64,000 bases of DNA from the NCBI GenBank assembly GCA_002238825.1, contig MPNC01000001.1, forward strand, positions 558,001 to 622,000, written 5' to 3'. The position numbers were made by a program, and so were the translations under genes. Below, in pieces: positions 1-64,000 of the stretch (positions are counted from its first letter, which is position 1; each line of letters opens with the position of its first letter). Under the pieces are notes generated by a model. That model was not told where the DNA came from. It searched no databases and saw nothing but the letters and a program-made list of their open reading frames with translations. The DNA is from SAR202 cluster bacterium bin87 (GTDB lineage Bacteria; Chloroflexota; Dehalococcoidia; Lucifugimonadales; UBA3495).

Positions 1-74
1 TCGGTCGCGTGAGCCCGGACGAGGCCGTGTACTTCATACAGGGCCGCGAGCGCGCCCGTTTGCGCAGTCAATAG
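1..74 (+). CDS. C-terminal end of an unidentified protein (partial)
   Basis: An open frame enters from the left edge (codons from base 3) and stops at TAG 72-74. The last residues read SPDEAVYFIQGRERARLRSQ. Codon choice is GC-rich like the neighbours. Too little is present to name a family. It converges on the formate dehydrogenase gene, whose stop lies about 28 bases away. Confidence 0.35.
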   Translation, partial: GRVSPDEAVYFIQGRERARLRSQ

Positions 75-101
75 ATTCTGGAGCGACGGGCCTTCGACTC
101 G

Positions 102-2909
102 TCACTCTCCAGGTTCCACACGCACCGCGCACACCTTGTACTCCGGTATTTTCGAATCCGGATCGTACACGGCGTTGGTCAGGAAGTTTGCCGCCGAGTC
201 GCTCAAGCGTACGAAAGGTATGAAGATCTCGCCGGTGCGCATTCGGTAGGTGTATCGCGCCACTCCGGTGAGTTCACCACGCCGGGAATGAACCCTCACG
301 CTGCCCCCGTCGCGCAAACCAAACCGCTCGCCATCGGCGGGATTGATCGAGACCTCGAGATCCGGCGCCCGCGCCAACAGGCTCCCCACCCGCCGCGTGA
401 TCGTGCCCCCGTGCCAGTGGTACAGCACTCTGCCCGTGTTCAAGACCAGGGGGAACCTTTCCGTGGGAGTTTCCGCCGCCACCGGCCCCTGCTCGTAGGC
501 CACGAATTTGGCCCGTTCGCCCCTGGGGAAGTTTTCTCCATAGAGATAGCTGGTCCCCGGATGGTCCGGCGTCGGGCAAGGCCATTGGATGCCGCCTTCA
601 TCGTCCAATCGCTCGTAGGAAATCCCCGCCAGCAACGGATTCAGGCTGGCCATCTCCGCGAAAATGTCGGACGGATGCCCGTAGGCGAACTGATCCGCGA
701 CAGGCAATCCTAGCCGATCGCCGATTCGCGTCGCCAGATCATCGACAATAGCCCAGTCCGGCCTGCTTTCGCCCACAGGTTCCACCACTTGCCGGACCCT
801 CTGCACGCGGCGCTCACTGTTGGTGAAAGTCCCGTCCTTCTCCGCGAAGCTGGTTGCGGGCAATATGACGTCCGCCAGACGGGCCGTCTCGTGCATGAAA
901 ATGTCCTGCACCACCAGGAAGTCCAGTTTGCGGAACAGTTCCTCGGCCCGGTTGAGGTCGGGTTCGCTGAGCAGGGGATTTTCGCCGGTGATGTACATCG
1001 CCTGCACGCCGTCCGGTTGGCCAATGGAATCCACCATGTCGGTCACGACCCGTCCCTCGTGATCAGGCAGCATGCCGTCAGCACCCCAGGCCCGGCCGAA
1101 CTTCTCCAACGATTCGGGTCGGAGGCTCTGGTAGCCCGGCAGCGAGTCGGGAACACAGCCGGCGTCGCCGCATCCCTGCACGTTGTTCTGGCCTCGCAGC
1201 GGCGAAATGCCGGCCCCCCGGAAGCCGAGTTGCCCGGTGACCAGCGCCAGGTTGAGCACCGAGTGGACGTTGGCGGTCCCGTTGGTGTGCTGGGTCAGTC
1301 CCATTCCCCATATCAGGCAGGCGCCTCCGCGATCAACATCGGCGCTTCCCAGCCGGGGAACCGGCGGCCGCGCCACCATGCGAGCCGCCGCACGGATGTC
1401 GTCCGCGGAAACTCCGGTGATCGCGGATGCCCGCTCTGGGGTGTAACCGTCGATCACAGATCGCCACTCGTCGTAACGCTCGGTGCGCCGGCTAACGAAC
1501 CCGTCGTCCGCCAATCCTTCCGTCACCACCACCTGAGCCATGGCATTCAGCAGCGCCACGTCCGTACCGGGATATGCCCGCAGCCAGAGGTCGGCGTAGT
1601 CGCACATATCTATTCGTCGCGGGTTGATCACGATGAGCTTGGCGCCCCTTTCCACCACGGCGCGGCGCATCCGCGAGGCGGCTACCGGATGGTTGGATGT
1701 GGGATCGCAACCCATCACCACCAGGCAACCGGCGTTTTCGTAGTCCGTGTAGGAGTTGCTCGTCGCCCCACTGCCCAGCGAGGTCAGCATCGCGGCGACC
1801 GATGGCGCATGACACAAACGCGTGCAGTGGTCGATGTTGTTGCTGCCCATCACCAGCCGAGCAAACTTCTGCTGGACGTAGCCGTCTTCATTCGTCGCCT
1901 TGGCGGAGCACAGCGTCCCAAAAGACTCGCCCCGGTAGTCGACCAGACGCGAGGCCACCAAGTCCAGCGCCTCGTCCCAGGTCGCTTCGCGTAAGTCCCC
2001 GGTGAACCGCTCGCCCTCGCGTATCAGCGGTTTCTTGATCCGGTCGCCGTGCTGCACGAAGGTGTAGCCGAAGCGCCCCTTCACGCATAACATCCCGACG
2101 CTGGACAGGTTCTCCGGGTCGTCATGCGAGGCAATGATCCTGCCTGCCTCCGGCCCTTCGGTCGTGCCGTTGACCTCCAGTTTGATGCCGCAACCGACTC
2201 CGCAGTAAGGGCACGTCGTCTTGACTTGGTGCGTAGGCGTTCCGACGTCGGGAGGCGCTTTCACACTGATGGCCCCGGTCGGGCAGACGCTCAAGCATTG
2301 CCCGCACGTGGTGCAGATGCTTTGGGCCAGCGGCTTGTCTCCTGCCGTCGCGATCCGAGCCGATCCGCCGGCGCCCAGCATGTCGATGGCGCCGATGAAC
2401 TGGTGTCCGGTCTGGCACGCGTTCACGCATCTGGCGCAGAGGATGCACGCGTCCATGGCGAGATCGAACACCGGGTTGGAATCATCCGTCGGCTGCCGTT
2501 GCCGGGATTCCCAGCGTTCACCCGAGACTCCGTGCAACCTCGCGGCGTCTGACAGCAAACCGTATCCTTCGCTCGGTACCGCAGTTCCGCCCGCTTCGCC
2601 AACCATGCCCAGCGTGAGCTCGATCACCCCGGACCGGATGCGCCTGGCATCGGCCGTGTCGGTGCGGATCACCATGCCTTCGCTGGCCGGTGTCGAGCAG
2701 GACGCGGGGAACCCGCGGATGCCATCGATCTGCACTAGGCAGGTGCGGCACGCTCCGATGGCCGGCATGTCGGCGTCCTTGCACAATTGGGACAGCGGTA
2801 CAGCCGCCGCATTCACGGCATCAAGCGCGCTCGCTCCCGCCGGCACTCCCACCGGTGTGCCATCAACCGTTACATTGATCGTTGAACTGCCGACGACCAT
2901 CACTGCCAC
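102..2909 (-). CDS. fdhF: Formate dehydrogenase, catalytic subunit with NuoG-like N-terminus
   Basis: A 935-residue molybdo/tungsto-enzyme expected to oxidise formate to CO2. Seen in order: an N-terminal 2Fe-2S ferredoxin domain (Cys43, 54, 57, 71), two 4Fe-4S clusters (Cys157/160/163/167 and Cys201/204/207/211), the 4Fe-4S motif of the molybdopterin domain (Cys235/238/242/277), then the bis-MGD catalytic domain and a C-terminal dinucleotide-binding domain. The probable metal ligand is Cys368 in TRLCHAPS, not selenocysteine. The length and domain order match cytosolic FdhA-type chains of NAD-linked or ferredoxin-linked enzymes. No beta/gamma (NuoE/F-like) subunit or fdhD lies nearby, so the electron acceptor cannot be told. 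The start is GTG at 2909 or the ATG three codons later; the choice changes little. Confidence 0.9.
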   Translation of the reverse strand: MAVMVVGSSTINVTVDGTPVGVPAGASALDAVNAAAVPLSQLCKDADMPAIGACRTCLVQIDGIRGFPASCSTPASEGMVIRTDTADARRIRSGVIELTLGMVGEAGGTAVPSEGYGLLSDAARLHGVSGERWESRQRQPTDDSNPVFDLAMDACILCARCVNACQTGHQFIGAIDMLGAGGSARIATAGDKPLAQSICTTCGQCLSVCPTGAISVKAPPDVGTPTHQVKTTCPYCGVGCGIKLEVNGTTEGPEAGRIIASHDDPENLSSVGMLCVKGRFGYTFVQHGDRIKKPLIREGERFTGDLREATWDEALDLVASRLVDYRGESFGTLCSAKATNEDGYVQQKFARLVMGSNNIDHCTRLCHAPSVAAMLTSLGSGATSNSYTDYENAGCLVVMGCDPTSNHPVAASRMRRAVVERGAKLIVINPRRIDMCDYADLWLRAYPGTDVALLNAMAQVVVTEGLADDGFVSRRTERYDEWRSVIDGYTPERASAITGVSADDIRAAARMVARPPVPRLGSADVDRGGACLIWGMGLTQHTNGTANVHSVLNLALVTGQLGFRGAGISPLRGQNNVQGCGDAGCVPDSLPGYQSLRPESLEKFGRAWGADGMLPDHEGRVVTDMVDSIGQPDGVQAMYITGENPLLSEPDLNRAEELFRKLDFLVVQDIFMHETARLADVILPATSFAEKDGTFTNSERRVQRVRQVVEPVGESRPDWAIVDDLATRIGDRLGLPVADQFAYGHPSDIFAEMASLNPLLAGISYERLDDEGGIQWPCPTPDHPGTSYLYGENFPRGERAKFVAYEQGPVAAETPTERFPLVLNTGRVLYHWHGGTITRRVGSLLARAPDLEVSINPADGERFGLRDGGSVRVHSRRGELTGVARYTYRMRTGEIFIPFVRLSDSAANFLTNAVYDPDSKIPEYKVCAVRVEPGE

Positions 2910-2968
2910 CCCCGGTCTTGTTCCCCATTACGGTTATTGGTTGTGAGATGGCGCTATTCGAACTGCGG

Positions 2969-4180
2969 TCAACCCTCGAAGTAACCTTCCTCCTGGAAGA
3001 TTTCTGCCAGCCGCGCCACCCCTTCGCGTATTTCCTCCGGGGAGTTGTGGCTGTAGGTCAGGCGCAGGTGATTATTGCGCCCCCGATCCGAGCGGAACAT
3101 GCCACCCGGATTGTATTTGACGTCCCGCTCGGTTGCCTTGGCCAGCGTCGACCAGGTGTCGGCGTTTTCGGGCAGCTTCACGAACATCATCATGCCGCCG
3201 TGCGGGTGGGTCCATTCGCAGAATGACGGGAAGTTGCTCTCCAGGGCCCCAATCATCGCATTGCGCCGGGCTAGCAGCGCCTGGCGAACGGCCTCAATGT
3301 GCTCGGCCTCGTGCGCCCGCATGTATTCGTACACCATCGTGGTCGCCAGGTGGCTGACGCTCCGGCGCGGCAGGTTTTCAGCGTTGACCTGCGGCAGCGC
3401 TTCTTTTACGCCCGGGGGAAGCACCCCGAAGCCCACGCGCAGCCCGCACCCCAGCAGCTTGGTGAACGAGGAAACGTAGAACACGTCGCCCTGGTCGCTG
3501 ATGCCGGACATGGCCTGAGGCAGCGGGTCGCCGTCGATGCGGAAGTCCGCGTAGGACTCGTTCTCCAGCACGGGCACGCCGTACTTCTGGGAAACTTCCA
3601 GCAGCGCCCGCCGCCGCCCGTCAGGCACCGTGAATCCCAATGGGTTCTGGTACACCGGGATCATCCAAACGAACTTGGCTCGCCGCCCTGAACTCTCCAG
3701 CGACGCCAGGGCGTCTTCCAGCGCGTCGGGAAGCATGCCGTCCTCGTCGCCCGGTACGTGAATCGGTTCTGCGCCACGCTCCATCATCATGCGCAGGCTG
3801 CCCATGTAGGTGAATTCCTCCACCAGCACGGCATCGCCCGGGTTGATGAAAGATTCCAGGATGATCGCTATTGCCCCCCCGGCGCCGTCCGAGATGTACA
3901 CGTCATCCGGCGAGGCGTGATAGCCGCGGTTGTTCGCCAGCCGCTCGGCTATCATCTCCCTGAGGCCGACGTGTCCGCCCGGCGGCGGATAGCCCGCCAG
4001 GGACGCGGCTCCGTTGGCTTCCAGCCCGGTCCGGATGGCGGCCAGGTATTCGTCGCCATCGACCACTTCCGGCACCGCGTTGGTGATCGAGAAAACATAC
4101 TTCACCGACGCGCTCGCTCCCGGCGGTGTCGCCACTGACCTGGGCAAATTGCTGGAAAACATCGATGCGTAATCGACCAT
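2969..4180 (-). CDS. PLP-dependent class I/II aminotransferase
   Basis: A 403-residue fold-type I aminotransferase resembling 2-aminoadipate/LysN or MocR-catalytic-domain enzymes. Visible features: substrate-side motif YPPPGGHVGLREMIAERLA, the NPLGFTVPDGRRR loop with an upstream IPVYQNP, and the PLP-lysine segment SSFTKLLGCGLRVGF. There is no N-terminal GntR DNA-binding domain, so it is an enzyme rather than a MocR regulator. The amino donor is not deducible. A second, clearly related copy lies at 29426-30613, suggesting an expanded family. A 20-bp inverted repeat sits just upstream (4206-4225). It is followed on the same strand by the formate dehydrogenase gene 59 bases away. Confidence 0.85.
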   Translation of the reverse strand: MVDYASMFSSNLPRSVATPPGASASVKYVFSITNAVPEVVDGDEYLAAIRTGLEANGAASLAGYPPPGGHVGLREMIAERLANNRGYHASPDDVYISDGAGGAIAIILESFINPGDAVLVEEFTYMGSLRMMMERGAEPIHVPGDEDGMLPDALEDALASLESSGRRAKFVWMIPVYQNPLGFTVPDGRRRALLEVSQKYGVPVLENESYADFRIDGDPLPQAMSGISDQGDVFYVSSFTKLLGCGLRVGFGVLPPGVKEALPQVNAENLPRRSVSHLATTMVYEYMRAHEAEHIEAVRQALLARRNAMIGALESNFPSFCEWTHPHGGMMMFVKLPENADTWSTLAKATERDVKYNPGGMFRSDRGRNNHLRLTYSHNSPEEIREGVARLAEIFQEEGYFEG

Positions 4181-4205
4181 ATGTGGCCTCCAGTTGCTGC
4201 GGTGC

Positions 4206-4225
4206 GCGTATGGTATCAGATACGC
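4206..4225. promoter_or_regulatory. Inverted repeat upstream of the aminotransferase gene
   Basis: GCGTATGGTATCAGATACGC has perfect 6-base arms (GCGTAT/ATACGC) and lies 26 bases upstream of the start codon at 4180. The size and position suit an operator, but no regulator is identified and chance is possible. Confidence 0.3.
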
Positions 4226-4273
4226 AGCTTACTTGAGCCCGGTTTCGGATCGCCGTACCCGACCATTGCGAGC

Positions 4274-5473
4274 TCACACGGCAGTCTTGCGCCGTTGCGC
4301 GACGCCTTCCCTAACCAGTGGTATCAGTTCCCGACCGTAATCGGCGGCGTCGGCCAGCGGGTCGAACCCGCGGATGATGAACGCGCTGCACCCCAGGTCG
4401 TAGTATGCCAGCAGGGCGTCCGCCACCTGTTGAGGGGTGCCCACCAGGCATGTCGTGCTGCCCGACGCACCGCTGGCGGCCGCTATGGGCATCCAGAGGC
4501 GCTCGTCGTGGACGTTTCCCTCGGCTGCGAAACGCAACAGACGCCACGCCCCCTCCGATTGCGGCCGCGTTGGGACGCCGGGTGTGATCCTCCCGGCCGT
4601 CGCCTGCTGAATCCGTCCCAGGATCTCTTCCGCCCGCTGCCAGGCTTTTTCCTCGGTCTCGGCCACGATCGGGCGCGCCGACAGGCTGAACCGCATGTCC
4701 GCCGGATCCCGACCTGCCGCGGCCACTCGCTGGCGCACGTCGGCGATGCGTTCGGCTATTGATGCCCGAGGCTCGCCCCACAGGGCGAACAGGTCCGCGC
4801 GCCGGCTGGCGGCATTCAGCGCCGCATCAGAGGCCCCGCCGAAAAACAACGGGACGTGGGGATGTTGCCGGCAACGCGCCTGGCTGTACGCGGATTGCAA
4901 CTGGTAGAACTCGCCGTCGTGGTCGAAGGGTTCGGTCTCCGTCCAGATGCGCCGCATCACGTCCAGGTATTCGTCCGTCCGGCGATACCGCGAGTCGTGG
5001 TCCAGCCAGTCCCCGTCCTGACGCTGTTCGATGTCGTTCCCACCGGTGATGATGTGCAAGGCGATTCGCCCGTTGGTGAGTTGGTCCAGCGTCGCCGCTT
5101 TTCTGGCCGCCAGCGTGGGCGCCACGAAGCCGGGCCGGTGCGCGATCAGGTAACCCAGTCGCTCGGTGTGCGCCGCCGCGTATCCCGCCACCTCGAACCC
5201 ATCGGGAGTCGACGAGGAGTAGCCGGTCAGCACCATGTCGAATCCTGCTTCCTCGTGGGTGCGCGCGAAATCCAGGATGTAGTCCGGATCGACGCCCGAC
5301 GGCACCTCGGCGCCCGGGTTGATCCCGCCGCCGAACAGGCTCAACGTTGCTCCCCGGTTGGCCTGCGATTCGCGGACTACGCCAATCATCCCGATGATGG
5401 TCACGCCGTCATCGCCGTAAACGCTCGGAACTGCCCGTTGCGGTTGGCTCCCGTTGCCATGGGTTTCGCTCAT
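4274..5473 (-). CDS. LLM-class FMN-dependent monooxygenase, SsuD-like
   Basis: A 399-residue TIM-barrel protein of the bacterial luciferase-like superfamily. Segments LTGYSSSTPDGFEVAGYAAA, HRPGFVAPTLAARKAATLD and HIITGGNDIEQRQDGDWLDH resemble the alkanesulfonate monooxygenase (SsuD) branch, which uses FMNH2 and O2 to cleave C-S or related bonds. The insertion HDSRYRRTDEYLDVMRRIWT is typical of that branch. No flavin reductase or sulfonate transporter lies beside it, so the substrate is open. The Met start is followed by a polar, presumably disordered N-terminus of about 25 residues before GVTIIGMIGV. The divergent upstream region carries the ncRNA promoter. Confidence 0.82.
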   Translation of the reverse strand: MSETHGNGSQPQRAVPSVYGDDGVTIIGMIGVVRESQANRGATLSLFGGGINPGAEVPSGVDPDYILDFARTHEEAGFDMVLTGYSSSTPDGFEVAGYAAAHTERLGYLIAHRPGFVAPTLAARKAATLDQLTNGRIALHIITGGNDIEQRQDGDWLDHDSRYRRTDEYLDVMRRIWTETEPFDHDGEFYQLQSAYSQARCRQHPHVPLFFGGASDAALNAASRRADLFALWGEPRASIAERIADVRQRVAAAGRDPADMRFSLSARPIVAETEEKAWQRAEEILGRIQQATAGRITPGVPTRPQSEGAWRLLRFAAEGNVHDERLWMPIAAASGASGSTTCLVGTPQQVADALLAYYDLGCSAFIIRGFDPLADAADYGRELIPLVREGVAQRRKTAV

Positions 5474-5578
5474 TCCTGCCTTTTCTCCGTCGCGCTCGTG
5501 ATGTGCGAGTAGTTTAGACCATTTCCCCGTGGTTGCGTTGACCCCGCAAAATGCAAATATAATTTATTCCATTTGGGG

Positions 5579-5607
5579 TTGACACGCATCTGTGTTGGGT
5601 ATACTAT
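5579..5607 (+). promoter_or_regulatory. Sigma70-type promoter for the candidate ncRNA
   Basis: A perfect -35 TTGACA (5579-5584) is followed by TATACTAT (5600-5607). TATACT gives a 15-base spacer and TACTAT a 17-base spacer. The predicted transcript begins near 5613 and runs rightward into a structured region with no reading frame of its own. Confidence 0.6.
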
Positions 5608-5612
5608 GTATC

Positions 5613-5888
5613 CAAGGTGCTGGGGGTACAGGGAACTCCCACTCACCGCAAACCCGATGGCCAAGCCGTCGTCACAACCGGAGGTTAGAAGTGGTTACGC
5701 TGATTGAGCTGAACCATAGCTGGCATTTCCCCTGTAAGCGCCCTGTCGGCGGGACCTCGGTGGCATGACGATGCTCGGTGGTCGCTGACAGGGTAAAAAC
5801 CCGTCAACCCGACGCATCCTTGGCGAAGGGACGAACGGACGACCAGCAACCGGGGCCTTGACTGTTTATCGGGCCCCGGTTTAGTTTT
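5613..5888 (+). ncRNA. Candidate structured non-coding RNA, family not recognised
   Basis: About 275 nt between a good promoter and an intrinsic terminator, with no convincing reading frame. Visible pairing: TACAGGG 5627-5633 with CCCTGTA 5730-5736 closes a large domain containing small hairpins (AACC-GGAG-GGTT type). A second hairpin pairs CCCTGTC 5741-5747 with GACAGGG 5787-5793, with an inner GACC/GGTC and GCAT/ATGC stem. GACAGGGT can alternatively pair with ACCCGTC just downstream, so mutually exclusive folds are possible. I checked by eye for RNase P, tmRNA, SRP and cobalamin-riboswitch signatures and found none; 6S RNA cannot be excluded. The next gene on the right is convergent, so this is not an obvious 5' leader. 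Confidence 0.5.
5850..5888 (+). terminator. Intrinsic terminator of the candidate ncRNA
   Basis: CCGGGGCC (5850-5857) and GGCCCCGG (5872-5879) form an 8-bp GC stem followed by TTTAGTTTT. The T-run lies only on the plus-strand side, which fixes the direction. Confidence 0.75.
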
Positions 5889-5923
5889 GCCTTCGCGCGA
5901 TCCATCAGACTGGACCCGGCCGC

Positions 5924-6568
5924 CTAGCCGGCCCCGGACGCTCTCAGCGCCGCCTGGTATTGCTCCGGCGTGTTGACGTCCCACAGCAACTCCGGCGCGC
6001 CCAGTTCCACCCTCTGCGTCGCCTCCCGATGCCTCTCCGTGACCGCTCGCATACCCTGCGTCTGCTCGTCGATGGCGATCAGCTCGTGGCAGAGACTGCG
6101 GCTCACGATTATGGGATGCCCTCCCTTGCCGTCGCAGGTTGGTATCGTGATGAGCTTGCCACTCGCGCTTCGATGGGCATCCAGCGCCTGCCGGATGACG
6201 CCGGCCGAGCGTGGCTGGTCCACGTTCAGCATCATGATGGCGCCGTTTGCTCCCACCCCCGGCATGACGCCGTTGAGCCCGGCCCTGATCGAAGTGGTCT
6301 TGCCCAGCGCATAGTCGGAGTTGATCACCCAGCGGACGCTCCCCAACTCGTAGACTTCCCGGTTCGCGCCGATGCGAGCCTGGAGTTCATCCGACCGGTG
6401 CCCGAGCACCACCACCACCTCGTCCGCTCCCGCCTCGCGCAACGCAACGATCTGGTGGATGATCAATGACCGGCCGTGCCAATCCAGCAGCGCCTTCAAC
6501 TGGCCCATCCGCCGCGACACGCCGGCGGCCAGCAATATCGCCGACGTAAATGCCGATGCCTTAGGCAT
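5924..6568 (-). CDS. MocA/MobA-like NTP transferase (molybdenum cofactor nucleotidyltransferase family)
   Basis: A 214-residue nucleotidyltransferase of the GT-A/MobA-like fold. The N-terminal signature LLAAGVSRRMGQLKALLDW is the nucleotide-binding loop with its conserved lysine, and MMLNVDQPR supplies the metal-binding Asp. Members such as MocA transfer CMP to molybdopterin, making the MCD form used by xanthine-dehydrogenase-type enzymes. That fits the XdhC-type maturation gene on the same strand at 7821-8957, but no MCD enzyme is in the window. It could alternatively act on another phosphorylated substrate. The start is ATG at 6568; the C-terminus is a normal length. Confidence 0.75.
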   Translation of the reverse strand: MPKASAFTSAILLAAGVSRRMGQLKALLDWHGRSLIIHQIVALREAGADEVVVVLGHRSDELQARIGANREVYELGSVRWVINSDYALGKTTSIRAGLNGVMPGVGANGAIMMLNVDQPRSAGVIRQALDAHRSASGKLITIPTCDGKGGHPIIVSRSLCHELIAIDEQTQGMRAVTERHREATQRVELGAPELLWDVNTPEQYQAALRASGAG

Positions 6569-6592
6569 GCGATCACCACTCCGTGACTTGAA

Positions 6593-7701
6593 CTACGGCC
6601 CCGAGGCCGCGCCGGTCGCCGGCAACCCGATACGGGTACGGCGACCGTTCAGCATGACGCCAACCGGAGTATAGCGCACCCCCAATTCGTACACGATCAG
6701 CAACACGCCCGGGACTGCGAGGCACAATGCCAGGAACTTCAGGTGCGGGTTGACCGGCCAGTCAAGCATCAACCATTGACCGCCCACCACCAATGGCAGG
6801 TGCCAAAGATATATCCAATACGACGCGTCCGAGAGGTAACGCACCCATGGTCGTTCCGCGCCTGCGACCCACCGGAATAACCCCATCAGCCCGAAGCACA
6901 TCAACCAGGCGTAGCCGACCTGCAACACCGCCGATAGTATCCGTCCCCATGCGCCCGGGAATTCGTAGGTGACGATCAACCCGGCAAAGAACACGGGCAA
7001 CAGCGTGAACGGCAGCGTCGCCGCCCATCGTTTGCTAACCACGACATGTTGCTGGTGGCAGAAACTCCCGAACCCGAAGAACAGGGCATAGTAGCCAAGC
7101 ACGACCGGATCCGGAACGATGCCATCCGACGTATCGGGCCCGAATATCGGCTCCGCCATGAGCATCTGCGGCAGCAGGATGAGCGGAATCGCAACCCACC
7201 ACAACCGGCTGCTGAACACTGCGCCGACCCTCGCCGCGACGATAAACACGCCCACCAGGATCATCAGCACCCACAGGAACCACAGATGGTGCAGGCTGTC
7301 CATCCAAGCCCATGGCAAGTGGGCCAACTCCAACTTGCCGCCGCTCATGACCCACTCGTTCAGGGGGATGATGGCAAAACAGCCGACGAGGAATGGCAAT
7401 CCGACGCGGCGGAGTCGGTGGGCGGCCAGCCCCGCCACCCGCGCCGCTGCCACAGCATGGCCGTGAAAAACCCGCCGATCAGGAAAAACACCGGCATGCG
7501 GAACCCATGAATTGCGGATAGGAGGTAGGCGTACGCGTTGGTCTCCACCGGCCTTGAATACGCCCATGGCTCCTGGATCGGCCAGGCGACGGGTATAAAC
7601 CAAAGCAGCGCGTGAAGCACGATGCCCAGAAGCATCGCGAACGCGCGCAAAGCGTCCAGATCGTGGTATCGAGGAGGCCCGCCCCGCTCGGATGCGGTCA
7701 T
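6593..7701 (-). pseudogene. Acyltransferase-3 family membrane protein, frameshifted
   Basis: Two frames together encode one OpgC-like acyltransferase. The first frame (from ATG 7701) gives the N-terminus with DLDALRAFAMLLGIVLHALL and HGFRMPVFFLIGGFFTAM, which carries the family's conserved His and first membrane helices, and then runs into nonsense after RRGWRG. The other frame continues at once with LAAHRLRRVGLPFLVG and about eight more hydrophobic helices to the stop at 6593. The joint lies near 7425-7431 in a G/C-rich run, where the loss or gain of one base would restore the frame. Such enzymes acylate sugars or lipids in the cytoplasmic membrane. The break could be true decay or a sequencing error. 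Confidence 0.75.
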
Positions 7702-7820
7702 AGGAAACGGGTTCGCCGGCCCCAGTCACCTGCCGGGCCCAGCCCGCGGCTGATCGTCTCCAGGCGGCGCCGTGCCGTCATCCTCGGTCGGATCTCCTGC
7801 GAGCCGACCAATTCCGGTGA

Positions 7821-8957
7821 TCAATCCGCCGTCGCTCCCATCGCCCGGTTGGCCCGTTGCTCCGCGCGGTCCAGGTACCAATCGTCCATGGTCATCGGAC
7901 TGCCCTTGCCGCCGCGCCGCGCCATGATGATCTCCGACATGATGCTGACCGCCAGCTCTTCCGGCTCCAGCGCTCCGATGTCCAGGCCGATGGGCGCGTA
8001 GACTTGGGCCAGCCGTTCCCTCGGCACGCCTTCCTGCAGCAGACGCTGGTAGATCATCAGCGTCTTGCGCCGGCTGCCCAGGAGCCCGATGTAGCGCGCC
8101 TTGGTGGTCAGCGCCGACTCCAGCGCGACGTCGTCGAACCAGTGCCCCCGGGAAGCCACCACGATGAAACTGTTGACGTTGACGTCCAGGTGCTGTGCCC
8201 AGTCGGTGTAGGGCGTGACGATGGTCTCTTCTGCGTAGGGGAACCGCTCGCCGTTGGCGAAGTCCTCACGGTCGTCGACGATGTACACCCGGTAACCCAA
8301 CCGATGCGCCAGGTCAGCCGTGGCCTTGCCCACGTGTCCGCCGCCCACCATCACCAGCGTCGGCGGGGTGGTGAAACCTTCAACGAACAGCTCGGTCTGG
8401 TCGTCGATGGTCACCGATTCGTTCGCCCCAACCGCCGCCACTCGGCCCGCCGCGTCCAGCGCGATTTCGTCCAGCTCAGCGGTGCCAATGCCGCCGGCGA
8501 TGGATCCATCCGACCGCAGCAGCAGCTTCGCGCCAAGACGCGCGGTATCTCCCTCGGACCTTACTACGGTGGCCAGCGCTGCCGGTTCGGCGCCGTCATA
8601 GGCGCCCAGCAACTCCGACCCGATGTCGGTGAAGTCCTCGCCATCCCAGAAAGGCTCGAGGTAAAAGTACATCGTGCCGCCGCACACCAGGCCGTCGCGC
8701 GCTGCGATGTCCTCATTCAGGTAGTAGTCCTTGAACTCCGGCCCACCCTGGCTGCGCAATATCTCCCGCGCCGCGAACCATATGTCGCCCTCCACGCAGC
8801 CGCCGCCCAGCGTGCCCACGGCGGTGCCATCCTCTCGCACCAGCAACATCGCTCCCGCCTTCTGCGGTGTGGATCCCTTGGTCCTGACCACCGTGGCCAG
8901 CACGCACGGATTCCCCGATTCCAACTGATTTACCGCTTCCTGAATTACCTCGCGCAC
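7821..8957 (-). CDS. XdhC/CoxI-family molybdenum cofactor maturation factor
   Basis: A 378-residue protein. An XdhC_CoxI domain holds NPCVLATVVRTKGSTPQKAG and TLGGGCVEGD; a C-terminal Rossmann domain starts at VMVGGGHVGKATADLAHRLG. The family binds the molybdenum cofactor and helps sulfurate and insert it into xanthine-dehydrogenase-like enzymes. I chose GTG 8957, which is preceded by AGGTG at a 5-base spacing and lies downstream of a TATAAT box. An in-frame ATG at 9146 lies upstream of that box and would add 63 residues of unrelated sequence. It shares strand and theme with the MocA-like gene; the acyltransferase lies between them. No molybdenum hydroxylase is present in the window. Confidence 0.82.
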   Translation of the reverse strand: MREVIQEAVNQLESGNPCVLATVVRTKGSTPQKAGAMLLVREDGTAVGTLGGGCVEGDIWFAAREILRSQGGPEFKDYYLNEDIAARDGLVCGGTMYFYLEPFWDGEDFTDIGSELLGAYDGAEPAALATVVRSEGDTARLGAKLLLRSDGSIAGGIGTAELDEIALDAAGRVAAVGANESVTIDDQTELFVEGFTTPPTLVMVGGGHVGKATADLAHRLGYRVYIVDDREDFANGERFPYAEETIVTPYTDWAQHLDVNVNSFIVVASRGHWFDDVALESALTTKARYIGLLGSRRKTLMIYQRLLQEGVPRERLAQVYAPIGLDIGALEPEELAVSIMSEIIMARRGGKGSPMTMDDWYLDRAEQRANRAMGATAD

Positions 8958-9047
8958 GCTATCACCTGCCTGATGCCCGAATCGGTCGGGCAAGTACGCT
9001 GATTGTTGCCGGAACCCACCGTCGCATGAGCCCCAATCCCGAGCCTC

Positions 9048-9053
9048 ATTATA
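9048..9053 (-). promoter_or_regulatory. -10 box upstream of the XdhC-family gene
   Basis: Perfect TATAAT on the minus strand (ATTATA at 9048-9053). The matching -35 position is poor (GCGAAT). The predicted transcript starts near 9041, with a leader of about 84 nt before GTG 8957. Confidence 0.45.
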
Positions 9054-9183
9054 CAGCAAGCATGTTTTGTATTCGCGTTGTCGAACCCGTGGAAGTAGCA
9101 CCGGATCAAACCAGGGAAGTAACGCCGGATTAACCGTTGCCGGCATTGCCTCTACACTCTGGCGTTCACGCTCCGGCGCATGT

Positions 9184-9315
9184 CAGGGCTTGTGCAAAGT
9201 CGCCGTATAGCCTTTTACCGCTCATCCTGAGCCTGTCGAAGGATGCTTCTGGCAAATCGGAGGATGGTTCGACAGGCTCACCATGAGCGGATGAAACGAC
9301 TTTGCACAGGCCCTG
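9184..9315. repeat. Palindromic miniature element, TIR CAGGGC-TGTGCAAAGTCG
   Basis: A 132-bp near-palindrome. Outer 19-base arms (9184-9202 and 9297-9315) differ at one position; inner arms carry CTCATCCTGAGCCTGTCGAA and its complement. It is flanked by GGCGCATGT (9175-9183) and GGCGCACGT (9316-9324), an imperfect 9-bp target duplication. The inner core recurs at 27930-27997. No coding capacity. Confidence 0.7.
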
Positions 9316-9427
9316 GGCGCACGTCCCCGCGCTGGCAACCCCGTTGGGCCATCGTGTATCATTGTTAGCCATAAGTCCAGCGTGATTGAATTCGCCACTC
9401 CTCTCTTCCCAAATGGCGGTGACGATG

Positions 9428-10567
9428 ATGACTGTCAACCAGCGAAGGGTTACCAAACCGGTATACGTCGGCGGAGTCAAGGTCGGCGGCGATGCCGATG
9501 TGACCGTCCAGTCCATGACCAAGACCGACACCCGGGACGTCAGGGCCACGGTCCGCCAGATCCACGAACTCGAGGAGGCCGGCTGCGAGATCATCCGGTC
9601 CGCAGTGCCCGACATGGAAGCCGCCAAGGCCATGGCGGAGATCAAAAAGCAGATCCGGATACCGCTCATCGCGGACATCCATTTCCACTACCAGTTGGCG
9701 CTGGAATGCGCTGCCGGCGGCATTGACTGCCTCCGGCTCAACCCGGGGAACCTGCGCAACGAGGATCAGGTGCGCCAGGTTGTCGCTGCGGCCAAGGAGC
9801 GGAACATCCCCATCCGCATCGGTGTCAACTTCGGCAGTCTGCCGCCCGTGGGTGGCATCGGCCGGACTCGAGGCTTCTCGCGCCACATGGACCTGGTGAA
9901 CCGCCTGCCCAAAGCCGGCGAGGCCCAGACCGGCGACTACAGCGTCGTGGATCACATGGTGGCCACGGCGCTCTGGGAAATCAGCCTCCTTGAACAGCAG
10001 GATTTTGAGCAGATCAAGATCTCCATGAAAGCCTTCGACGTCCCCACCACCGTCGAGGCCTACCGCCGTCTCGCCGAGATGGTGCCCTACCCGCTGCACC
10101 TGGGCATCACCGAGGCCGGCACCGCGAAGTCCGGCTCCATCCGAACCGCCGTGGGCCTGGGCGTGCTGCTGTACGAGGGCATCGGCGACACGATCCGCGT
10201 GTCGTTGAGCGACGACAGCGTGGAAGAGGTGCTCGCCGGATACGAAATCCTGAAGTCGCTGAACCTGCGCGACAAGGGAACGACCATGGTCGCCTGCCCC
10301 AGCTGCGGCCGAGCCGACGTGGACATACGCAAACTGGCCAACGACGTGGACGACCTGCTGAAAAAGACCGACAAGAAAATCAAGGTCGCGGTCATGGGAT
10401 GCGAGGTCAACGGCCCCGGCGAGGCCAAGGACGCCGACGTGGGCATCGCCGCCGGCGCCGGCCGCGCCATCATCTTCCGCAAGGGCGAGAAGGTCCGAGT
10501 CGTGCCAGAGGCGGAGATGCTCACCGCCCTGATGGAGGAGATCGAAAATACGCCCGCTCATGCCTGA
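9428..10567 (+). CDS. ispG: 4-hydroxy-3-methylbut-2-enyl diphosphate synthase (flavodoxin/ferredoxin)
   Basis: IspG (GcpE) converts MEcPP to HMBPP in the MEP isoprenoid pathway and needs a 4Fe-4S cluster. The protein opens with RRVTKPVYVGGVKVGGDADV and VQSMTKTDTRD, followed by the TIM barrel (ADIHFHYQLALEC). The cluster cysteines lie in ACPSCGRADVD and MGCEVNGPGEAKDADVG. At 379 residues it is the compact bacterial form without the plant-type insert. The start is ambiguous: ATG 9428 is preceded by GGTGA at 5 bases, whereas ATG 9413 and 9425 and TTG 9386 have worse spacing or none. It is followed after 27 bases by an acyl-CoA-dehydrogenase-like gene; no other MEP gene is in the window. Confidence 0.96.
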   Translation: MTVNQRRVTKPVYVGGVKVGGDADVTVQSMTKTDTRDVRATVRQIHELEEAGCEIIRSAVPDMEAAKAMAEIKKQIRIPLIADIHFHYQLALECAAGGIDCLRLNPGNLRNEDQVRQVVAAAKERNIPIRIGVNFGSLPPVGGIGRTRGFSRHMDLVNRLPKAGEAQTGDYSVVDHMVATALWEISLLEQQDFEQIKISMKAFDVPTTVEAYRRLAEMVPYPLHLGITEAGTAKSGSIRTAVGLGVLLYEGIGDTIRVSLSDDSVEEVLAGYEILKSLNLRDKGTTMVACPSCGRADVDIRKLANDVDDLLKKTDKKIKVAVMGCEVNGPGEAKDADVGIAAGAGRAIIFRKGEKVRVVPEAEMLTALMEEIENTPAHA

Positions 10568-10594
10568 CATTCACGCAGTTCGCTGGCGGCTTTC

Positions 10595-11839
10595 ATGACC
10601 TCCACCACCGCCGCCACCGCGGTGGCGATTGCCCCGGGCGATGTGGCCTCTCTGGAGGCTGAGGGCATCCCGCAGTTTCCCGCCGAGCGCGCCGCTCTTC
10701 GTCGCCACCTCCTTGACGCCATTGGCCGCATCCGCCCCATCCTGGAGGCCGACGCCGAGGCCAACGACGCCGCGGAAACGCTGGCCTGGCCGTCTGTGGT
10801 CGCCCTCTACCGGGAAGGGCTTCTGTCGCTGAAGGTCCCACGCGAATTGGGTGGTCCCGAGGTCGACCCGCACCTTTATCTCGAACTCTGCGACGAACTC
10901 TCCTACATCAACCCGTCCGCCGGCTGGTGCGCCTTCATCAACAGCACCAGCGCCGCATTTCTCGGAGCCTTCCTGCCCGACGCCGGCGCCCGGCGCGTTT
11001 TCCCCTCCGGGAAGATGCCCATCGCATCCGGCGCGTTGATACCCCGGGGCCAGGCGACGCCGGTTGACGGCGGTTGGCGGGTAAGCGGACAGTGGCCCTT
11101 CGCCAGCGGGTCTGCCCACTCCTCCTGGCTGCTGGCCGGTTTCCGCATCATGCGCGATGGCGCGCCGGGTCCCGAACACATGGTGATGGGCGCGCCCATC
11201 GCAGATGTGCAGTTCGTGGACAACTGGCAGGTCATGGGCCTCAAGGGCACTGGCAGTCGCGATTTCGTGCTCGATGACCATTTCGTTCCCGAAGAAATGG
11301 CTTTCGACCTCATCACCACCGACCCTCGCAAGGGTGGCCCTCAGTTCTGGCTCGGCCGGCCCGGTTTCGTCACGCCGGACCACGCCGCCTTCGCCTTGGG
11401 CGTCGCCCGCCGCGCCCTTGACGAGATCGCGTTGCAAGCCGGTTCCTACCGCCGCGGCTACCTGACCTCCACCATCGCCCAGCGTGGAGCGTTGCACCAC
11501 GACCTCGGCAAATGCGACCAGCGGCTCCGCGCCGCGCGCGCCCTGTGCCGCGAGGCATTGGACGAGGCCTGGGAGTTCTGCCTGCGTGGAGAGCGTCCCG
11601 ACCTGGAGCGCCAGCTTCGCCTGCGCGGCGCCTGCGCCTACGCCACCGACGTGGCGTGCGAGATTGCCACCACCGCCTTCCGCTACGGCGGCGGCAGCGC
11701 CATCTACAACGACCGGGTCCTCCAGCGTTGCATGCGCGACATCAACGCGGCCGCCCAGCACTTCATGGTCAACACCAGCGCCTACGACAACCTCGGCCAG
11801 TTCCGACTCGGCCTCCCCGACGTCAACCCGATGGGTTGA
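10595..11839 (+). CDS. Acyl-CoA dehydrogenase-fold flavoprotein (HsaA/DszC-like hydroxylase type)
   Basis: A 414-residue protein with the acyl-CoA dehydrogenase fold. The layout fits the flavin-dependent hydroxylase/monooxygenase branch (HsaA, HpaB-C-terminal type) better than true dehydrogenases: PSAGWCAFINSTSA, IPRGQATPVDGGWRVSGQW, VMGLKGTGSRDFVLDDHFVP, and a C-terminal helical bundle with FRYGGGSAIYNDRVLQRCMR. Such enzymes take reduced flavin and O2 and hydroxylate aromatics or similar substrates. The usual dehydrogenase C-terminal EGTSE motif is absent. It sits 27 bases after ispG and may be co-transcribed, but no functional link is evident. The substrate is unknown. Confidence 0.75.
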   Translation: MTSTTAATAVAIAPGDVASLEAEGIPQFPAERAALRRHLLDAIGRIRPILEADAEANDAAETLAWPSVVALYREGLLSLKVPRELGGPEVDPHLYLELCDELSYINPSAGWCAFINSTSAAFLGAFLPDAGARRVFPSGKMPIASGALIPRGQATPVDGGWRVSGQWPFASGSAHSSWLLAGFRIMRDGAPGPEHMVMGAPIADVQFVDNWQVMGLKGTGSRDFVLDDHFVPEEMAFDLITTDPRKGGPQFWLGRPGFVTPDHAAFALGVARRALDEIALQAGSYRRGYLTSTIAQRGALHHDLGKCDQRLRAARALCREALDEAWEFCLRGERPDLERQLRLRGACAYATDVACEIATTAFRYGGGSAIYNDRVLQRCMRDINAAAQHFMVNTSAYDNLGQFRLGLPDVNPMG

Positions 11840-11887
11840 TCACCCGACACCTACCGTCGCTTCCAATTCCGCTTGATGGTGTGATCC

Positions 11888-13591
11888 ATGCGCATCTCCC
11901 GATTAGTAACCCGTACCCTCCGCGACGACCCCCCCGAGGCTGAAACCGCCAGCCATCGCCTGATGCTGCGTGCCGGTCTCATCCAGCAGGTCGCCGCCGG
12001 CGTCTACGCCTACCTGCCGCTGGCCTGGCGCTCGATGCAGAAAATCGAGCAGATCGTTCGCGAGGAGATGGACGCCGCCGGCAGTCAGGAACTGCGCATG
12101 CCGGCCCTCCAGCCCATGGAACTCTGGGAGCAATCCGGGCGCGCCGCCGCTTTTGGCGACAACATGTTCTCGCTGGAAGACCGTAGGGGCCGGCCCATGG
12201 CCCTGGCTCCCACCCACGAGGAGGTGGTCACCAACATCGTCAAGGGCAACGTCCAGAGCTACCGCGACCTGCCCGTGATCCTGTACCAGATGCAGACCAA
12301 GTTCAGAGACGAGCCGCGCCCCCGCGCCGGCCTGGTGCGCGTCCGCGAGTTCACCATGAAGGACGCCTACTCCTTCGATGCCGGCGACGAGGGCCTGGAC
12401 GCCTCCTATCGGGCCATGGCCCAGGCCTACCGGAACGTGTTCCGGCGCTGCAGCATCCCCGTGGTGATGGCCGAGGCCGACAGCGGCGCCATCGGCGGCA
12501 AGGATTCTCACGAGTTCCTGCTTCCCACCGCCACAGGCGAGGACACGGTGATCACGTGCCAGTCCTGCGGGTACGCTGCCAACGCTGAAAAGGCCGCCGG
12601 CCTCTATCCGGACCAGCCGGTGCCCGACCCGCTCCCGCTGGAGGAAGTCAGCACGCCGGGTATGAAGACCATCGCCTCCCTGTGCGAGTTCCTGGACGTT
12701 GAGGAGGCGCAGACCCTGAAAGCGGTGTTTTACGCGGCCGACGGCGAGGTGGTGTTCGTCACCATCCGCGGCGACTTGGAGGTCAACGAGGTCAAGCTGA
12801 AGAACGCCCTCCACTGCAACGAATTGCGCCTGGCCGAAGACGAGGAAGTCGCGGCCGCCGGCATCGTCGCTGGCTCAGCCTCGGCCATCGGCATCACCGA
12901 CATACGACGCATCGCCGACGAATCCATCACCAACGGCGGCAACTTTGTCGTCGGCGCCAACAAGAACGATACGCACTACCTCAATGCCAACTACCCTCGG
13001 GATTTTGGCGCCGATCTGGTGACCGACATCGCCCTCACCGAGCCCGGGCACCGATGCGCCCGCTGCGGCGCCGGGCTGGAATTCACCCGGGGCGTCGAGG
13101 TCGGCCACATTTTCAAGCTGGGCACCTTCTACAGTGAGGCCCTCGGCGCGTACTACCTGGACTCCGACGGTGAACATCAGCCCATCACCATGGGTTGCTA
13201 TGGCATGGGGATCGGCCGCATTCTCGCCGCCGCGATTGAGCAGAACCATGATGAGCGCGGTATTGTCTTTCCCCCGCCCATCGCGCCTTACAATGTCCAC
13301 CTCGTGGGCCTCAACATGTCCGACGAGGCCGTTGCCGAGGCGGCTACCAACCTGTACGACCGCCTGTGGGCCGCTGGCATCGAGGTGCTGTTCGACGACC
13401 GCGCCGACGCTGCTGCCGGCGTCAAGTTCAACGACGCCGACCTCATCGGATTGCCCGTCCGCCTCGTGGTGAGCCCGCGCAACCTGCGCCAGTCGGCCGT
13501 TGAGATCCGTGGACGCACCTCCGAAGAAGCGGAAATGGTCGCCCTGGAAGACGTCGTCAGCGCCGTCCGGGGATCGCTGGAACTGCACTAA
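11888..13591 (+). CDS. proS: Prolyl-tRNA synthetase (bacterial type)
   Basis: A 567-residue class II synthetase that charges tRNA-Pro. Motif 1 lies in the N-terminal catalytic part (LIQQVAAGVYAYLPLAWRSM). Motif 2 is QTKFRDEPRPRAGLVRVREF, followed by TMKDAYSFD. A large insertion (about residues 220-400; HEFLLPTATGEDTVITC onward) matches the editing INS domain that hydrolyses mischarged Ala-tRNA-Pro. Motif 3 is GMGIGRILAAAIEQNHDERG, and the C-terminal anticodon domain ends near LVVSPRNLRQSAVEIRGRT. This is the bacterial rather than the archaeal/eukaryotic form. It begins with ATG 48 bases after the preceding gene. Confidence 0.97.
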   Translation: MRISRLVTRTLRDDPPEAETASHRLMLRAGLIQQVAAGVYAYLPLAWRSMQKIEQIVREEMDAAGSQELRMPALQPMELWEQSGRAAAFGDNMFSLEDRRGRPMALAPTHEEVVTNIVKGNVQSYRDLPVILYQMQTKFRDEPRPRAGLVRVREFTMKDAYSFDAGDEGLDASYRAMAQAYRNVFRRCSIPVVMAEADSGAIGGKDSHEFLLPTATGEDTVITCQSCGYAANAEKAAGLYPDQPVPDPLPLEEVSTPGMKTIASLCEFLDVEEAQTLKAVFYAADGEVVFVTIRGDLEVNEVKLKNALHCNELRLAEDEEVAAAGIVAGSASAIGITDIRRIADESITNGGNFVVGANKNDTHYLNANYPRDFGADLVTDIALTEPGHRCARCGAGLEFTRGVEVGHIFKLGTFYSEALGAYYLDSDGEHQPITMGCYGMGIGRILAAAIEQNHDERGIVFPPPIAPYNVHLVGLNMSDEAVAEAATNLYDRLWAAGIEVLFDDRADAAAGVKFNDADLIGLPVRLVVSPRNLRQSAVEIRGRTSEEAEMVALEDVVSAVRGSLELH

Positions 13592-13689
13592 CCGGTGGAT
13601 CTCAGTCTGAAATCTGCCGCGTGCTTGGTTTCACTCGGACCGCCATTGCGTCGAACGGTCAATGCGCCGAACGGTCATTGCCTCAGACC

Positions 13690-13781
13690 GTCATTGCGAG
13701 CGAAGCGTGGCAATCTCGTAATGGCAATTCTGGTCTCTCTCAGCAACGAGATCGCCACGTCGCTATGCTCCTCGCGATGAC
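13690..13781. repeat. Palindromic repeat of the CATTGCGAGCGAAGCG family
   Basis: A left arm beginning GTCATTGCGAGCGAAGCG and a right arm ending CTCGCGATGAC are near inverted copies. Upstream (13630-13690) short degenerate copies of CGGTCATTGC recur. The same core appears at least ten times in the window. Non-coding. Confidence 0.7.
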
Positions 13782-13824
13782 ACACTGGTTTACGCGTGGC
13801 GGTCAGGGACATGTTGACATGGAA

Positions 13825-13846
13825 AGGGGCGGCTGATGAGCCGCCC
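13825..13846. terminator. GC-rich hairpin between proS and the alcohol dehydrogenase gene
   Basis: GGGGCGGCT-GATG-AGCCGCCCC forms a perfect 9-bp stem. Reading leftward it is followed by TTTCC, so it may end the minus-strand dehydrogenase transcript; the T-run is weak. Confidence 0.45.
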
Positions 13847-13869
13847 CGATGATTTCCGCCCTGGCCTCA

Positions 13870-14907
13870 TTACGGAGCCAGTATCAGCTTGCCGAAGAAG
13901 TTTGTCGCTTCCATGTCGCGGTGCGCGTCGGCGGCATCGGCCAGCGGGTAGGTGCGGTGTATCGCCGGATTGATCACGCCGCGGTTCAGGCTCGCCACGA
14001 TCTGCCTCATGTCCTCGCGGGACCCCATGTAGCCGCCGTAGACCTCGATCTGCCGGCTGAACAGCAGGCCCAGGTGCAGCTCCGTGCGGAGCCCGCTGGT
14101 GGCCCCGCAGATGCAGAACCGGCCGCCCGGCCGCAGCGCCCGGAACCCGTGCGCCCAGACGTCCGCGCCCACGTGGTCCACCACCAGGTCGACCCCCGCG
14201 CCGCCGGTAATCTCGCGCACGCGCTGGGTGATATCTTCCTCGTTGTAGTTGATGACGTGGTCCGCGCCCAGGCTGCGGGCGAGTTCCGCTTTTTCCGGCG
14301 TGCTGGTGGTGGTGATCACCGTGGCTCCTACGACGTTCTTGAACACCTGAATTGCCGCCGCGCCGACCCCCGCCGACGCGGAAAACACCAGCGCAGTCTC
14401 CCAGGGTTGCAGTTCCGCCCGGCGGACCGCCATGTTCCATACCGGAAGGTAGGTGGTGGGTATCGCCGCCGCGTCCGCGAACGACACGTCGCTGCCCAGC
14501 TTGTAGGCGTTAACTTCTGGCGCTACCACCAATTCGGCGTAGCTGCCGTCCATCGCGGTTCCCAGGAACCTGCTCCGCGGGCATAGCTCGTCTCGTCCGG
14601 ACCCGCACCACTGGCACACGCCGCACGAAACCCGCGGGTTGACCACCACGCGGTCGCCCACGCTCAGCGTGCTCACTGCGTCGCCCGTTGCCACCACCTC
14701 TCCGGCGGTGTCTCCCCCCAGGATCAGCGGCGGCGGGAACTCCCGTTCCAGCCCGCGCTGACCTTCCCGCGTGAAGATGTCCAGGCGGTTCAGCGCGCTG
14801 GCGCCGACTCGTACCACGACCTCTGCGGGGCCGGGAGACGGGTCGGGCCGGTCTCCGTATTGCAGCACGCCGACGTCGCCGTGCGCTTCGATGTAGACCG
14901 CTTTCAT
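13870..14907 (-). CDS. Zinc-type alcohol dehydrogenase / MDR family oxidoreductase
   Basis: A 345-residue medium-chain dehydrogenase/reductase. N-terminal GroES-like domain: GASALNRLDIFTREGQRG and GGDTAGEVVATGDAV. A structural zinc loop is present, with four cysteines in SCGVCQWCGSGRDELCPRSR. The nucleotide-binding domain reads VFSASAGVGAAAIQVFKNV and SLGADHVINYNEED, which favours NADPH-type Rossmann binding. Family members reduce quinones or enones, or oxidise alcohols; the catalytic-zinc ligands are not fully convincing, so the reaction is left open. The ATG at 14907 is preceded by GGAGGGACGACCTAAG. A small Cys-rich gene lies upstream on the same strand, 26 bases away, and may share the transcript. 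Confidence 0.83.
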   Translation of the reverse strand: MKAVYIEAHGDVGVLQYGDRPDPSPGPAEVVVRVGASALNRLDIFTREGQRGLEREFPPPLILGGDTAGEVVATGDAVSTLSVGDRVVVNPRVSCGVCQWCGSGRDELCPRSRFLGTAMDGSYAELVVAPEVNAYKLGSDVSFADAAAIPTTYLPVWNMAVRRAELQPWETALVFSASAGVGAAAIQVFKNVVGATVITTTSTPEKAELARSLGADHVINYNEEDITQRVREITGGAGVDLVVDHVGADVWAHGFRALRPGGRFCICGATSGLRTELHLGLLFSRQIEVYGGYMGSREDMRQIVASLNRGVINPAIHRTYPLADAADAHRDMEATNFFGKLILAP

Positions 14908-14933
14908 CTTAGGTCGTCCCTCCTGTCAGGCCG

Positions 14934-15164
14934 TCATTGTGACGGCGGGCGGCGATTGTTGTAACAATCCTTGCACAAAAACACCACCGCCAGGGTTTCG
15001 TCATGGCTGGCGGCGCGCCCGCAACGCGGCGCATCGCTGTCCGGAGACCACGGTTGATGGAACGGGCCCCCGCACATCTGGCAGGTCGACCGGTGCGGGC
15101 CGTTCAACTCATCATTGCACACCACGCAATACACCGGGCCGGACACCTGGAAAATCGTTGCCAC
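14934..15164 (-). CDS. Small Cys-rich zinc-binding-like protein, function unknown
   Basis: A 76-residue protein with the cysteine/histidine pattern CVVC, CQMC, FHQPW, PRCG, SHDE and LCKDC, consistent with one or two zinc ribbons. I do not recognise the family. I chose GTG 15164 because GGAGG (15171-15175) precedes it at an ideal distance; an in-frame Met codon further upstream lacks such a site. The gene sits between the CCA-adding enzyme and the alcohol dehydrogenase on the same strand. The strong ribosome-binding site and tight spacing argue that it is real despite its size. Confidence 0.6.
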   Translation of the reverse strand: MATIFQVSGPVYCVVCNDELNGPHRSTCQMCGGPFHQPWSPDSDAPRCGRAASHDETLAVVFLCKDCYNNRRPPSQ

Positions 15165-15199
15165 TTCACTACCTCCCTGCGGCCCGCTATCGACGGACC

Positions 15200-16462
15200 T
15201 TAGCATGCCGTATTATTTGGCTGTTCGGCCCATTGTCGGGCCATCTCTTCTTCGTCGGCGCGGGACCGGGTCACGCCGTCGAGCCGCGCTCTGCGCAGCG
15301 CGCGCAACGCCTCGCCTACCGCCGGACCAGCGGGAACACCCAGGGCCAGAACGTCGTCGCCCCGCAGCCGGGGAGCCACCGTCCACCACTCGCCCAGGTA
15401 ACGGTCGATCCGGTTGGCGGCCGGCGTCGGCGCCAGCATCATTGCCGCGCGCAGGGCGTCGGGCGCCAGCCCGTCCAGCAAGCCGCACACCTCGGACGGC
15501 CTCACGGCGTCCGTTCGCGGGTCGGAAAGCTGCGGAGACAGTCGTCGCACTCGCACCGCATCGCTGATCACCCGTTCCCAATCTGAAGGGGCGTTCAACC
15601 GCGCCGTCAACGATCCTGCTTCTGCCGCGCTCAACGGCCAGGCCAGCGCGGCCACCCAGGTCAACGGACCGTGCGGCATCGCCGACGTCGCCGGCAGATG
15701 CGCGGCGCTCAGGCTCGGGTGTATCGCTCTCAGGACTCCCGCCTCATCGGCGCGTCGCAGCGTCGCTGCCGGATCGGGTTCCTGCAATATCCTTGCCAGT
15801 TCGTGCCGCAGGCGATCACCGGTCAGGGTGGACATGGCGCCGGACGCCAGGGCCGAGGCCATCAGGTCTGCGGTCTCGGGTTCGATGTCAAACTCGAACC
15901 TCGCGGCATACCGCACCGCCCGCAGCATCCTCGTCGGATCATCGCGGAAGCTCAGCTCGTGCAGGACTCGCACCAACCCGGCGGCCAGGTCCCGTTTTCC
16001 GCCGTGCAGGTCCACCAGGTCGGACTCGTGGCCCGCAACTGGAATGGCCATGGCATTGATCGTAAAATCCCGACGGGCGAGGTCATCCTCGATGTCCCCG
16101 GGCTGCACGTCGGGCAACGCGCCGGCGGAGCGGTAGGTCTCGCGCCGCGCGGTTACGAGGTCAATGGTCACCCCGGCGGCGTCCACGGTAGCGGTTCCGA
16201 ACCTGTGATGAACCGTCAGCCTGCCGCCAAATTGACTGGCCAGCCTCTCGGCCATCCGTGGCGCGTCGCCAACCACCGTGATATCCAGATCAGTGGCCGG
16301 TATTCCCAGCAACCGATCACGAACCGGTCCCCCCACCAGATACGCTTCCAGTGCTTCTTCATTCGCGAGTCGATCCACGACGCCCAGGACTAACCGGTAG
16401 ACATCGCTGGACTCGCCGTTGCTGTCGCTGTCGGTTATGTGTTCCTCGGTTATCGTCAACAT
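15200..16462 (-). CDS. cca: CCA tRNA nucleotidyltransferase / poly(A) polymerase family
   Basis: A 420-residue class II nucleotidyltransferase. The head carries AYLVGGPVRDRLLGIPATDL with DITVVG, which supplies the catalytic Asp pair; the neck has RRDFTINAMAI and an RDDPTRMLRAVRYAARFEFD segment. The C-terminal helical part is divergent. It likely adds or repairs the 3' CCA of tRNAs, although poly(A) polymerases look alike. I start it at ATG 16462 (LTITEEHITDSD); the reading frame extends 74 residues upstream without family similarity and would overlap the divergent gene's leader. All four tRNAs in the window already encode CCA, so a repair role is plausible. Confidence 0.85.
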   Translation of the reverse strand: MLTITEEHITDSDSNGESSDVYRLVLGVVDRLANEEALEAYLVGGPVRDRLLGIPATDLDITVVGDAPRMAERLASQFGGRLTVHHRFGTATVDAAGVTIDLVTARRETYRSAGALPDVQPGDIEDDLARRDFTINAMAIPVAGHESDLVDLHGGKRDLAAGLVRVLHELSFRDDPTRMLRAVRYAARFEFDIEPETADLMASALASGAMSTLTGDRLRHELARILQEPDPAATLRRADEAGVLRAIHPSLSAAHLPATSAMPHGPLTWVAALAWPLSAAEAGSLTARLNAPSDWERVISDAVRVRRLSPQLSDPRTDAVRPSEVCGLLDGLAPDALRAAMMLAPTPAANRIDRYLGEWWTVAPRLRGDDVLALGVPAGPAVGEALRALRRARLDGVTRSRADEEEMARQWAEQPNNTAC

Positions 16463-16625
16463 ATCGTAGGTGGAAGGGTTTTCAGAACGACAGAGAGTGT
16501 ATCGCAAGCGTCCGGGCCCGGCAACCAATGACCCGCCAACCAATAAATCGTAAGTCCGCCGAACCCACGGTGCCGTTGCGCTATACTGCCTCCACCAACC
16601 TGATCGCATGGAGAAACGCAGAGCT

Positions 16626-17579
16626 ATGGAAACTGTGGGATTCATTGGACTGGGGAACATGGGCGGGGGCATGTCCGCCAACATACAGCGGGCCGGCTAC
16701 CCGATGATCGTCTACGATTTGCGCGAGGAGGCGGCGTTGCCCCTGCTGGAAGGCGGAGCCCGTCTGGCGAACACGCCGGCCGAGGTGGCTCAGGCCAGCG
16801 ACGTCACCTTCACGTCGCTGCCGGGTCCCTACGAGGTGGAGGCGGTATCCACGGGAGCGGAGGGTGTGCTGGAAGGCATGAGGCCGGGCAGCGTGTACAT
16901 CGACCTGTCGTCGAGCCGGCCGACGCTGATTCGGGAGATCGAGCCGAAGTTTCGGGCGAAGGGGTGTCACGTGCTGGACGCGCCGGTGAGCGGGGGTAAG
17001 ACGGGGGCGGCGTCGGGGAACTTGGCGGTGATGGTGGGCGGAGACCGTGAGGTGTTCGACCGGGTGAAGCCGATATTGGACGCCTTTGGAGACAAGGTGT
17101 TCTACGCGGGTGAGATTGGCGCGGGGAGCGTGGCGAAGCTGGTGCACAACATGATTGGTCACAGCGTACGCCAGGCCATTGCTGAGGGCATGACCCTGGG
17201 CGTCAAGGCCGGCGTCGAGCCGGAGGCCCTCTGGGAATGTATCCGTCGCGGTTCCCTCGGACGCATGCGCGTGCTCCATGAGGGGTTGGTGCGGACGATG
17301 TTTCGGGGAGAGTTCGAGCCGGCAAGTTTCGCGTTGAACCTGGCCTACAAGGACATCTCGCTGGCGACGGAACTGGCCCGGGAGTACGACGTTCCCATGC
17401 CCATGTCCACCCTGGCCGAGCAGATCGCCATGCAGGCCATGAATCGCGGCTGGGCCGAGTCGGACAGCAGCATCACCGTTCGGTTGCAGGAGGAGCAGGC
17501 CGGCATCGAGGTGCGGGCTCCCCACGTCGATCCCGTCCGCGCCGGCCGTTTCATCAGCACCCATCCGGACGACGAATAA
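16626..17579 (+). CDS. NAD(P)-dependent beta-hydroxyacid dehydrogenase (3-hydroxyisobutyrate dehydrogenase family)
   Basis: A 317-residue enzyme of the beta-hydroxyacid dehydrogenase family. The N-terminus is a Rossmann motif, GFIGLGNMGGGMSANIQRAG. The family signature is DAPVSGGKTGAASGNLAVMV and the catalytic lysine lies in AKLVHNMIGH. Substrates of relatives include 3-hydroxyisobutyrate, tartronate semialdehyde and small aldehydes; nothing here decides between them. I chose ATG 16626, since GGAG lies 12 bases upstream; ATG 16608 adds six residues before the Rossmann strand. Its upstream region is shared with the divergent cca gene. The next gene begins 80 bases downstream. Confidence 0.87.
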   Translation: METVGFIGLGNMGGGMSANIQRAGYPMIVYDLREEAALPLLEGGARLANTPAEVAQASDVTFTSLPGPYEVEAVSTGAEGVLEGMRPGSVYIDLSSSRPTLIREIEPKFRAKGCHVLDAPVSGGKTGAASGNLAVMVGGDREVFDRVKPILDAFGDKVFYAGEIGAGSVAKLVHNMIGHSVRQAIAEGMTLGVKAGVEPEALWECIRRGSLGRMRVLHEGLVRTMFRGEFEPASFALNLAYKDISLATELAREYDVPMPMSTLAEQIAMQAMNRGWAESDSSITVRLQEEQAGIEVRAPHVDPVRAGRFISTHPDDE

Positions 17580-17659
17580 CTCGACCGTTTCCGGCCCGTC
17601 CGCGGGCCAAAACGCCCCACCTTCCCCTACCCGGAGCAATTTCCTACCCGGAGCAATCA

Positions 17660-18070
17660 ATGGATCTCAACGCCTACCTCCATTTCAACGACAACTGCCG
17701 CGAGGCTTTCGAGTTCTATCGCTCGGTGTTCGGCGGTGAATTCGCCATCATCAACACCTTTGCCGAGGGGCCGGACGATATGCCGCCCCTGCCGGAGCAC
17801 GAGTTGGGCCGCATCATGCACGTGTCCCTGCCCGTAGCCGGCGGCGTCCTCATGGGCAGTGACAGCTGCTCCGCCTTCGGCCCGCCGCCCGTAGCCGGCA
17901 ACAATTTCTCCATCAGCATCTCCACCGACAGCCGCGATGAAACCGACCGCCTGTTCGCCGGGCTCGCCGATGGCGGCAACATAGCCATGGAGCCTCAGGA
18001 AATGTTTTGGGGCGCCTACTTCGGCATGTGCACCGACAAGTTCGGCGTGAACTGGATGCTCAGCAACTAA
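17660..18070 (+). CDS. VOC-superfamily protein, PhnB-like
   Basis: A 136-residue VOC-fold protein of the PhnB/3-demethylubiquinone-methyltransferase-like group. It starts MDLNAYLHFNDNCREAFEFY with YRSVFGGEF and ends WGAYFGMCTDKFGVNWMLSN, the hallmark pattern of this family. It is not a methyltransferase; proteins of this type are small metal-binding or substrate-binding folds of mostly unknown function. An upstream duplicated phrase (TACCCGGAGCAAT, twice in 17628-17657) contains the ribosome-binding site. It is probably transcribed with the amidohydrolase gene that follows after 68 bases. Confidence 0.85.
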   Translation: MDLNAYLHFNDNCREAFEFYRSVFGGEFAIINTFAEGPDDMPPLPEHELGRIMHVSLPVAGGVLMGSDSCSAFGPPPVAGNNFSISISTDSRDETDRLFAGLADGGNIAMEPQEMFWGAYFGMCTDKFGVNWMLSN

Positions 18071-18138
18071 GCCCATTCGCACTGATCGCGGAACCAACCG
18101 TTCCGCGTCCAAATTCCTCAGTCCGCAAGGAGGATACG

Positions 18139-18993
18139 ATGGCCGACCGCAATCTAACCATCGACTGCCAGGTTCACTGCTACGAACTCAATACCCCCGC
18201 GCGCCCCTGGGCCGGCTACCTGCAGGGCCCGGATCAGGCCACCGGTGACGATATGGTCGCCGCCATGGATGCCGTCGGCGTCGACGGCGCGATCTTGATC
18301 TCGCCCTTCGCCATGTACCGTTATGACGCGAGCTACGCCCTGGAGGTCTACGATCAGCATCCCAGCAAGTTCGGTTTGGTCCGCCCCTTCGACCCTGAGT
18401 CTCCGTCAATCGACGAGGAGATGGCGGAATGGACCGGTCGCCCCGGCGTGGTCGGCGCCCGCATCATGCTCCGGGACGTGGACTACGAGGCGGACCATCC
18501 CGGCGTGAACCAGATCATCGCCGCCGGCGGCCGCGCCGGCGTTCCGGTCAACCTCATGTGCTCCGGCAAACTGCCGTTGATGCTGGAACTGGCCCGCCGC
18601 AACCCGGACACCCAACTCATCGTCGATCACCTGGGCCTGGCCCAGCCCTTCGAACCGCCCGCGCCGCCGGAACCCTGGGCCGACCTGCCCAACGTCCTGG
18701 CCTTGGCCGAGTGCGACAACGTCGCCATCAAGATCTCCGGCGCCGGCACGCTGGCCCACGAGCCTTTCCCTTACGCCGACATCTGGGAACCGCTGCACCG
18801 CATCTTCGATGCATTCGGCCTGGAGCGTTGCATCTGGGGCACCGACTGGACGCGCGCCGTCAACCTGCTGAACTACGAGCAGGGAGTCGATGCCTTCCGC
18901 GTTACCGACACCCTGTCCGATGCGGATCGCGAAATCCTCATGGGCGGAGCGCTCGCCAACATCTACAAGTGGTCTCCCGGAGTCGAGGGTTAG
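18139..18993 (+). CDS. Amidohydrolase-family TIM-barrel metal-dependent hydrolase
   Basis: A 284-residue amidohydrolase_2-type protein related to PDC hydrolase and ACMSD-like enzymes. Landmarks: TIDCQVHCYE near the start (the usual H-x-H metal site reads Q-x-H here), DHLGLAQPF in mid-barrel, VAIKISGAG, and the catalytic-Asp motif IWGTDWTRAVN near the C-terminus. The first metal-site histidine replaced by Gln is seen in metal-poor members, so metal dependence is uncertain. ATG 18139 has AAGGAGG at a 7-base spacing. The last two codons are followed by an intrinsic terminator at 19017-19047. Confidence 0.8.
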   Translation: MADRNLTIDCQVHCYELNTPARPWAGYLQGPDQATGDDMVAAMDAVGVDGAILISPFAMYRYDASYALEVYDQHPSKFGLVRPFDPESPSIDEEMAEWTGRPGVVGARIMLRDVDYEADHPGVNQIIAAGGRAGVPVNLMCSGKLPLMLELARRNPDTQLIVDHLGLAQPFEPPAPPEPWADLPNVLALAECDNVAIKISGAGTLAHEPFPYADIWEPLHRIFDAFGLERCIWGTDWTRAVNLLNYEQGVDAFRVTDTLSDADREILMGGALANIYKWSPGVEG

Positions 18994-19016
18994 CGCCCCG
19001 AAAATTAAACGCAAAC

Positions 19017-19047
19017 GCGGCCTCCACAAGGAGACCGCTTCTTTTTC
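19017..19047 (+). terminator. Intrinsic terminator after the amidohydrolase gene
   Basis: GCGGCCTCC-ACAA-GGAGACCGC stem followed by TTCTTTTT. It lies 24 bases past the stop codon and before the oppositely oriented tRNA-Val. Confidence 0.7.
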
Positions 19048-19060
19048 AGGCGCGTCGTGA

Positions 19061-19137
19061 TGGTGGGCGGTAGTGGACTCGAACCACTGACCTCTTGCGT
19101 GTCGAGCAAGTACTCTAACCAACTGAGCTAACCGCCC
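19061..19137 (-). tRNA. tRNA-Val (GAC) with C at position 33
   Basis: A full cloverleaf with encoded 3' CCA (19063-19061). Acceptor GGGCGGT/ACCGCCC, D-stem GCTC/GAGT, anticodon stem CTTGC/GCAAG and T-arm AGTGG-TTCGAGT-CCACT all pair. The seven-base anticodon loop is TCGACAC, giving anticodon GAC with C instead of the near-universal T at position 33. All other conserved positions look normal, so the gene does not look decayed. Confidence 0.9.
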
Positions 19138-19256
19138 ACGGGGGGTGAAGTGTAGCAAGCGCCCCGCCACACCGTCAACCGGACGCCCGGGCGCAATCCG
19201 CCCGAACCGCCGCTCACCCGTACCCCGTGTCACTGGACCTGTCATTGCGCTGGACC

Positions 19257-19350
19257 TGTCATTGCGAGCGAAGCGCGGCAATCTCGTTGGGGCAACGATC
19301 GCTACTCCGGGAATGAGATCGCCACGCCGCTACGCTCCGAGCGATAACGA
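19257..19350. repeat. Palindromic repeat of the CATTGCGAGCGAAGCG family
   Basis: Arms beginning GTCATTGCGAGCGAAGCG and ending GCTCCGAGCGATAACGA, with a partial extra copy of CCTGTCATTGCG just upstream. It fills most of the roughly 300-bp gap between tRNA-Val and ruvB. Confidence 0.65.
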
Positions 19351-19437
19351 AACGCGTACGCGTCGCCCGCCCGATGACGCACAAAAGCGTAACCGTCGCA
19401 GTTGACCCCCGAACGACGCGGCCCCTAGAATGCGGTT

Positions 19438-20514
19438 ATGACCACCACACAGCGGCCCGAAGGCGCTACCGACCCCGAAGCCCGTCCGATTTCGCCGGCG
19501 ACTCAAGGCGATGACGGCGAACAGGACGTCCGCCTGCGGCCGGCCCGCCTCGACGACTTCGTTGGCCAGCCCCAGGTGCGGGAAAACCTCAGCATTGCCA
19601 TGCAGGCCGCTCGAATCCGCGGCGAGGCCCTCGACCACGTCGTGATCTACGGCCCGCCCGGCCTCGGCAAGACCACCCTCGCCAACATCATCGCCCATGA
19701 GATGGGCTCGACCATCAAGGTCACCTCCGGTCCCGCCATCGAGCGTGCCAGCGACATCGCATCCATCCTGACCGGGCTGCAGCCCAACGACGTCCTGTTC
19801 ATCGACGAAATCCATCGCCTGAACCGCGCCGTCGAAGAGGTGATGTACTCGGCCATGGAGGACTTCTTCCTCTCTTGGGTGGTGGGCAAGGGACTGTCGG
19901 CCCGCAGCATCAACCTGCGCATCAATCCCTTCACCCTCGTCGGAGCCACCACCCGTTACTCCCTCATCAGCGCCCCCCTCCGCGACCGTTTCGGCTCGGT
20001 GTTCCGCCTCGACTACTACTCTGACGACGACATGGAAACCGTGGTGAATCGCTCGGCGCGGATCCTCGACATCGACGCCGACGCAGAAGGCCTACGTGAG
20101 GTCGCGGTGCGCTCCCGGGGCACCCCTCGCATCGCTAATCGCCTGCTCCGCCGCGCCCGCGACTACGCCCTGGTTCGGGCCGACAACCGGGTGACCGGTC
20201 CCGTTTCCCGCGAATCCCTGGACCGCCTCGGCGTCGACGCCCGCGGCCTTGATGAAACCGACCACCGCCTGCTGTCCAGCATCATCGAGAAGTTCGACGG
20301 CGGTCCCGTCGGCCTGGACACCCTGTCCGCCTCCATGAGCGAGGATGCGAGCACGGTGATGGAAGTCCTAGAACCCTTCCTCCTCCAGCAGGGGCTTCTG
20401 GAACGAACCCCAAGGGGCCGCGTCGCCACGCGCCTGGCCTACGAATACCTGGGTTGGCCGTGGATAGCTCCGGGAGCGGATCCGACGAAACAAGGCCAAT
20501 TGTTTGTAGATTGA
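19438..20514 (+). CDS. ruvB: Holliday junction branch-migration helicase RuvB
   Basis: A 358-residue AAA+ ATPase that drives Holliday-junction branch migration with RuvA. The start of the core is [20 protein letters not shown]. Walker A is GPPGLGKT, Walker B lies in [20 protein letters not shown], sensor 1 in [20 protein letters not shown], and the C-terminal winged helix ends [11 protein letters not shown]. The first 35 residues are a polar extension. No ruvA or ruvC lies adjacent, so the usual ruvCAB cluster is split. A promoter and leader for the F420 operon begin just downstream. Confidence 0.97.
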
Positions 20515-20618
20515 CATAACTGTTTGCGGCACAGCGCGGTAACCCATGCGCTGTCCGTATGACGACGGTGTTGGTTGACATAACGTGGTATCGTTGTTGC
20601 GGTTCAACGCGGTTCGTC

Positions 20619-20647
20619 TTGAATCCCTCCTGCCCCTTACATACAAT
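20619..20647 (+). promoter_or_regulatory. Sigma70-type promoter of the F420 operon
   Basis: TTGAAT (20619-20624), 17-base spacer, TACAAT (20642-20647). Predicted start near 20654, leaving a leader of about 33 nt before GTG 20687. Confidence 0.6.
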
Positions 20648-20686
20648 TGATCCGACTTTCACGGATCACCCCTGCGGACAACCCAC

Positions 20687-21907
20687 GTGCCTCCTGGTAT
20701 AACCGTCAACCCGACCATCTCACGCCTGCCTTCGCTGGACCGCGTGGCCTCCGGGTCTGCGCTCTCTGACGAGGGTGCATTCACGCTTCTGGACCTCGAT
20801 AGCGAACACGAGACCGACCTGTGTGCCGCCGCCTCCGAGTTGCGGGATCGTGGACGGGGACGGACGATCACCTTCTCTCCAAAGGTGTTCATACCCCTCA
20901 CCAGGATGTGCCGCGATTTCTGCGGATACTGCACTTTCCGCCAGTCGCCCGACGAAACCGACGGCCTGTACCTCACCATCGACCAGGTCCTGTCCGTAGC
21001 CCGCGCCGGCCAGCGGCTCGGTTGCACCGAAGCCCTGTTCACCTTGGGCGAGCGACCCGAGCAGCGGTATCCGGAAGCAGCGGAGTGGCTTTCCGGCCGG
21101 GGTTATCGCACGACCCACGAATACCTGGCCCACATGTGTGGCGCCGTTTTCGAGGAAACGGACCTGCTGCCCCACGGCAACCCCGGCACCATGAGCCGCC
21201 GCGAACTCGAGGCGCTGCAGCCCACCAACCCGTCCATCGGCATCATGCTGGAGAGCTCGAGCCCGCGCCTCTATGAACCCGGCGGGCCCCACGAATTCGC
21301 GCCGAGCAAGCGGCCTCGCGTGCGCCTCCGCACCATGGAGCTGGCCGGCGAGTTGGGCATACCCTTCACCACGGGCATCCTCATCGGCATCGGAGAGACC
21401 CGCCGGGAGCGGGTCGAATCCCTGCTGGACATCCGCCGTTTGCACCAACGCTTCGGCCACATCCAGGAAGTCATCATCCAGAACTTCCGCGCTAAGGCGG
21501 ACACGCCCATGGCCGACACCCCCGACGCCGCGCCCGACGAACTCATGTGGACCACCGCCGTCGCCCGGCTCATCCTGGGCGAGCGGGTCAACATCCAGGT
21601 CCCTCCCAACTTGAGCGAAGACTACGAGCGTTACATCAACGCCGGCATCAACGATTGGGGAGGCGTCTCCCCGCTCACCATCGACTACGTCAATCCCGAG
21701 GCCCCCTGGCCTCAGCTTGCCGAACTGGAACGGCGCACCCGCGAGGCCGGTTACGAACTGCGCCCGCGCCTGCCGGTATATCCAGAATACTTCGCCGACG
21801 GCTCGCAGTGGCCGTTGCCATCGCCTCTCAAGGAAAAATTGGTGCGACTCACCGACGAGTCCGGATACGTCAAAGGGGGAATTCGACGCTATGTCCACAG
21901 CAACTGA
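20687..21907 (+). CDS. cofG: 7,8-didemethyl-8-hydroxy-5-deazariboflavin synthase, CofG subunit
   Basis: A 406-residue radical-SAM enzyme making Fo, the deazaflavin core of coenzyme F420. The cluster motif CRDFCGYC (C-x3-C-x2-C) is preceded by FSPKVFIPLTRM, as in CofG/FbiC N-terminal halves. FTTGILIGIGETRRER and VQVPPNLSEDYE-like segments are typical of the family. Here CofG and CofH are separate, as in archaea and cyanobacteria, and not fused as actinobacterial FbiC. The start is GTG 20687. The 3' end overlaps cofH by 17 bases, which suggests translational coupling. Confidence 0.95.
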   Translation: MPPGITVNPTISRLPSLDRVASGSALSDEGAFTLLDLDSEHETDLCAAASELRDRGRGRTITFSPKVFIPLTRMCRDFCGYCTFRQSPDETDGLYLTIDQVLSVARAGQRLGCTEALFTLGERPEQRYPEAAEWLSGRGYRTTHEYLAHMCGAVFEETDLLPHGNPGTMSRRELEALQPTNPSIGIMLESSSPRLYEPGGPHEFAPSKRPRVRLRTMELAGELGIPFTTGILIGIGETRRERVESLLDIRRLHQRFGHIQEVIIQNFRAKADTPMADTPDAAPDELMWTTAVARLILGERVNIQVPPNLSEDYERYINAGINDWGGVSPLTIDYVNPEAPWPQLAELERRTREAGYELRPRLPVYPEYFADGSQWPLPSPLKEKLVRLTDESGYVKGGIRRYVHSN

Positions 21908-23210
21908 CCGTGACGCTCCCGCAACCCTGGTTGCGCTGATCCAAACTCTGCGCCCGGACGTGGCCTCCGTTCTGGAGCATGCGTTGGCCGGTGGCGATAT
22001 TTCCGTCGACGAGGCCGACACCCTCTTCGCGACCTCCGGGCCCGAATTCACCGCCATGACCATGGTGGCCGACGAACTGCGCCGCCGTTCGGTGGGTGAC
22101 CTGGTGACCTACGTGGTCAACCGGAACATCAACTTCACCAACGTGTGCATCAAGCGCTGCGGCTTCTGCGCCTTCAGCCGTGATTTCCGCGAGGAGGAAG
22201 GCTACTTCCTGCCGGTGAACGAGATCATCCGCCGTGCCAAAGAAGCCCAGTCCTACGGTGCCACCGAGGTCTGCGTCCAGGCCGGCCTGCCTCCCCAGAT
22301 GGAAGGCGATCTCTACATCCGCCTGTGCGAGGCCATCACGGAAGAACTGCCGGATATGCACGTCCACGGGTTTTCCCCGGAGGAAGTGCTCTACGGTTCC
22401 ATCCGCTCCAAGTGCACCATCCGGGAATACCTCCAGGGATTGAAAGACGCCGGCGTGGGCAGCCTGCCCGGCACTTCCGCGGAAGTTTTGGACCAGGAAC
22501 TGCGCGACATAATCTCTCCCGGTCGCATCACCGTTGACCAGTGGATCGAGGTGATCACCAACGCCCACGATCTGGGCATCCCCACCACCTCCACGGTCAT
22601 GTTCGGGCACCGGGAAACCAACGCCCAGATCGTGCGTCACATCGCCCTGCTGCGCGAAATCCAGCAGCAGACCGGCGGGTTCACCGAGTTCGTGCCGCTC
22701 AGTTTCGTCGCCTCCGAGGCCCCCATGTATCTGAAGGGCACCGTCGAAAACGTTCGCTCCGGCCCGACGGGCATGGATGTGATCAAGGTCCACGCCATCG
22801 CCCGTATCATGCTCAACAACTGGATACCCAACATCCAGGCGTCCTGGGTGAAAGAGGGCAGCCGGATGTCCCAACTACTGCTGAACGCCGGCGTCAACGA
22901 CCTCGGCGGAACCCTGATCAACGAGAGCATCTCCACCTCCGCCGGGGCCATGCACGGGCAGTTGATGCGTCCCTCCGAGTTCCGCGCCATGATCCGCGAG
23001 GCCGGCCGCACCCCCGCCGAGCGATACACCACCTACGGCCTCCGCCGCGTCTACAGCGATTCCGACGAAGCCCTCGATCCGCTGGACCTCGTTGGCGACA
23101 ACGTGGAGGAGATCTTCGGTTCCTACAACCAGTTGGTGCAGATGGAATCCTACCGCTTCGAGCACCCCCGGGCCCAACGGGAACGGAGCGGCGCCCAGCA
23201 GCCGGTTTAG
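21891..23210 (+). CDS. cofH: 5-amino-6-(D-ribitylamino)uracil-tyrosine 4-hydroxyphenyl transferase, CofH subunit
   Basis: A 439-residue radical-SAM partner of CofG; it joins the tyrosine-derived group to the ribitylaminouracil. NRNINFTNVCIKRCGFCAFS holds the C-x3-C-x2-C cluster site. ADTLF and VTYVVNRNINFTN resemble the related MqnC/MqnE enzymes, but pairing with cofG and cofD settles the call. I chose ATG 21891, with AAAGGGGGA about 10 bases upstream. An in-frame ATG at 21717 lies deep in cofG and yields non-family sequence. The C-terminal tail of about 25 residues is polar. Confidence 0.94.
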   Translation: MSTATDRDAPATLVALIQTLRPDVASVLEHALAGGDISVDEADTLFATSGPEFTAMTMVADELRRRSVGDLVTYVVNRNINFTNVCIKRCGFCAFSRDFREEEGYFLPVNEIIRRAKEAQSYGATEVCVQAGLPPQMEGDLYIRLCEAITEELPDMHVHGFSPEEVLYGSIRSKCTIREYLQGLKDAGVGSLPGTSAEVLDQELRDIISPGRITVDQWIEVITNAHDLGIPTTSTVMFGHRETNAQIVRHIALLREIQQQTGGFTEFVPLSFVASEAPMYLKGTVENVRSGPTGMDVIKVHAIARIMLNNWIPNIQASWVKEGSRMSQLLLNAGVNDLGGTLINESISTSAGAMHGQLMRPSEFRAMIREAGRTPAERYTTYGLRRVYSDSDEALDPLDLVGDNVEEIFGSYNQLVQMESYRFEHPRAQRERSGAQQPV

Positions 23211-23213
23211 TCC

Positions 23214-24176
23214 GTGACCCTTCCTGCCACGGGACTGGTGCTCGCCCTGGCCGGCGGCGTCGGTGGGGCCAAGCTCGCCCTGGGCCTGTCCAGAATACTG
23301 CCGCCTCACCGCTTGGCCATCGTCGTCAATACCGGCGATGACGAGCAGTTCCACGGTCTGCACGTGTCCCCCGACCTGGACACGATGACCTACACCCTTT
23401 CGGGCCTGTATAATCCCGAAACCGGTTGGGGAATTGACGGGGATTCCTTCGAAACCCTGCAGATGTTGAACCGGCTGGGCGCCGATACGTGGTTCAATTT
23501 GGGCAGTCGGGATTTTGCCATGCACATCCGACGCACTGACCTGCTTTCGCAGGGATCGTCGTTGAGCGAGGTCACTTCGCAACTGACCGCCAACCTCGGT
23601 ATCGAGCACCCCATCATCCCCATGAGCGATCAACCCGTGCGGACTGTCCTCGATACCGATGCCGGCACTCTTTCCATGCAGGAATATTTCGTGAAACGCC
23701 GAGCCGAGCCCGTGGTGCGCTCCATGGACTACGTCGGCGCCCCCGATGCGCAGCCTTCCCCCAGTTTCGCAGCCGCCCTCGATGCCGCGGCTGCGATCGT
23801 GATCTGCCCTTCCAACCCGTTCCTCAGCGTCGCTCCCATTTTGGCGATACCAGGAGTGCGCGACGCCATAGCGTCGCACCGTGCGCCGCGCATCGCGGTC
23901 AGCCCCATCGTCGGCGGAGCGGCGGTGCGCGGCCCGGCCGGCAAGATCATGCAGGAACTGGGAGCCGACGTCTCCGCCCTCGGCGTAGCCCGCGAATATC
24001 GCGGCATCTGCGACGCGCTGGTCCTTGATTCCCAGGACGCGGACCTGGCCGACGCCGTGTGCGCCGAGGGAGTGGGAGCGGCCGTCATGCCCACCATCAT
24101 GCAGTCCGACGAGGACAAGGTCCAACTGGCCGAGCGCGTGCTCGCGTTGGCTGCCGACATGGAGAAGCAGAGATGA
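23214..24176 (+). CDS. cofD: 2-phospho-L-lactate (or EPPG) transferase CofD/FbiA
   Basis: A 320-residue enzyme transferring the phospholactyl or enolpyruvyl side chain from its GDP-activated form to Fo. LALAGGVGGAKLALGLSRIL is the conserved nucleotide-binding start, and NTGDDEQFHGLHVSPDLDT is the metal/GDP site. GNPE-type PSNPFLSVAPILAIPGVRDA closes the core. It starts at GTG three bases after the cofH stop and its stop overlaps the next start (ATGATGA). Which three-carbon donor is used cannot be read from sequence by eye. Confidence 0.94.
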   Translation: MTLPATGLVLALAGGVGGAKLALGLSRILPPHRLAIVVNTGDDEQFHGLHVSPDLDTMTYTLSGLYNPETGWGIDGDSFETLQMLNRLGADTWFNLGSRDFAMHIRRTDLLSQGSSLSEVTSQLTANLGIEHPIIPMSDQPVRTVLDTDAGTLSMQEYFVKRRAEPVVRSMDYVGAPDAQPSPSFAAALDAAAAIVICPSNPFLSVAPILAIPGVRDAIASHRAPRIAVSPIVGGAAVRGPAGKIMQELGADVSALGVAREYRGICDALVLDSQDADLADAVCAEGVGAAVMPTIMQSDEDKVQLAERVLALAADMEKQR

Positions 24177-24865
24177 TGACCGAATCGCCCGAACAGGCCA
24201 ACCCCACCGTCGTCCCGGTGATCCCCATGAAACCGCTCGCCAACTGCAAGACCCGACTCACGCGCGTGATGGGCCCCGCCGACCGCGAAGACCTCACCAT
24301 GGGCATGTTCCGGCGCGTCCTCCTGGCCATTCGTGGTGCGGGGATTGATCCCTTCTGGGTGGTTGGCGGCGACGACCGCATCCGAAACGTGGCCCGTACC
24401 CTCGGGGCCAACTGGATGGAGGACCTGGGCCGGAACCTCAACGACACCATAACCAAGTCCTTCGAAAACGCTCGTATGCGCGGGGTGTCGGCCCTGTATC
24501 TCCCGGGCGATCTGCCCTTCATCAAACCAGGCGACATCCATCAGTTGATCCGCAGCGCTGAGCACCAGCACAACGTTACGCTCTCCCCCGCCCGCCGTGA
24601 CGGTGGAACCAACGCCATCCTGGTTCCCTACGACCTCATACCCTATTTCCGCCCTGAACTCGGCAACAACAGCTTCCGCAAGCACGTCGCTACTGCGGCG
24701 CGCATGGGCGTGTCCGTCGCCTTCTACTACAGTCAGGGCATGGGGTTTGACCTGGACGATGGCTCTGACCTCGAGGAATATGAGCACATGGAGCCGGGCC
24801 TGCTCAGTCGCCTTCTGGGTCGCGAGCCCAAATCCCTGAACCTCACCAGCCTGGAGATCCGCTGA
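24173..24865 (+). CDS. cofC: 2-phospho-L-lactate guanylyltransferase CofC/FbiD
   Basis: A 230-residue MobA-like nucleotidyltransferase that activates phospholactate or phosphoenolpyruvate with GTP for CofD. It begins TVVPVIPMKPLANCKTRLTR, the CofC signature with its lysine, and has SALYLPGDLPFIKPGDI with the metal-binding Asp. DGGTNAILVPYDLIPYF matches the family C-terminal motif. The start is ATG 24173 (GGAG eight bases upstream) or ATG 24176, both inside the ATGATGA junction with cofD. No cofE/fbiB glutamyl ligase is in the window, so the polyglutamate tail gene must lie elsewhere. Confidence 0.92.
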   Translation: MMTESPEQANPTVVPVIPMKPLANCKTRLTRVMGPADREDLTMGMFRRVLLAIRGAGIDPFWVVGGDDRIRNVARTLGANWMEDLGRNLNDTITKSFENARMRGVSALYLPGDLPFIKPGDIHQLIRSAEHQHNVTLSPARRDGGTNAILVPYDLIPYFRPELGNNSFRKHVATAARMGVSVAFYYSQGMGFDLDDGSDLEEYEHMEPGLLSRLLGREPKSLNLTSLEIR

Positions 24866-24868
24866 CCT

Positions 24869-25855
24869 ATGTCGAAAAGTGTACAGTTGGGCTGCCTGCT
24901 GCCGACCCGGGGCCTGCTTCTGGCCGACAGCAAGCCAACCGACGCCGAATCCGTCCTCCGCCTGGCCACCTGGGCTGAGGAGGCCGGTATGGATTCCGTG
25001 TGGGTCGGCGACAGCCTCACCGCCAAGCCTCGCCTGGAGGCCATGACCACCCTGGCCGCCATCGCGGCCCGCACCAGCCGAGTACGCCTGGGCACCGCCG
25101 TGATGCTCATGGCCCTGCGACAACCCGTGCTGCTGGCCCAGATGATGGGCACCGTCGATCTCATCTCCGGCGGGCGCTTGCAACTCGGCGTCGGGGTCGG
25201 CGGTGCGTTCAACGGGATGCAGCAGGCGGAATGGCGCAACGCCGAGGTGCCGCAGCGCACCCGCGCGCGCCGCCTCGAGGAGATGCTGCAGGTGGTCAAG
25301 GGCCTGGGGAGCGGCAAGCCATTCTCCTACGATGGCCGGCATTTCCAGCTCGACGACGTGGTGATGGAGCCAACCCCGGTACAATCCCACGGCGTCCCCG
25401 TTTACCTCGGCGTTCACTGGCATGGCCGCGGCGACGGCCAGGGCGCCCAGCGTGAGCGCCAGGCCCGCCGCGCCGCTCGACTCGCCGACGGCGCGATCTC
25501 CATCTCCGCTACACCCGACGAACTCATCGAGCTGAACGACACGGTGCGTGGCTATTGCGCCGAATACGACCGCGACCCGGACGCCATGTCCACCGTGATG
25601 TACCTCACCGTCAACCTGGACGAGGACATTGCCCGGGCCGAAGCCGAAGCGGAGGACTGGCTGCTCGGATACTACGGAGCCAACATCTGGGGCGACCGCT
25701 GGGGTCCCTTCGGCAGCGCAGAGCGGGTCCGCGAAAAAATCCATGCCTACGTCGAGGCCGGAGCAGACCAGGTTATCGTGCGCTTTGCCACCTATCGCCA
25801 GGAGGAGCAGATGCAGACCTTCCTGGAACAGGTCGCGCCCGATTTCACGAGCTGA
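24869..25855 (+). CDS. LLM-class oxidoreductase, probably F420-dependent
   Basis: A 328-residue luciferase-like TIM-barrel protein. Its opening GCLLPTRGLLLADSKPT with WAEEAGMDSVWVGDSL, and then LMALRQPVLLAQMMGTVDLI and SGGRLQLGVGVGG, fit the F420-dependent branch of the family. It starts three bases after the cofC stop and so belongs to the F420 operon, which supports F420 as cofactor. Relatives reduce or oxidise varied small molecules; the substrate is not evident. The insertion HGRGDGQGAQRERQARRAAR is unusually basic and polar. Confidence 0.85.
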   Translation: MSKSVQLGCLLPTRGLLLADSKPTDAESVLRLATWAEEAGMDSVWVGDSLTAKPRLEAMTTLAAIAARTSRVRLGTAVMLMALRQPVLLAQMMGTVDLISGGRLQLGVGVGGAFNGMQQAEWRNAEVPQRTRARRLEEMLQVVKGLGSGKPFSYDGRHFQLDDVVMEPTPVQSHGVPVYLGVHWHGRGDGQGAQRERQARRAARLADGAISISATPDELIELNDTVRGYCAEYDRDPDAMSTVMYLTVNLDEDIARAEAEAEDWLLGYYGANIWGDRWGPFGSAERVREKIHAYVEAGADQVIVRFATYRQEEQMQTFLEQVAPDFTS

Positions 25856-25905
25856 GCCCGCCGGTTAGTGTTCAGCTCATACCCATAATTTGACGAGGTA
25901 ACCCG

Positions 25906-26679
25906 GTGTTTCCCATCGACTTGACTGGCCGCAATGCGGTCATTTTTGGTGTCGCCAACGACCGCAGCATCGCCTGGGCCATCGCCCGCACCCTCGCCGA
26001 CGCCGGCGCCCGCATTGCCCTGACCTACCAGAACGAGCGGCTGCGCAGCCGCGTCGAACGCCTCGCCGATACGCTGGACGATCCGGTGTTGATCGAGTGC
26101 GATGCGTCGGACGACGATCAGATCCGAGCGGTGTTCGATGCCATCGGTGATCAGATGGGCTCCTTGTCCATCCTGGTCCACAGCATCGCTTTCGCCAACC
26201 GGGACGACCTCGCCGGTCGGCTCGCCGATACCGGCCGCGATGGCTTTCGCACCGCCCTCGAGATCAGCGCTTTCACCCTGTTGCCCATGGTCCGCCACGC
26301 CGCGCCGCTGATGTCCGATGGCGGCAGCGTCATCGCCATGACCTTCCATGCCTCCAGCCGGGTGTATCCCGGCTACAACGTCATGGGAACCGCCAAGGCC
26401 GCCCTCGAACACGAGGTACGCCAGTTGGCCTACGAATACGGGGAAGCAAACATTCGGGTTAACGCCATTTCAGCCGGCCCGGTAGACACCCTGGCCGCCC
26501 GGGGAATCAGCGGCTTCCTGGATATGCGTCGCGCCCACGCTGAAAAAGCGCCCCTGGGCCGGAACATCACCGCCGATGAGGTGGCGCAGACCGCCCTGTT
26601 CCTCTGCAGCGATCTATCCAGCGGCGTGACGGGAACCATCCTTCCCGTGGACGCCGGTTACCACATCATGGCGGTGTGA
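25906..26679 (+). CDS. fabI: Enoyl-ACP reductase (NADH) FabI
   Basis: A 257-residue short-chain-dehydrogenase-fold enzyme that completes each round of type II fatty-acid elongation. Diagnostic segments: AVIFGVANDRSIAWAIARTL (FabI NADH site), LVHSIAFANRDDL, and the active-site Tyr and Lys in YNVMGTAKAALEHEVRQLAY (Y-x6-K). NAISAGPVDTLAARGISGF matches the substrate-binding loop. The start is GTG 25906, 15 bases after GAGGTAA. It follows the F420-operon oxidoreductase by 50 bases and may be read through; other fab genes (fabD, acpP) lie at 56-58 kb. Confidence 0.95.
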   Translation: MFPIDLTGRNAVIFGVANDRSIAWAIARTLADAGARIALTYQNERLRSRVERLADTLDDPVLIECDASDDDQIRAVFDAIGDQMGSLSILVHSIAFANRDDLAGRLADTGRDGFRTALEISAFTLLPMVRHAAPLMSDGGSVIAMTFHASSRVYPGYNVMGTAKAALEHEVRQLAYEYGEANIRVNAISAGPVDTLAARGISGFLDMRRAHAEKAPLGRNITADEVAQTALFLCSDLSSGVTGTILPVDAGYHIMAV

Positions 26680-26691
26680 GACGCCGGCAGT

Positions 26692-27462
26692 CTAGATCGC
26701 TTCCAACTGCTGCCGGTCGGCCGCGGCCTTTTCGCTCAATCCGAGCTCGGTATACGCCTTGGCGCGGTTGGCCCACGCTTCCCGGTAACGCGGGTCCAGC
26801 GCGATGGCCTTGGTGAACTGGTCCACGGCTTCCCTCACCCGTCCCTGGTTGAACATCGAGAGTCCCAACTCGGTCATGCCCGCGGCGGTCAGGGGTCGCG
26901 TAATTGTCAGCGGAGCTATGGAAAATGCCGGAGCCGGGTCGGGTTCGGCCGCGGCCGGTTGCGCCGCCTCCGTTTCGTCCGCCTGCTGCGACGCCATCAC
27001 CGGATCTGCTGCCGGCTGCGTTGGGGATGCGCCGGTCGTCGGCGCGCCCTGCTCAACACCCTCTGCGGTTCCAGGCGTAAACGTCGGTGCACCGGCCGAT
27101 TCGGTTCCTTCGGTCGCTGTTGCCGTGGCATCCGTCGTCGCATACGGGCGTATCAGTTCCCACCCGCAGTTGGTGCAGAATGTCGGGCCAGCCTCGTGGG
27201 AGTGCTGACACCGCGGGCACGGAGTCATCCCGTCCTGTCCGCTGTCGGTCGCAACCGGCCTCCGGGCCGGCATGAAAACCAATGCCAGCATCGGCAGCAT
27301 GCAAAGCACGGTAATCCACTCGGGAAAAATGTCGAGCAGGCCCACGGCTGGTATCGCGGCGACACCACCCCAGACCAGCGCGTTTCTCCCTTTGTTTCGC
27401 GCGAGCTTGGCGGTCCACAGAACCACAAAAAGCAGGGACAGTATTTGTAGGATTATACTCAT
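26692..27462 (-). CDS. Membrane-anchored zinc-ribbon/TPR protein, function unknown
   Basis: A 256-residue protein. Seen in order: an N-terminal membrane helix (IILQILSLLFVVLWTAKLAR), a second hydrophobic pair around residues 30-65, a zinc ribbon (CPRCQHSH...CTNCGWEL), a long low-complexity Ala/Pro/Thr/Glu linker, and a C-terminal pair of tetratricopeptide helices (GLSMFNQGRVREAVDQFTKA and YREAWANRAKAYTELGLSEK). The start is ATG 27462 (SIILQILSLL). TPR proteins mediate protein contacts; no partner is indicated. It converges on fabI with 12 bases between the stops. Confidence 0.7.
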   Translation of the reverse strand: MSIILQILSLLFVVLWTAKLARNKGRNALVWGGVAAIPAVGLLDIFPEWITVLCMLPMLALVFMPARRPVATDSGQDGMTPCPRCQHSHEAGPTFCTNCGWELIRPYATTDATATATEGTESAGAPTFTPGTAEGVEQGAPTTGASPTQPAADPVMASQQADETEAAQPAAAEPDPAPAFSIAPLTITRPLTAAGMTELGLSMFNQGRVREAVDQFTKAIALDPRYREAWANRAKAYTELGLSEKAAADRQQLEAI

Positions 27463-27740
27463 CGGCACCCGAAATCTGCTGGCTTTGTTCGTATTATAAC
27501 GGGATTGCTGCGTCAGCGGCAAACATGCGCGTGCACGGCATCATGCCATCTCGCCTATCCAGAGGCCCTGGCTGCGATTCCCTGGGAACTCGCATCCGTG
27601 ATCATGGGTCCGATGGGGGCATAAAGCAGTCAAACCCGGTTCGATGGTTGCTGAGCGCCGGCGCGGCGTGGGCGCCATGGTTCCTTGCCCGCCGGGCCGG
27701 AACGCGCGCACGATGGGCCCGGACGTGCCGATTCGGGCAC

Positions 27741-27879
27741 GGCCTTTCCAAGGTAGCTTGTGCCATTGCGAGCCCAGCGCGGCAATCTCGCTCCAGTAGC
27801 ATGACCCATACGGGAAAGCCTTGTTTCATCGACCGGATTCCCGCGTCGCGCCGCTCTGCGCATTGACTTTGGAAAGGCC
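27741..27879. repeat. Palindromic miniature element, TIR GGCCTTTCCAA
   Basis: Left arm GGCCTTTCCAAGGTAGC and right arm GACTTTGGAAAGGCC, with a core that includes CATTGCGAGC and ATGACCCATACGGGAAAGCC. A second copy of the same element lies at 40260-40397. No coding capacity is evident. Confidence 0.65.
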
Positions 27880-27882
27880 CTG

Positions 27883-28032
27883 CTCGAATCGCCGGGCCTT
27901 TGCAAAGTAATGGGTTTCTTTGGTTTCCGCTCATCCTGAGCCTGTCGAAGGATGCTACCGTTGCCGGAGTCGCGGTTCGACAAGCTCACCATGAGCGGGA
28001 GAAGGGCCTTTGCAAAGGCCCTGCGATTCGAG
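27883..28032. repeat. Palindromic miniature element, TIR CTCGAATCG..GGGCCTTTGCAAAG
   Basis: Outer arms CTCGAATCG (27883-27891) and CGATTCGAG (28024-28032) enclose GGGCCTTTGCAAAG (27894-27907) and its complement (28008-28021). The centre shares CTCATCCTGAGCCTGTCGAA and its inverse with the element at 9184-9315. No target duplication is visible. Confidence 0.65.
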
Positions 28033-28041
28033 GGTTTCAAA

Positions 28042-28071
28042 TTGACAGTTTCGCCCGCACGATGCTACCTT
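28042..28071 (+). promoter_or_regulatory. Promoter upstream of the FBP aldolase/phosphatase gene
   Basis: A perfect TTGACA at 28042-28047; the -10 position (TACCTT, 28066-28071, 18-base spacer) is weak. The leader to ATG 28157 would be about 80 nt. Confidence 0.4.
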
Positions 28072-28156
28072 GTTAGGACAATTTTTCACGTTTTCAATGT
28101 ATTATTTCGCGCCGGCTGCAGTTCCCGGTCGCACTCGCGTGGGAGGAACAACTCAC

Positions 28157-29335
28157 ATGGATTTGACCATTTCTGTGCTCAAAGCGGACGTAGGCTCCAT
28201 CGGTGGTCACACCAAGCCGTCCGACCGCATGATGGACGCCGTGCGCGCCGCCGCCGATAAGGCAGTCCGCGACGGCCTGCTCATCGACGCCTACGTCGGC
28301 CACACCGGCGATGACATCTGTATCACCACGACCCACACCCGCGGTGACAACGACGAAGCGGTCCACCAATTTGCCTGGACCTCCTTCCTTGAAGCCACTG
28401 AAATCGCCCGCCAGTACGGGCTTTACGGCGCCGGCCAGGATCTGCTCGTCGACGCTCCGTCCGGCAATATCCGTGGCGCCGGCCCCGCCGTGGCCGAGAT
28501 TACCTTCGACCACGACCCGGTGAAAACCAACCCCATCCGCCCTGCGGAATCCTTCTTCGTCCTCGCCGCCGATAAGTGTGGCCCCGGCGCGTACAACCTG
28601 CCGACGTTCCTCGGATTTGCCGACCCGATGTACTGCGCCGGCCTGATGCTCCCTCGCCTGGGCGATGGCTTCACCTTCAACATCATCGACATGGACAACA
28701 CCGACGGGGACAGCATCATTTCATTGAACGCCCCCGAGGACTACTATCGCATCACGGTGCTCCTGCGCGACAACGAGCGGTTCGCCATCGAAAGCGTCAC
28801 CTCTCGCTACACCGGCCAGACTGCGGCCGCCATCTCGGCCACGCGCCTGCACAACATTGCCGGTAGCTACACCGGCAAGGATGACCCGGTGGCCGTGGTG
28901 CGCAACCAGGGCATTTTCCCCGCGCCGGAGGAGCTCATCTCCCCTTACACCAAGGCTCACTACATCGGTGGCGACGCCCGTGGCTCCCACGTCATGCCCC
29001 TGATGCCGGTGCCCATAAACACCGCCGTGACCGGCATGTACTGCCTGCCGCTGGTGTCCTGCTTGGGCTTCAGCATCAACGGCGAGGGGAAGTTCTCGGA
29101 GTCCTCCACGGACTTCTTCGACAACCCGGCTTGGGATTACACCCGCCAACTGGCCCAGGAAAAGGGCATCGCCATGCGCTCCCAGGGTTGGTCCGGCGCG
29201 GCCATGCTCCCCTACGGCGAATTGGAGTACTCCGGTTTCCGCCAGAGCATCGGTGACCTCGTGGACCGCTTTGCGATCCGTACCAACGGTCACCAGCCGG
29301 CCGCTCAGCCGGTCACTACTGGAGACGACGACTAG
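28157..29335 (+). CDS. fbp: Fructose-1,6-bisphosphate aldolase/phosphatase (archaeal type V)
   Basis: A 392-residue enzyme of the bifunctional FBP aldolase/phosphatase family. These proteins condense triose phosphates and remove the 1-phosphate, making gluconeogenesis one-way; they are typical of archaea and some deep-branching bacteria. The signature start is LTISVLKADVGSIGGHTKPS, followed by VGHTGDDICITTTHTRG, NPIRPAESFFVLAADKCGPG and IDMDNTDGDSIISL (metal-binding acidic cluster). I start it at ATG 28157, preceded by GGGAGGA at 10 bases. The C-terminal 20 residues are polar. An intrinsic terminator follows 22 bases after the stop. Confidence 0.93.
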   Translation: MDLTISVLKADVGSIGGHTKPSDRMMDAVRAAADKAVRDGLLIDAYVGHTGDDICITTTHTRGDNDEAVHQFAWTSFLEATEIARQYGLYGAGQDLLVDAPSGNIRGAGPAVAEITFDHDPVKTNPIRPAESFFVLAADKCGPGAYNLPTFLGFADPMYCAGLMLPRLGDGFTFNIIDMDNTDGDSIISLNAPEDYYRITVLLRDNERFAIESVTSRYTGQTAAAISATRLHNIAGSYTGKDDPVAVVRNQGIFPAPEELISPYTKAHYIGGDARGSHVMPLMPVPINTAVTGMYCLPLVSCLGFSINGEGKFSESSTDFFDNPAWDYTRQLAQEKGIAMRSQGWSGAAMLPYGELEYSGFRQSIGDLVDRFAIRTNGHQPAAQPVTTGDDD

Positions 29336-29356
29336 TTCGTCAACATCGCTGACGCC

Positions 29357-29390
29357 AAGGGGCGGGTGTTTCACCCGCCCCTTATTCTTT
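29357..29390 (+). terminator. Intrinsic terminator after the FBP aldolase/phosphatase gene
   Basis: AAGGGGCGGGTG-TTT-CACCCGCCCCTT forms a perfect 12-bp stem followed by ATTCTTT. Confidence 0.8.
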
Positions 29391-29425
29391 CAGCCAGGAT
29401 CGGTCGTTGCGACCGTCCGCCGTGA

Positions 29426-30613
29426 TCAGCCGGAAAATATCCCGTTGCGCTCGAAGATGGCCGCTAGTTCCGCGACGCCATCGGACACTGTCTGCGCCGT
29501 CGGGTGCCCGAAACACAGCCGCGCCATGTGCCTTCCGTTGCCCTCCGGCGAGAACATAGCGCCGTTGTAGTATCCGACGCCTTCGTTGAACGACTGGTCC
29601 TGGAACCCGGCCAAGTCCGTGCCCTCCGGCATGGTCAGCCACAGGTACAGCCCGCCTTCAGGCTTCGACCAGGTGGCGCGATTGCCGAAATGCTCGCCCA
29701 GCGCGGCCAGCATCGCGTCCCGCTTGGCCCTCAGCGCCTGGTTTTCCTCGTCAATGTGGTCGTACATGTGGTTGCGCAGGTACTCTTCAATCGCCAGCGC
29801 CGCGAACTGGTTAACCCCGCCCGACTTGAAGCTCAGCGCCCGCTCGCGCACCACCTCAGGGGCCACCAGGTAGCCCATGCGCACGCCGGGCGCGATGATC
29901 TTCGACATCGAACCCACGTACAGGACTCCGCCGCTGTCGGCCATGCTGCTGATCGACGTGACGTCCTCGCCTTCGAAGCGCAGGTCGACATAACAGTCGT
30001 CCTCCAGGATCGGAACGCCGTGGCTCTGGCAGACTTCCAGCATGCGCTGTCGCCGTTCCAGCGTGGCCGTCCATCCCAGGGGGTTCTGGAAGGTGGGTAT
30101 GGTGTACAGGAACTTGACGCGACGGCCCGCCGCCTGCTGCGCCCGGATGGTCTCGTCCAGCGCCTCCGGGATGATCCCGTCGTCGTCGCACTTGACGCCC
30201 ACCACGTTCGCGCCCCACAACCGCATCTGCCGCATCGTGCCGAGATACACGTACTCCTCGGTCAGAAGCACGTCGCCCGGGTCCGTCATCGCCTGGATCA
30301 GCATGTTGATCGCTTCGCCCGAACCCGACGTGAGCACGATGTCGTCGGCCGTAACGTCCATCTGCCGGTCCCGGCGCAGCTTGTCCGCCACCAGTTCCCG
30401 CAGCGGCGGATAGCCCGCCGAAACGGGGTAGTACGCCAGGTCGCGCCCTTCCCGTTCCAGCGCCGTGCTCAACGCGTCAACCAGGCCCGTCAAAGGCAGC
30501 GTATCCGGGTCCGGGTAGGCAACGGCGAAGTCATACTTGGCGTGCCGGTTCGCCCCGCGCGTTGTGATCGGGGCCCGTTCGGCAAACAGCCCGTCGTAAC
30601 TGAACTCGCTCAT
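29426..30613 (-). CDS. PLP-dependent class I/II aminotransferase (second copy)
   Basis: A 395-residue relative of the aminotransferase at 2969-4180. It shares the same architecture: YYPVSAGYPPLRELVADKLR, TSGSGEAINMLIQAMTDPGD, IPTFQNPLGWTATLERRQRM, and the PLP-lysine segment YVGSMSKIIAPGVRMGYLVA. It lacks a GntR domain. The ATG at 30613 is preceded by AGGAGGACAATCG, an excellent ribosome-binding site; the frame upstream of it is non-family sequence overlapping aspS. The substrate is unknown; 2-aminoadipate-type or broad-range activity is typical. aspS lies 70 bases upstream on the same strand. Confidence 0.86.
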   Translation of the reverse strand: MSEFSYDGLFAERAPITTRGANRHAKYDFAVAYPDPDTLPLTGLVDALSTALEREGRDLAYYPVSAGYPPLRELVADKLRRDRQMDVTADDIVLTSGSGEAINMLIQAMTDPGDVLLTEEYVYLGTMRQMRLWGANVVGVKCDDDGIIPEALDETIRAQQAAGRRVKFLYTIPTFQNPLGWTATLERRQRMLEVCQSHGVPILEDDCYVDLRFEGEDVTSISSMADSGGVLYVGSMSKIIAPGVRMGYLVAPEVVRERALSFKSGGVNQFAALAIEEYLRNHMYDHIDEENQALRAKRDAMLAALGEHFGNRATWSKPEGGLYLWLTMPEGTDLAGFQDQSFNEGVGYYNGAMFSPEGNGRHMARLCFGHPTAQTVSDGVAELAAIFERNGIFSG

Positions 30614-30683
30614 CGATTGTCCTCCTGTGCGGACGCCAGTGCCGCGCCCCGGGGAATGATCTCGTTGTCGTTTCCTTCCGCCA

Positions 30684-32474
30684 CTATTCCACGACGCGTA
30701 TCGCCAGGTCACGCAACTGCCCGGCGTCCACCGCAGCGGGCGCACCAAACAGCAGGTCCGACCCGCTCTGCGTCTTCGGGAACGCAATCACCTCGCGCAG
30801 CGAGTCGGCCCCCGCCAGAATTGCCACCAGCCGGTCGATACCGGGCGCAATACCCCCGTGCGGAGGCGCGCCGTAGTCAAACGCTTCCAGTATGTGGCCG
30901 AACCGGTTGGAGATCTGCTCTGGCGAGTAGCCCAGGATGCCGAACACTTTTTCCTGGAGGTCGCGGCGATGTATGCGGATGCTGCCGCTGGCCAACTCGG
31001 ATCCGTTGCAGACCAGGTCGTATGCCCGTGACGGGATGGACGCGAGATCCTCGCCGTCCAGCATTCCCTCACATCCCGGAGCCGGTGCGGTGAATGGATG
31101 GTGCGCCGAGTCCCACCGGCCCGCATCGTCGTCCCAGTCGAATAGCGGGAACTCCGTGACAAACGCGAAGGAAAGGGTGTTCGGATCGGCCAGTTCCAAC
31201 CGCGTCGCGAGATGCGCCCGCATCGCAGCGAGCCATTGGTTCGCCAGCCGGGCCGGCCCCGCCATCAGTGCTATCAAGTCGCCGCGCTGCGCCCCGGCTC
31301 GATCTGCCAGCCGCCGCACCCACTCCGCGGGCATCCTCAGACCGGGAGAGAGCAATGCGTCGTCATCCGTCAACGAATCCAGCGTACCCTCCCCGGTGAG
31401 CCTTACGTGGCTCATCCCGGCGGCGCCGAATTCCTTGGCCGTCTCCTCCATCCGCCGCATGTCCGAGCCGGAGAGGCTGCCCATCCCGGGCACGGCCATT
31501 GCCTTGATGATCCCGCCACGGTCCAGTACGCCGTGGAACACCCTGAACTCCGTCTCGGCGGCCAGGTCGCTCACGTCGGCCATTTCCAAACCGTAGCGCA
31601 GGTCCGGCTTGTCGCTCCCGAACCGCGCCATGGCATCCGCGTAGGACAGGCGCTGGAACGGAGTCTTGACCTTGAACTTCGGGGTCAACTCCCGCACCAG
31701 CCCGGCGTACAGCCCTTCGATCAGACCCAGCACGTCCTCCTCTTCGACGAAGCTCATCTCCAAGTCCAGTTGCGTGAACTCCGGCTGCCGGTCGGCCCGC
31801 AGGTCCTCGTCCCGGAAGCACCGTGCAATCTGGAAATATCGTTCCACTCCGCTCACCATCAGCAACTGCTTCAACTGCTGCGGCGATTGCGGCAAGGCGT
31901 AGAAGTTCCCCGGATGCGTCCTGCTCGGCACCAGGTAGTCCCGCGCGCCTTCCGGGGTGCTCTTGATCAGGATAGGCGTCTCAATCTCCAGGAAACCGTG
32001 GCCGTCCAGGTAGTCCCGGATGTACTTCACCGCCTGGTGGCGCAGCCGCAGGTTCTCCTGCATTTTCGGCCGTCGGAGGTCCAGGTACCGGTAGCGCAGT
32101 CGCAGGCCTTCGTCCGCGTCAACGTCGTCCGTGATGTAGAAGGGCGGCGTAAGCGACTGGTTCAACACCGTCAGCCCTTCCACCATCACCTCGATTTCGC
32201 CCGTGGGCAACGACGGATTTTCCGAACCCTCCGGCCGGAGCCGGACTGTTCCGGTCACCTCGACGCACCACTCCGAACGCAGCCGTTCGGCGGTCTCATA
32301 GTCCTCGGTCGACAGGTTCTCCGGATTCAGCACTACCTGCACGTATCCGGAGCGATCCCTCAGGTCAATGAATATTATCCCGCCGTGGTCCCGGCGCCGG
32401 CTCACCCAGCCGGATAGAGTCGTGGTCGTGCCATCGTGGGCGGCGCGCAACTCGCCGCAGTCTTGGGTCTTCAG
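30684..32474 (-). CDS. aspS: Aspartyl-tRNA synthetase (bacterial type), apparent CTG start
   Basis: A 596-residue class II synthetase. The N-terminal OB-fold anticodon domain begins KTQDCGELRAAHDG and has LSGWVSRRRDHGGIIFIDLR. Motif 2 is ARCFRDEDLRADRQPEFTQL; a bacterial GAD insert follows (about residues 285-420); motif 3 is HGGIAPGIDRLVAILAG. Between the stop of the upstream gene and the first family residue there is no ATG, GTG or TTG in frame. CTG 32474 gives the expected start, with AGGAG eight bases before it. ATC and GTT codons slightly upstream are other possibilities. Whether it also charges tRNA-Asn cannot be judged here. Confidence 0.95.
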   Translation of the reverse strand: MKTQDCGELRAAHDGTTTTLSGWVSRRRDHGGIIFIDLRDRSGYVQVVLNPENLSTEDYETAERLRSEWCVEVTGTVRLRPEGSENPSLPTGEIEVMVEGLTVLNQSLTPPFYITDDVDADEGLRLRYRYLDLRRPKMQENLRLRHQAVKYIRDYLDGHGFLEIETPILIKSTPEGARDYLVPSRTHPGNFYALPQSPQQLKQLLMVSGVERYFQIARCFRDEDLRADRQPEFTQLDLEMSFVEEEDVLGLIEGLYAGLVRELTPKFKVKTPFQRLSYADAMARFGSDKPDLRYGLEMADVSDLAAETEFRVFHGVLDRGGIIKAMAVPGMGSLSGSDMRRMEETAKEFGAAGMSHVRLTGEGTLDSLTDDDALLSPGLRMPAEWVRRLADRAGAQRGDLIALMAGPARLANQWLAAMRAHLATRLELADPNTLSFAFVTEFPLFDWDDDAGRWDSAHHPFTAPAPGCEGMLDGEDLASIPSRAYDLVCNGSELASGSIRIHRRDLQEKVFGILGYSPEQISNRFGHILEAFDYGAPPHGGIAPGIDRLVAILAGADSLREVIAFPKTQSGSDLLFGAPAAVDAGQLRDLAIRVVE

Positions 32475-32533
32475 GGCGTCAACTCCTGGGAGGATTGGTT
32501 CCTGGGAGGATTGATGATGCTTGTGTCGCCGGG

Positions 32534-34351
32534 TCAGCCCAGCAGGTCGAACACGTTTTGGAACGGGCTTTCCGTGACCGTGCCGCCTTCCGCCACCGCT
32601 CGCGCCAGTTCCGCGGGATCCGTCACCGGCGGGTAGCAGACCGTGTCCAGGCAAACGTGCGCCTGGGCGGGCGCGTCTTCCATCATGGCCGGAGCCAGCT
32701 TGATGAGCAGGTGCGGATCGTTCAGGCTCATGGCGGCGGCCAGCATGGCGTCCGCGCTGGCCGATCCTGGGGAACCTTCCACGGTGACTTCCACCGCCGC
32801 ATGGAGGTAGCGGTCCACGGCGATGGCGTAGTCCGCTGCCAGCTCGCCGTAGTCCCGGTTGGCGTCGACGTACGCGCTCAGGGTATGCCGCGCCGTCTGC
32901 TGGTAGCGACCCTCCATGGTGGCGTGATGCAACCGCATCATTCCCGCCGCCGCGCACGTGTTTTCCGCCAGCGGTTTCTCGCGCGCGTGCAGGTATCCGA
33001 GCCGCTCCTGTCCCGCCTCAACGTCCCAGAACCCGCCGTTCGGGCCGTCCAGGAACCGTTCCAGCAGCGCGTTCGCCGCCCTTTCGGCTGCCTGCAGGTA
33101 GCGTTCCGAACCGCCGGGCAAGGCGTCGTACCCGTCCAGCGCGGCCACCAGTAAATGCGCCCAGTCAACCAGCAGGTCGCCCTCATCCTGGGGCAGGCCG
33201 CCGGCCTCCGAGTAGGTGTGCGCCAGCCTCCCGCTTTCGGACGCTGTGACCAGGCAGTCGAGCAGCGCGGTCCCCTTCGCCGTCAATTCCGGTCGGCCCA
33301 GCTTCCAAGCCGCTGCCAGCAGCAGCGAAGCGGCCTGTGCGGTGACTGACGTGTAGCAGAACGGGTCGACTGCCGGCGCTTCGGACAGTGATCGTTCCTG
33401 GCGCGTACGCGCGTAGTATTCGGAGTGCGCTCCCTGGCTTCCCCGTATTCCCTTCGCCGCCGGATCGTACAGCGTGCCGCAGATGTAGTCGACGGCCTCG
33501 CCGGCGACCTGGAGATAGTCGCTCCGGTCCAGGACAATGCCCGCGTCCATCAGGACGCCGGCCAGCGCGACGTTGTCCTCGGCCATTTTCTCGTATTGCG
33601 CCTGCGTCCAGTCGCTGCCCATGGTGAACCGGAAAAAGCCGCCGTCGATCCGGTCGCGCAAGTCGCCGCCGATGATCCCGTCCAGGCTTTTCTCGAGCAT
33701 CACGCGGAAGAAAGGCTCTCCGGTGGTGCGGTACCGGTGCAGCAGTAGGCGCAGCATCGGCGCCGACGGGAACTTGGGCTCCACTCCAAACCCACCGTTG
33801 ACGGCATCGTAGGTGCCCGCCACCCGCCTTGAGATGGTGTCGACCGTGCCGGCGTCGGGTTCCCGACCGGCGGACACGCGTCCCGCATGTTCGCGCCGCT
33901 GCCGCAGAATATCGTTGCCCTGCTCGTACATCTCGGGCTTGCGTTCCGAGTATGCCCGTCGCACCTCGTCTAGCATGGCCAGGAACTGGTCTGCGGGCAG
34001 GTACGTCGCGCCCGCCAGAAACCCGCCGTGGGGCGTCAGGAAAGAGGTCGTGGGCCAGCCCCCCACGTTGTAGCGGGCGTTGACGTCGGGCCGGTGGTCG
34101 GTGTCCACGCGCACGGGAGTGAAGTGCGCGTTGACGAACGCCGCGACGTCGGGGTCGGCGTAGGTGCCGGCGTCCATCTCGTGGCACCAGTAGCACCACA
34201 CCGCGTTGATGGACAGCAGGATGGGCCGATCGTGGCTCTGGGCAAATTCGAAAGCGTCGCGACCCCACGGTCGCCAACCGACGGCCCCCGTCGGAACCGC
34301 CGCCGCAGCTTCACCTGATATCGTACTCAACGCCCCTGTCCTTGCTTCCAA
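32534..34351 (-). CDS. Thioredoxin-domain protein of the YyaL/DUF255 (SPATA20-like) family
   Basis: A 605-residue protein. The N-terminal thioredoxin-like domain carries INAVWCYWCHEMDAGTYADP, the family's C-x-x-C site (usually CHWCH, here CYWCH), and YNVGGWPTTSFLTPHGGFLA. The rest is an alpha/alpha-toroid with GGFGVEPKFPSAPMLRLLLH and EDNVALAGVLMD, resembling sugar-epimerase-like barrels. The biochemical role of this family is unsettled. It is shorter than most members (about 680-700 residues). The start is TTG 34351 or the TTG seven codons later. The stop lies 59 bases before the aspS start, so the two are likely co-transcribed. Confidence 0.85.
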   Translation of the reverse strand: MEARTGALSTISGEAAAAVPTGAVGWRPWGRDAFEFAQSHDRPILLSINAVWCYWCHEMDAGTYADPDVAAFVNAHFTPVRVDTDHRPDVNARYNVGGWPTTSFLTPHGGFLAGATYLPADQFLAMLDEVRRAYSERKPEMYEQGNDILRQRREHAGRVSAGREPDAGTVDTISRRVAGTYDAVNGGFGVEPKFPSAPMLRLLLHRYRTTGEPFFRVMLEKSLDGIIGGDLRDRIDGGFFRFTMGSDWTQAQYEKMAEDNVALAGVLMDAGIVLDRSDYLQVAGEAVDYICGTLYDPAAKGIRGSQGAHSEYYARTRQERSLSEAPAVDPFCYTSVTAQAASLLLAAAWKLGRPELTAKGTALLDCLVTASESGRLAHTYSEAGGLPQDEGDLLVDWAHLLVAALDGYDALPGGSERYLQAAERAANALLERFLDGPNGGFWDVEAGQERLGYLHAREKPLAENTCAAAGMMRLHHATMEGRYQQTARHTLSAYVDANRDYGELAADYAIAVDRYLHAAVEVTVEGSPGSASADAMLAAAMSLNDPHLLIKLAPAMMEDAPAQAHVCLDTVCYPPVTDPAELARAVAEGGTVTESPFQNVFDLLG

Positions 34352-34544
34352 TCGGCCGAATGATTATTCGCGACGCGCAACATCATAAACGTTAGCACAG
34401 GGGTTATGCGTTGGCAATTTGCCCACCATCCACACTTCGACAAAGTCACGTCGAAAACGCGGCGAGGTCACCACGCGCCGCAGACGAGCCAGGCGATGAC
34501 GCCGGGAGATGCGATGACGTGCCGGGCTCGCCTCCGCAGTTCGA

Positions 34545-35606
34545 TCAACGCGCCCGCGGATTGAACGCGTCGTTCACCGCGTCCCCCAGGATGTTGAAGC
34601 AGAAGAACAGCAGCGTCACTGCGCCGATAGGGAACAGGATCAGGTGTGGCTCGTTGCGCAGCACCTGGATGCTGCCGTTCTCGAACATCATCCGTCCCAG
34701 ACTGGGCACCGGTGGCTGCACCCCGATCCCGATCCAGCTGAGCACCAACTCCGATCCGGCCACGCCGGCCAGTCCCGCGGAAATCGACACGATCAGGGGG
34801 CTAAGGATGTTGGGCAGCACGTGGGCCCGCAGGATCCGCGCCGTCGACGCTCCCGCCACCAGGGCCGCTTCGGTGTACTGGCTCTCCCGAGCCTGTAGAA
34901 CCTGTCCTCGCACCAGCCTCGCCATGCCGAACCACCCGAAGATCGACAGCGCGAACGATATGATCGCGTAGTCCAGGATCCCCAGGCGCAGGATCCAGTC
35001 GATGCCGGTGGCGTCCTCGAATCCCTGCACCAAACCCACCAGCCGGGGCTTCAGCGCCGCCACGAAGATCAGGATGAGTATGATGTCCGGGAACGACGAC
35101 GTGACCTCGCCGGTGCGCATGATCACCGAGTCGACCCACCTGCCCATATATCCGCTCAGCAGGCCCAGCACTATGCCGAGTATCAGTGTGCCGCCCAGCA
35201 GGGATATTATCGTGATGATCACCGTGGTCCGTAACCCGTAGATCACCCGGGTCATCATGTCACGCCCCAGCCGGTCCGCCCCGAAGGGATGCGCCAGCGT
35301 GGGCCCGGCCCGGCTCTGCGAGAGGTCCTGTGCGGTGTACTCGTAGGGTGTGATCAACGGCGAGAGCAACGCTCCCACGTACATCACCAGGATGACCGAG
35401 AGGCAGACCACCGCGAGCTTTTTCCGGAAAAGCCGGTGTACGGACAGGCTCCAGTAACTGTGTCCCCTGGCCGGCTCTTCTTCCAGTTCCAGCCGCTGTC
35501 CGGCTGGAAGTTCGTTGGCCGACCAGTCGGCGCCCTCAAGGTCGGTGTCGAGGCGCTGCGTATGACCATGGTCGTGGGCGCGTGGGCCCGAGCGGTCAGG
35601 TAACAT
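34545..35606 (-). CDS. Oligopeptide/dipeptide ABC transporter permease (DppC/OppC type)
   Basis: A 353-residue inner-membrane permease. A cytoplasmic N-terminus of about 60 residues precedes the first helix (LAVVCLSVILVMYVGALLSP). HPFGADRLGRDMMTRVIYGL is the DppC signature, and the EAA-type coupling loop reads EAALVAGASTARILRAHVLP. Six membrane helices are expected. I chose ATG 35606, with GGAG eight bases upstream, which overlaps the OppB-like stop by 11 bases and suggests coupling; TTG 35618 adds four residues. Together with the next two genes it forms an importer lacking its own ATPases. Confidence 0.9.
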   Translation of the reverse strand: MLPDRSGPRAHDHGHTQRLDTDLEGADWSANELPAGQRLELEEEPARGHSYWSLSVHRLFRKKLAVVCLSVILVMYVGALLSPLITPYEYTAQDLSQSRAGPTLAHPFGADRLGRDMMTRVIYGLRTTVIITIISLLGGTLILGIVLGLLSGYMGRWVDSVIMRTGEVTSSFPDIILILIFVAALKPRLVGLVQGFEDATGIDWILRLGILDYAIISFALSIFGWFGMARLVRGQVLQARESQYTEAALVAGASTARILRAHVLPNILSPLIVSISAGLAGVAGSELVLSWIGIGVQPPVPSLGRMMFENGSIQVLRNEPHLILFPIGAVTLLFFCFNILGDAVNDAFNPRAR

Positions 35607-36543
35607 TGCCAGCTCCAAGCCTGATCCTGGGGTCCAGCAGCGGATACATCATGTCCACCACCAGGTTCGCCAGCATGAAAAGCGTCGTGGAAATGATCGC
35701 AAACGCCATGATCACGGGATAGTCGCGAGCGAACAGCGAGTTGATGGTGAAAAAGCCAACCCCGGGTATGCCGAAGTAGATCTCCACAATGAACGTCCCG
35801 CCGGCCAGCCCCGCGATGGTAAACCCGAAGCTGGTCACCACGGGAATCATCGCGTTCCTCAGGATGTGTCGCCATCGCACGATGGTCTCCGACAACCCCT
35901 TCGCCCTGGCGGTTCTGATGTAGTCCTGGCCCAGCACGTCCAGCACGCTGGCCCGGACCAGCCGCACCACGATCGCAATGCCCGGCACTCCCATCACCGT
36001 CGCCGGTAGCACGATCTTGGGCGAAAAGAAGCCATCCCACCCGCTGGTGGGCAGGATGTCCAGATACAGGGCAAACACCAGCAGCAGCACCGGCGCGGTG
36101 ATGAATACGGGCAGCGATTGAAACGCCAGCGCAATTGCCACAACCACGTTGTCGACCCCCGTGCCCTGGCGCAGGGCAGCGTAAAGGCCTACCGGTATCC
36201 CGACCCCCAGGGTGATGATGATGGCCGCCAGGTTGAGTTGCAGGGAAACTGGTATGCGCTTTGCCAGCAGCTCTCCCACGGACTTCCCACGGAATTGAAA
36301 ACTCTCGCCGAAGTCCAGCCGGGTCACCACGCCCTCGATGTAGCGCACGTACTGGACCACCAGCGGATCATCCAGTCCCAGCTGTGCCCGCAACCGCTCG
36401 CGCACCTCATCGTTCTGGTGTTGGCCCAGCCAGACCTGCACCGGATCGCCGGGTCCCACCCTGAGCAAAGCAAACGTCACGAAGGTGACGATGATCAACA
36501 GGAATGGCAGCCATACCAGCCGCCGCGCCGCGTATGCTCCCAT
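35596..36543 (-). CDS. Oligopeptide/dipeptide ABC transporter permease (DppB/OppB type)
   Basis: A 315-residue permease. It starts MGAYAARRLVWLPFLLIIVT with FALLRVGPGDPV, the standard DppB opening. The EAA coupling loop is DYIRTARAKGLSETIVRWRH, and GGTFIVEIYFGIPGVGFFTI precedes the last helices. ATG 36543 was chosen over an upstream in-frame codon at 36609, which lies across the hairpin separating this gene from the binding-protein gene. It overlaps the DppC-like gene and shares its transcript. Confidence 0.92.
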   Translation of the reverse strand: MGAYAARRLVWLPFLLIIVTFVTFALLRVGPGDPVQVWLGQHQNDEVRERLRAQLGLDDPLVVQYVRYIEGVVTRLDFGESFQFRGKSVGELLAKRIPVSLQLNLAAIIITLGVGIPVGLYAALRQGTGVDNVVVAIALAFQSLPVFITAPVLLLVFALYLDILPTSGWDGFFSPKIVLPATVMGVPGIAIVVRLVRASVLDVLGQDYIRTARAKGLSETIVRWRHILRNAMIPVVTSFGFTIAGLAGGTFIVEIYFGIPGVGFFTINSLFARDYPVIMAFAIISTTLFMLANLVVDMMYPLLDPRIRLGAGNVT

Positions 36544-36574
36544 CTGTAGCCGTCCGTCCTGTGTGGCAATAACC

Positions 36575-36602
36575 GTGGGGGCGAATGTTCGTTCGCCCCC
36601 AC
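36575..36602 (-). terminator. Intercistronic hairpin between binding-protein and permease genes
   Basis: GTGGGGGCGAA-TGTTCG-TTCGCCCCCAC is a perfect 11-bp stem with no T-run. It likely protects the upstream binding-protein mRNA or partly attenuates read-through, as often seen between binding protein and permease genes. Confidence 0.55.
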
Positions 36603-36621
36603 GCCGCAATCTGCGGTAATC

Positions 36622-38418
36622 CTACTGGTTGAAGTACACGTACCGGTACTTCGGGATGCTCATCTGCAGGAGGAAGTAGTCCGACACCTCCGGCTTGATC
36701 AACGCGTAGCCCTCTCCGCTGAACCACGTCCAGACCCACGGAGCGTCGTCGATGATCATCTGCTCCACCTGGTTGTACAACTCGAAGCGGCGCGCCCGGT
36801 CTCGTTCCGTCCTCGCTTCTTCCAGCAGCCGGTCGACCTCGGGGTTGCCGTAGTTGGTGTGGTTGCTCTGGCTCTCCGAATGCAGCAGCACGTCCAGGAA
36901 GTTCTGGGGGTCCGGATAGTCGGCAATCCAGCCCAGCGAGAACATCTGGTACTTCTTGTCGTTCACGTCCTGCAGGAACGTCGCCCACTCAGTTTGCTGG
37001 ATATCAACCTCGATCCCCAGTTCCTGTCGCCATTGTTCCAGGATCACTTCCAGGTACGTCGGTATCGCCGCGCCAAAACTGCCGGATATGGTCAGCGTGA
37101 TACGCGGGAAATCCCCGGAAGCCAGTTTCTCAGCGTACGCGGACTCCTGCATCAACTCCCGCGCCAGGTCCGGATTGAATTGGTAGCTGCGCAGGTTCTC
37201 GGTGTACGAGGGGAACCCCGGCGGTATCACCCCGGTCGCCGGCGAGACCCGCCCGTCCAGCACGTTCTCGGCGATGCTTTGCAGGTCGATCGCGTAGTTC
37301 AATGCCTGCCGAACCTTAGGGTCATCGAAAGGCTCCTGGTCTACGTTCAGTCCGATGTAGAAAACGTCGAAGTCCTGGGGCGAACGATGCAACTGCGGGT
37401 GCAGGGCGTCGCTGGGGTCCAGCAAGCGCGGCAGATCGTCCAGGCCCACGCCCGTCAGGTGTATCTCGTCGTTCTCGTACATGATCATCGCGGACCCGCC
37501 ACTCAGGATCATCTGCACGCTCTCGATGTGCGGCGGACCCAGGTGATAGTTCTCGTTCCGCTCCAGCACGATCAGCTCACCGATTTCGTAGGTCGCCAGC
37601 TTGAAGGGGCCGGTGCCGTTCGGCTCCTCCAGCCAGGTTCCGTCATTAGTCACCTGCTCCTGGTCGACCACGTAAGCAGTCGGATACGTGAGCTTGGCAA
37701 GGAAGTAGGATTTTGGCGCGTCGATCGTGAACTCGACAGTCCGATCGTCAACCACCTTGACTCCGCTGATTTCGTCGGCCGTCCCTTCCAGCTTGTCTGT
37801 CACCCCCACGATGTCGCCGAGGTAGGTCTCGGCCGTGTGGGAGAGGGTATCTGGATGGGCCGCCCGCTCGATGGACCACTTGACGTCCTGCGCCGTCACC
37901 GGCTTGCCGTCGTGGAATTTCGCGTTCTCTCGGAGTACGAAGGTGTAGACCAACCCGTCTTCGCTTATCGAACAGGTCTCCGCCAAATCCAGCACCGGCT
38001 GGTAGTCCAGGCTCAGCGTGACCAGACCGCCGAACACCTCACCGCCGATGACGCTGGACGTGACGTCTCCCATCAGGTGGGGGTCCAGTGTCGGCGGGTC
38101 TGCGAACAACCTCACCAGCGTGCCGCCCTGTGGCGGCCGGTCGTCAAAGGTCAGGTCTGCCGACGGGGCGCAGCTTTCGCCCATGGCTGTCGGTTGGCCC
38201 GCGGCCATCATCGCTTCCGGAGTGGCGGTCGGGGCTGGAGCTTCGCTGGGCGCCGTGGCCGCCGGAGCCGCCGCGGTCGGAACCGAGGTTGCGGCAGGCG
38301 CGGCCGTGGGTTCAGGCGCGGCCGCCTCCGGTTCGTTGCTTCCGCCGCACGCCACCAACCCCACCATTGCGGCGAGCATGGCTCCCATCAACAGTATTCT
38401 GAACATCTTGCGCTTCAT
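36622..38418 (-). CDS. ABC transporter substrate-binding lipoprotein (SBP_bac_5)
   Basis: A 598-residue extracellular binding protein for oligopeptides or similar solutes. The N-terminus is a lipoprotein signal peptide with a cleavage/lipidation box ending at Cys24 (VGLVACGGS), followed by an Ala/Pro/Thr/Glu-rich linker of about 70 residues. The SBP_bac_5 core has DLAETCSISEDGLVYTFVLR, NAKFHDGKPVTAQDVKWSIE and NYAIDLQSIAENVLDGRVSP, typical of the family. ATG 38418 follows GGAGGACCT. It leads the permease genes and is separated from them by a stable hairpin. Ligand identity is not predictable. Confidence 0.92.
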   Translation of the reverse strand: MKRKMFRILLMGAMLAAMVGLVACGGSNEPEAAAPEPTAAPAATSVPTAAAPAATAPSEAPAPTATPEAMMAAGQPTAMGESCAPSADLTFDDRPPQGGTLVRLFADPPTLDPHLMGDVTSSVIGGEVFGGLVTLSLDYQPVLDLAETCSISEDGLVYTFVLRENAKFHDGKPVTAQDVKWSIERAAHPDTLSHTAETYLGDIVGVTDKLEGTADEISGVKVVDDRTVEFTIDAPKSYFLAKLTYPTAYVVDQEQVTNDGTWLEEPNGTGPFKLATYEIGELIVLERNENYHLGPPHIESVQMILSGGSAMIMYENDEIHLTGVGLDDLPRLLDPSDALHPQLHRSPQDFDVFYIGLNVDQEPFDDPKVRQALNYAIDLQSIAENVLDGRVSPATGVIPPGFPSYTENLRSYQFNPDLARELMQESAYAEKLASGDFPRITLTISGSFGAAIPTYLEVILEQWRQELGIEVDIQQTEWATFLQDVNDKKYQMFSLGWIADYPDPQNFLDVLLHSESQSNHTNYGNPEVDRLLEEARTERDRARRFELYNQVEQMIIDDAPWVWTWFSGEGYALIKPEVSDYFLLQMSIPKYRYVYFNQ

Positions 38419-38582
38419 AGGTCCTCCGAATCAGTTCTCAGGATCAAGGGGATTACGAGATACTGACCGGAATCAGTTTGCCCCAATTTGGTATTGCCGA
38501 GATATTACCGGCTTCACACGCAACGATTTTATCCAATCCCTCGACTCCGTTCAATTGTGCCAGGCTCGGTGTATTGTCCGAT

Positions 38583-38611
38583 TTGATGATGTGTGTTAAC
38601 CTCGATATGTT
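38583..38611 (+). promoter_or_regulatory. Sigma70-type promoter for tRNA-His/tRNA-Arg
   Basis: TTGATG (38583-38588), 17-base spacer, TATGTT (38606-38611). The predicted start near 38618 lies about 20 bases before the tRNA-His. Confidence 0.5.
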
Positions 38612-38638
38612 ACCCGGTTCACGGATCGGATGGCTCGT

Positions 38639-38716
38639 GGCGAGCATAGCCAAGTGGCCTAAGGCGCCTGTCTGTGGCACAGGAGATCACGGGTTCGAAT
38701 CCCGTTGCTCGCCCCA
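38639..38716 (+). tRNA. tRNA-His (GTG)
   Basis: Acceptor stem GCGAGCA/TGCTCGC with the histidine-specific G-1 (38639) opposite C73 (38713) and encoded CCA. Anticodon stem CCTGT/ACAGG with loop CTGTGGC gives anticodon GTG. T-arm CGGG-TTCGAAT-CCCG. Confidence 0.93.
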
Positions 38717-38745
38717 CCAACCCCGCTTCCAATCTCTCGGGAATT

Positions 38746-38821
38746 GCGCCTGTAGCTCAATGGATAGAGCACTGGGCTTCGGACCCAGGGGTTGCGGGTT
38801 CGAGTCCTGCCAGGCGCGCCA
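38746..38821 (+). tRNA. tRNA-Arg (TCG)
   Basis: Acceptor GCGCCTG/CAGGCGC, discriminator G, encoded CCA. Anticodon stem CTGGG/CCCAG with loop CTTCGGA gives anticodon TCG. It lies 29 bases after tRNA-His and ends at a terminator, so the pair forms one transcript. Confidence 0.93.
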
Positions 38822-38835
38822 CCTGAAATAAATGA

Positions 38836-38870
38836 CCGACGGCAGCGGGAACGCTGCCGTCGGTTTCTTA
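38836..38870 (+). terminator. Intrinsic terminator after the tRNA pair
   Basis: CCGACGGCAGCG-GGAA-CGCTGCCGTCGG forms a perfect 12-bp stem with a GNRA-like loop followed by TTTCTTATT. Confidence 0.85.
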
Positions 38871-38889
38871 TTGACCACCGGACGTAGGC

Positions 38890-40200
38890 CTACTCCGGCC
38901 GCGCGCCCATGGTGATCTCCATCTGCATTTCCTCGCCGTCGCGCATGATGGTGAATTCGACGGTGTCACCCGGTTGCGTGTGCTCGACCGTGTACGCCAC
39001 CACGTCGTCCATGCCGAACATCGGCGTCCCGTTCATCGCGGTGATGACGTCGCCGCCAATGGGCAGTTCCGCCCCATTGACCACGGTCAGCCGGTCCGAG
39101 GCGCGCAGACCCGCTTCTTCCGCTGCCGTCCCGCTGCCCACCGCCAGCACCAGCGCACCGCGCGTATCGGCCGGCAGCTCCATGGCCAGCGCGATGTCCG
39201 GGCTCATCGACACCCCGCGGATGCCGATGAACGGGTATTCGTAGCTTCCGTTCGCTATCAGCGACGGCGCCACCAGCTTTGCCAGGTTCACCGGTATCGC
39301 CAGGCCCACGCCCGAGAAGCCCCCGGTCTCGCTGATGATCTGCGTGTTGATCCCCACCACCTCGCCTTTTCGGTTCAGCAGCGGGCCCCCCGAGTTCCCC
39401 GGATTGGTGGCCGCGTCGTGTTGCACCACCCGTGGCACCGAAAAGTTGCTGTCCGTCGGGTTGATCGTTCTGCCAACGGCGCTGATGATGCCTGAGGTCA
39501 TCGAAAACCCCCGCGAAAACGGGTCCCCGATGGCCACGGCCAATTGCCCCGGCTTGATCGTGTCGCTATCCCCCAGGGCGATGGCCGGGGGCCGCACCGA
39601 CTCGTCGGTGATCCTGATGACCGCCAGATCGGAATCGGGGTCATCGCCCACCAGTTCCGCATCTGTCTGAATCCCGTCGCTCAGAACTACGATGATCCGG
39701 TCGGCCTCGTCGATCACGTGCTTGTTCGTGACGATGTGCCCCTCGTCATCCCACACGAAGCCGGACCCGGCCGCGCGAGACAGGAAATCGCCCTGCGGCA
39801 TCCCGGGCGCCGTGCCGCCTATCGTGATCGATTTGAGCACCCGCAACCCGACCACGGATGGAACGGTTCGCTCGTAGATCCCGGACATCACCATGTCGTG
39901 CGCGGCCGTGATTGCGGCCGCCGTCAACTCGGTTTCCGTTCCCGGCGTGTCGCCTTGCGTGGGTTCCTCAACCGCTGGTCGCTCCTCCGATTCAACCGCC
40001 TCCGGTGGTGAGACCGTGGCCACGTCGCTGGGCTGCGCAACCGTTCTCACCGCCGGAGGCGTCAACTCCACGGTTTCCAGTCGCGCCAGGTCGGGTTGGC
40101 CACACGCCAGCGCCAATGCCAAGCTCAGGGCCAGTCCTGCCACGGCCAACGCCGGCAGTACGCGTCGTCGTCTCGTGAAAATTCTCTTCGCGATGCTCAC
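38890..40200 (-). CDS. HtrA/DegP-like serine protease with PDZ domain
   Basis: A 436-residue S1C protease for envelope protein quality control. An N-terminal hydrophobic segment ends in ALALAC (Cys33), so it may be a lipoprotein rather than a plain membrane anchor. The catalytic triad is visible: His in EGHIVTNKHVID, Asp in DDPDSDLAVIRIT, Ser in TNPGNSGGPLLNRKG. One C-terminal PDZ domain spans about residues 340-430 (GLRASDRLTVVNGAELPIGG). I chose GTG 40200, with GGGGAG four bases upstream; further in-frame sequence upstream comes from a palindromic repeat. The tRNA terminator is convergent. Confidence 0.9.
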   Translation of the reverse strand: MSIAKRIFTRRRRVLPALAVAGLALSLALALACGQPDLARLETVELTPPAVRTVAQPSDVATVSPPEAVESEERPAVEEPTQGDTPGTETELTAAAITAAHDMVMSGIYERTVPSVVGLRVLKSITIGGTAPGMPQGDFLSRAAGSGFVWDDEGHIVTNKHVIDEADRIIVVLSDGIQTDAELVGDDPDSDLAVIRITDESVRPPAIALGDSDTIKPGQLAVAIGDPFSRGFSMTSGIISAVGRTINPTDSNFSVPRVVQHDAATNPGNSGGPLLNRKGEVVGINTQIISETGGFSGVGLAIPVNLAKLVAPSLIANGSYEYPFIGIRGVSMSPDIALAMELPADTRGALVLAVGSGTAAEEAGLRASDRLTVVNGAELPIGGDVITAMNGTPMFGMDDVVAYTVEHTQPGDTVEFTIMRDGEEMQMEITMGARPE

Positions 40201-40259
40201 GTTGCTCCCCACCTGTCCTGTCTGATCCGTCTCGGGCCCGACGTGCGCGTCGGATCGGT

Positions 40260-40397
40260 ACCTTTCCAAAGTAGCTTTTGCCATCGCGAGCGCAGCGCGG
40301 CAATCTCGCTCCGGGAACATGACCCATACGGGAAAGCCCCGTTGCATTGACGGGATTGCCACGTTGCTCCGCTCCTCGCAATGACCTTGGAGCGGCC
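40260..40397. repeat. Palindromic miniature element, second copy of the 27741 family
   Basis: Left arm CCTTTCCAAAGTAGC, right arm CTTGGAGCGGCC, with the shared core ATGACCCATACGGGAAAGCC. Its reading frame fused to the protease gene produces a spurious N-terminal extension. Confidence 0.6.
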
Positions 40398-40635
40398 CTG
40401 GCGGCGGATGCCGTCTCGTGTCCCATGCTGTAGTCGGTCGTCGATACTCGATCGTTTTCCTTTTGTGCAGAGTCTAAACAGGATAATGTTAACGTTTCGT
40501 GTACGTGCGCGCCGCCGGTCACGCCGCCCGTGCTCTGCCGGGGTTCCGGCGACCGCGCGCTCGCCGGCATGGCCGGGGTCGCTTATTCTACGGATGTTGT
40601 CGCAACCCGGATTGACTCGCTTGGCGACGGCCCGG

Positions 40636-40644
40636 TGCTATACT
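40636..40644 (+). promoter_or_regulatory. Extended -10 promoter for the NIPSNAP gene
   Basis: TGCTATACT combines the extended TGN element with a good -10 hexamer (TATACT, 40639-40644). No -35 at proper distance. Leader of about 75 nt to ATG 40727. Confidence 0.4.
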
Positions 40645-40726
40645 ACCGCCAGAAGCGGCAGGTCGCCAGATGAGCGCCGTCGCACCAATTGAGCTGGTCA
40701 CCCCGACACCCGGAAGGAGAGAAGCG

Positions 40727-41386
40727 ATGCTTTACGAACTCCGCATCTACGACGCCGTCGCCGGTCGTTTGCCCGACATCAGCGGCCGGTTTGCTAATCA
40801 TACCTGCGCCCTGTTCCGCAAGCACGGCGTGAAGTACCTCGGCTTCTGGACCGACGAGATCGGTCGCAGCAACCGTCTGACCTACATCAACGTCTTCGAT
40901 AGCATGGCCGACCGCGAATCCCGATGGGCCAAGTTCGGCGGCGACCCCGACTGGTTGGAGGTCCGCAAGCAGACCGAGGCCAACGGGCCGCTGGTCGACG
41001 CCGTGACCAACCGGTTCCTGCGCCTGACCCCCTACTCGCCCCAGCCGAAGGTTTCCACCGCCGTGCAGGAACTCCGCATCTACGAGGCCATGCCCGGCCG
41101 CCTGCCCGACGTGCATAACCGTTTCGCCAACCACACCATCGGCCTGTTCGAGAAGCACGGCATCGAGAACATCGGCTACTGGTCCGAGGACGTCGGCGTC
41201 AACAACGTCCTGGTCTACATGCTGGGCTACCCCAGCCTCGGCGACCGGGAGAAGAGCTGGCGTTCCTTCCAGGCGGACCCGGAGTGGAACAAGGCCCGCG
41301 CTGCCAGCGAGGTCGACGGCCCCATCGTCCGCGTCTCCCGCCACTCCATCATGCGCCCCACCGACTACGCCTTCACCAGCGATTAG
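40727..41386 (+). CDS. NIPSNAP-family protein with two repeats
   Basis: A 219-residue protein of two tandem NIPSNAP (dimeric alpha-beta barrel) units of about 105 residues. Repeat 1 begins MLYELRIYDAVAGRLPDISG and repeat 2 begins QELRIYEAMPGRLPDVHNRF; both continue FANHT...FEKHG or FRKHG and end with DPEW/DPDW plus a short helix. The fold is often a small-molecule or heme-linked monooxygenase-like barrel, but function is unknown. AAGGAGAGAAGCG precedes the ATG. It stands alone between a promoter and a terminator, so it is probably monocistronic. Confidence 0.88.
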   Translation: MLYELRIYDAVAGRLPDISGRFANHTCALFRKHGVKYLGFWTDEIGRSNRLTYINVFDSMADRESRWAKFGGDPDWLEVRKQTEANGPLVDAVTNRFLRLTPYSPQPKVSTAVQELRIYEAMPGRLPDVHNRFANHTIGLFEKHGIENIGYWSEDVGVNNVLVYMLGYPSLGDREKSWRSFQADPEWNKARAASEVDGPIVRVSRHSIMRPTDYAFTSD

Positions 41387-41412
41387 TCGCGTCGGCTGTT
41401 CCAATGAACCGC

Positions 41413-41443
41413 AGGGCGTCAGTTGCTGGCGCCCTGTTTCTTG
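41413..41443 (+). terminator. Intrinsic terminator after the NIPSNAP gene
   Basis: AGGGCGTC-AGTTGCT-GGCGCCCT stem (one G-T pair) followed by GTTTCTTGTT. Confidence 0.6.
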
Positions 41444-41457
41444 TTGGCGCCCACGGC

Positions 41458-41617
41458 GTAACTGTTCAGAATTAAAGAGGTTGTCATTGCGAGGCGCTTA
41501 CGCCGTGGCAATCTCGATGCCGGAGCAGCAACGTCTGCCCTGAAGGACTCCCCGGCGCCAACGAGATTGCCGCGCTTGGCTCGCAATGACACTTCCCCCA
41601 CAACTCTGAACGGTTAC
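41458..41617. mobile_element. MITE, IS66-like ends, copy A with 8-bp target duplication
   Basis: 160 bp with terminal inverted repeats GTAACTGTTCAGAATT and GTAACCGTTCAGAGTT (14 of 16 matching). Flanked on both sides by CCCACGGC (41450-41457 and 41618-41625), a perfect 8-bp duplication. GTAA ends plus 8-bp duplications are the pattern I recall for the IS66 family. Internal arms carry the GTCATTGCGAGG core. No coding capacity. Confidence 0.8.
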
Positions 41618-41731
41618 CCCACGGCGGGTTGCGCAGGAGTTCGCATGTCGCCAATGTTAGAATGGCGCGACAACGTATGAAGTCCCCAATCGCCGGCCAA
41701 AAATACCCGGCCACCTATCGGATAGAGCATC

Positions 41732-43393
41732 ATGTCCACCAACAAGCAGGAATGGCAGGACTCCACCCTGTCCCGCGTAACCCGGCGCTTCCCGGAACGG
41801 CGCGATTCTTTCGCCACCGACTCCGGCCTCGACCTCGACACCGTCTACACGCCCGAGGATGACGCTGGCGCCGCCGGCGACTACGCCGACTCCATCGGTT
41901 ACCCTGGAGAATTCCCCTACACCCGGGGGGTCCAACCCAACATGTACCGTGGCCGCATCTGGACCATGCGGCAGTACGCCGGATACGCCACCGCCGCCGC
42001 CACCAACGAGCGCTACCGGTACCTGCTCGAGAACGGCCAGACCGGCCTTTCCGTCGCCTTCGACCTGCCCACCCAGATCGGATACGACAGCGACCATGCC
42101 CTGGCCGAAGGCGAGGTCGGCAAGGTCGGCGTGCCCATCTGCTCCCTGGCCGACATGGAGACCCTGTTCGATGGCATCCCGCTGGACAAGGTCAGCACGT
42201 CGATGACCATCAACGCCACGGCTTCCGTCTTGCTCTGCCTCTACATCGCCGCCGGCGAAAAGCAGGGCGTCTCCCCCGACCAGCTCAGCGGCACCCTGCA
42301 GAACGACATCCTCAAGGAGTACATCGCCCGCGGCACCTACGCCTATCCGCCGCGCCCGTCGATGCGTCTCGTCGTCGACGTCTTCCGCTACTGCGCCGAA
42401 AATGTGCCTCGGTGGAACACCATCAGCATCAGCGGCTACCACATGCGCGAGGCCGGCGCCACCGCGTCCCAGGAACTCGCCTTCACCTTCGCCAACGCCA
42501 TCGCCTACGTGCAGGCCGCAGTGGACGCCGGCCTGCCGGTCGACGACTTCGCGCCACGCCTGTCCTTCTTCTTCGTGGCCCAGAACAACCTTTTCGAAGA
42601 GGTTGCCAAGTTCCGGGCCGCCCGCCGCCTCTGGGCGAACATAATGCGGGACCGCTTCGGCGCCAAGGACCCGCGCTCCATGATGCTGCGCTTCCACACC
42701 CAGACCGCCGGAGTGACCCTCACCGCCCAGCAACCGGACAACAACGTCATCCGCAGCACCGTCCAGGCGCTGGCCGCCGTCCTCGGCGGCACCCAGTCCC
42801 TCCACGTCAACTCCCGCGACGAGGCCCTGAGCCTTCCCACCGAGGAGTCCGCGCAGCTTTCCCTCCGCACCCAGCAGATCCTGGCCCACGAAAGCGGCGC
42901 CGCCGACGTGGTGGACCCTCTCGGCGGCTCATGGTACATCGAAAACCTCACCGACCGCCTGGAGGCCTCCACCCTGGATTACATCCAGCGTATCGACCGC
43001 ATGGGCGGCGCGGTTGCGGCCATCGAGGAAGGGTTCCAGGTCCAGGAGATCGGCGACGCTGCCTTCCGCCACCAGCGCGAGGTCGACGAAAACGATCGCG
43101 TCGTCGTCGGCGTGAACCAGTACGTCTCCGAGGCGCCCCCCATCGCCGGCCTCTTGCGCGTCGACGCCACGGCCGCTGCCGAGCAGGTGGAACGCCTCCG
43201 CACCCTCCGCCGCGAACGCGACAACATGGCCGTGCAGATCAGCCTCGCCCGCCTCGCCGACGCCGCCCGCTCCGCCGGAGCCAATACCATCCCGCCCATG
43301 ATGGAGTGCGTGGAACGCTACGCCACCCTGGGCGAAATCTGCGACGTGCTGCGTCAGGTCTTCGGCGAATACGAGCCCGCCGGGGGCCTGTGA
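41732..43393 (+). CDS. mcmA1: Methylmalonyl-CoA mutase, large-chain catalytic domain
   Basis: A 553-residue TIM-barrel catalytic chain that interconverts methylmalonyl-CoA and succinyl-CoA with adenosylcobalamin. Diagnostic segments: [60 protein letters not shown] and [20 protein letters not shown]-type (here [20 protein letters not shown]). The C-terminal B12-binding domain of fused mutases is missing; a matching separate chain lies at 59379-59786. The start is ATG 41732. The next two genes (acyl-CoA dehydrogenase, epimerase) make a propionate/branched-chain degradation module. Confidence 0.93.
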
Positions 43394-43465
43394 TAAACTT
43401 TTTGCCACTTACCGAAAACTGACAGGTAGCCCGGCGGCATTCGCGCCGGCCCTTGGAGGTCTCCC

Positions 43466-44620
43466 GTGATCGACGTGACCCTGAACGAAGAAGAAAAGAT
43501 GCTCCAGAACCTCGTCCGCGACTACGCGGAGCGGGAGATCATGCCCCGCTCGGCGGAGCTGGACGAGAAGGCCGAATTCTCCCACGAGAACTGGCGTGGC
43601 ATGGCCCAGTTGGGCCTCACCGGCATCGGCGTCGACCCGGCCTACGGCGGCAGCGGCGGCGGTTTCCGCAAGTCCTCCATCGCCATCGAGGAACTGGCCC
43701 GCGCCGACGTGGCCGCCAGTGTCACCCTCGCCGCCCACCTGGGCCTCGGCCTCGAGACCATCGCCCGCTTCGGTAACGAGGAACAGAAGCAGCGCTACAT
43801 CCCGTCCCTCGCCTCCGGCCAGGGCATCGCGGCCTGGGCCCTCACCGAGCCCGGCAGTGGCTCCGACGCCGCCGCCATGGCCACCACGGCGACCCGGCGC
43901 AACGGTTCCTGGTTGCTCAACGGCTCGAAGCAGTTCATCACCAACGCTGAGGTCGCCGAAACTCTGGTGATCTTCGCCAACCAGGACCGCTCCATCGGCT
44001 ATCGCGGCGTTTGCGCCTTCATCGTGCCGGCTGGCACCCCGGGCATGCAGATCAACCCCCAGCACAACAAGATGGGTATCCGAGCCTCCAGCACCTGCGA
44101 GATCGTTCTCGAGGACGCCGAGATCCCGGCGGAGAACATCCTCGGTGAGGAAGGGATGGGCTTCCGATACGCCATGGACATCCTCGACTCCAGCCGCATC
44201 TCCATCGCCGCCCAGTGCGTGGGTATCGGCCAGGCCGCGCTGGAAGAGGCCGTGCGCTACGCCCAACTCCGTGAGACCTTCGGTCGCCCGCTGGCGCGCC
44301 ACCAGGCCATCCAGTTCAAGCTCGCCGACATCGCCACCGGCGTCCATTCGGCCCGCGTCGCCACCATGCACGCTGCCTCCCTGCGCGACGCCGGCCTGCC
44401 TTTCATCAACGAGGCCTCCATGGCCAAGCTCATCGCTTCGGAGAAGTGCAACGAGGCGGCCTACGAGGCCATGCAGATCCACGGCGGCATCGGCATCTTC
44501 AAGGAATCCCGCATCGAGCGCATCTTCCGCGACGCCCGCGTCACCACCATCTACGAGGGAACCTCCGAGGTCCAGCGCATGATCATCGCCCGCCAGGTCC
44601 TCGCCCAGTATCCCGTCTGA
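43466..44620 (+). CDS. Acyl-CoA dehydrogenase
   Basis: A 384-residue FAD-dependent acyl-CoA dehydrogenase. Landmarks: YADV-type DVAASVTLAAHLGLGLETIA, the FAD/substrate loop AWALTEPGSGSDAAAM, KQFITNAEVAETLVIFA, and the C-terminal segment MQIHGGIGIFKESRIERIFR with TIYEGTSEVQRMIIARQVLA. The catalytic Glu would be in YEGTSE. This is a true dehydrogenase, unlike the hydroxylase-type protein at 10595. GTG 43466 follows TTGGAGGTCTCCC. It lies between mutase and epimerase, so a short or branched acyl-CoA is likely, but chain length is not readable. Confidence 0.92.
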   Translation: MIDVTLNEEEKMLQNLVRDYAEREIMPRSAELDEKAEFSHENWRGMAQLGLTGIGVDPAYGGSGGGFRKSSIAIEELARADVAASVTLAAHLGLGLETIARFGNEEQKQRYIPSLASGQGIAAWALTEPGSGSDAAAMATTATRRNGSWLLNGSKQFITNAEVAETLVIFANQDRSIGYRGVCAFIVPAGTPGMQINPQHNKMGIRASSTCEIVLEDAEIPAENILGEEGMGFRYAMDILDSSRISIAAQCVGIGQAALEEAVRYAQLRETFGRPLARHQAIQFKLADIATGVHSARVATMHAASLRDAGLPFINEASMAKLIASEKCNEAAYEAMQIHGGIGIFKESRIERIFRDARVTTIYEGTSEVQRMIIARQVLAQYPV

Positions 44621-44649
44621 TCCCACGCGTCCAGGGAGGCGAACCAACG

Positions 44650-45060
44650 ATGCCCGAAATCTGCGCCGTCAACTACATCGACCACGTCGGCGTCGCCGTT
44701 CGTGACATCCGGGCTTCCCTGGACTTCTTCTCCGCGAACTTCGGCGCGCCCGACGCCGAGGTGGTCGAGCTCGATGATCAGGCCGTTCGCGCCTGCCTCA
44801 TTGCAATTGGCCAGACCCGTCTGGAGCTCCTCGAACCCCTGACTCCCGAAAGCGCCGTCGGTCGCTTCATCGAGCGGCGTGGCGAGGGCCTGCATCATCT
44901 CGCCCTCAACGTGGACGACATCGCGGGCAAGCTCAAGATACTCTCCGCCAACGGCCTGTCCCTCATCGACTCCGAGCCCCGCCACGGCCTCTCCGGGTCC
45001 ATAGGCTTCGTTCACCCCCGGTCAGTCTTTGGCGTCCTGACCGAGCTCGTAGAGAACTGA
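44650..45060 (+). CDS. mce: Methylmalonyl-CoA epimerase
   Basis: A 136-residue VOC-fold metalloenzyme that interconverts (S)- and (R)-methylmalonyl-CoA. It begins YIDHVGVAVRDIRASLDFFS with the first metal-binding His, has IGQTRLELLEPLTPESAVGR and RGEGLHHLALNVDDI with the second His, and ends SVFGVLTELVE with the usual Glu. ATG 44650 follows GGAGGCGAACCAACG. It closes the mutase module; genes for propionyl-CoA carboxylase and the meaB chaperone are not in the window. Confidence 0.92.
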   Translation: MPEICAVNYIDHVGVAVRDIRASLDFFSANFGAPDAEVVELDDQAVRACLIAIGQTRLELLEPLTPESAVGRFIERRGEGLHHLALNVDDIAGKLKILSANGLSLIDSEPRHGLSGSIGFVHPRSVFGVLTELVEN

Positions 45061-45111
45061 CCGCCCGGCGGTCATTGCGACCGTGGCGCGGCAATCCGGC
45101 CGGTCGCGCGT

Positions 45112-46107
45112 ATGCCAGCCCACGTCATCTACGGCGATTCGTTCCTTGTCGCCGAGCGCCTCCGCCGTGTGAAGATCGAGGCCGGCGCCGCCGACCTCAT
45201 GGACTCCAACCGGCACGTCGTCTCGGCGGCCCGTGCCCGTCCCGACGAAGTGCTGGCGATGTGCAACTCGATGCCCTTCCTCGACACCATGCGCCTCGTT
45301 GAGATCGAGGGCGTCCTCGCCAGCCAGCAGGGAACCGGTGGGGGCCGCCGCTCTGGCCGCCGTGCCGCGTCCGCCGCCGGCGCGTGGAGTCAACTGGCCG
45401 ATGCCGTCCCGACTCTTCCCGATACCACTCTGCTCATCTTTATCGACGGTGACGCCCAGCAGAGCAACCCATTGCTCCGCACTTTGTCCGAGAGCTGCGC
45501 CGTCCACCGTGAAGCCACCCCCAACGCCCAGGCGCTGTTGCAGTGGATCAAGCGCCGCGCCGAGGACAAGGGTTCCAGCATCACGCCTCCAGCCATGCAG
45601 GTGCTCGCCGAACTCGTGGGCGGAGACCTGTGGACCATCGACCGCGAGCTGGAGAAGCTGTCCCTCTACGCCACCGGTCGCGACATCACCGATACCGATG
45701 TCCGCGCCATGGTGCCCTACGCCCAGGAGGCCAACATCTTCGCTGCCGTGGACGCTGTCATGGATGGGCGCCCCGGTCCCGCCCTGCGCTCGCTGATGCA
45801 ACTCATCGAGGACGGTCAGGAACCTCTATACATCATCGCCATGATCGAACGGCAGCTCCGCCTCATCGCCCTCGCCCGCGACCTGACCGATCGCGGCGTT
45901 GCCCAGCCCGACCTCGGTCGGCGTATGGGCACCAATTCCCACTTCGTGGTCCGCAAGACCCTCGGCCAGGCCCGCCGGCTGACCCTGCCTCAGATCCGGA
46001 GCAAGTACCGCCGGGTGCTGGAAAGCGACCTCGCCATCAAGCAGGGTCGCCTTGATCCTGCCCTGTCTTTGCAGCTCCTGGTGGCCGATCTGGCCGCCAA
46101 TTCCTGA
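45112..46107 (+). CDS. holA: DNA polymerase III, delta subunit
   Basis: A 331-residue clamp-loader subunit. The N-terminal domain starts VIYGDSFLVAERLRRVKIEA and has MCNSMPFLDTMRLVEIEGVL; the middle has PDTTLLIFIDGDAQQSNPLL, and LAELVGGDLWTIDRELEKLS matches the family's AAA-like core without Walker residues. The C-terminal helical collar contains DGRPGPALRSLMQLIEDGQE. A glycine/arginine-rich insert (GGGRRSGRRAASAAG) is a local peculiarity. Its 51-base upstream gap holds a truncated palindromic repeat. It converges on the ABC ATPase gene. Confidence 0.9.
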   Translation: MPAHVIYGDSFLVAERLRRVKIEAGAADLMDSNRHVVSAARARPDEVLAMCNSMPFLDTMRLVEIEGVLASQQGTGGGRRSGRRAASAAGAWSQLADAVPTLPDTTLLIFIDGDAQQSNPLLRTLSESCAVHREATPNAQALLQWIKRRAEDKGSSITPPAMQVLAELVGGDLWTIDRELEKLSLYATGRDITDTDVRAMVPYAQEANIFAAVDAVMDGRPGPALRSLMQLIEDGQEPLYIIAMIERQLRLIALARDLTDRGVAQPDLGRRMGTNSHFVVRKTLGQARRLTLPQIRSKYRRVLESDLAIKQGRLDPALSLQLLVADLAANS

Positions 46108-46125
46108 CCCAGCTATCCTGGCGAG

Positions 46126-47109
46126 CTATTCTCCGTCCGTGTACGTAACCGGGTTGTAGCACGCCGCCCAGTGCCCGCTTTCCAGTTCGGCCAGCCCGGG
46201 CGTGCTGTCGGACCGGCATCGGTTCAGGGCTTTGGGGCAACGCGGCAGGAACGGACACTCCTCGGACAGGTTGATCAGATCGGGTGGCGCGCCTCTCAGC
46301 GCCTGCAGCCTTCTTCCCGCGGCGTCCAGGCGCGGCAGGCTCTGCAACAGCGACCAGGTGTAGGGATGGCGTGGCTGTTTGAACAGCGGCAGCAGTCCCG
46401 CAGTCTCAACCAGGTGCCCCGCGTACATCACGCCCACCCGGCGCGCCATGTTGGCCACCACCCCCATGTCGTGCGTGATCAGCAGGATCGCCGATTTGGA
46501 GTCTCGGCTCAGTTCCTTCAGGCGTTCCAGTATCTCCGCCTGCAGCGTTACGTCCACGCTGGATGTGACTTCGTCTGCGATCAGCAGCCGGGGCCGCATG
46601 ACCATCGCCATCGCCAGCATCACCCGCTGGCACTGCCCGCCGCTCAGCGTGAACGGGTACGCGGACATCATGCGCCGGGGATCCGGCACCCCCAACTCCC
46701 GCATCATCTCCTGGCACACCGATCCTGCCGCCCTTCGGTTCAGCTGCGAATGGGTGATGATCACCTCGGTCAGCTGCGCGCCGATGGTCTGCACCGGGTT
46801 GAGCGCCGATTGCGCGTCCTGGAATACCAGGGACATCGCCTTGCCCCGGAGTTCCCGCACGTATTCCTGGGGGGCGCTCACCAGGTCCACCCCGTCAAAC
46901 AGCACCCTCCCCCCGGTGATCTCGCCGTTGTCCGGCAGCAGCCCCATCACCGCCAGCGCCAGCGCGCTCTTTCCTGCGCCGCTCTCGCCTACGATGCAGT
47001 ACACCTCCTCCTCTTCTTGCGAGAAAGAAACCCCGTTCACGGCGTGTACCACCCCATTGGGTACCCGGAATTCCACGCGCAGGTCTTCGACTTGAAGGAT
47101 TGAGTTCAT
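46126..47109 (-). CDS. Oligopeptide/dipeptide ABC transporter ATP-binding protein (DppD/OppD type)
   Basis: A 327-residue ABC ATPase. Walker A is GESGAGKSALALAV, the signature is LSGGQCQRVMLAMAM, Walker B lies in LLIADEVTSSVDVT (DEV instead of the usual DEP), and the switch His is in LLITHDMGVVA. The C-terminal oligo_HPY extension has CPFLPRCPKALNRC, which in relatives binds an iron-sulfur cluster. It may serve the ATPase-less importer at 34.5-38.4 kb. The partner DppF-type ATPase is not here. ATG 47109 uses the AAGGAG carried on the left 56-bp direct repeat, so the inserted cassette has kept its ribosome-binding site. Confidence 0.93.
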   Translation of the reverse strand: MNSILQVEDLRVEFRVPNGVVHAVNGVSFSQEEEEVYCIVGESGAGKSALALAVMGLLPDNGEITGGRVLFDGVDLVSAPQEYVRELRGKAMSLVFQDAQSALNPVQTIGAQLTEVIITHSQLNRRAAGSVCQEMMRELGVPDPRRMMSAYPFTLSGGQCQRVMLAMAMVMRPRLLIADEVTSSVDVTLQAEILERLKELSRDSKSAILLITHDMGVVANMARRVGVMYAGHLVETAGLLPLFKQPRHPYTWSLLQSLPRLDAAGRRLQALRGAPPDLINLSEECPFLPRCPKALNRCRSDSTPGLAELESGHWAACYNPVTYTDGE

Positions 47110-47162
47110 GCTAGCCGCTCCTTCCAGCTGTTTCCTGCGCGGCCTCCGTCAGGTTAACCGCC
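47107..47162. repeat. Left direct repeat of the HNH cassette
   Basis: A copy of the PHP gene 3' end with stop, AAGGAG and ATG; here the ATG begins the ABC ATPase gene. It differs from the right copy at two bases near its upstream (PHP-coding) edge. Confidence 0.85.
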
Positions 47163-47212
47163 GGTTCCGTTTGAATTTGCGTGATGCCCATAATCACCAT
47201 TCCATAGACGAA

Positions 47213-47920
47213 TTAGAGCAAAATCGTTTGACCGTTGGACGGGTTTCGGTCTAAGTTGCTTTTCGACCAATTGCATGGGCCGCACGACAGTACGCAATTG
47301 GCCGGACTATGTGAGCCGCCATTCGCCAGCGCGATTACGTGTTCAATCTGCATTGCCTGAATTTCAACGTCATGCCCGCAGTAGTAACACCGCCCTCGCT
47401 GCCGCCTATACTGCAAACGGGTCCAATCCTCAGGAAGGCCAGCACCGGGCGCGCTCCACTTCCTGGCCGCGCGCCGAGCGGCCGCACGTTTCTTAGCCAG
47501 TCGTCTCGCCGGGGTCTTGTGGCGGTCGCGTTGACGCTGGCGTTCCCGTTCCCGCTCTTTGGCCAATTCGCGCCTGTGCTCCCGTTGCTCGCGCCTTCGC
47601 TCCCGTTCAGCCTCTCGCTCTGCCGCCCGTTTCTCGCGCCTTTTCTGGACGGCCAGCTTCGCAGGCGCACGTCTTTCGGCCTGCTTTGCTAGTATCGTTT
47701 CCCGGTTCCGTTCATAGTAGCGGACATTCTCACTTGCTCTCGCCAGTTTTCCTGTTGCCGTTGCCCGCCGCGCTTTCCTTGCCGCAATATGGCAACGGCG
47801 ACAGTCGGATGTTCTACCGCTGGCCTTGGTTTTGTCGGGATAAAATTCTGCGACCGACTTGGCTTGCCTGCAACGCGAACATCGCGCCGTGCTATCACTG
47901 CTATCACTCTGCGTCATCAT
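47213..47920 (-). CDS. HNH endonuclease with N-terminal zinc finger
   Basis: A 235-residue protein resembling free-standing HNH endonucleases of phages and mobile DNA. An N-terminal zinc finger has Cys14/17 and Cys40/43 (CSRC...CRRC). A very basic, charged helical middle of about 80 residues (Arg/Glu-rich) follows. The C-terminal HNH domain has Cys178/181 and Cys213/216 as structural pairs, with QIEHVIALANGG carrying the Glu-His of the active site, plus Asn208 and CGPCNWSKS. ATG 47920 overlaps the upstream small gene (ATGA), so they are translationally coupled. Expected to cut DNA site-specifically, possibly to drive spread of the cassette. Confidence 0.85.
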   Translation of the reverse strand: MMTQSDSSDSTARCSRCRQAKSVAEFYPDKTKASGRTSDCRRCHIAARKARRATATGKLARASENVRYYERNRETILAKQAERRAPAKLAVQKRREKRAAEREAERERRREQREHRRELAKERERERQRQRDRHKTPARRLAKKRAAARRAARKWSAPGAGLPEDWTRLQYRRQRGRCYYCGHDVEIQAMQIEHVIALANGGSHSPANCVLSCGPCNWSKSNLDRNPSNGQTILL

Positions 47921-48126
47921 CGCGGAACGTCTATTTTATAGATTGCCGCGATTTCATCCGCTGCTTCATCACTGATGGGGGCAGCGTTGCTAGTGTCGAG
48001 CTCGACAAGAAAGTCTTTCCCGTCTGGTGCCATCAACCGGACTGTCAGGTTTCCTCTCCCATCATATCGGACCACTTCGGCGATGATGAGAGCCCATGGG
48101 TATTGTGTTCCTCGGTCAGTAGCCAT
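47917..48126 (-). CDS. Small protein of the HNH cassette, function unknown
   Basis: A 69-residue protein beginning MATDRGTQYPWALIIAEVVR. It has a beta-rich first half (DGRGNLTVRLMAPDGKDFLV) and a helical end (SDEAADEIAAIYKI). I recognise no family. Its start codon lies on the right direct repeat and uses the same AAGGAG that serves the ABC ATPase at the other end. The 4-base overlap with the HNH gene suggests a paired role, such as a regulator, inhibitor or accessory factor. Confidence 0.6.
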   Translation of the reverse strand: MATDRGTQYPWALIIAEVVRYDGRGNLTVRLMAPDGKDFLVELDTSNAAPISDEAADEIAAIYKIDVPR

Positions 48127-48179
48127 GCTAGCCGCTCCTTCCAGCTGTTTCCTGCGCGGCCTCCGTCAGATCAACCGCC
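48124..48179. repeat. Right direct repeat of the HNH cassette
   Basis: The end of the PHP gene itself: last 14 codons, stop, AAGGAG and an ATG that here begins the 69-residue protein. Positions 48124-48169 match 47107-47152 exactly. Confidence 0.85.
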
Positions 48180-48799
48180 CGCATTCGCCCCGCCTTCAGC
48201 TCGGCAATTAGTTCCTCCACCGAGGCGATCCGGCGCTCGAACAGCGTCGCCGCCGTTCCCATTTGACGCAGGTAGTGGGTGTCGCTCCCGCCGGTTCCGG
48301 GCAGGCGCAGCCCTTGGCGCAAATCGTCGGCGAACCGGTTCTCCGACTCCTTGCCCCGGCCGTTGTGCGACTCTACCGCGTCGAACAGGCGGAGCATCTC
48401 GTCATCCAGCGCCCGGTGCAGCATCTCCGAACGTACCTCCGGGTCTTTTCCGGGGTCGGCCAGGAAGCGACGCCGGTACGGATGGGCGGCGATGAGGACT
48501 GCGCCGTGGCGGTCCGCCTCTTCTCGCAGGAAAGCCGGCTTGTGCATCCCAAACTTGTACTGTTGCAGGCCGAATACCAGCACATGCCCGGCGTCGGTAT
48601 TGATTTCCGAGCCGGGCAGAACCAGTATCCCGTGCCGACGGGTCAACTCCCTCGCCGCGTCTGTCGGCCAGAAGTCGTCGTGTTCCGTCAGGCAGATGCC
48701 GTCCATTCCGGATTGGCGGGCGGCATCTACCAATTCGTCCGCCGACACGAAACTGTCGTCTGATTTCGGATAGGTATGCGTGTGCAGGTCGATCAGCAA
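48128..48799 (-). CDS. PHP-domain metal-dependent phosphoesterase
   Basis: A 223-residue PHP-fold hydrolase. The metal sites are visible: LIDLHTHTYPKSDDSF (H-x-H), ICLTEHDDFW, IAAHPYRRRF, and GTGGSDTHY near the end. Relatives hydrolyse phosphoesters such as nucleoside bisphosphates or histidinol phosphate; the substrate is undetermined. I chose TTG 48799, preceded by GGGGGAAAA; the frame is open upstream but enters repeat DNA and lacks family similarity. Its last 14 codons are duplicated at the far end of the HNH cassette. Before the insertion it probably lay directly upstream of the ABC ATPase gene. Confidence 0.85.
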   Translation of the reverse strand: MLIDLHTHTYPKSDDSFVSADELVDAARQSGMDGICLTEHDDFWPTDAARELTRRHGILVLPGSEINTDAGHVLVFGLQQYKFGMHKPAFLREEADRHGAVLIAAHPYRRRFLADPGKDPEVRSEMLHRALDDEMLRLFDAVESHNGRGKESENRFADDLRQGLRLPGTGGSDTHYLRQMGTAATLFERRIASVEELIAELKAGRMRAVDLTEAAQETAGRSG

Positions 48800-48876
48800 T
48801 TTTCCCCCGGCATCTATGAAGGGAAAATCATACCATCTATCACCCCCTCGGCGATCTACCCCTCCGGGTATCCATG

Positions 48877-49282
48877 GCAATCGCGTTTTGAGAGGTCGCC
48901 TCCCGTCATTGCGAGCGGAACCGTCATTGCGAGCGGAGCGCGGCAATCCCGCCGGGGCAAGCAACGCGCCGGGCCAACGGGATCGCCGCGTTGCGTCGCG
49001 TCGCTTCTCGCGATGACAAACTGGGTACGCCTGAGTCGGCAGGGCAATCGCATTTTGAAAGGTTGCCTCCCGTCATCGCGAGCGGAACCGTCATTGCGAG
49101 CGCAGCGCGGCAATCCCGTCGGGGAAGGAACGCCCCTGGGCCAACGAGATCGCCGCGTCGCGTCGCTTCTCGCGATGACAAACTGGGTACGCCTGAGTCG
49201 GCAGGGCAATCGCATTTTGAAAGGTTGCCTCCCATCATTCCAATTTTGCCTCCCATCATTCCAATCTTGCCTCCCGTCATTC
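48877..49282. repeat. Tandem repeat region, about 165-bp units plus 21-bp units
   Basis: GGCAATCGCATTTTGAAAGG-type unit starts recur at about 48877, 49044 and 49205, each followed by CCTCCCGTCATTGCGAGC palindromes and CAAACTGGGTACGCCTGAG. The third start passes into CCTCCCATCATTCCAATTTTG and a near copy, a 21-bp tandem. Confidence 0.7.
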
Positions 49283-50013
49283 CCGCGAAAGCGGGAATCT
49301 AGAAGACACAGGCAACAGCGTTCGATAAGGAACCTGTTTTCTCTAGGCGGCGCTATCATCTCAAATTTGGATAATCGCATAGCCCTGGGTTACTCCATGC
49401 CCACGGGTGTCTTCGCCAGCGATGCTCGCCATTTTCGTCGGCCGATCAGCCGTCCTCCCGCGTCTGCACCCTCGGTCGCCGCGTCCTTTGTGACCCGGAC
49501 CGCCCGTCGCGATTGCCGCTCGAAAAATTGCTGACACCGGCCGCAGGCGCGAACCGCAGCCTTTCCCATAACATGTACATCACGCAGACAGTGGATCCCA
49601 TCCGGACCGAAGGGCAGTGCGCGCGCCCCCGTCCGGAGTCCCCGGCGCAAGGGACAACTGGTCCATTGGTCTCAACACAACATCGGAAAGATCGGGTTAA
49701 CGGGTTCAGGTTCAACGGCCTCGACGCTGTGGACTTCGGTCCGCAGCGTGTCGGATATGCAAATCGCTGTCCTGCGTCCTCACGCCGTCTTATTCAACGG
49801 CGCGGTGGCAGGATAGCGCGGCGGGTGTGACCTCCGCCCCGTGTCGACTTTCGCGCCTGTCGCGATGGTCGGGACATGGAAGCTTGGCACTCAAAATTCG
49901 CAGACAACGCCCTCAGGCCGTGGCGCCGACAACCTGGACCCCAATACCCGATCCCCGATGCCAAAATTGATCACAGCAACCACAACTTGAAGCCATCACC
50001 ACGAACCGAAAGG

Positions 50014-50115
50014 AGCGCCCAACTTCAGGCAGCGCCCAACTTCAGGCAGCGCCCAACTTCAAGGAGTGCCCAACGTCAGAGATTGCCCTGCCTCAAGGAT
50101 CGCTCAACTTCGTTC
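50014..50115. repeat. Degenerate 17-bp tandem repeat, about six copies
   Basis: AGCGCCCAACTTCAGGC occurs exactly at 50014 and 50031, then in progressively diverged copies at 50048, 50065, 50082 and 50099. The copies abut without spacers. Confidence 0.75.
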
Positions 50116-50263
50116 AACCGCTGGAAACCAATCCCGCCAACGTTCCTCGTTGCCCCCGACCGGGCGCGAATCCGGGAGGTGCCCGCACCAGGGCATCACT
50201 CGAACTACGACTCCGTGCAACACGGGGAACACCCTCGCCCGGAAATCCGTACGAGCATCAACC

Positions 50264-50423
50264 GTAACTGTTCAGAATTCAGGAGGTCGTCATTGCGAGG
50301 CGCTTGCGCCGTGGCAATCTCGACGGCGTAGCAGCCAAGCCTGTCTCGAAGGGCTCCTTTGCGCCAACGGGATTGCCGCGCTTCGCTCACAATGACATTT
50401 TCCCCGCAAGTCTGAACAGTTAG
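50264..50423. mobile_element. MITE, IS66-like ends, copy B with 8-bp target duplication
   Basis: 160 bp, ends GTAACTGTTCAGAATT and AAGTCTGAACAGTTAG. Flanked by CATCAACC on both sides (50256-50263 and 50424-50431). Internal sequence matches copy A (GTCATTGCGAGGCGCTTGCG and CGGGATTGCCGCGCTTCGCT). No coding capacity. Confidence 0.8.
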
Positions 50424-50474
50424 CATCAACCGCCGCGGCCACGGTCAGCCGCCCGCCCCTCGTTGAGGATGCCA

Positions 50475-51197
50475 ATGGGTTCTGTAGTCCACCATCAGGC
50501 CAGGAGTGCCGCTTTTCTCGATCGCGCTCGCTCTGCTGAAATCGACGACGTCAACGATGCCGCGGCCGCACTCCGCAGGTCCGCGTCTCACGCGGTTACT
50601 GCTCTGGCGATGCATGCCGGCATGCCGCATAACACCAGGCGGCGGCTGGAATTCGCTCTCCATGCCTATATCGCACAGGGTCAACTCAGCCGCTCGCATA
50701 TCAAGACCTTTCGTCAACTCCAATCCTTCCCCGACTACCTGGCCTCGGCCGCAACCCGCGCCGGCAAGACCTTCGGTGGTCGTGGATGCCCGTTGCGTCG
50801 TCTGCGTCGTCGCGTAGCCGCCTTGCTCAACGACGTTACCGCCATAATCGCCGGCGACCCCCGACCGGTCCGTTACCATCAGCGCTGGCTTCGTGGGCTC
50901 CCTCCGCACCCGGAGCGGGCCACCGTCTCGGCCATCGTCAGCGTGCGGGACATCCTCGAACTGCCCAACTACCAGGCCATCAAGTCTGAATGGGAATTGG
51001 AGCACGTGCCGCTGCTTCGGAGCCCCGACCCTCACGGATGGTACCAGCGCGGCGCCATCCCTTCCCCCTGCCCGTGCCACCCTGAAACGTGGAAGTCGCC
51101 GTCGGACATCCACCGCCGTTTCCCGTTATCTCCAATCTGGAAACGGGTCCTGGAACACGTCCTCGGCATACCGGTCCCGGACGTCCTCACTCCTTGA
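50475..51197 (+). CDS. Unrecognised protein between two MITEs
   Basis: A 240-residue basic protein, mostly helical by eye, starting MGSVVHHQARSAAFLDRARS. It has an Ala-rich helical first third, an Arg-rich stretch (GGRGCPLRRLRRRVAALLND), and a C-terminal part with LEHVPLLRSPDPHGWYQRGA and the cluster CPCHPETW. I know no matching family. ATG 50475 has GAGG six bases upstream. It is flanked by IS66-like MITE copies B and C. The frame is long and free of stops within repeat-rich DNA, which favours a real gene; expression is unproven. Confidence 0.5.
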   Translation: MGSVVHHQARSAAFLDRARSAEIDDVNDAAAALRRSASHAVTALAMHAGMPHNTRRRLEFALHAYIAQGQLSRSHIKTFRQLQSFPDYLASAATRAGKTFGGRGCPLRRLRRRVAALLNDVTAIIAGDPRPVRYHQRWLRGLPPHPERATVSAIVSVRDILELPNYQAIKSEWELEHVPLLRSPDPHGWYQRGAIPSPCPCHPETWKSPSDIHRRFPLSPIWKRVLEHVLGIPVPDVLTP

Positions 51198-51213
51198 TCC
51201 CAGGCGGGCGACC

Positions 51214-51367
51214 GTAACTGTTCAGAATTCAAGCGGTTGTCATTGCGAGGCGCCTGCGCCGTGGCAATCTCGATGCCGTGGCAGCAAGGTCTGCCCTGAA
51301 GGACTCCCCGGCGCTAACGAGATTGCCCCGCTTCGCTCGCAATGACAAAAGCTACTTTGCAAAGGCC
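51214..51367. mobile_element. MITE copy C, hybrid ends, 13-bp flanking direct repeat
   Basis: The left end is GTAACTGTTCAGAATT as in copies A and B, but the right end reads AGCTACTTTGCAAAGGCC, like the other palindrome families. CAGGCGGGCGACC occurs immediately on both sides (51201-51213 and 51368-51380). Confidence 0.65.
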
Positions 51368-51541
51368 CAGGCGGGCGACCAGGCAGTGCTGACATTCGGG
51401 GAAATACCCGTCGTTCCTGCGAAAGCGGGAACCCAGGAACCTTTGCCATGGGAAAGTCTGCCGGATTTTTACCCTGCATCGGCACGCTGGATTCCGGCGA
51501 AACCCGGAATAACGCGCAATGTCAACACTGCCTGGAATCTC

Positions 51542-51729
51542 ACGCGTACCCAGTTTGACGACCACGGGAGCAAATTTACATCGATAAACAGGATCGACAG
51601 GATGATGGCGTCCGGGTGGGACGTTCAATTTTCCAGCATCGTCGAGAGCGCGGGAGCGTTCACAATAATCAATCAAATCCTGTTCATCCTGTGCATCGAT
51701 GTAAAAGACAAAATGGGTACGCGCGAGTG
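51542..51729. repeat. Nested palindrome with outer CGCGTACCCA and inner TTTACATCGATAAACAGGAT arms
   Basis: Outer arms CGCGTACCCAGTTTG and AAAATGGGTACGCGCG enclose inner arms TTTACATCGATAAACAGGAT and ATCCTGTGCATCGATGTAAA. The outer arm also resembles CAAACTGGGTACGC in the tandem units at 49017 and 49188. Confidence 0.65.
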
Positions 51730-51801
51730 CCTGGCATTTCGGGTATGCGATATCGCGTACCCCGGGTGTCAGCGTGGCCCGATAGCCGGTGGCCGGCGCG
51801 C

Positions 51802-53928
51802 TCACCCGCCGATAACCAGCCCTTCTCCCCGCAGCTCTTCGATGAGCTCGTCCGCAGTTGATTTGCGGACTTTGAACCGCCGCTCCAGCATCGCCGACGT
51901 CAGCCTCGGGTTGCGCAGCGCCAGGTCCCGAGCCTGGTCCAGCACGTTGCCCTGGTAGATGTCGTCGATGTTTTCCGGGTCAGGTTCATCCCCGCCCTCG
52001 TCTTCCTCGCTCAGGTCAATCGGCGGCAGCGGTGGCCCCTGCTGGTTGCGCCAGAATTCGACGAGGCGATCCATTTCATCGTCGTACACCAGCGTTCCCT
52101 GGCCTCGACGCGCTTTCGGGTGATCGTTGTTCAGCAGCAGCAAATCGCCTTTGCCCATCAGCGCTTCCGCACCGCCTCCGTCCAGGATCACCCGCGAGTC
52201 GACCTGCGACGCTACTGCAAACGCGACCCTCGCCGGCACGTTGGCCTTCAGCAGTCCGGTGACCACTTTGACCGACGGTCGCTGCGTGGCCAGCACCATA
52301 TGGATGCCCGCCGCCCGTCCCAACTGCGCCAGCCTGACCAGTTGCTGCTCGACTTCCAGGCCGCCCGTCATCATCAGGTCGGCCAGTTCGTCCACGATCA
52401 GCACCAGGAAAGACATCGGCTCGTTCGCCTTGGAGTTGTACCCGGCAATGTTGCGCACGCCCATCTCTTCCATGAGCTTGTATCGCCGTGACATCTCGGT
52501 GATCAGTCCCCGCAGCGCCGGCTGCACCTCGTCCGGCTCCACGATCACTGGCATCACCAGGTGCGGTATACCGTTGAACGGTGTCAGCTCCACCCGTTTC
52601 GGGTCGACCATGATCATCCGCAGTTCGTCCGGCGGTCGCGTCATCAGCAGCGACGCCACCAGCGAGTTGATGCACACGCTCTTGCCGGATCCTGTGGCGC
52701 CCGCGATCAGCAGGTGCGGCATCGCCGCCAGGTCCAACGCCAGCGATTGGCCGCCGGCGTCTTCGCCCAGCGCAAATGCCAGCCCGCCCTTGTCCACAAT
52801 CTTCGTGAACTCCGGCCCCTCAACGATCGAGCGCATCAGCACCTTTCCGGGCGATGGGTTTGGCACTTCGAGCCCGACCAGACCTTCACCCGGTTCCGGT
52901 GTTTCAATGATCCGGATGTACGGGCTCTTCAGCGCCAGTGCCAGGTCCTTCTGCCGCTTGGCGATATCGCCGACGCGAACACGACTGGGCCGCTGCTTGG
53001 ACGTGTCACCATCCTTGGTGGCCTTCACCGGCATGTATCCCGGAACCAGCCCGAATTTGATCACGCGTGGGCCAGCCTTCACGTCCTCCACATCTACGTA
53101 CACCCCGTGTTCCGCCAATGCGTCCTTGATCTCTTCGGTCATGTCCGCTATGGCGGCCTGGTTGATCTGATTCGGTTCGGGCGGCGCCAGCGTCTCCACC
53201 GGCGGCAGCTGCCATCCGCCGGACCGGGACATGCTCACCTTCTGCGGAGCTGCCGACGGCTCCGGCGGCTCGGGTTCGTTCGGTTCCCTGGCCGCCGCCG
53301 GCTGGAACACCGGTTTCGGGGTCGCCGGCGCTTTCACGGGGCGCATTCCCACCAACCGCCGCGTCCCCCTGGCGACCGCCACCGACGCCATCGCGAGCCC
53401 GATTGCAGTGTATTTGGCGCCGATGGCCGCGAAAACCAGCCCGGTCCACGCAACCATCCCCAGGAGCCGGCCGGCAGTCCAGTACCCTTTCGCCGCCTTT
53501 GGAATGAGCAACAGGCTGATCAGTACCAGCCCGGCGAGCAAATGGATCGTCCACAACCAGAGGCGACCGCCCGTAACGGCGTACCCCCATCGTCCCGCCA
53601 TTCCGTAGGCGTAGGACGCTCCGCTCTCTCCTTGCCAGAGAGTCAGGCCTCCCACGGCAATCGCACCGACTATCGCCAGCGCGGACCACCATCGCCATCC
53701 GCGTACCAACGCGGTGGGGCGGTAAATCATGGCAAGCAATACCGCCAACCCGAATCCCGCCGCCACTGCCCAACCAACCCCCAACGACGCCATCAACCAT
53801 TCGTGGAACTCGGGTATCAACAGGTAAACCAGTGCAAACAGCATGCTCCCCACCAGGAGGAGGCCCACGGTTATACCTGTCTTGAACCAATTGAAGCCGC
53901 CGGTGTAGGCAGCGGTGGCCGTCGACAT
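51802..53928 (-). CDS. ftsK: DNA translocase FtsK/SpoIIIE
   Basis: A 708-residue septal DNA pump. About five membrane helices occupy residues 15-170, followed by a polar linker, the alpha/beta motor (Walker A GATGSGKSVCINSL, Walker B FLVLIVDELADLMMTGG, ATQRPSVKVVTGLLKANVPA) and the C-terminal gamma winged helix (LTSAMLERRFKVRKSTADEL). The gamma domain normally reads KOPS-like sites. I chose ATG 53928, with AGGAG about 9 bases upstream; in-frame codons up to 54045 overlap the rnj stop. It is last in the minus-strand cluster led by yceD. Confidence 0.94.
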   Translation of the reverse strand: MSTATAAYTGGFNWFKTGITVGLLLVGSMLFALVYLLIPEFHEWLMASLGVGWAVAAGFGLAVLLAMIYRPTALVRGWRWWSALAIVGAIAVGGLTLWQGESGASYAYGMAGRWGYAVTGGRLWLWTIHLLAGLVLISLLLIPKAAKGYWTAGRLLGMVAWTGLVFAAIGAKYTAIGLAMASVAVARGTRRLVGMRPVKAPATPKPVFQPAAAREPNEPEPPEPSAAPQKVSMSRSGGWQLPPVETLAPPEPNQINQAAIADMTEEIKDALAEHGVYVDVEDVKAGPRVIKFGLVPGYMPVKATKDGDTSKQRPSRVRVGDIAKRQKDLALALKSPYIRIIETPEPGEGLVGLEVPNPSPGKVLMRSIVEGPEFTKIVDKGGLAFALGEDAGGQSLALDLAAMPHLLIAGATGSGKSVCINSLVASLLMTRPPDELRMIMVDPKRVELTPFNGIPHLVMPVIVEPDEVQPALRGLITEMSRRYKLMEEMGVRNIAGYNSKANEPMSFLVLIVDELADLMMTGGLEVEQQLVRLAQLGRAAGIHMVLATQRPSVKVVTGLLKANVPARVAFAVASQVDSRVILDGGGAEALMGKGDLLLLNNDHPKARRGQGTLVYDDEMDRLVEFWRNQQGPPLPPIDLSEEDEGGDEPDPENIDDIYQGNVLDQARDLALRNPRLTSAMLERRFKVRKSTADELIEELRGEGLVIGG

Positions 53929-54041
53929 TTGCTCGACTCCTAAACTGGCACAGGGTCCACCGCTCACCGACAAACAAGAACGCCGCCCCTGGCAGGCGCG
54001 GCGGAACATTTGTAACGTTGTATCGACTTGCCGGCGGCCCG

Positions 54042-55724
54042 TCAAGTATCCAGGATTACCGGGATTATCATAGGCCGTTTGTTCAGGTCGTTGCGTAGGA
54101 ACTGTCTGGCAACTTTTCTAATATTTGCGCGAGCTTTGTCCGGGTCGCCGGCCGGAAGATCGCCGGATACTCCCATCTCCACGGCTTCCGCCAGGCGCTT
54201 GAAGACATCCTTGGCGTCTGCCGGATCCAGGAAGCCGCTTCCCGCCACCTGGATGGGACCACTCAGCTCGCCATCCGGATCGAGCCCCGCGCAGACCACC
54301 ACCACGCCGTCTCGAGCCAGGGAACGCCGCTCCCGCAGCACCACGCTGTCCGTATCCATCACCGTGAGACCGTCCAGGTAGATGGGTCCCGCGGGTATTG
54401 AACCGGTGATCTGGGCCCCGGTATCGTCGATCTCTAGGATTTCGCCGTCCTCCAGCACGAATATGCCGTCGGGCGCTACTCCCAACTCCCATGCCAACTG
54501 CGCGTGCGCTCGCAGGTGTCGATATTCTCCGTGCACCGGTACGAAGTAGCGCGGCCGGGTCAGGTTGAGCATGAGCTTCAGCTCCTCCTGGCTGGCATGC
54601 CCGTGAACGTGCACCGGCGCGATGCGGTCGTAGAGCACGCGCGCTCCCTGCCGCAGTAGGTTGTCGATGGTCTGGCTCACCGCCCGTTCGTTGCCTGGAA
54701 TGGGCGTGGCCGAGATCACCACGGTGTCGCCCTCCATCAGCTCGACGTCCCGGCTGTCCCCGTTGGCGATGCGCACCAGCGCCGATGTGGGCTCGCCCTG
54801 GCTTCCCGTGGTCATCAGAACGACGCTCTCCGGCGGCAATCCGGCCACGTCACGGACCGGAATGATGGTGCCCGGCAGCGCATCCAGGTAACCCATTTCC
54901 GTGGCCATTTGCACGTTGGAAACCATGCTCCTGCCCACGAAGGCCACATGGCGATCGTGGTTCTCTGCAGCGGTGATGACCTGCTGTATCCGGCTGATCA
55001 GCGACGCGAACGTCGCGATTATCACACGGCCCGGCGCGTCGCCTACTGCCCGGTCCAGAGCGTCACTCATGATTTGCTCGGACGGCGTATATCCGGGCAA
55101 CTCCGCGTACGTCGAGTCGGAGAACAACAGGAGCACGCCGTTTTGGCCACGCTCGGCCAGGGCGGGCAGATCGATGGTGTGGCCGTCCACCGGCGTGTGG
55201 TCAATCTTGAAATCGCCCGTGTGTATCACGCTTCCCCACGGGGTCTCGATGTAAATCCCCATGGCGTCCGGGATGCTGTGGCACACTCGAAACCAGGTGG
55301 CGCGGAAATTGTCACCGAAATCGACCGGTTGCTCCGGGTCCACGGCATGCACCACGGCGTCGCGCGTCCTGCGTCTCTCGTTCAGCTTGACCGTGATCAG
55401 CCCGTGCGCCAGCCGGGGCGCGTACACCGGAACATCAAGGTCCGGCAAAACGTGCGGCAGGGCTCCAATGTGGTCCTCGTGCCCATGGGTGATCAGAATG
55501 CCGCGTACCCGGTGCGACTGTGCCACCAGGTATGAGATATCCGGGATGATCAGATCGACGCCGGGCATATCCTCGGTCGGAAATTGAATCCCGCAATCAA
55601 CGATGATGATGTCATCCCCACATTCCAACACCATCATGTTTTTACCGATCTCGCCCAACCCGCCCAGGGGCAGGATGCGCAGCGGCTGGTCAGGGAGCGG
55701 GGGGGATACAGGCAACTCGGTCAC
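54042..55724 (-). CDS. rnj: Ribonuclease J
   Basis: A 560-residue metallo-beta-lactamase/beta-CASP ribonuclease with 5'-3' exo- and endonuclease activity. Landmarks: PLGGLGEIGKNMMVLECGDD, the metal motif ILITHGHEDHIGALPHVLPD, HTGDFKIDHTPVDG, TTGSQGEPTSALVRIANGDS and PVHVHGHASQEELKLMLNLT, all standard for RNase J. The C-terminal domain (about residues 450-560) is present. The GTG start lies 11 bases after the udg stop, so the genes are likely co-transcribed. RNase J marks an mRNA-decay system typical of Gram-positives and several other phyla. Confidence 0.95.
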   Translation of the reverse strand: MTELPVSPPLPDQPLRILPLGGLGEIGKNMMVLECGDDIIIVDCGIQFPTEDMPGVDLIIPDISYLVAQSHRVRGILITHGHEDHIGALPHVLPDLDVPVYAPRLAHGLITVKLNERRRTRDAVVHAVDPEQPVDFGDNFRATWFRVCHSIPDAMGIYIETPWGSVIHTGDFKIDHTPVDGHTIDLPALAERGQNGVLLLFSDSTYAELPGYTPSEQIMSDALDRAVGDAPGRVIIATFASLISRIQQVITAAENHDRHVAFVGRSMVSNVQMATEMGYLDALPGTIIPVRDVAGLPPESVVLMTTGSQGEPTSALVRIANGDSRDVELMEGDTVVISATPIPGNERAVSQTIDNLLRQGARVLYDRIAPVHVHGHASQEELKLMLNLTRPRYFVPVHGEYRHLRAHAQLAWELGVAPDGIFVLEDGEILEIDDTGAQITGSIPAGPIYLDGLTVMDTDSVVLRERRSLARDGVVVVCAGLDPDGELSGPIQVAGSGFLDPADAKDVFKRLAEAVEMGVSGDLPAGDPDKARANIRKVARQFLRNDLNKRPMIIPVILDT

Positions 55725-55735
55725 GTGGGTCCGGA

Positions 55736-56491
55736 TCAGAACAGCCGTTGCTGCCCCGGCGGTGGATCGTTCGGTCTTTCAGTCTCGTCGATGGTCGGAG
55801 GTTCAGGCAGCGGCGCGGCATCCTCCTGCTCCGATGGAGCGAGCACATCCCAAAGGGACCTTGTCTGGTCAGATGGCGCGGGCTGGAAGGAGGCGGCGGC
55901 CTCTCGGATTTGAGCATTTTCGGATGCCGGTTCTGACTGGATGCGCAGTACGTCCATCAGGCCCGGAATCTTAGCAAAATCCTCTTCGATGGCGGCCCTC
56001 ATTTCCTGGCGGCGCAGCCCGGCGGCCGGGTGCATGATTGGAAAGATGTGACGCCCGTCGATTCGCCGCAAACGCCCTCTCACCTTGCTGATGCTTTGCC
56101 CGGGGATGAATCGGGCTGTGGAAAATCGGCCCAGCGTGACTATCAGTAACGGGTCTAGCAATTCTATCTGTCGGTCAAGATATTTGCTGCAGGCGGCGAT
56201 TTCGTTCGGAACGGGATCGCGGTTGTCCGGCGGCCGACATTTGACCATGTTGGCTATATACACCTGGTCTCGCGTCATGCCGATTGATTGGAGCAAGTCC
56301 TCGAGGAGATTGCCCGCTGGGCCCACGAACGGGCGGCCTTGCCGATCCTCATGGAATCCCGGACCCTCGCCGATGAAGAGCAACTCCGCTCCATCAGGAC
56401 CTTCCCCTGGCACAGCGTTGGTTCTGCCGACATGCAGTTGGCAGTCCGTACACGCGTTGACGACACGAGCTACCTCGGCGAGCGTGTCCAT
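55736..56491 (-). CDS. udg: Uracil-DNA glycosylase, family 4
   Basis: A 251-residue family 4 (iron-sulfur) uracil-DNA glycosylase that starts base-excision repair of deaminated cytosine. GEGPGFHEDRQGRPFVGPAG is motif A. Cysteines 14, 17, 85 and 101 (CTDC, MVKCRPP, AACSKYL) match the four cluster ligands. MHPAAGLRR gives the C-terminal catalytic motif. A polar extension of about 60 residues follows the enzyme core, which is longer than usual. acpP lies 49 bases upstream on the same strand; rnj follows after 11 bases. Confidence 0.93.
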   Translation of the reverse strand: MDTLAEVARVVNACTDCQLHVGRTNAVPGEGPDGAELLFIGEGPGFHEDRQGRPFVGPAGNLLEDLLQSIGMTRDQVYIANMVKCRPPDNRDPVPNEIAACSKYLDRQIELLDPLLIVTLGRFSTARFIPGQSISKVRGRLRRIDGRHIFPIMHPAAGLRRQEMRAAIEEDFAKIPGLMDVLRIQSEPASENAQIREAAASFQPAPSDQTRSLWDVLAPSEQEDAAPLPEPPTIDETERPNDPPPGQQRLF

Positions 56492-56540
56492 TGCTCAAAT
56501 TACCCATGTCCAACGTTGTTCCGTCCGGCAAGGCGTCGGC

Positions 56541-56801
56541 CTATTCGTCCGTCACGCCCTTGTCTTTCAGGTAATTCACCGCGTCGGCGATGGTATGGAT
56601 CTCGCCGGCGTCTTCATCAGGGATCTCGATGGTGTTTTCGCTGGAACTGAATTCCTCCTCAAAAGCCATGATCAGTTCGACCAGATCCAGGGAATCAGCT
56701 CCCAGGTCGTCCTGGAAGGACGAGCCTTCATTGACATCGCCGGCATCTACGCCGAGCTTGTCAACTACAATATCGGTAATCCGTTCGAGCACGGTACTCA
56801 C
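56541..56801 (-). CDS. acpP: Acyl carrier protein
   Basis: An 86-residue acidic helical carrier for fatty-acid intermediates. The phosphopantetheine serine is Ser37 in [15 protein letters not shown] chose GTG 56801 ([16 protein letters not shown]), with GGAG 8 bases upstream plus a short spacer; an ATG at 56843 adds a tail unlike ACPs. The C-terminus extends slightly beyond the usual 76-80 residues. It sits with nusB and fabD on the same strand, but fabG, fabH and fabF are absent from the window. Confidence 0.95.
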
Positions 56802-56870
56802 AGGTTCATCTCCGTGAAAATAGTCGTGGGTACAGCCACGCAATTGGGTCTGAGGCGTGCGGAGTCTAAA

Positions 56871-57335
56871 CTAATTTACCGCACTGTCAACGGGCGTCTG
56901 CAAATCATGGGCAACCGAGCCCAAAACGCCGTTGACGAAACGAGCGCTGCTTTCGCTGCCAAACATGGATGCAAGTTCGACAGCTTCATTGATGACAACG
57001 TTCCTCGGAATGTGATCGCGATTGAACAGTTCATAGATTGCCACACGCAATATGTTGCGGTCAACGATGGACAATAAATGAACCGGTAGAGCCGGGGCAT
57101 AACGGCCGATGATTTCATCGACGCTCGGACCTTCACCAATGATACCAGCGACCATGGATTCCGCGGCCTTTCGAGTGCTGATAGTGGCCGGGTTCTGAGC
57201 GCACAACCATTCGATAGTACCGGACGCAGAGTCAGGTCGAACGTCGCCCGAGTAGAGAGACAGCAGCGCTAACACCCGAGCCTGCCTGCCGACTGGACCC
57301 TGTCGGACGCCTGGAGTGAAAGGACTATCGGTCAT
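56871..57335 (-). CDS. nusB: Transcription antitermination factor NusB
   Basis: A 154-residue all-helical protein that with NusE binds boxA RNA in rRNA operons. It shows RQARVLALLSLYSGDV near the start and IVDRNILRVAIYELFNRDHI followed by RNVVINEAVELASMFGSESS and ARFVNGVLGSVA, the classic NusB C-terminal pattern. It lies between fabD (66 bases upstream) and acpP (69 bases downstream) on the same strand, which is an unusual interruption of fatty-acid genes. Confidence 0.93.
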   Translation of the reverse strand: MTDSPFTPGVRQGPVGRQARVLALLSLYSGDVRPDSASGTIEWLCAQNPATISTRKAAESMVAGIIGEGPSVDEIIGRYAPALPVHLLSIVDRNILRVAIYELFNRDHIPRNVVINEAVELASMFGSESSARFVNGVLGSVAHDLQTPVDSAVN

Positions 57336-57400
57336 AACCTTTCACAGCCGTAACGAAAGGCGTTACGGCTGTCTCCGGCAACACGTAAGGTATTGGGAAG

Positions 57401-58351
57401 TTAGGGCGCGTCCGAGCCCGTTTTGCGGATCGAGTCGGGGTCCGATAGCGTCAATGCTTCGACGTCCGGGTCGATGCGACGGACGAGGCTGGACAATACC
57501 CGGGCTGGCCCGAACTCGACGAACCGGTTGACACCGGCGTCCACCATGAAACGCACCGAGTGCTTCCACATGACGCAGTGGCAAAGGCCGGTCAACAACT
57601 CATGGCGGGCCTGCTCCGAATTGATAATCGCCGTTCCCGTGGAATTCGCGATCACTGGGAACTGCGGATCGTTCAACCGAACGTGGTCGATGGCGTCAGT
57701 AAGCCCTTCCTGAGCTTCCGCCATCAGGCGCGAATGGAAGGCGCCGCTGACCGCCAGGGGAACGACCTTTTTGGCTCCACGGGCTGATGCCAGATCCATG
57801 GCCCTCGCGAGGGCCATCTTGTCGCCGCTCACCACTATCTGATCGTCGGAGTTGATATTGGCCATTTCGACGCCAGCATCCAGGGCTACCTGCGCGACGT
57901 CATACTCATCAAGACCGATGATCGCGGCCATCGATCCTGGGTGGGATTCGGACGCCTCATGCATCAGTCGTCCGCGCTCCCGTACCAGGCGGATGCCGTC
58001 ACGGAAATCCATGACGCCACCAACTACCATTGAAGTGTACTCGCCGAGGCTGTGGCCGGCGACTGCGGCAGGATCCGGGGCATGCGGGCCCAGGTACTCT
58101 TGCCACGCCCGCCAGATGGCGATGCACACGGTCATTATGGCCGGCTGCGCGTGGGCGGTGTCTTGCAGGTCTTCTGCGGGACCTTCAAACATCAGATTTG
58201 AAAGGTGTATGCCGAGGCTGTCATCAGCCTCGCTGAAAACTTCGCGTGCGGCAGGTGAGAGTTCGTACAACGAACGCCCCATGCCTACTTTTTGTGTGCC
58301 CTGACCGGGAAAGATGTATGAGTACACCGGAGTTCGGGCGATGTCTGCCAT
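57401..58351 (-). CDS. fabD: Malonyl-CoA:ACP transacylase
   Basis: A 316-residue enzyme that loads malonyl groups onto ACP. FPGQGTQKVGMGRSLYE is the oxyanion-loop start; the nucleophile is Ser101 in GHSLGEYTSMVV; GAFHSRLMAEA holds the catalytic His. ATG 58351 is preceded by ATTTGGAGAGCGGTC, giving a GGAG site. It lies 75 bases downstream of rpmF in a yceD-rpmF-fabD order; plsX and fabH, which commonly intervene, are missing here. Confidence 0.94.
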   Translation of the reverse strand: MADIARTPVYSYIFPGQGTQKVGMGRSLYELSPAAREVFSEADDSLGIHLSNLMFEGPAEDLQDTAHAQPAIMTVCIAIWRAWQEYLGPHAPDPAAVAGHSLGEYTSMVVGGVMDFRDGIRLVRERGRLMHEASESHPGSMAAIIGLDEYDVAQVALDAGVEMANINSDDQIVVSGDKMALARAMDLASARGAKKVVPLAVSGAFHSRLMAEAQEGLTDAIDHVRLNDPQFPVIANSTGTAIINSEQARHELLTGLCHCVMWKHSVRFMVDAGVNRFVEFGPARVLSSLVRRIDPDVEALTLSDPDSIRKTGSDAP

Positions 58352-58426
58352 GATGACCGCTCTCCAAATTAGCGATGCAAAATCGCGGCCCAGTTATCTC
58401 GTAATTATCGCAGGTTTTGCCTTTGT

Positions 58427-58606
58427 TCAGCCTCCAACTTGCCGCCCTCTATAAAATCCACAACTGGGGCAGGCCGCATGCGGGCGTTTGGCAGCCCCGC
58501 ACCTCGTGCAGCGCGCCGGATGCATGGTCCTCAGGCGGTATGCCGGTGAGGATAGTCGTCGTCCTTTGCGTGCTCTCGTCAGTTTCTTGTTCGGTAGTGC
58601 TCCCAT
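58427..58606 (-). CDS. rpmF: 50S ribosomal protein L32
   Basis: A 59-residue ribosomal protein. The start reads MGALPNKKLTRARKGRR, and a zinc ribbon is given by CTRCGAAKRPHAACPSCGFY (Cys33/36 and Cys46/49), so this is the zinc-binding (C+) paralog. The C-terminus ends RGRQVGG. The gene lies 77 bases downstream of yceD, the conserved partner. Being short, it is easily missed by length cut-offs. Confidence 0.93.
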   Translation of the reverse strand: MGALPNKKLTRARKGRRLSSPAYRLRTMHPARCTRCGAAKRPHAACPSCGFYRGRQVGG

Positions 58607-58683
58607 TTTTCATATCCATTTTTGACGCCGAAGTCGCGTGGAAGGTGGCTTGCTGGCACCAATACGCGCTTCGGATGTGAAGT

Positions 58684-59205
58684 TCAGGTTTGTTGCTTGT
58701 CCATTAGAGATCGCAACGCTGCCCACCTGGGGTCGATGTCACGATTATAACAGTCGCACGATCCCTGGTTGCGGTCGCGACCGCAACGGTCGCAGATGCC
58801 GACACACTCGGGCTTGCAGAGCGATTTCAGCGGCAGAGTGGCCAGCGTGGCTTGGCGGGTGGCTTCCGCCAGATCCAGGTTGTGGTCCCAGCCGATGAAC
58901 AAAACCTCCCAATCGTCGGGAAGTATGACCCTGGCTCCCGTATTGACGTCGATCTCTGGGAAGTACTCTTCGTCCAGTTCAATTGGCAGCGTACGCGAAA
59001 ACCCGTCCAGGCATCGTGAACATTGTTGCGGCACACGAACGGTCAACTGAGCCTGTACCCAGATTCCCTGGTGCGTCCGGACCATATCTACGCAGCCCTG
59101 CACGTGCTCCATGGGATGGTCGGCGTCGCTGATATCCTCCTCAATTTCGAAAGTGCGATGTGAACCGATTGCTTCTTTCAGCAATTGCGAGACGTTGTAT
59201 TTCAT
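58684..59205 (-). CDS. YceD/DUF177 family protein
   Basis: A 173-residue protein of the YceD (DUF177) family, usually encoded immediately before rpmF and linked to ribosomal RNA metabolism. It starts MKYNVSQLLKEAIGSHRTFE. Cysteine pairs occur in QQCSRCLDGF and LCKPECVGICDRCGRDRNQG, as in family members with zinc ligands. ATG 59205 is chosen over an in-frame codon at 59280 because the family begins here. The region upstream separates it from the B12-binding chain by 173 bases. Confidence 0.88.
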   Translation of the reverse strand: MKYNVSQLLKEAIGSHRTFEIEEDISDADHPMEHVQGCVDMVRTHQGIWVQAQLTVRVPQQCSRCLDGFSRTLPIELDEEYFPEIDVNTGARVILPDDWEVLFIGWDHNLDLAEATRQATLATLPLKSLCKPECVGICDRCGRDRNQGSCDCYNRDIDPRWAALRSLMDKQQT

Positions 59206-59378
59206 GGCTGGCAGTATGTGAATGCGCAATCGGTTCGCGAATTGACGCCAGATTATAGGTTGCGTCAACTGGCCCGACAATAGATTTGTGCACCAGCTTT
59301 GTCAATTTTATGAATTTTCAAAGCGGTGAGCTTCATTTCGCTCAGATGCGGATGAATGCAAAAATTTCGCTCGGTGCG

Positions 59379-59786
59379 TCAATCGGACGAGTGGGCATTG
59401 ATGTAATTGATGATGTCGTTTGTCGAAGTGCCCGGCCCGAAAACCGCAGATACGCCCATTGCCGACAACGCTTCACGATCTTCTTCGGGAACGATTCCGC
59501 CCAGGACCACCATCACGTCGGCCATGCCCTGTTCGCCCAACAAGCGCATGATCTCCGGCAGCAATTCCATGTGCGCTCCCGAAAGGATGCTCAACCCCAG
59601 GACCGAAACGTCCTCCTGTGCGGCCGCCTGCACGACCATCCGCGGCGTTTGACGAATGCCCGTGTAGATGACCTCCATCCCGGCATCCCGCAACGCGCGA
59701 GCGATTACCTTCGCTCCGCGGTCGTGTCCATCCAATCCGGGTTTGGCAACGAGGACTCTAATCGGGTTGGCGCGTAGGGTAGTCAT
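59379..59786 (-). CDS. mcmA2: Methylmalonyl-CoA mutase, cobalamin-binding chain
   Basis: A 135-residue B12-binding domain. It opens [20 protein letters not shown] with the D-x-H-x-x-G motif whose His ligates cobalt, then has [20 protein letters not shown] and [15 protein letters not shown], typical of mutase C-terminal domains. It complements the catalytic chain at 41732-43393, which lacks this domain. ATG 59786 was chosen; 18 in-frame codons upstream look non-coding. Its genomic separation of about 16 kb from its partner implies independent expression. Confidence 0.93.
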
Positions 59787-60121
59787 GCATCGTTTCCCGG
59801 TGTTGAAAATGGGTCCGCTTCCGGCACCATATCCAATCAATCAGCATTGCGGACTTAGATTTTCCCGCTCAGTTTACTACAATTCCGGCTGCGCGCTCCC
59901 GGTCGTGGCGAGCGCAGCCCTGGAGATTTGCCCGGTTAGAGGCGACTGATGCCGCCTCCATCGGACGGACATCGGATGTTGGATATTGTACGTTCCGGCC
60001 ACGCATGGCATCTCGTAGTCTTGGAGGCGGTGAGTGGTTTCCTCGTTGATGGGCCGTACCCGGGCAGGTACAAATACACGTTGACAGTCCGCCGCCGCTC
60101 TTACTATCCTAGTTGCAACGC
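59787..60121. other. Intergenic region before tRNA-Arg
   Basis: It contains the tRNA promoter (60081-60110). A possible TACAAT box lies at 59878-59883 on the plus strand. I see no gene; a short plus-strand frame from 59949 has no family features. Confidence 0.45.
60081..60110 (+). promoter_or_regulatory. Promoter for tRNA-Arg
   Basis: Perfect TTGACA at 60081-60086 and TATCCT at 60105-60110 (18-base spacer), just before the tRNA at 60122. Confidence 0.5.
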
Positions 60122-60197
60122 GTCCCAGTAGCTCAGTGGATAGAGCGGCTGCCTTCTAAGCAGCTGGCCGCGGGTTCGAATCCTGCCTGGGACGCCA
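60122..60197 (+). tRNA. tRNA-Arg (TCT)
   Basis: Acceptor GTCCCAG/CTGGGAC, discriminator G, encoded CCA. Anticodon stem GCTGC/GCAGC with loop CTTCTAA gives anticodon TCT. T-arm GCGGG-TTCGAAT-CCTGC. Confidence 0.93.
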
Positions 60198-60201
60198 CTT
60201 C

Positions 60202-60231
60202 ATCCCTACTTTGAGTAGGGATTTTTCTTTT
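60202..60231 (+). terminator. Intrinsic terminator after tRNA-Arg
   Basis: ATCCCTACT-TTG-AGTAGGGAT perfect stem followed by TTTTCTTTT. Confidence 0.85.
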
Positions 60232-60363
60232 GTGCGTTTGCATACCACTATCGATTTGAGCAGAACCGCATGACCCACGCCCCAAACGCAGGGGCTTTAC
60301 GAGTGTCGTCAAATCAACAATTGGGTGGCAAATTACTGAAAAGAGAGCGTGGAAGGTGGTGGC

Positions 60364-60648
60364 ATGACGGCAGCGCACCGGCGCCACGATATGACCGATG
60401 AAGTTTGGGAGGGGTTGCGGCCCCATCTGGTCAACGGAGAGGGCAAGAGAGGCCGACCGGCCCACGACACCCGCCGCTTTATCGACGCCGTCTGCAGGAT
60501 TCTGCGCACCTGCGCTCCTTGGCGCGATCTGTGCCCGGATTACGGAGACTGGAAGACCACTCACCGCCGCCTCTGTCGCGCCAGCGACAGAGGCGAGTGG
60601 GCCAGGATGCTGGAGGCGGTGATGGATCACCCTGATTTGAGTGGCTGA
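60364..60648 (+). CDS. IS5-family transposase, first frame (orfA)
   Basis: 94 residues, intact: DEVWEGLRPHLVNGEGKRGR, AHDTRRFIDAVCRILRTCAP and WRDLCPDYGDWKTTHRRLCR are the typical N-terminal DUF4096-like half of IS427-group transposases. Its stop overlaps the second frame (ATGA), the normal frameshifting site. Since the second frame is broken the protein is not expected to transpose DNA. Confidence 0.75.
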   Translation: MTAAHRRHDMTDEVWEGLRPHLVNGEGKRGRPAHDTRRFIDAVCRILRTCAPWRDLCPDYGDWKTTHRRLCRASDRGEWARMLEAVMDHPDLSG

Positions 60649-61126
60649 TGATTGATTCGAGCTAGATCAAGGCCCATCCCCATAGCGCTGGGGCTCGGGG
60701 CGGAAATCAGTCCGTTGCCCGCACCAAACGGGGCTGAACAGCAAGCTGCACCTGGCAGTGGACTCCCACGGGATGCCGGTAAGGCTAGCCGTTACCGAGG
60801 GCACGGTTGCCGACGCCTCCCAGGCATTGCCTCTGATCCAAGGGATAAAGGACCAGTGCCTGCTGGCGGACAAATCCTACGACACCAATGAAATCATCGC
60901 CGCCACCACGAAGTTGGGAATGAAGCCGGTGCTACCGCCCGTAAGCAACGGGAAGGAAAAGCGGAAGTATGACCGGGCGCTGTACCAATTGAGGCACTCG
61001 GTGGAGAACGGTTTCTTGGAGTCTAAGCAGTGGCGCGTGATAGCGACCCGTTAGGCCAAAAGGACAGCGTCATACCCGGCTGCCTGCCAACTCCGGGCAG
61101 TGATGATCTGGAGTAAGCTGGATTGA
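60648..61126 (+). pseudogene. IS5-family transposase, second frame (orfB), inactivated
   Basis: The DDE half. A TAG interrupts at 60663-60665 (after MIDSS). One base is missing from a G-run near 60730-60734, so the frame changes before LNSKLHLAVDSHGMPVRLAV. TAG at 61052-61054 replaces a tyrosine codon in ATRYAK, after which the frame continues to TGA 61124-61126 (LRAVMIWSKLD). The segment TEGTVADASQALPLIQGIKD with LLADKSYDTNEI carries a DDE Asp. Substitutions in VENGFLESKQWRVIATR also deviate from the usual F and G. Confidence 0.8.
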
Positions 61127-61134
61127 CGACACCC

Positions 61135-61551
61135 CCTGGAAGAGTCAGCCGATGTCTTCGTCGCCGGTTTACGCCGGGTGGAGGTTTAGTACGCGGGTTT
61201 CGCCGGCGGCCGTGGAGTGCACGGCATCGTCTCTGACGCCAACCTGCGTTGGACACCGCGAAACTGCAGGGCAGTTCGTTGGAGCAAGGATGGATCTGCA
61301 CAGTATCCGCACAGAAATGGCCTGATATTTCACGCTCTTCTCACATCGGTGGGCTACCCTGTATCTAATACGTCAAATAAGACGTGGGCATGGGCTCGCC
61401 CGACCGGTCGGTGGGTTCGATGCCATCCACGGCATAACGTGGATGAGGTGAATGGTTCGTGTGGCGTCGCCGGGTCAGTGGGTGTCATTCGATGGTGATG
61501 CCGCGCGAACTCAATAACTACTTAGACGTTCACGGGAATAGGAGGAGCGTC
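61135..61551. other. Intergenic region after the IS remnant
   Basis: About 415 bp. I see no gene or RNA; the last 20 bases hold the AGGAGGAGCGTC ribosome-binding site of the next gene. Confidence 0.45.
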
Positions 61552-62022
61552 ATGTCTTATTTCCTTCGCGCTGCGGCGGCTTACGTCGTTCTGGTCGGCG
61601 TTGCCGTTGCCGTCCATTTCATCATCACTCCGTTCTATCACGCGGGCGACGCGCCGTTCACGTTGTGGCAATACATGAACTGGTTCATCGCTGCTGCGCT
61701 GCTGGTCACGTTGGGAGCGAGTTACGCCGGGAAGCGGCGGATGGAATCCGACGGGACTGCGGAGATAAAACGGTACCTGGAGGCCAACGTGGTCTTCTAC
61801 GGCACGGTGGCCGCGTCCATCATCTTTTTCTGGAACTGGTTCCTGGAGCTGACTCCGGCCAACGCGTCAGACCATCAATTCTGGCACGTGTTGGGTGCGG
61901 CGCTGCCCATCTTGATGGTGGTTGCAGGCTTGCGGCTCTGGAGCATGCCCGAGAGGCGCAGCGTTACCGATCCACCGGAAAGCCTTTCCGGCCGAGCCCT
62001 GGGCATCCGGAGTCGGTCATGA
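61552..62022 (+). CDS. Small membrane protein with four predicted helices, function unknown
   Basis: A 156-residue protein. Hydrophobic helices lie at about residues 6-27 (AAAAYVVLVGVAVAVHFIIT), 38-58, 78-99 (VVFYGTVAASIIFFWNWFLE) and 108-128. A short polar C-terminal tail follows. I recognise no family. ATG 61552 follows GGAGGAGCGTC, an excellent site; earlier in-frame Met codons lack one. It stands alone between an IS remnant and a lipoprotein gene. Confidence 0.7.
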   Translation: MSYFLRAAAAYVVLVGVAVAVHFIITPFYHAGDAPFTLWQYMNWFIAAALLVTLGASYAGKRRMESDGTAEIKRYLEANVVFYGTVAASIIFFWNWFLELTPANASDHQFWHVLGAALPILMVVAGLRLWSMPERRSVTDPPESLSGRALGIRSRS

Positions 62023-62483
62023 AACCGGCCGCCCGGGTCGTTGGTGGCTGACTGTGTGTGTTTGGGCTGAGGGCAAGATAAGTTGCGAGACTAAACGCCC
62101 GGCCCGTCAAGAACGACGAGGGCCGCTGAAGGGCCCTGGTGCGATGCGTACTTGCTCAGCTCCGCTTGGGATTTGGGAACGTCCGGCAGATGGCTCGTTG
62201 GGCGGTCGCGGCGAAACTGGGGCGAAGCCCGGATTGACCTACAAACCGGGCTTCGCTGAAGCGTGGGCTCAGTAGTTTGGCCAGCCCTAGCGCGGCGGTA
62301 ACGACTCCGTCAGGGTGAGGACCATCGCATGATTTTCACGCGCGATGGTTAGCATCTCATTGGCGTCAGCAGCCCAACTACAATCACAAATCTCAAGATG
62401 ATTCATTCGCCGGGTGCCCCGGCCCTGGCTCATCGGCACCGCTGCCGGCATCATGTGCAACTGCGGGGGAAATTCCGCAGGGA
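62023..62483. other. Intergenic region with one stable hairpin
   Basis: GCGAAGCCCGG (62222-62232) pairs with CCGGGCTTCGC (62246-62256), a perfect 11-bp stem without a T-run. GGGCCGCTGAAGGGCCC lies at about 62110. No gene is supported. Confidence 0.45.
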
Positions 62484-63881
62484 CTAATTTCCCACCTCTG
62501 CATGAAACACGAGCCCGTCCCCGGCGCAGGTGAGAATCACCAATCGGTCGCCAAAGACGTGATACCGCTCCGCGGCCGCCAGGAAGTCCAGATACTGGCG
62601 CTGTTGAGGCGACACGGTGCGCTGGTCGCCGCACGAATTCTTCGTACTCACGGCTGCGTCGTCGTTGAAAATCGTCCCGCCCGCGCCGATCAATATCGGC
62701 CCTTGCCCGCCAACCGCGCGATACGTGTACGATTGACACCCAAGCGACCCTTCAACGGTCTCCTTGGAGAATGCGGCGGTTACGTTCACTCCGGGTATCA
62801 CCTCAGTATCCCTGGGCCGGGTCATGCCCGAACTGTTCGAACGGGTCTCGAGGAACCGGGTCAGGTGCCACCGCACATCGAATATGGCGCCTGCCGGTTG
62901 CGGCAACGGTTCGAACTTCAGCGTCTTGCCTTTGCTGGTACGCACCATCAATCGTTTGGACCCCTCAACCTGATGAACCGAGTATTCGTTCGCCCAGCCG
63001 AAGTCCTCGACGAACCGGTGCTCCCGTTTCACGGCGTCCCTGGAGCACGCCTCGATGGAACCGGACATCCCCTTGCTTGGTATCCGGATGCGCCCGTCGG
63101 ACGCCGTGTAGCCCAGAGTAAAATCCCGGCAGGCAGTGGTGCCGGTAGCCGCCCGGGAGTGCAAAAACAAAAGGGTCGTATCCCCTTCACCGTAGGTCCC
63201 GTCATCGTCCACGAGGCGCCAACTGGTGCCCACCAACTCCACAGGTCGCCCGGCCAATGGCGGTTGCCTGACGAAAGCCAGCGCGACCTCTCCCGAGCGG
63301 TCGACTATATGCAGACGGTCATCCACGAGGCGTGCTCTGGCCGGCTGTAGCATGGCGTCCAGGTACCGGTCCGCCTGGTCGAGGATGCCGGGAGGGCTCA
63401 TGCAGCCCATGGCGGTTCCGGCAATGGGCGGCGCCGAGATTTCTCCGTCTGCATTGATTATCGGTTTGCCGGATTCATGCCGGCCGCCGATGAAATTGCA
63501 GCCGTCAAACCCGTTGAACTGCGGACCGTTGACCGTTAGCGTTGCATACGTGCCGGCAATTGGAGGCTGCCCGTAAATCGACACCAGAATCCAGGTGGCG
63601 CCGTCGATTGACGATGTGGTCGGACTGGACTCGGGAACCGCGGTGGCCGCCGAAGTTGTTGTGGGGCTGAGCGCTGGAACGGAAGTTCCAGCAAGAGTGG
63701 TGGTGGAACTGGGCGCTGCGGTTGCAGCGCCAGGAGGCGTGGGGCTGAACGCCGGTGCGGCGCTGCTGACGTTACTCTGGGGTCGCTCGGGCTGATCAGG
63801 GCCGTCGCAGGCGATGCCAAACATCAGCGCAACGGTGATCGACAGCACCGCCATCAATCCGGTTGTCCGCAAGAGGTTCAA
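62484..63881 (-). CDS. Lipoprotein with META/HslJ-like repeats
   Basis: A 465-residue secreted protein. The signal peptide ends in FGIAC (Cys25, lipidation site), followed by a Ser/Thr/Pro/Ala-rich linker of about 65 residues. Three domains look like META (HslJ) repeats: GATWILVSIYGQPPIAGTYA with CNFIGGRHESGKP, GTSWRLVDDDGTYGEGDTTL, and FDVRWHLTRFLETRSNS with ETVEGSLGCQSYTYRAVG. META domains occur in secreted or stress-linked proteins of unclear function. The C-terminus has a possible disulfide (CGDQ...CAGDG). Start ATG 63881; no neighbour suggests a role. Confidence 0.72.
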   Translation of the reverse strand: MNLLRTTGLMAVLSITVALMFGIACDGPDQPERPQSNVSSAAPAFSPTPPGAATAAPSSTTTLAGTSVPALSPTTTSAATAVPESSPTTSSIDGATWILVSIYGQPPIAGTYATLTVNGPQFNGFDGCNFIGGRHESGKPIINADGEISAPPIAGTAMGCMSPPGILDQADRYLDAMLQPARARLVDDRLHIVDRSGEVALAFVRQPPLAGRPVELVGTSWRLVDDDGTYGEGDTTLLFLHSRAATGTTACRDFTLGYTASDGRIRIPSKGMSGSIEACSRDAVKREHRFVEDFGWANEYSVHQVEGSKRLMVRTSKGKTLKFEPLPQPAGAIFDVRWHLTRFLETRSNSSGMTRPRDTEVIPGVNVTAAFSKETVEGSLGCQSYTYRAVGGQGPILIGAGGTIFNDDAAVSTKNSCGDQRTVSPQQRQYLDFLAAAERYHVFGDRLVILTCAGDGLVFHAEVGN

Positions 63882-64000
63882 ACCTCCCGACGCGGCAACG
63901 ACCAGTTGGACCGAAGATTTGGGTCACCCGCAGTGGCGTTCCGCGCATTCTCTATACTCGTCCGTCTTCCCATGGATTTCGGGTTCCCACAGCCCGATGC

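Follow-up and report, generated by a model that had tools for sequence, protein, structure and literature searches.

Positions 5579 to 5888 of the window (the whole stretch of 64,000 nucleotides that was analysed) hold what we read, with a probability of about 0.55, as an autonomous micro-peptide gene carried on a structured mRNA. As judged from its sequence, the element is an independent structured transcript. A sequence-only reading had described this transcript as non-coding; it had overlooked a 25-codon open reading frame (ORF) with a perfect Shine-Dalgarno sequence (SD), in which purifying selection on the amino acids can be detected. The features of the locus are the following, in window positions.

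5579..5607, plus strand: promoter (consensus scan), TTGACA at 5579-5584, with -10 TATACT at 5600-5605 or TACTAT at 5602-5607
5616..5647, plus strand: hairpin H1, in the 5' UTR, GGTGCTGGGG...CCCACTCACC
5655..5673, plus strand: hairpin H2, in the 5' UTR, 96.7% of cells paired
5680..5685, plus strand: perfect Shine-Dalgarno GGAGGT, 5 nt before the start codon, with GGAGG in 24/24 copies
5691..5768, plus strand: short ORF, GTG start, TGA stop at 5766-5768, 25 codons, 25 aa, MVTLIELNHSWHFPCKRPVGGTSVA
5741..5793, plus strand: long hairpin H4, CCCTGTCGGCG / CGCTGACAGGG
5848..5888, plus strand: strong intrinsic terminator, AACCGGGGCC...GGCCCCGGTT, then TTTAGTTTT
5924-6568, minus strand: right neighbour, MobA-like NTP transferase, convergent
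Left side, divergent: left neighbour, luciferase-like monooxygenase

The perfect TTGACA and good -10 of the earlier reading hold up, with 0.2 promoter-like sites expected by chance in the consensus scan. Two -10 hexamers follow the TTGACA, TATACT at a spacer of 15 and TACTAT at a spacer of 17 (10/12 matches). A 15-nt spacing is unusual for sigma-70. Almost every copy in the genus alignment keeps the TTGACA ... TATAnT block, where the best TATAnT stands 15 nt past TTGACA and a weaker hexamer at 17 nt. The strong terminator claimed for the other end was found as well. Of 38 order-wide relatives, 27 have a terminator 3' of the ORF, against an expectation of 1.7 by mononucleotide shuffling; it mostly falls between +210 and +270, counted from the start codon. 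An upstream promoter of at least 9/12 is present in 15 of the 38 (1.4 expected).

The right neighbour lies on the minus strand and is therefore convergent to the RNA gene, in agreement with the earlier statement that the RNA is no leader of that gene. In several genera, the orthologues found at this locus likewise have a convergent gene beside them, and the downstream neighbour differs between lineages, so that no downstream gene is conserved (neighbours were simple ORF picks, hence only clear cases were used). At several loci of other families (L128-L132, L135, L164), the gene sits 3' of a RarA-like gene on the same strand and faces a convergent MFS, amidohydrolase or threonine aldolase-like gene, all of these being named by reading the sequence.

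When 60 related genomes were searched at the DNA level, 24 copies turned up in 15 genomes, all MAGs of Dehalococcoidia or Chloroflexota: the 14 genomes of the genus, own genome included, and one from another genus of the family. Copy number ranges from one to three per genome, and the own genome has its second copy at C27:81522-81700. Promoter, two 5' hairpins, GGAGG and hairpin H4 are common to the aligned copies. The reading frame is intact in 24/24 of them, mostly with a GTG start; both exceptions are ATG, one in L023 and the other in L013, where it arises from a one-base deletion. Along a minimum spanning tree of the 24 copies, codons with a single change showed 40 synonymous and 25 nonsynonymous changes, a rough omega of 0.19 given a neutral ratio of about 3.2 nonsynonymous per synonymous. 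The observed amino-acid similarity was reached by 0/1000 column shuffles (z 4.8). Because the 24 copies came from nucleotide similarity alone, this coding test is not biased by the peptide. By these comparisons, the ORF is evolving as a coding sequence, under purifying selection at the amino-acid level. An upstream ORF across H1 and H2 was rejected, as indels between copies break its frame. Programmed frameshifting was considered because H4 begins about 7 nt past the Pro codon; no convincing slippery heptamer was seen there by eye.

The copies fall into several paralogue types. A-type copies, which include the window copy, and C-type copies lack the 3' domain described below and terminate near +157 and +141, respectively. 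B-type copies, found at the same locus in the genus, mostly have a longer 3' region; where a terminator was found in them, it lies near +240. In 5/5 genomes having it, the C-type (L017-L021, L033-L037) is followed at a distance of some 300 nt by a Usp-like gene, with a terminator between the two in four of the five; one of these genes was tested with Pfam. The D-type (L015, L023, L024, L169) keeps MVSLITLN(H/Y)RW and the H4 arm, has Gly-Asp in place of Phe-Pro and ends in Ala-rich tails; even the core of the peptide is therefore not invariant. Close to the end of a contig, one genome (G006) carries a tandem pair separated by about 520 nt (L029, on C1 near 3968082-3968754), one copy of which has a longer ORF tail (42 aa).

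Beyond the genus, two weak matches came from a covariance model built on the genus copies of the RNA; in both, a strong SD precedes an ORF that encodes a similar peptide. Another weak match (L058) was discarded, having no such ORF at the match site; the same genome has a separate, genuine-looking copy (L231). With a peptide profile, relatives were detected across the order, at E down to about 1e-12. The refined profile, at E <= 0.005, reached 83/250 genomes and 45/97 genera of the order, a few of the weakest matches among the 83 genomes being possibly false. Such a patchy distribution speaks against an essential role. In the same class outside the order, convincing copies were found in two families (f64 and f91), and none of the other matches inspected there looked genuine. 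No further convincing copy came from 301 genomes sampled evenly across the phylum, and a Desulfurobacterium match (L081) seems to be a chance match within an ordinary coding region.

The order-wide set was picked by peptide similarity, and its amino-acid conservation is therefore partly ascertained; SD, H4, P5, P7 and terminators lay outside the selection. GGAGG or a close variant stands a few nt before an ATG, GTG or TTG in nearly all strong matches inspected. The core of the peptide is M[VI]xx[FY][VE]xNHxW[HK]FP, encoded with varied synonymous codons across the family (four for Val, five for Leu, two each for His and Phe). Past the Pro codon, bases rather than amino acids are held (NNC CCY GCY GGY), because they build the 5' arm of H4. 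Order-wide, the conserved MV, NH and FP coincide with the pairing of the start codon and SD, so that protein and RNA constraints are not fully separable at these residues.

We then come to the RNA itself. Folding of the transcript beats 200/200 shuffles (z -3.2). Among the 24 genus-level copies, H1 shows double changes in 4/9 pairs with 99.1% of cells paired, and H2 covaries weakly, with one doubly changed pair. H1, H2 and H4 taken together are 97.7% paired in these close copies and score 0.287 versus 0.181 for shuffles; on weaker measures of the same set, the number of double-change pairs was reached by 25/500 shuffles and that of pair types by 76/500. In the window copy, the 5' arm of H4 overlaps the last codons of the ORF and the stop codon lies inside the hairpin. 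An alignment of 42 order-wide relatives, built from sequence only, gave double changes in 9/10 pairs of H4, and a search over all column pairs ranked those of H4 and P7 at the top. The start-codon hairpin covaries weakly by itself (2/4 pairs, n=42). Combined with H4, P5 and P7, it forms a structure of 28 pairs, 25 of them with double changes and 87.2% of cells paired, whose covariation is 0.388 versus 0.235 when shuffled (reached by 0/500) and at most 0.146 when slid. Both H4 and the 3' domain (P5/P7) are supported by this covariation, as measured across the aligned genomes. At three loci (L186, L188, L122), the 3' domain could take two folds, in which either GGCCCCGC upstream or a local GGGCCCC would pair with the same GCGGGGCC; the local GGGCCCC form precedes a T-rich sequence.

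A switch between competing folds had been proposed for the window RNA. The CCCTGT and (G/T)ACAGGG segments invoked for it do exist, to within a base of where they had been placed, and one of the stems, GACAGGG with the second CCCTGT, is H4 and covaries. The two alternatives tested by counts do not: TACAGGG/CCCTGTA covaries no better than shuffles, and GACAGGG with the first CCCTGT shows no double change at all. The proposal also included a pairing of GACAGGGT with ACCCGTC. With no excess covariation over shuffles in the two competing pairings counted, the switch finds no support.

No familiar RNA class had been recognised in the element, and the searches agree. The window copy has no match at threshold in Rfam, and none near threshold was seen there or in 11 relatives; gathering and permissive thresholds returned chance-level matches only. 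The 6S RNA covariance model (RF00013) gave 0 matches at E <= 10 in the whole genome, the same search being positive in 8/14 control genomes. 6S RNA has a long closing stem with one central bubble mimicking an open promoter. Like the window RNA, it stands alone, is structured, has a similar length and can occur in several copies, but the window RNA has an ORF under selection, and its consensus consists of separate hairpins H1, H2 and H4 (P5/P7 in relatives) with no single long closing stem. tmRNA (RF00023) has tRNA-like ends and a tag ORF without its own SD; it was rejected, since the window ORF has its own SD and start codon, and the genome has a normal tmRNA at another place (C42:104280-104635, E 7e-50). 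Chloroflexi-1 RNA (RF01698), reported from Chloroflexus aggregans (PMC2864571), is likewise a candidate structured RNA of the same phylum, but neither the window RNA nor the 11 relatives scanned match RF01698 in Rfam. For the peptide, Pfam and NCBIfam gave 0 families at E <= 10, PDB gave 0 matching chains, and tblastn against plasmids gave no match. No description of this RNA or peptide was found in the accessible portions of the literature on Dehalococcoidia small proteins and Chloroflexi RNAs.

The extent of the conserved product can be read from short natural forms. Three genomes of different families close the frame early: the peptides of G044, G078 and G087 end in ...WIFPS, ...WKFPS and ...WIYPC. 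Their stop codons lie only one or two nt ahead of the H4 region, which leaves about 15 residues. Past these stops, the RNA still has a stem, of 14 pairs in G087 and shorter or less regular in the other two genomes, and then a terminator. It follows that the first 14-15 residues form the conserved unit, and that H4 must owe its retention to a role of the RNA.

Comparison of the copies thus establishes the gene boundaries, an ORF under amino-acid selection, a conserved SD and the lack of a conserved downstream gene, at the level at which genomes can speak; transcription and translation in the cell would be expected to follow. In the favoured reading, of an autonomous micro-peptide gene, RNA polymerase would start near 5613 and stop at the terminator near 5888, giving an mRNA of about 275 nt; in relatives keeping the extra 3' domain, its length would be about 300-330 nt. 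The ribosome would open the weak hairpin in which the start codon is paired to the Asn-His codons, translate the conserved 14-15 residues and then reach the base of the stable H4, 19 nt past the start of the Trp codon. Some ORFs would end at this base, and others would read a variable tail through the H4 arm. The N-terminal 14-15 residues are the conserved product, which would probably act in trans as a small peptide, and H4 and the terminator would set the 3' boundary and the stability of the message.

The fixed spacing of H4 and the position of the short-form stops also suit a pausing of the ribosome at H4, which leads to the first alternative, a nascent-chain riboregulator. Here FVLNHxWxFP would slow or stall the ribosome at codon 14-15, set against H4, and the stalled ribosome would alter the fold, lifetime or partners of the RNA, so that the RNA, and not the free peptide, is the effector. 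Since no gene follows, such a device would work in trans. In its favour, the Trp codon and H4 are a fixed number of nucleotides apart (19 nt in 39/42 relatives, 18 in three), H4 comes right after the conserved residues, the tail beyond them varying from none to about 40 residues, the stop codon of the three short forms lies where a stalled ribosome would sit, and the 3' domain P5/P7 covaries. Against it, the A and C paralogue types, window copy included, lack the 3' domain, and no alternative fold tested covaries; moreover, the motif is like no arrest peptide that we know of. We hold this alternative to be rather unlikely, at something under half the weight of the micro-peptide gene. Its more specific form, a trans-acting RNA gated by its own nascent 14-15-residue chain, with the ribosome parked at a fixed distance from H4 and no cis-regulated gene, seems slightly less likely still.

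A dual-function sRNA, whose unpaired parts would base-pair with target mRNAs while the peptide is a second product, appears improbable. The locus does resemble one: the promoter and the terminator enrichment point to an independent, terminated short transcript, amino-acid selection and the conserved SD point to a translated short ORF, up to three paralogues occur per genome, and covarying helices lie in a domain outside the ORF. However, apart from the ORF and SD, the alignments contain no unpaired stretch that is conserved as a seed would be, and the most conserved bases are coding or helical.

Least credible, with only a slim chance, is a leader peptide or attenuator of a downstream gene, the window copy being a stranded remnant: the ORF, hairpin and terminator do look like an attenuator and the C paralogue consistently precedes its Usp-like gene, but it is the only type to do so, the window-locus orthologues face convergent genes and their downstream neighbours vary, as seen above, and no antiterminator that would pair with the final terminator was seen to be conserved.

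Among described systems, the window gene would work most like small-protein-encoding sRNAs or trans-acting leader peptides, by analogy. Bacterial sRNAs of the SgrS/SgrT type encode small proteins (PMC4021124; for sRNA peptide coding, PMC5521070). Like the window gene, they are short structured RNAs, transcribed and terminated independently, that carry an SD and a short ORF inside. They differ in that the peptide can here be about 15 residues and the end of the ORF is built into a covarying hairpin; no sequence relation is known, and base pairing by the window RNA is only hypothetical. The trans-acting leader peptide peTrpL of Sinorhizobium meliloti, with its attenuator sRNA rnTrpL (PMC7298713), is likewise very short, conserved and encoded on a structured RNA that ends in a terminator, and the window peptide too is possibly trans-acting; peTrpL, however, comes from the transcription attenuator of a biosynthetic operon, whereas no conserved gene follows the window gene.

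The finding, then, is a family of RNA and peptide absent from Rfam, Pfam and NCBIfam and spread over one order of Dehalococcoidia (Chloroflexota). ORFs this short normally escape gene callers. In this family, amino-acid selection on a previously unnamed peptide, as short as about 15 residues, is found together with covariation in the RNA that carries it, and the natural variants that stop exactly before H4 would offer a ready-made test between a free product and an action on the ribosome.
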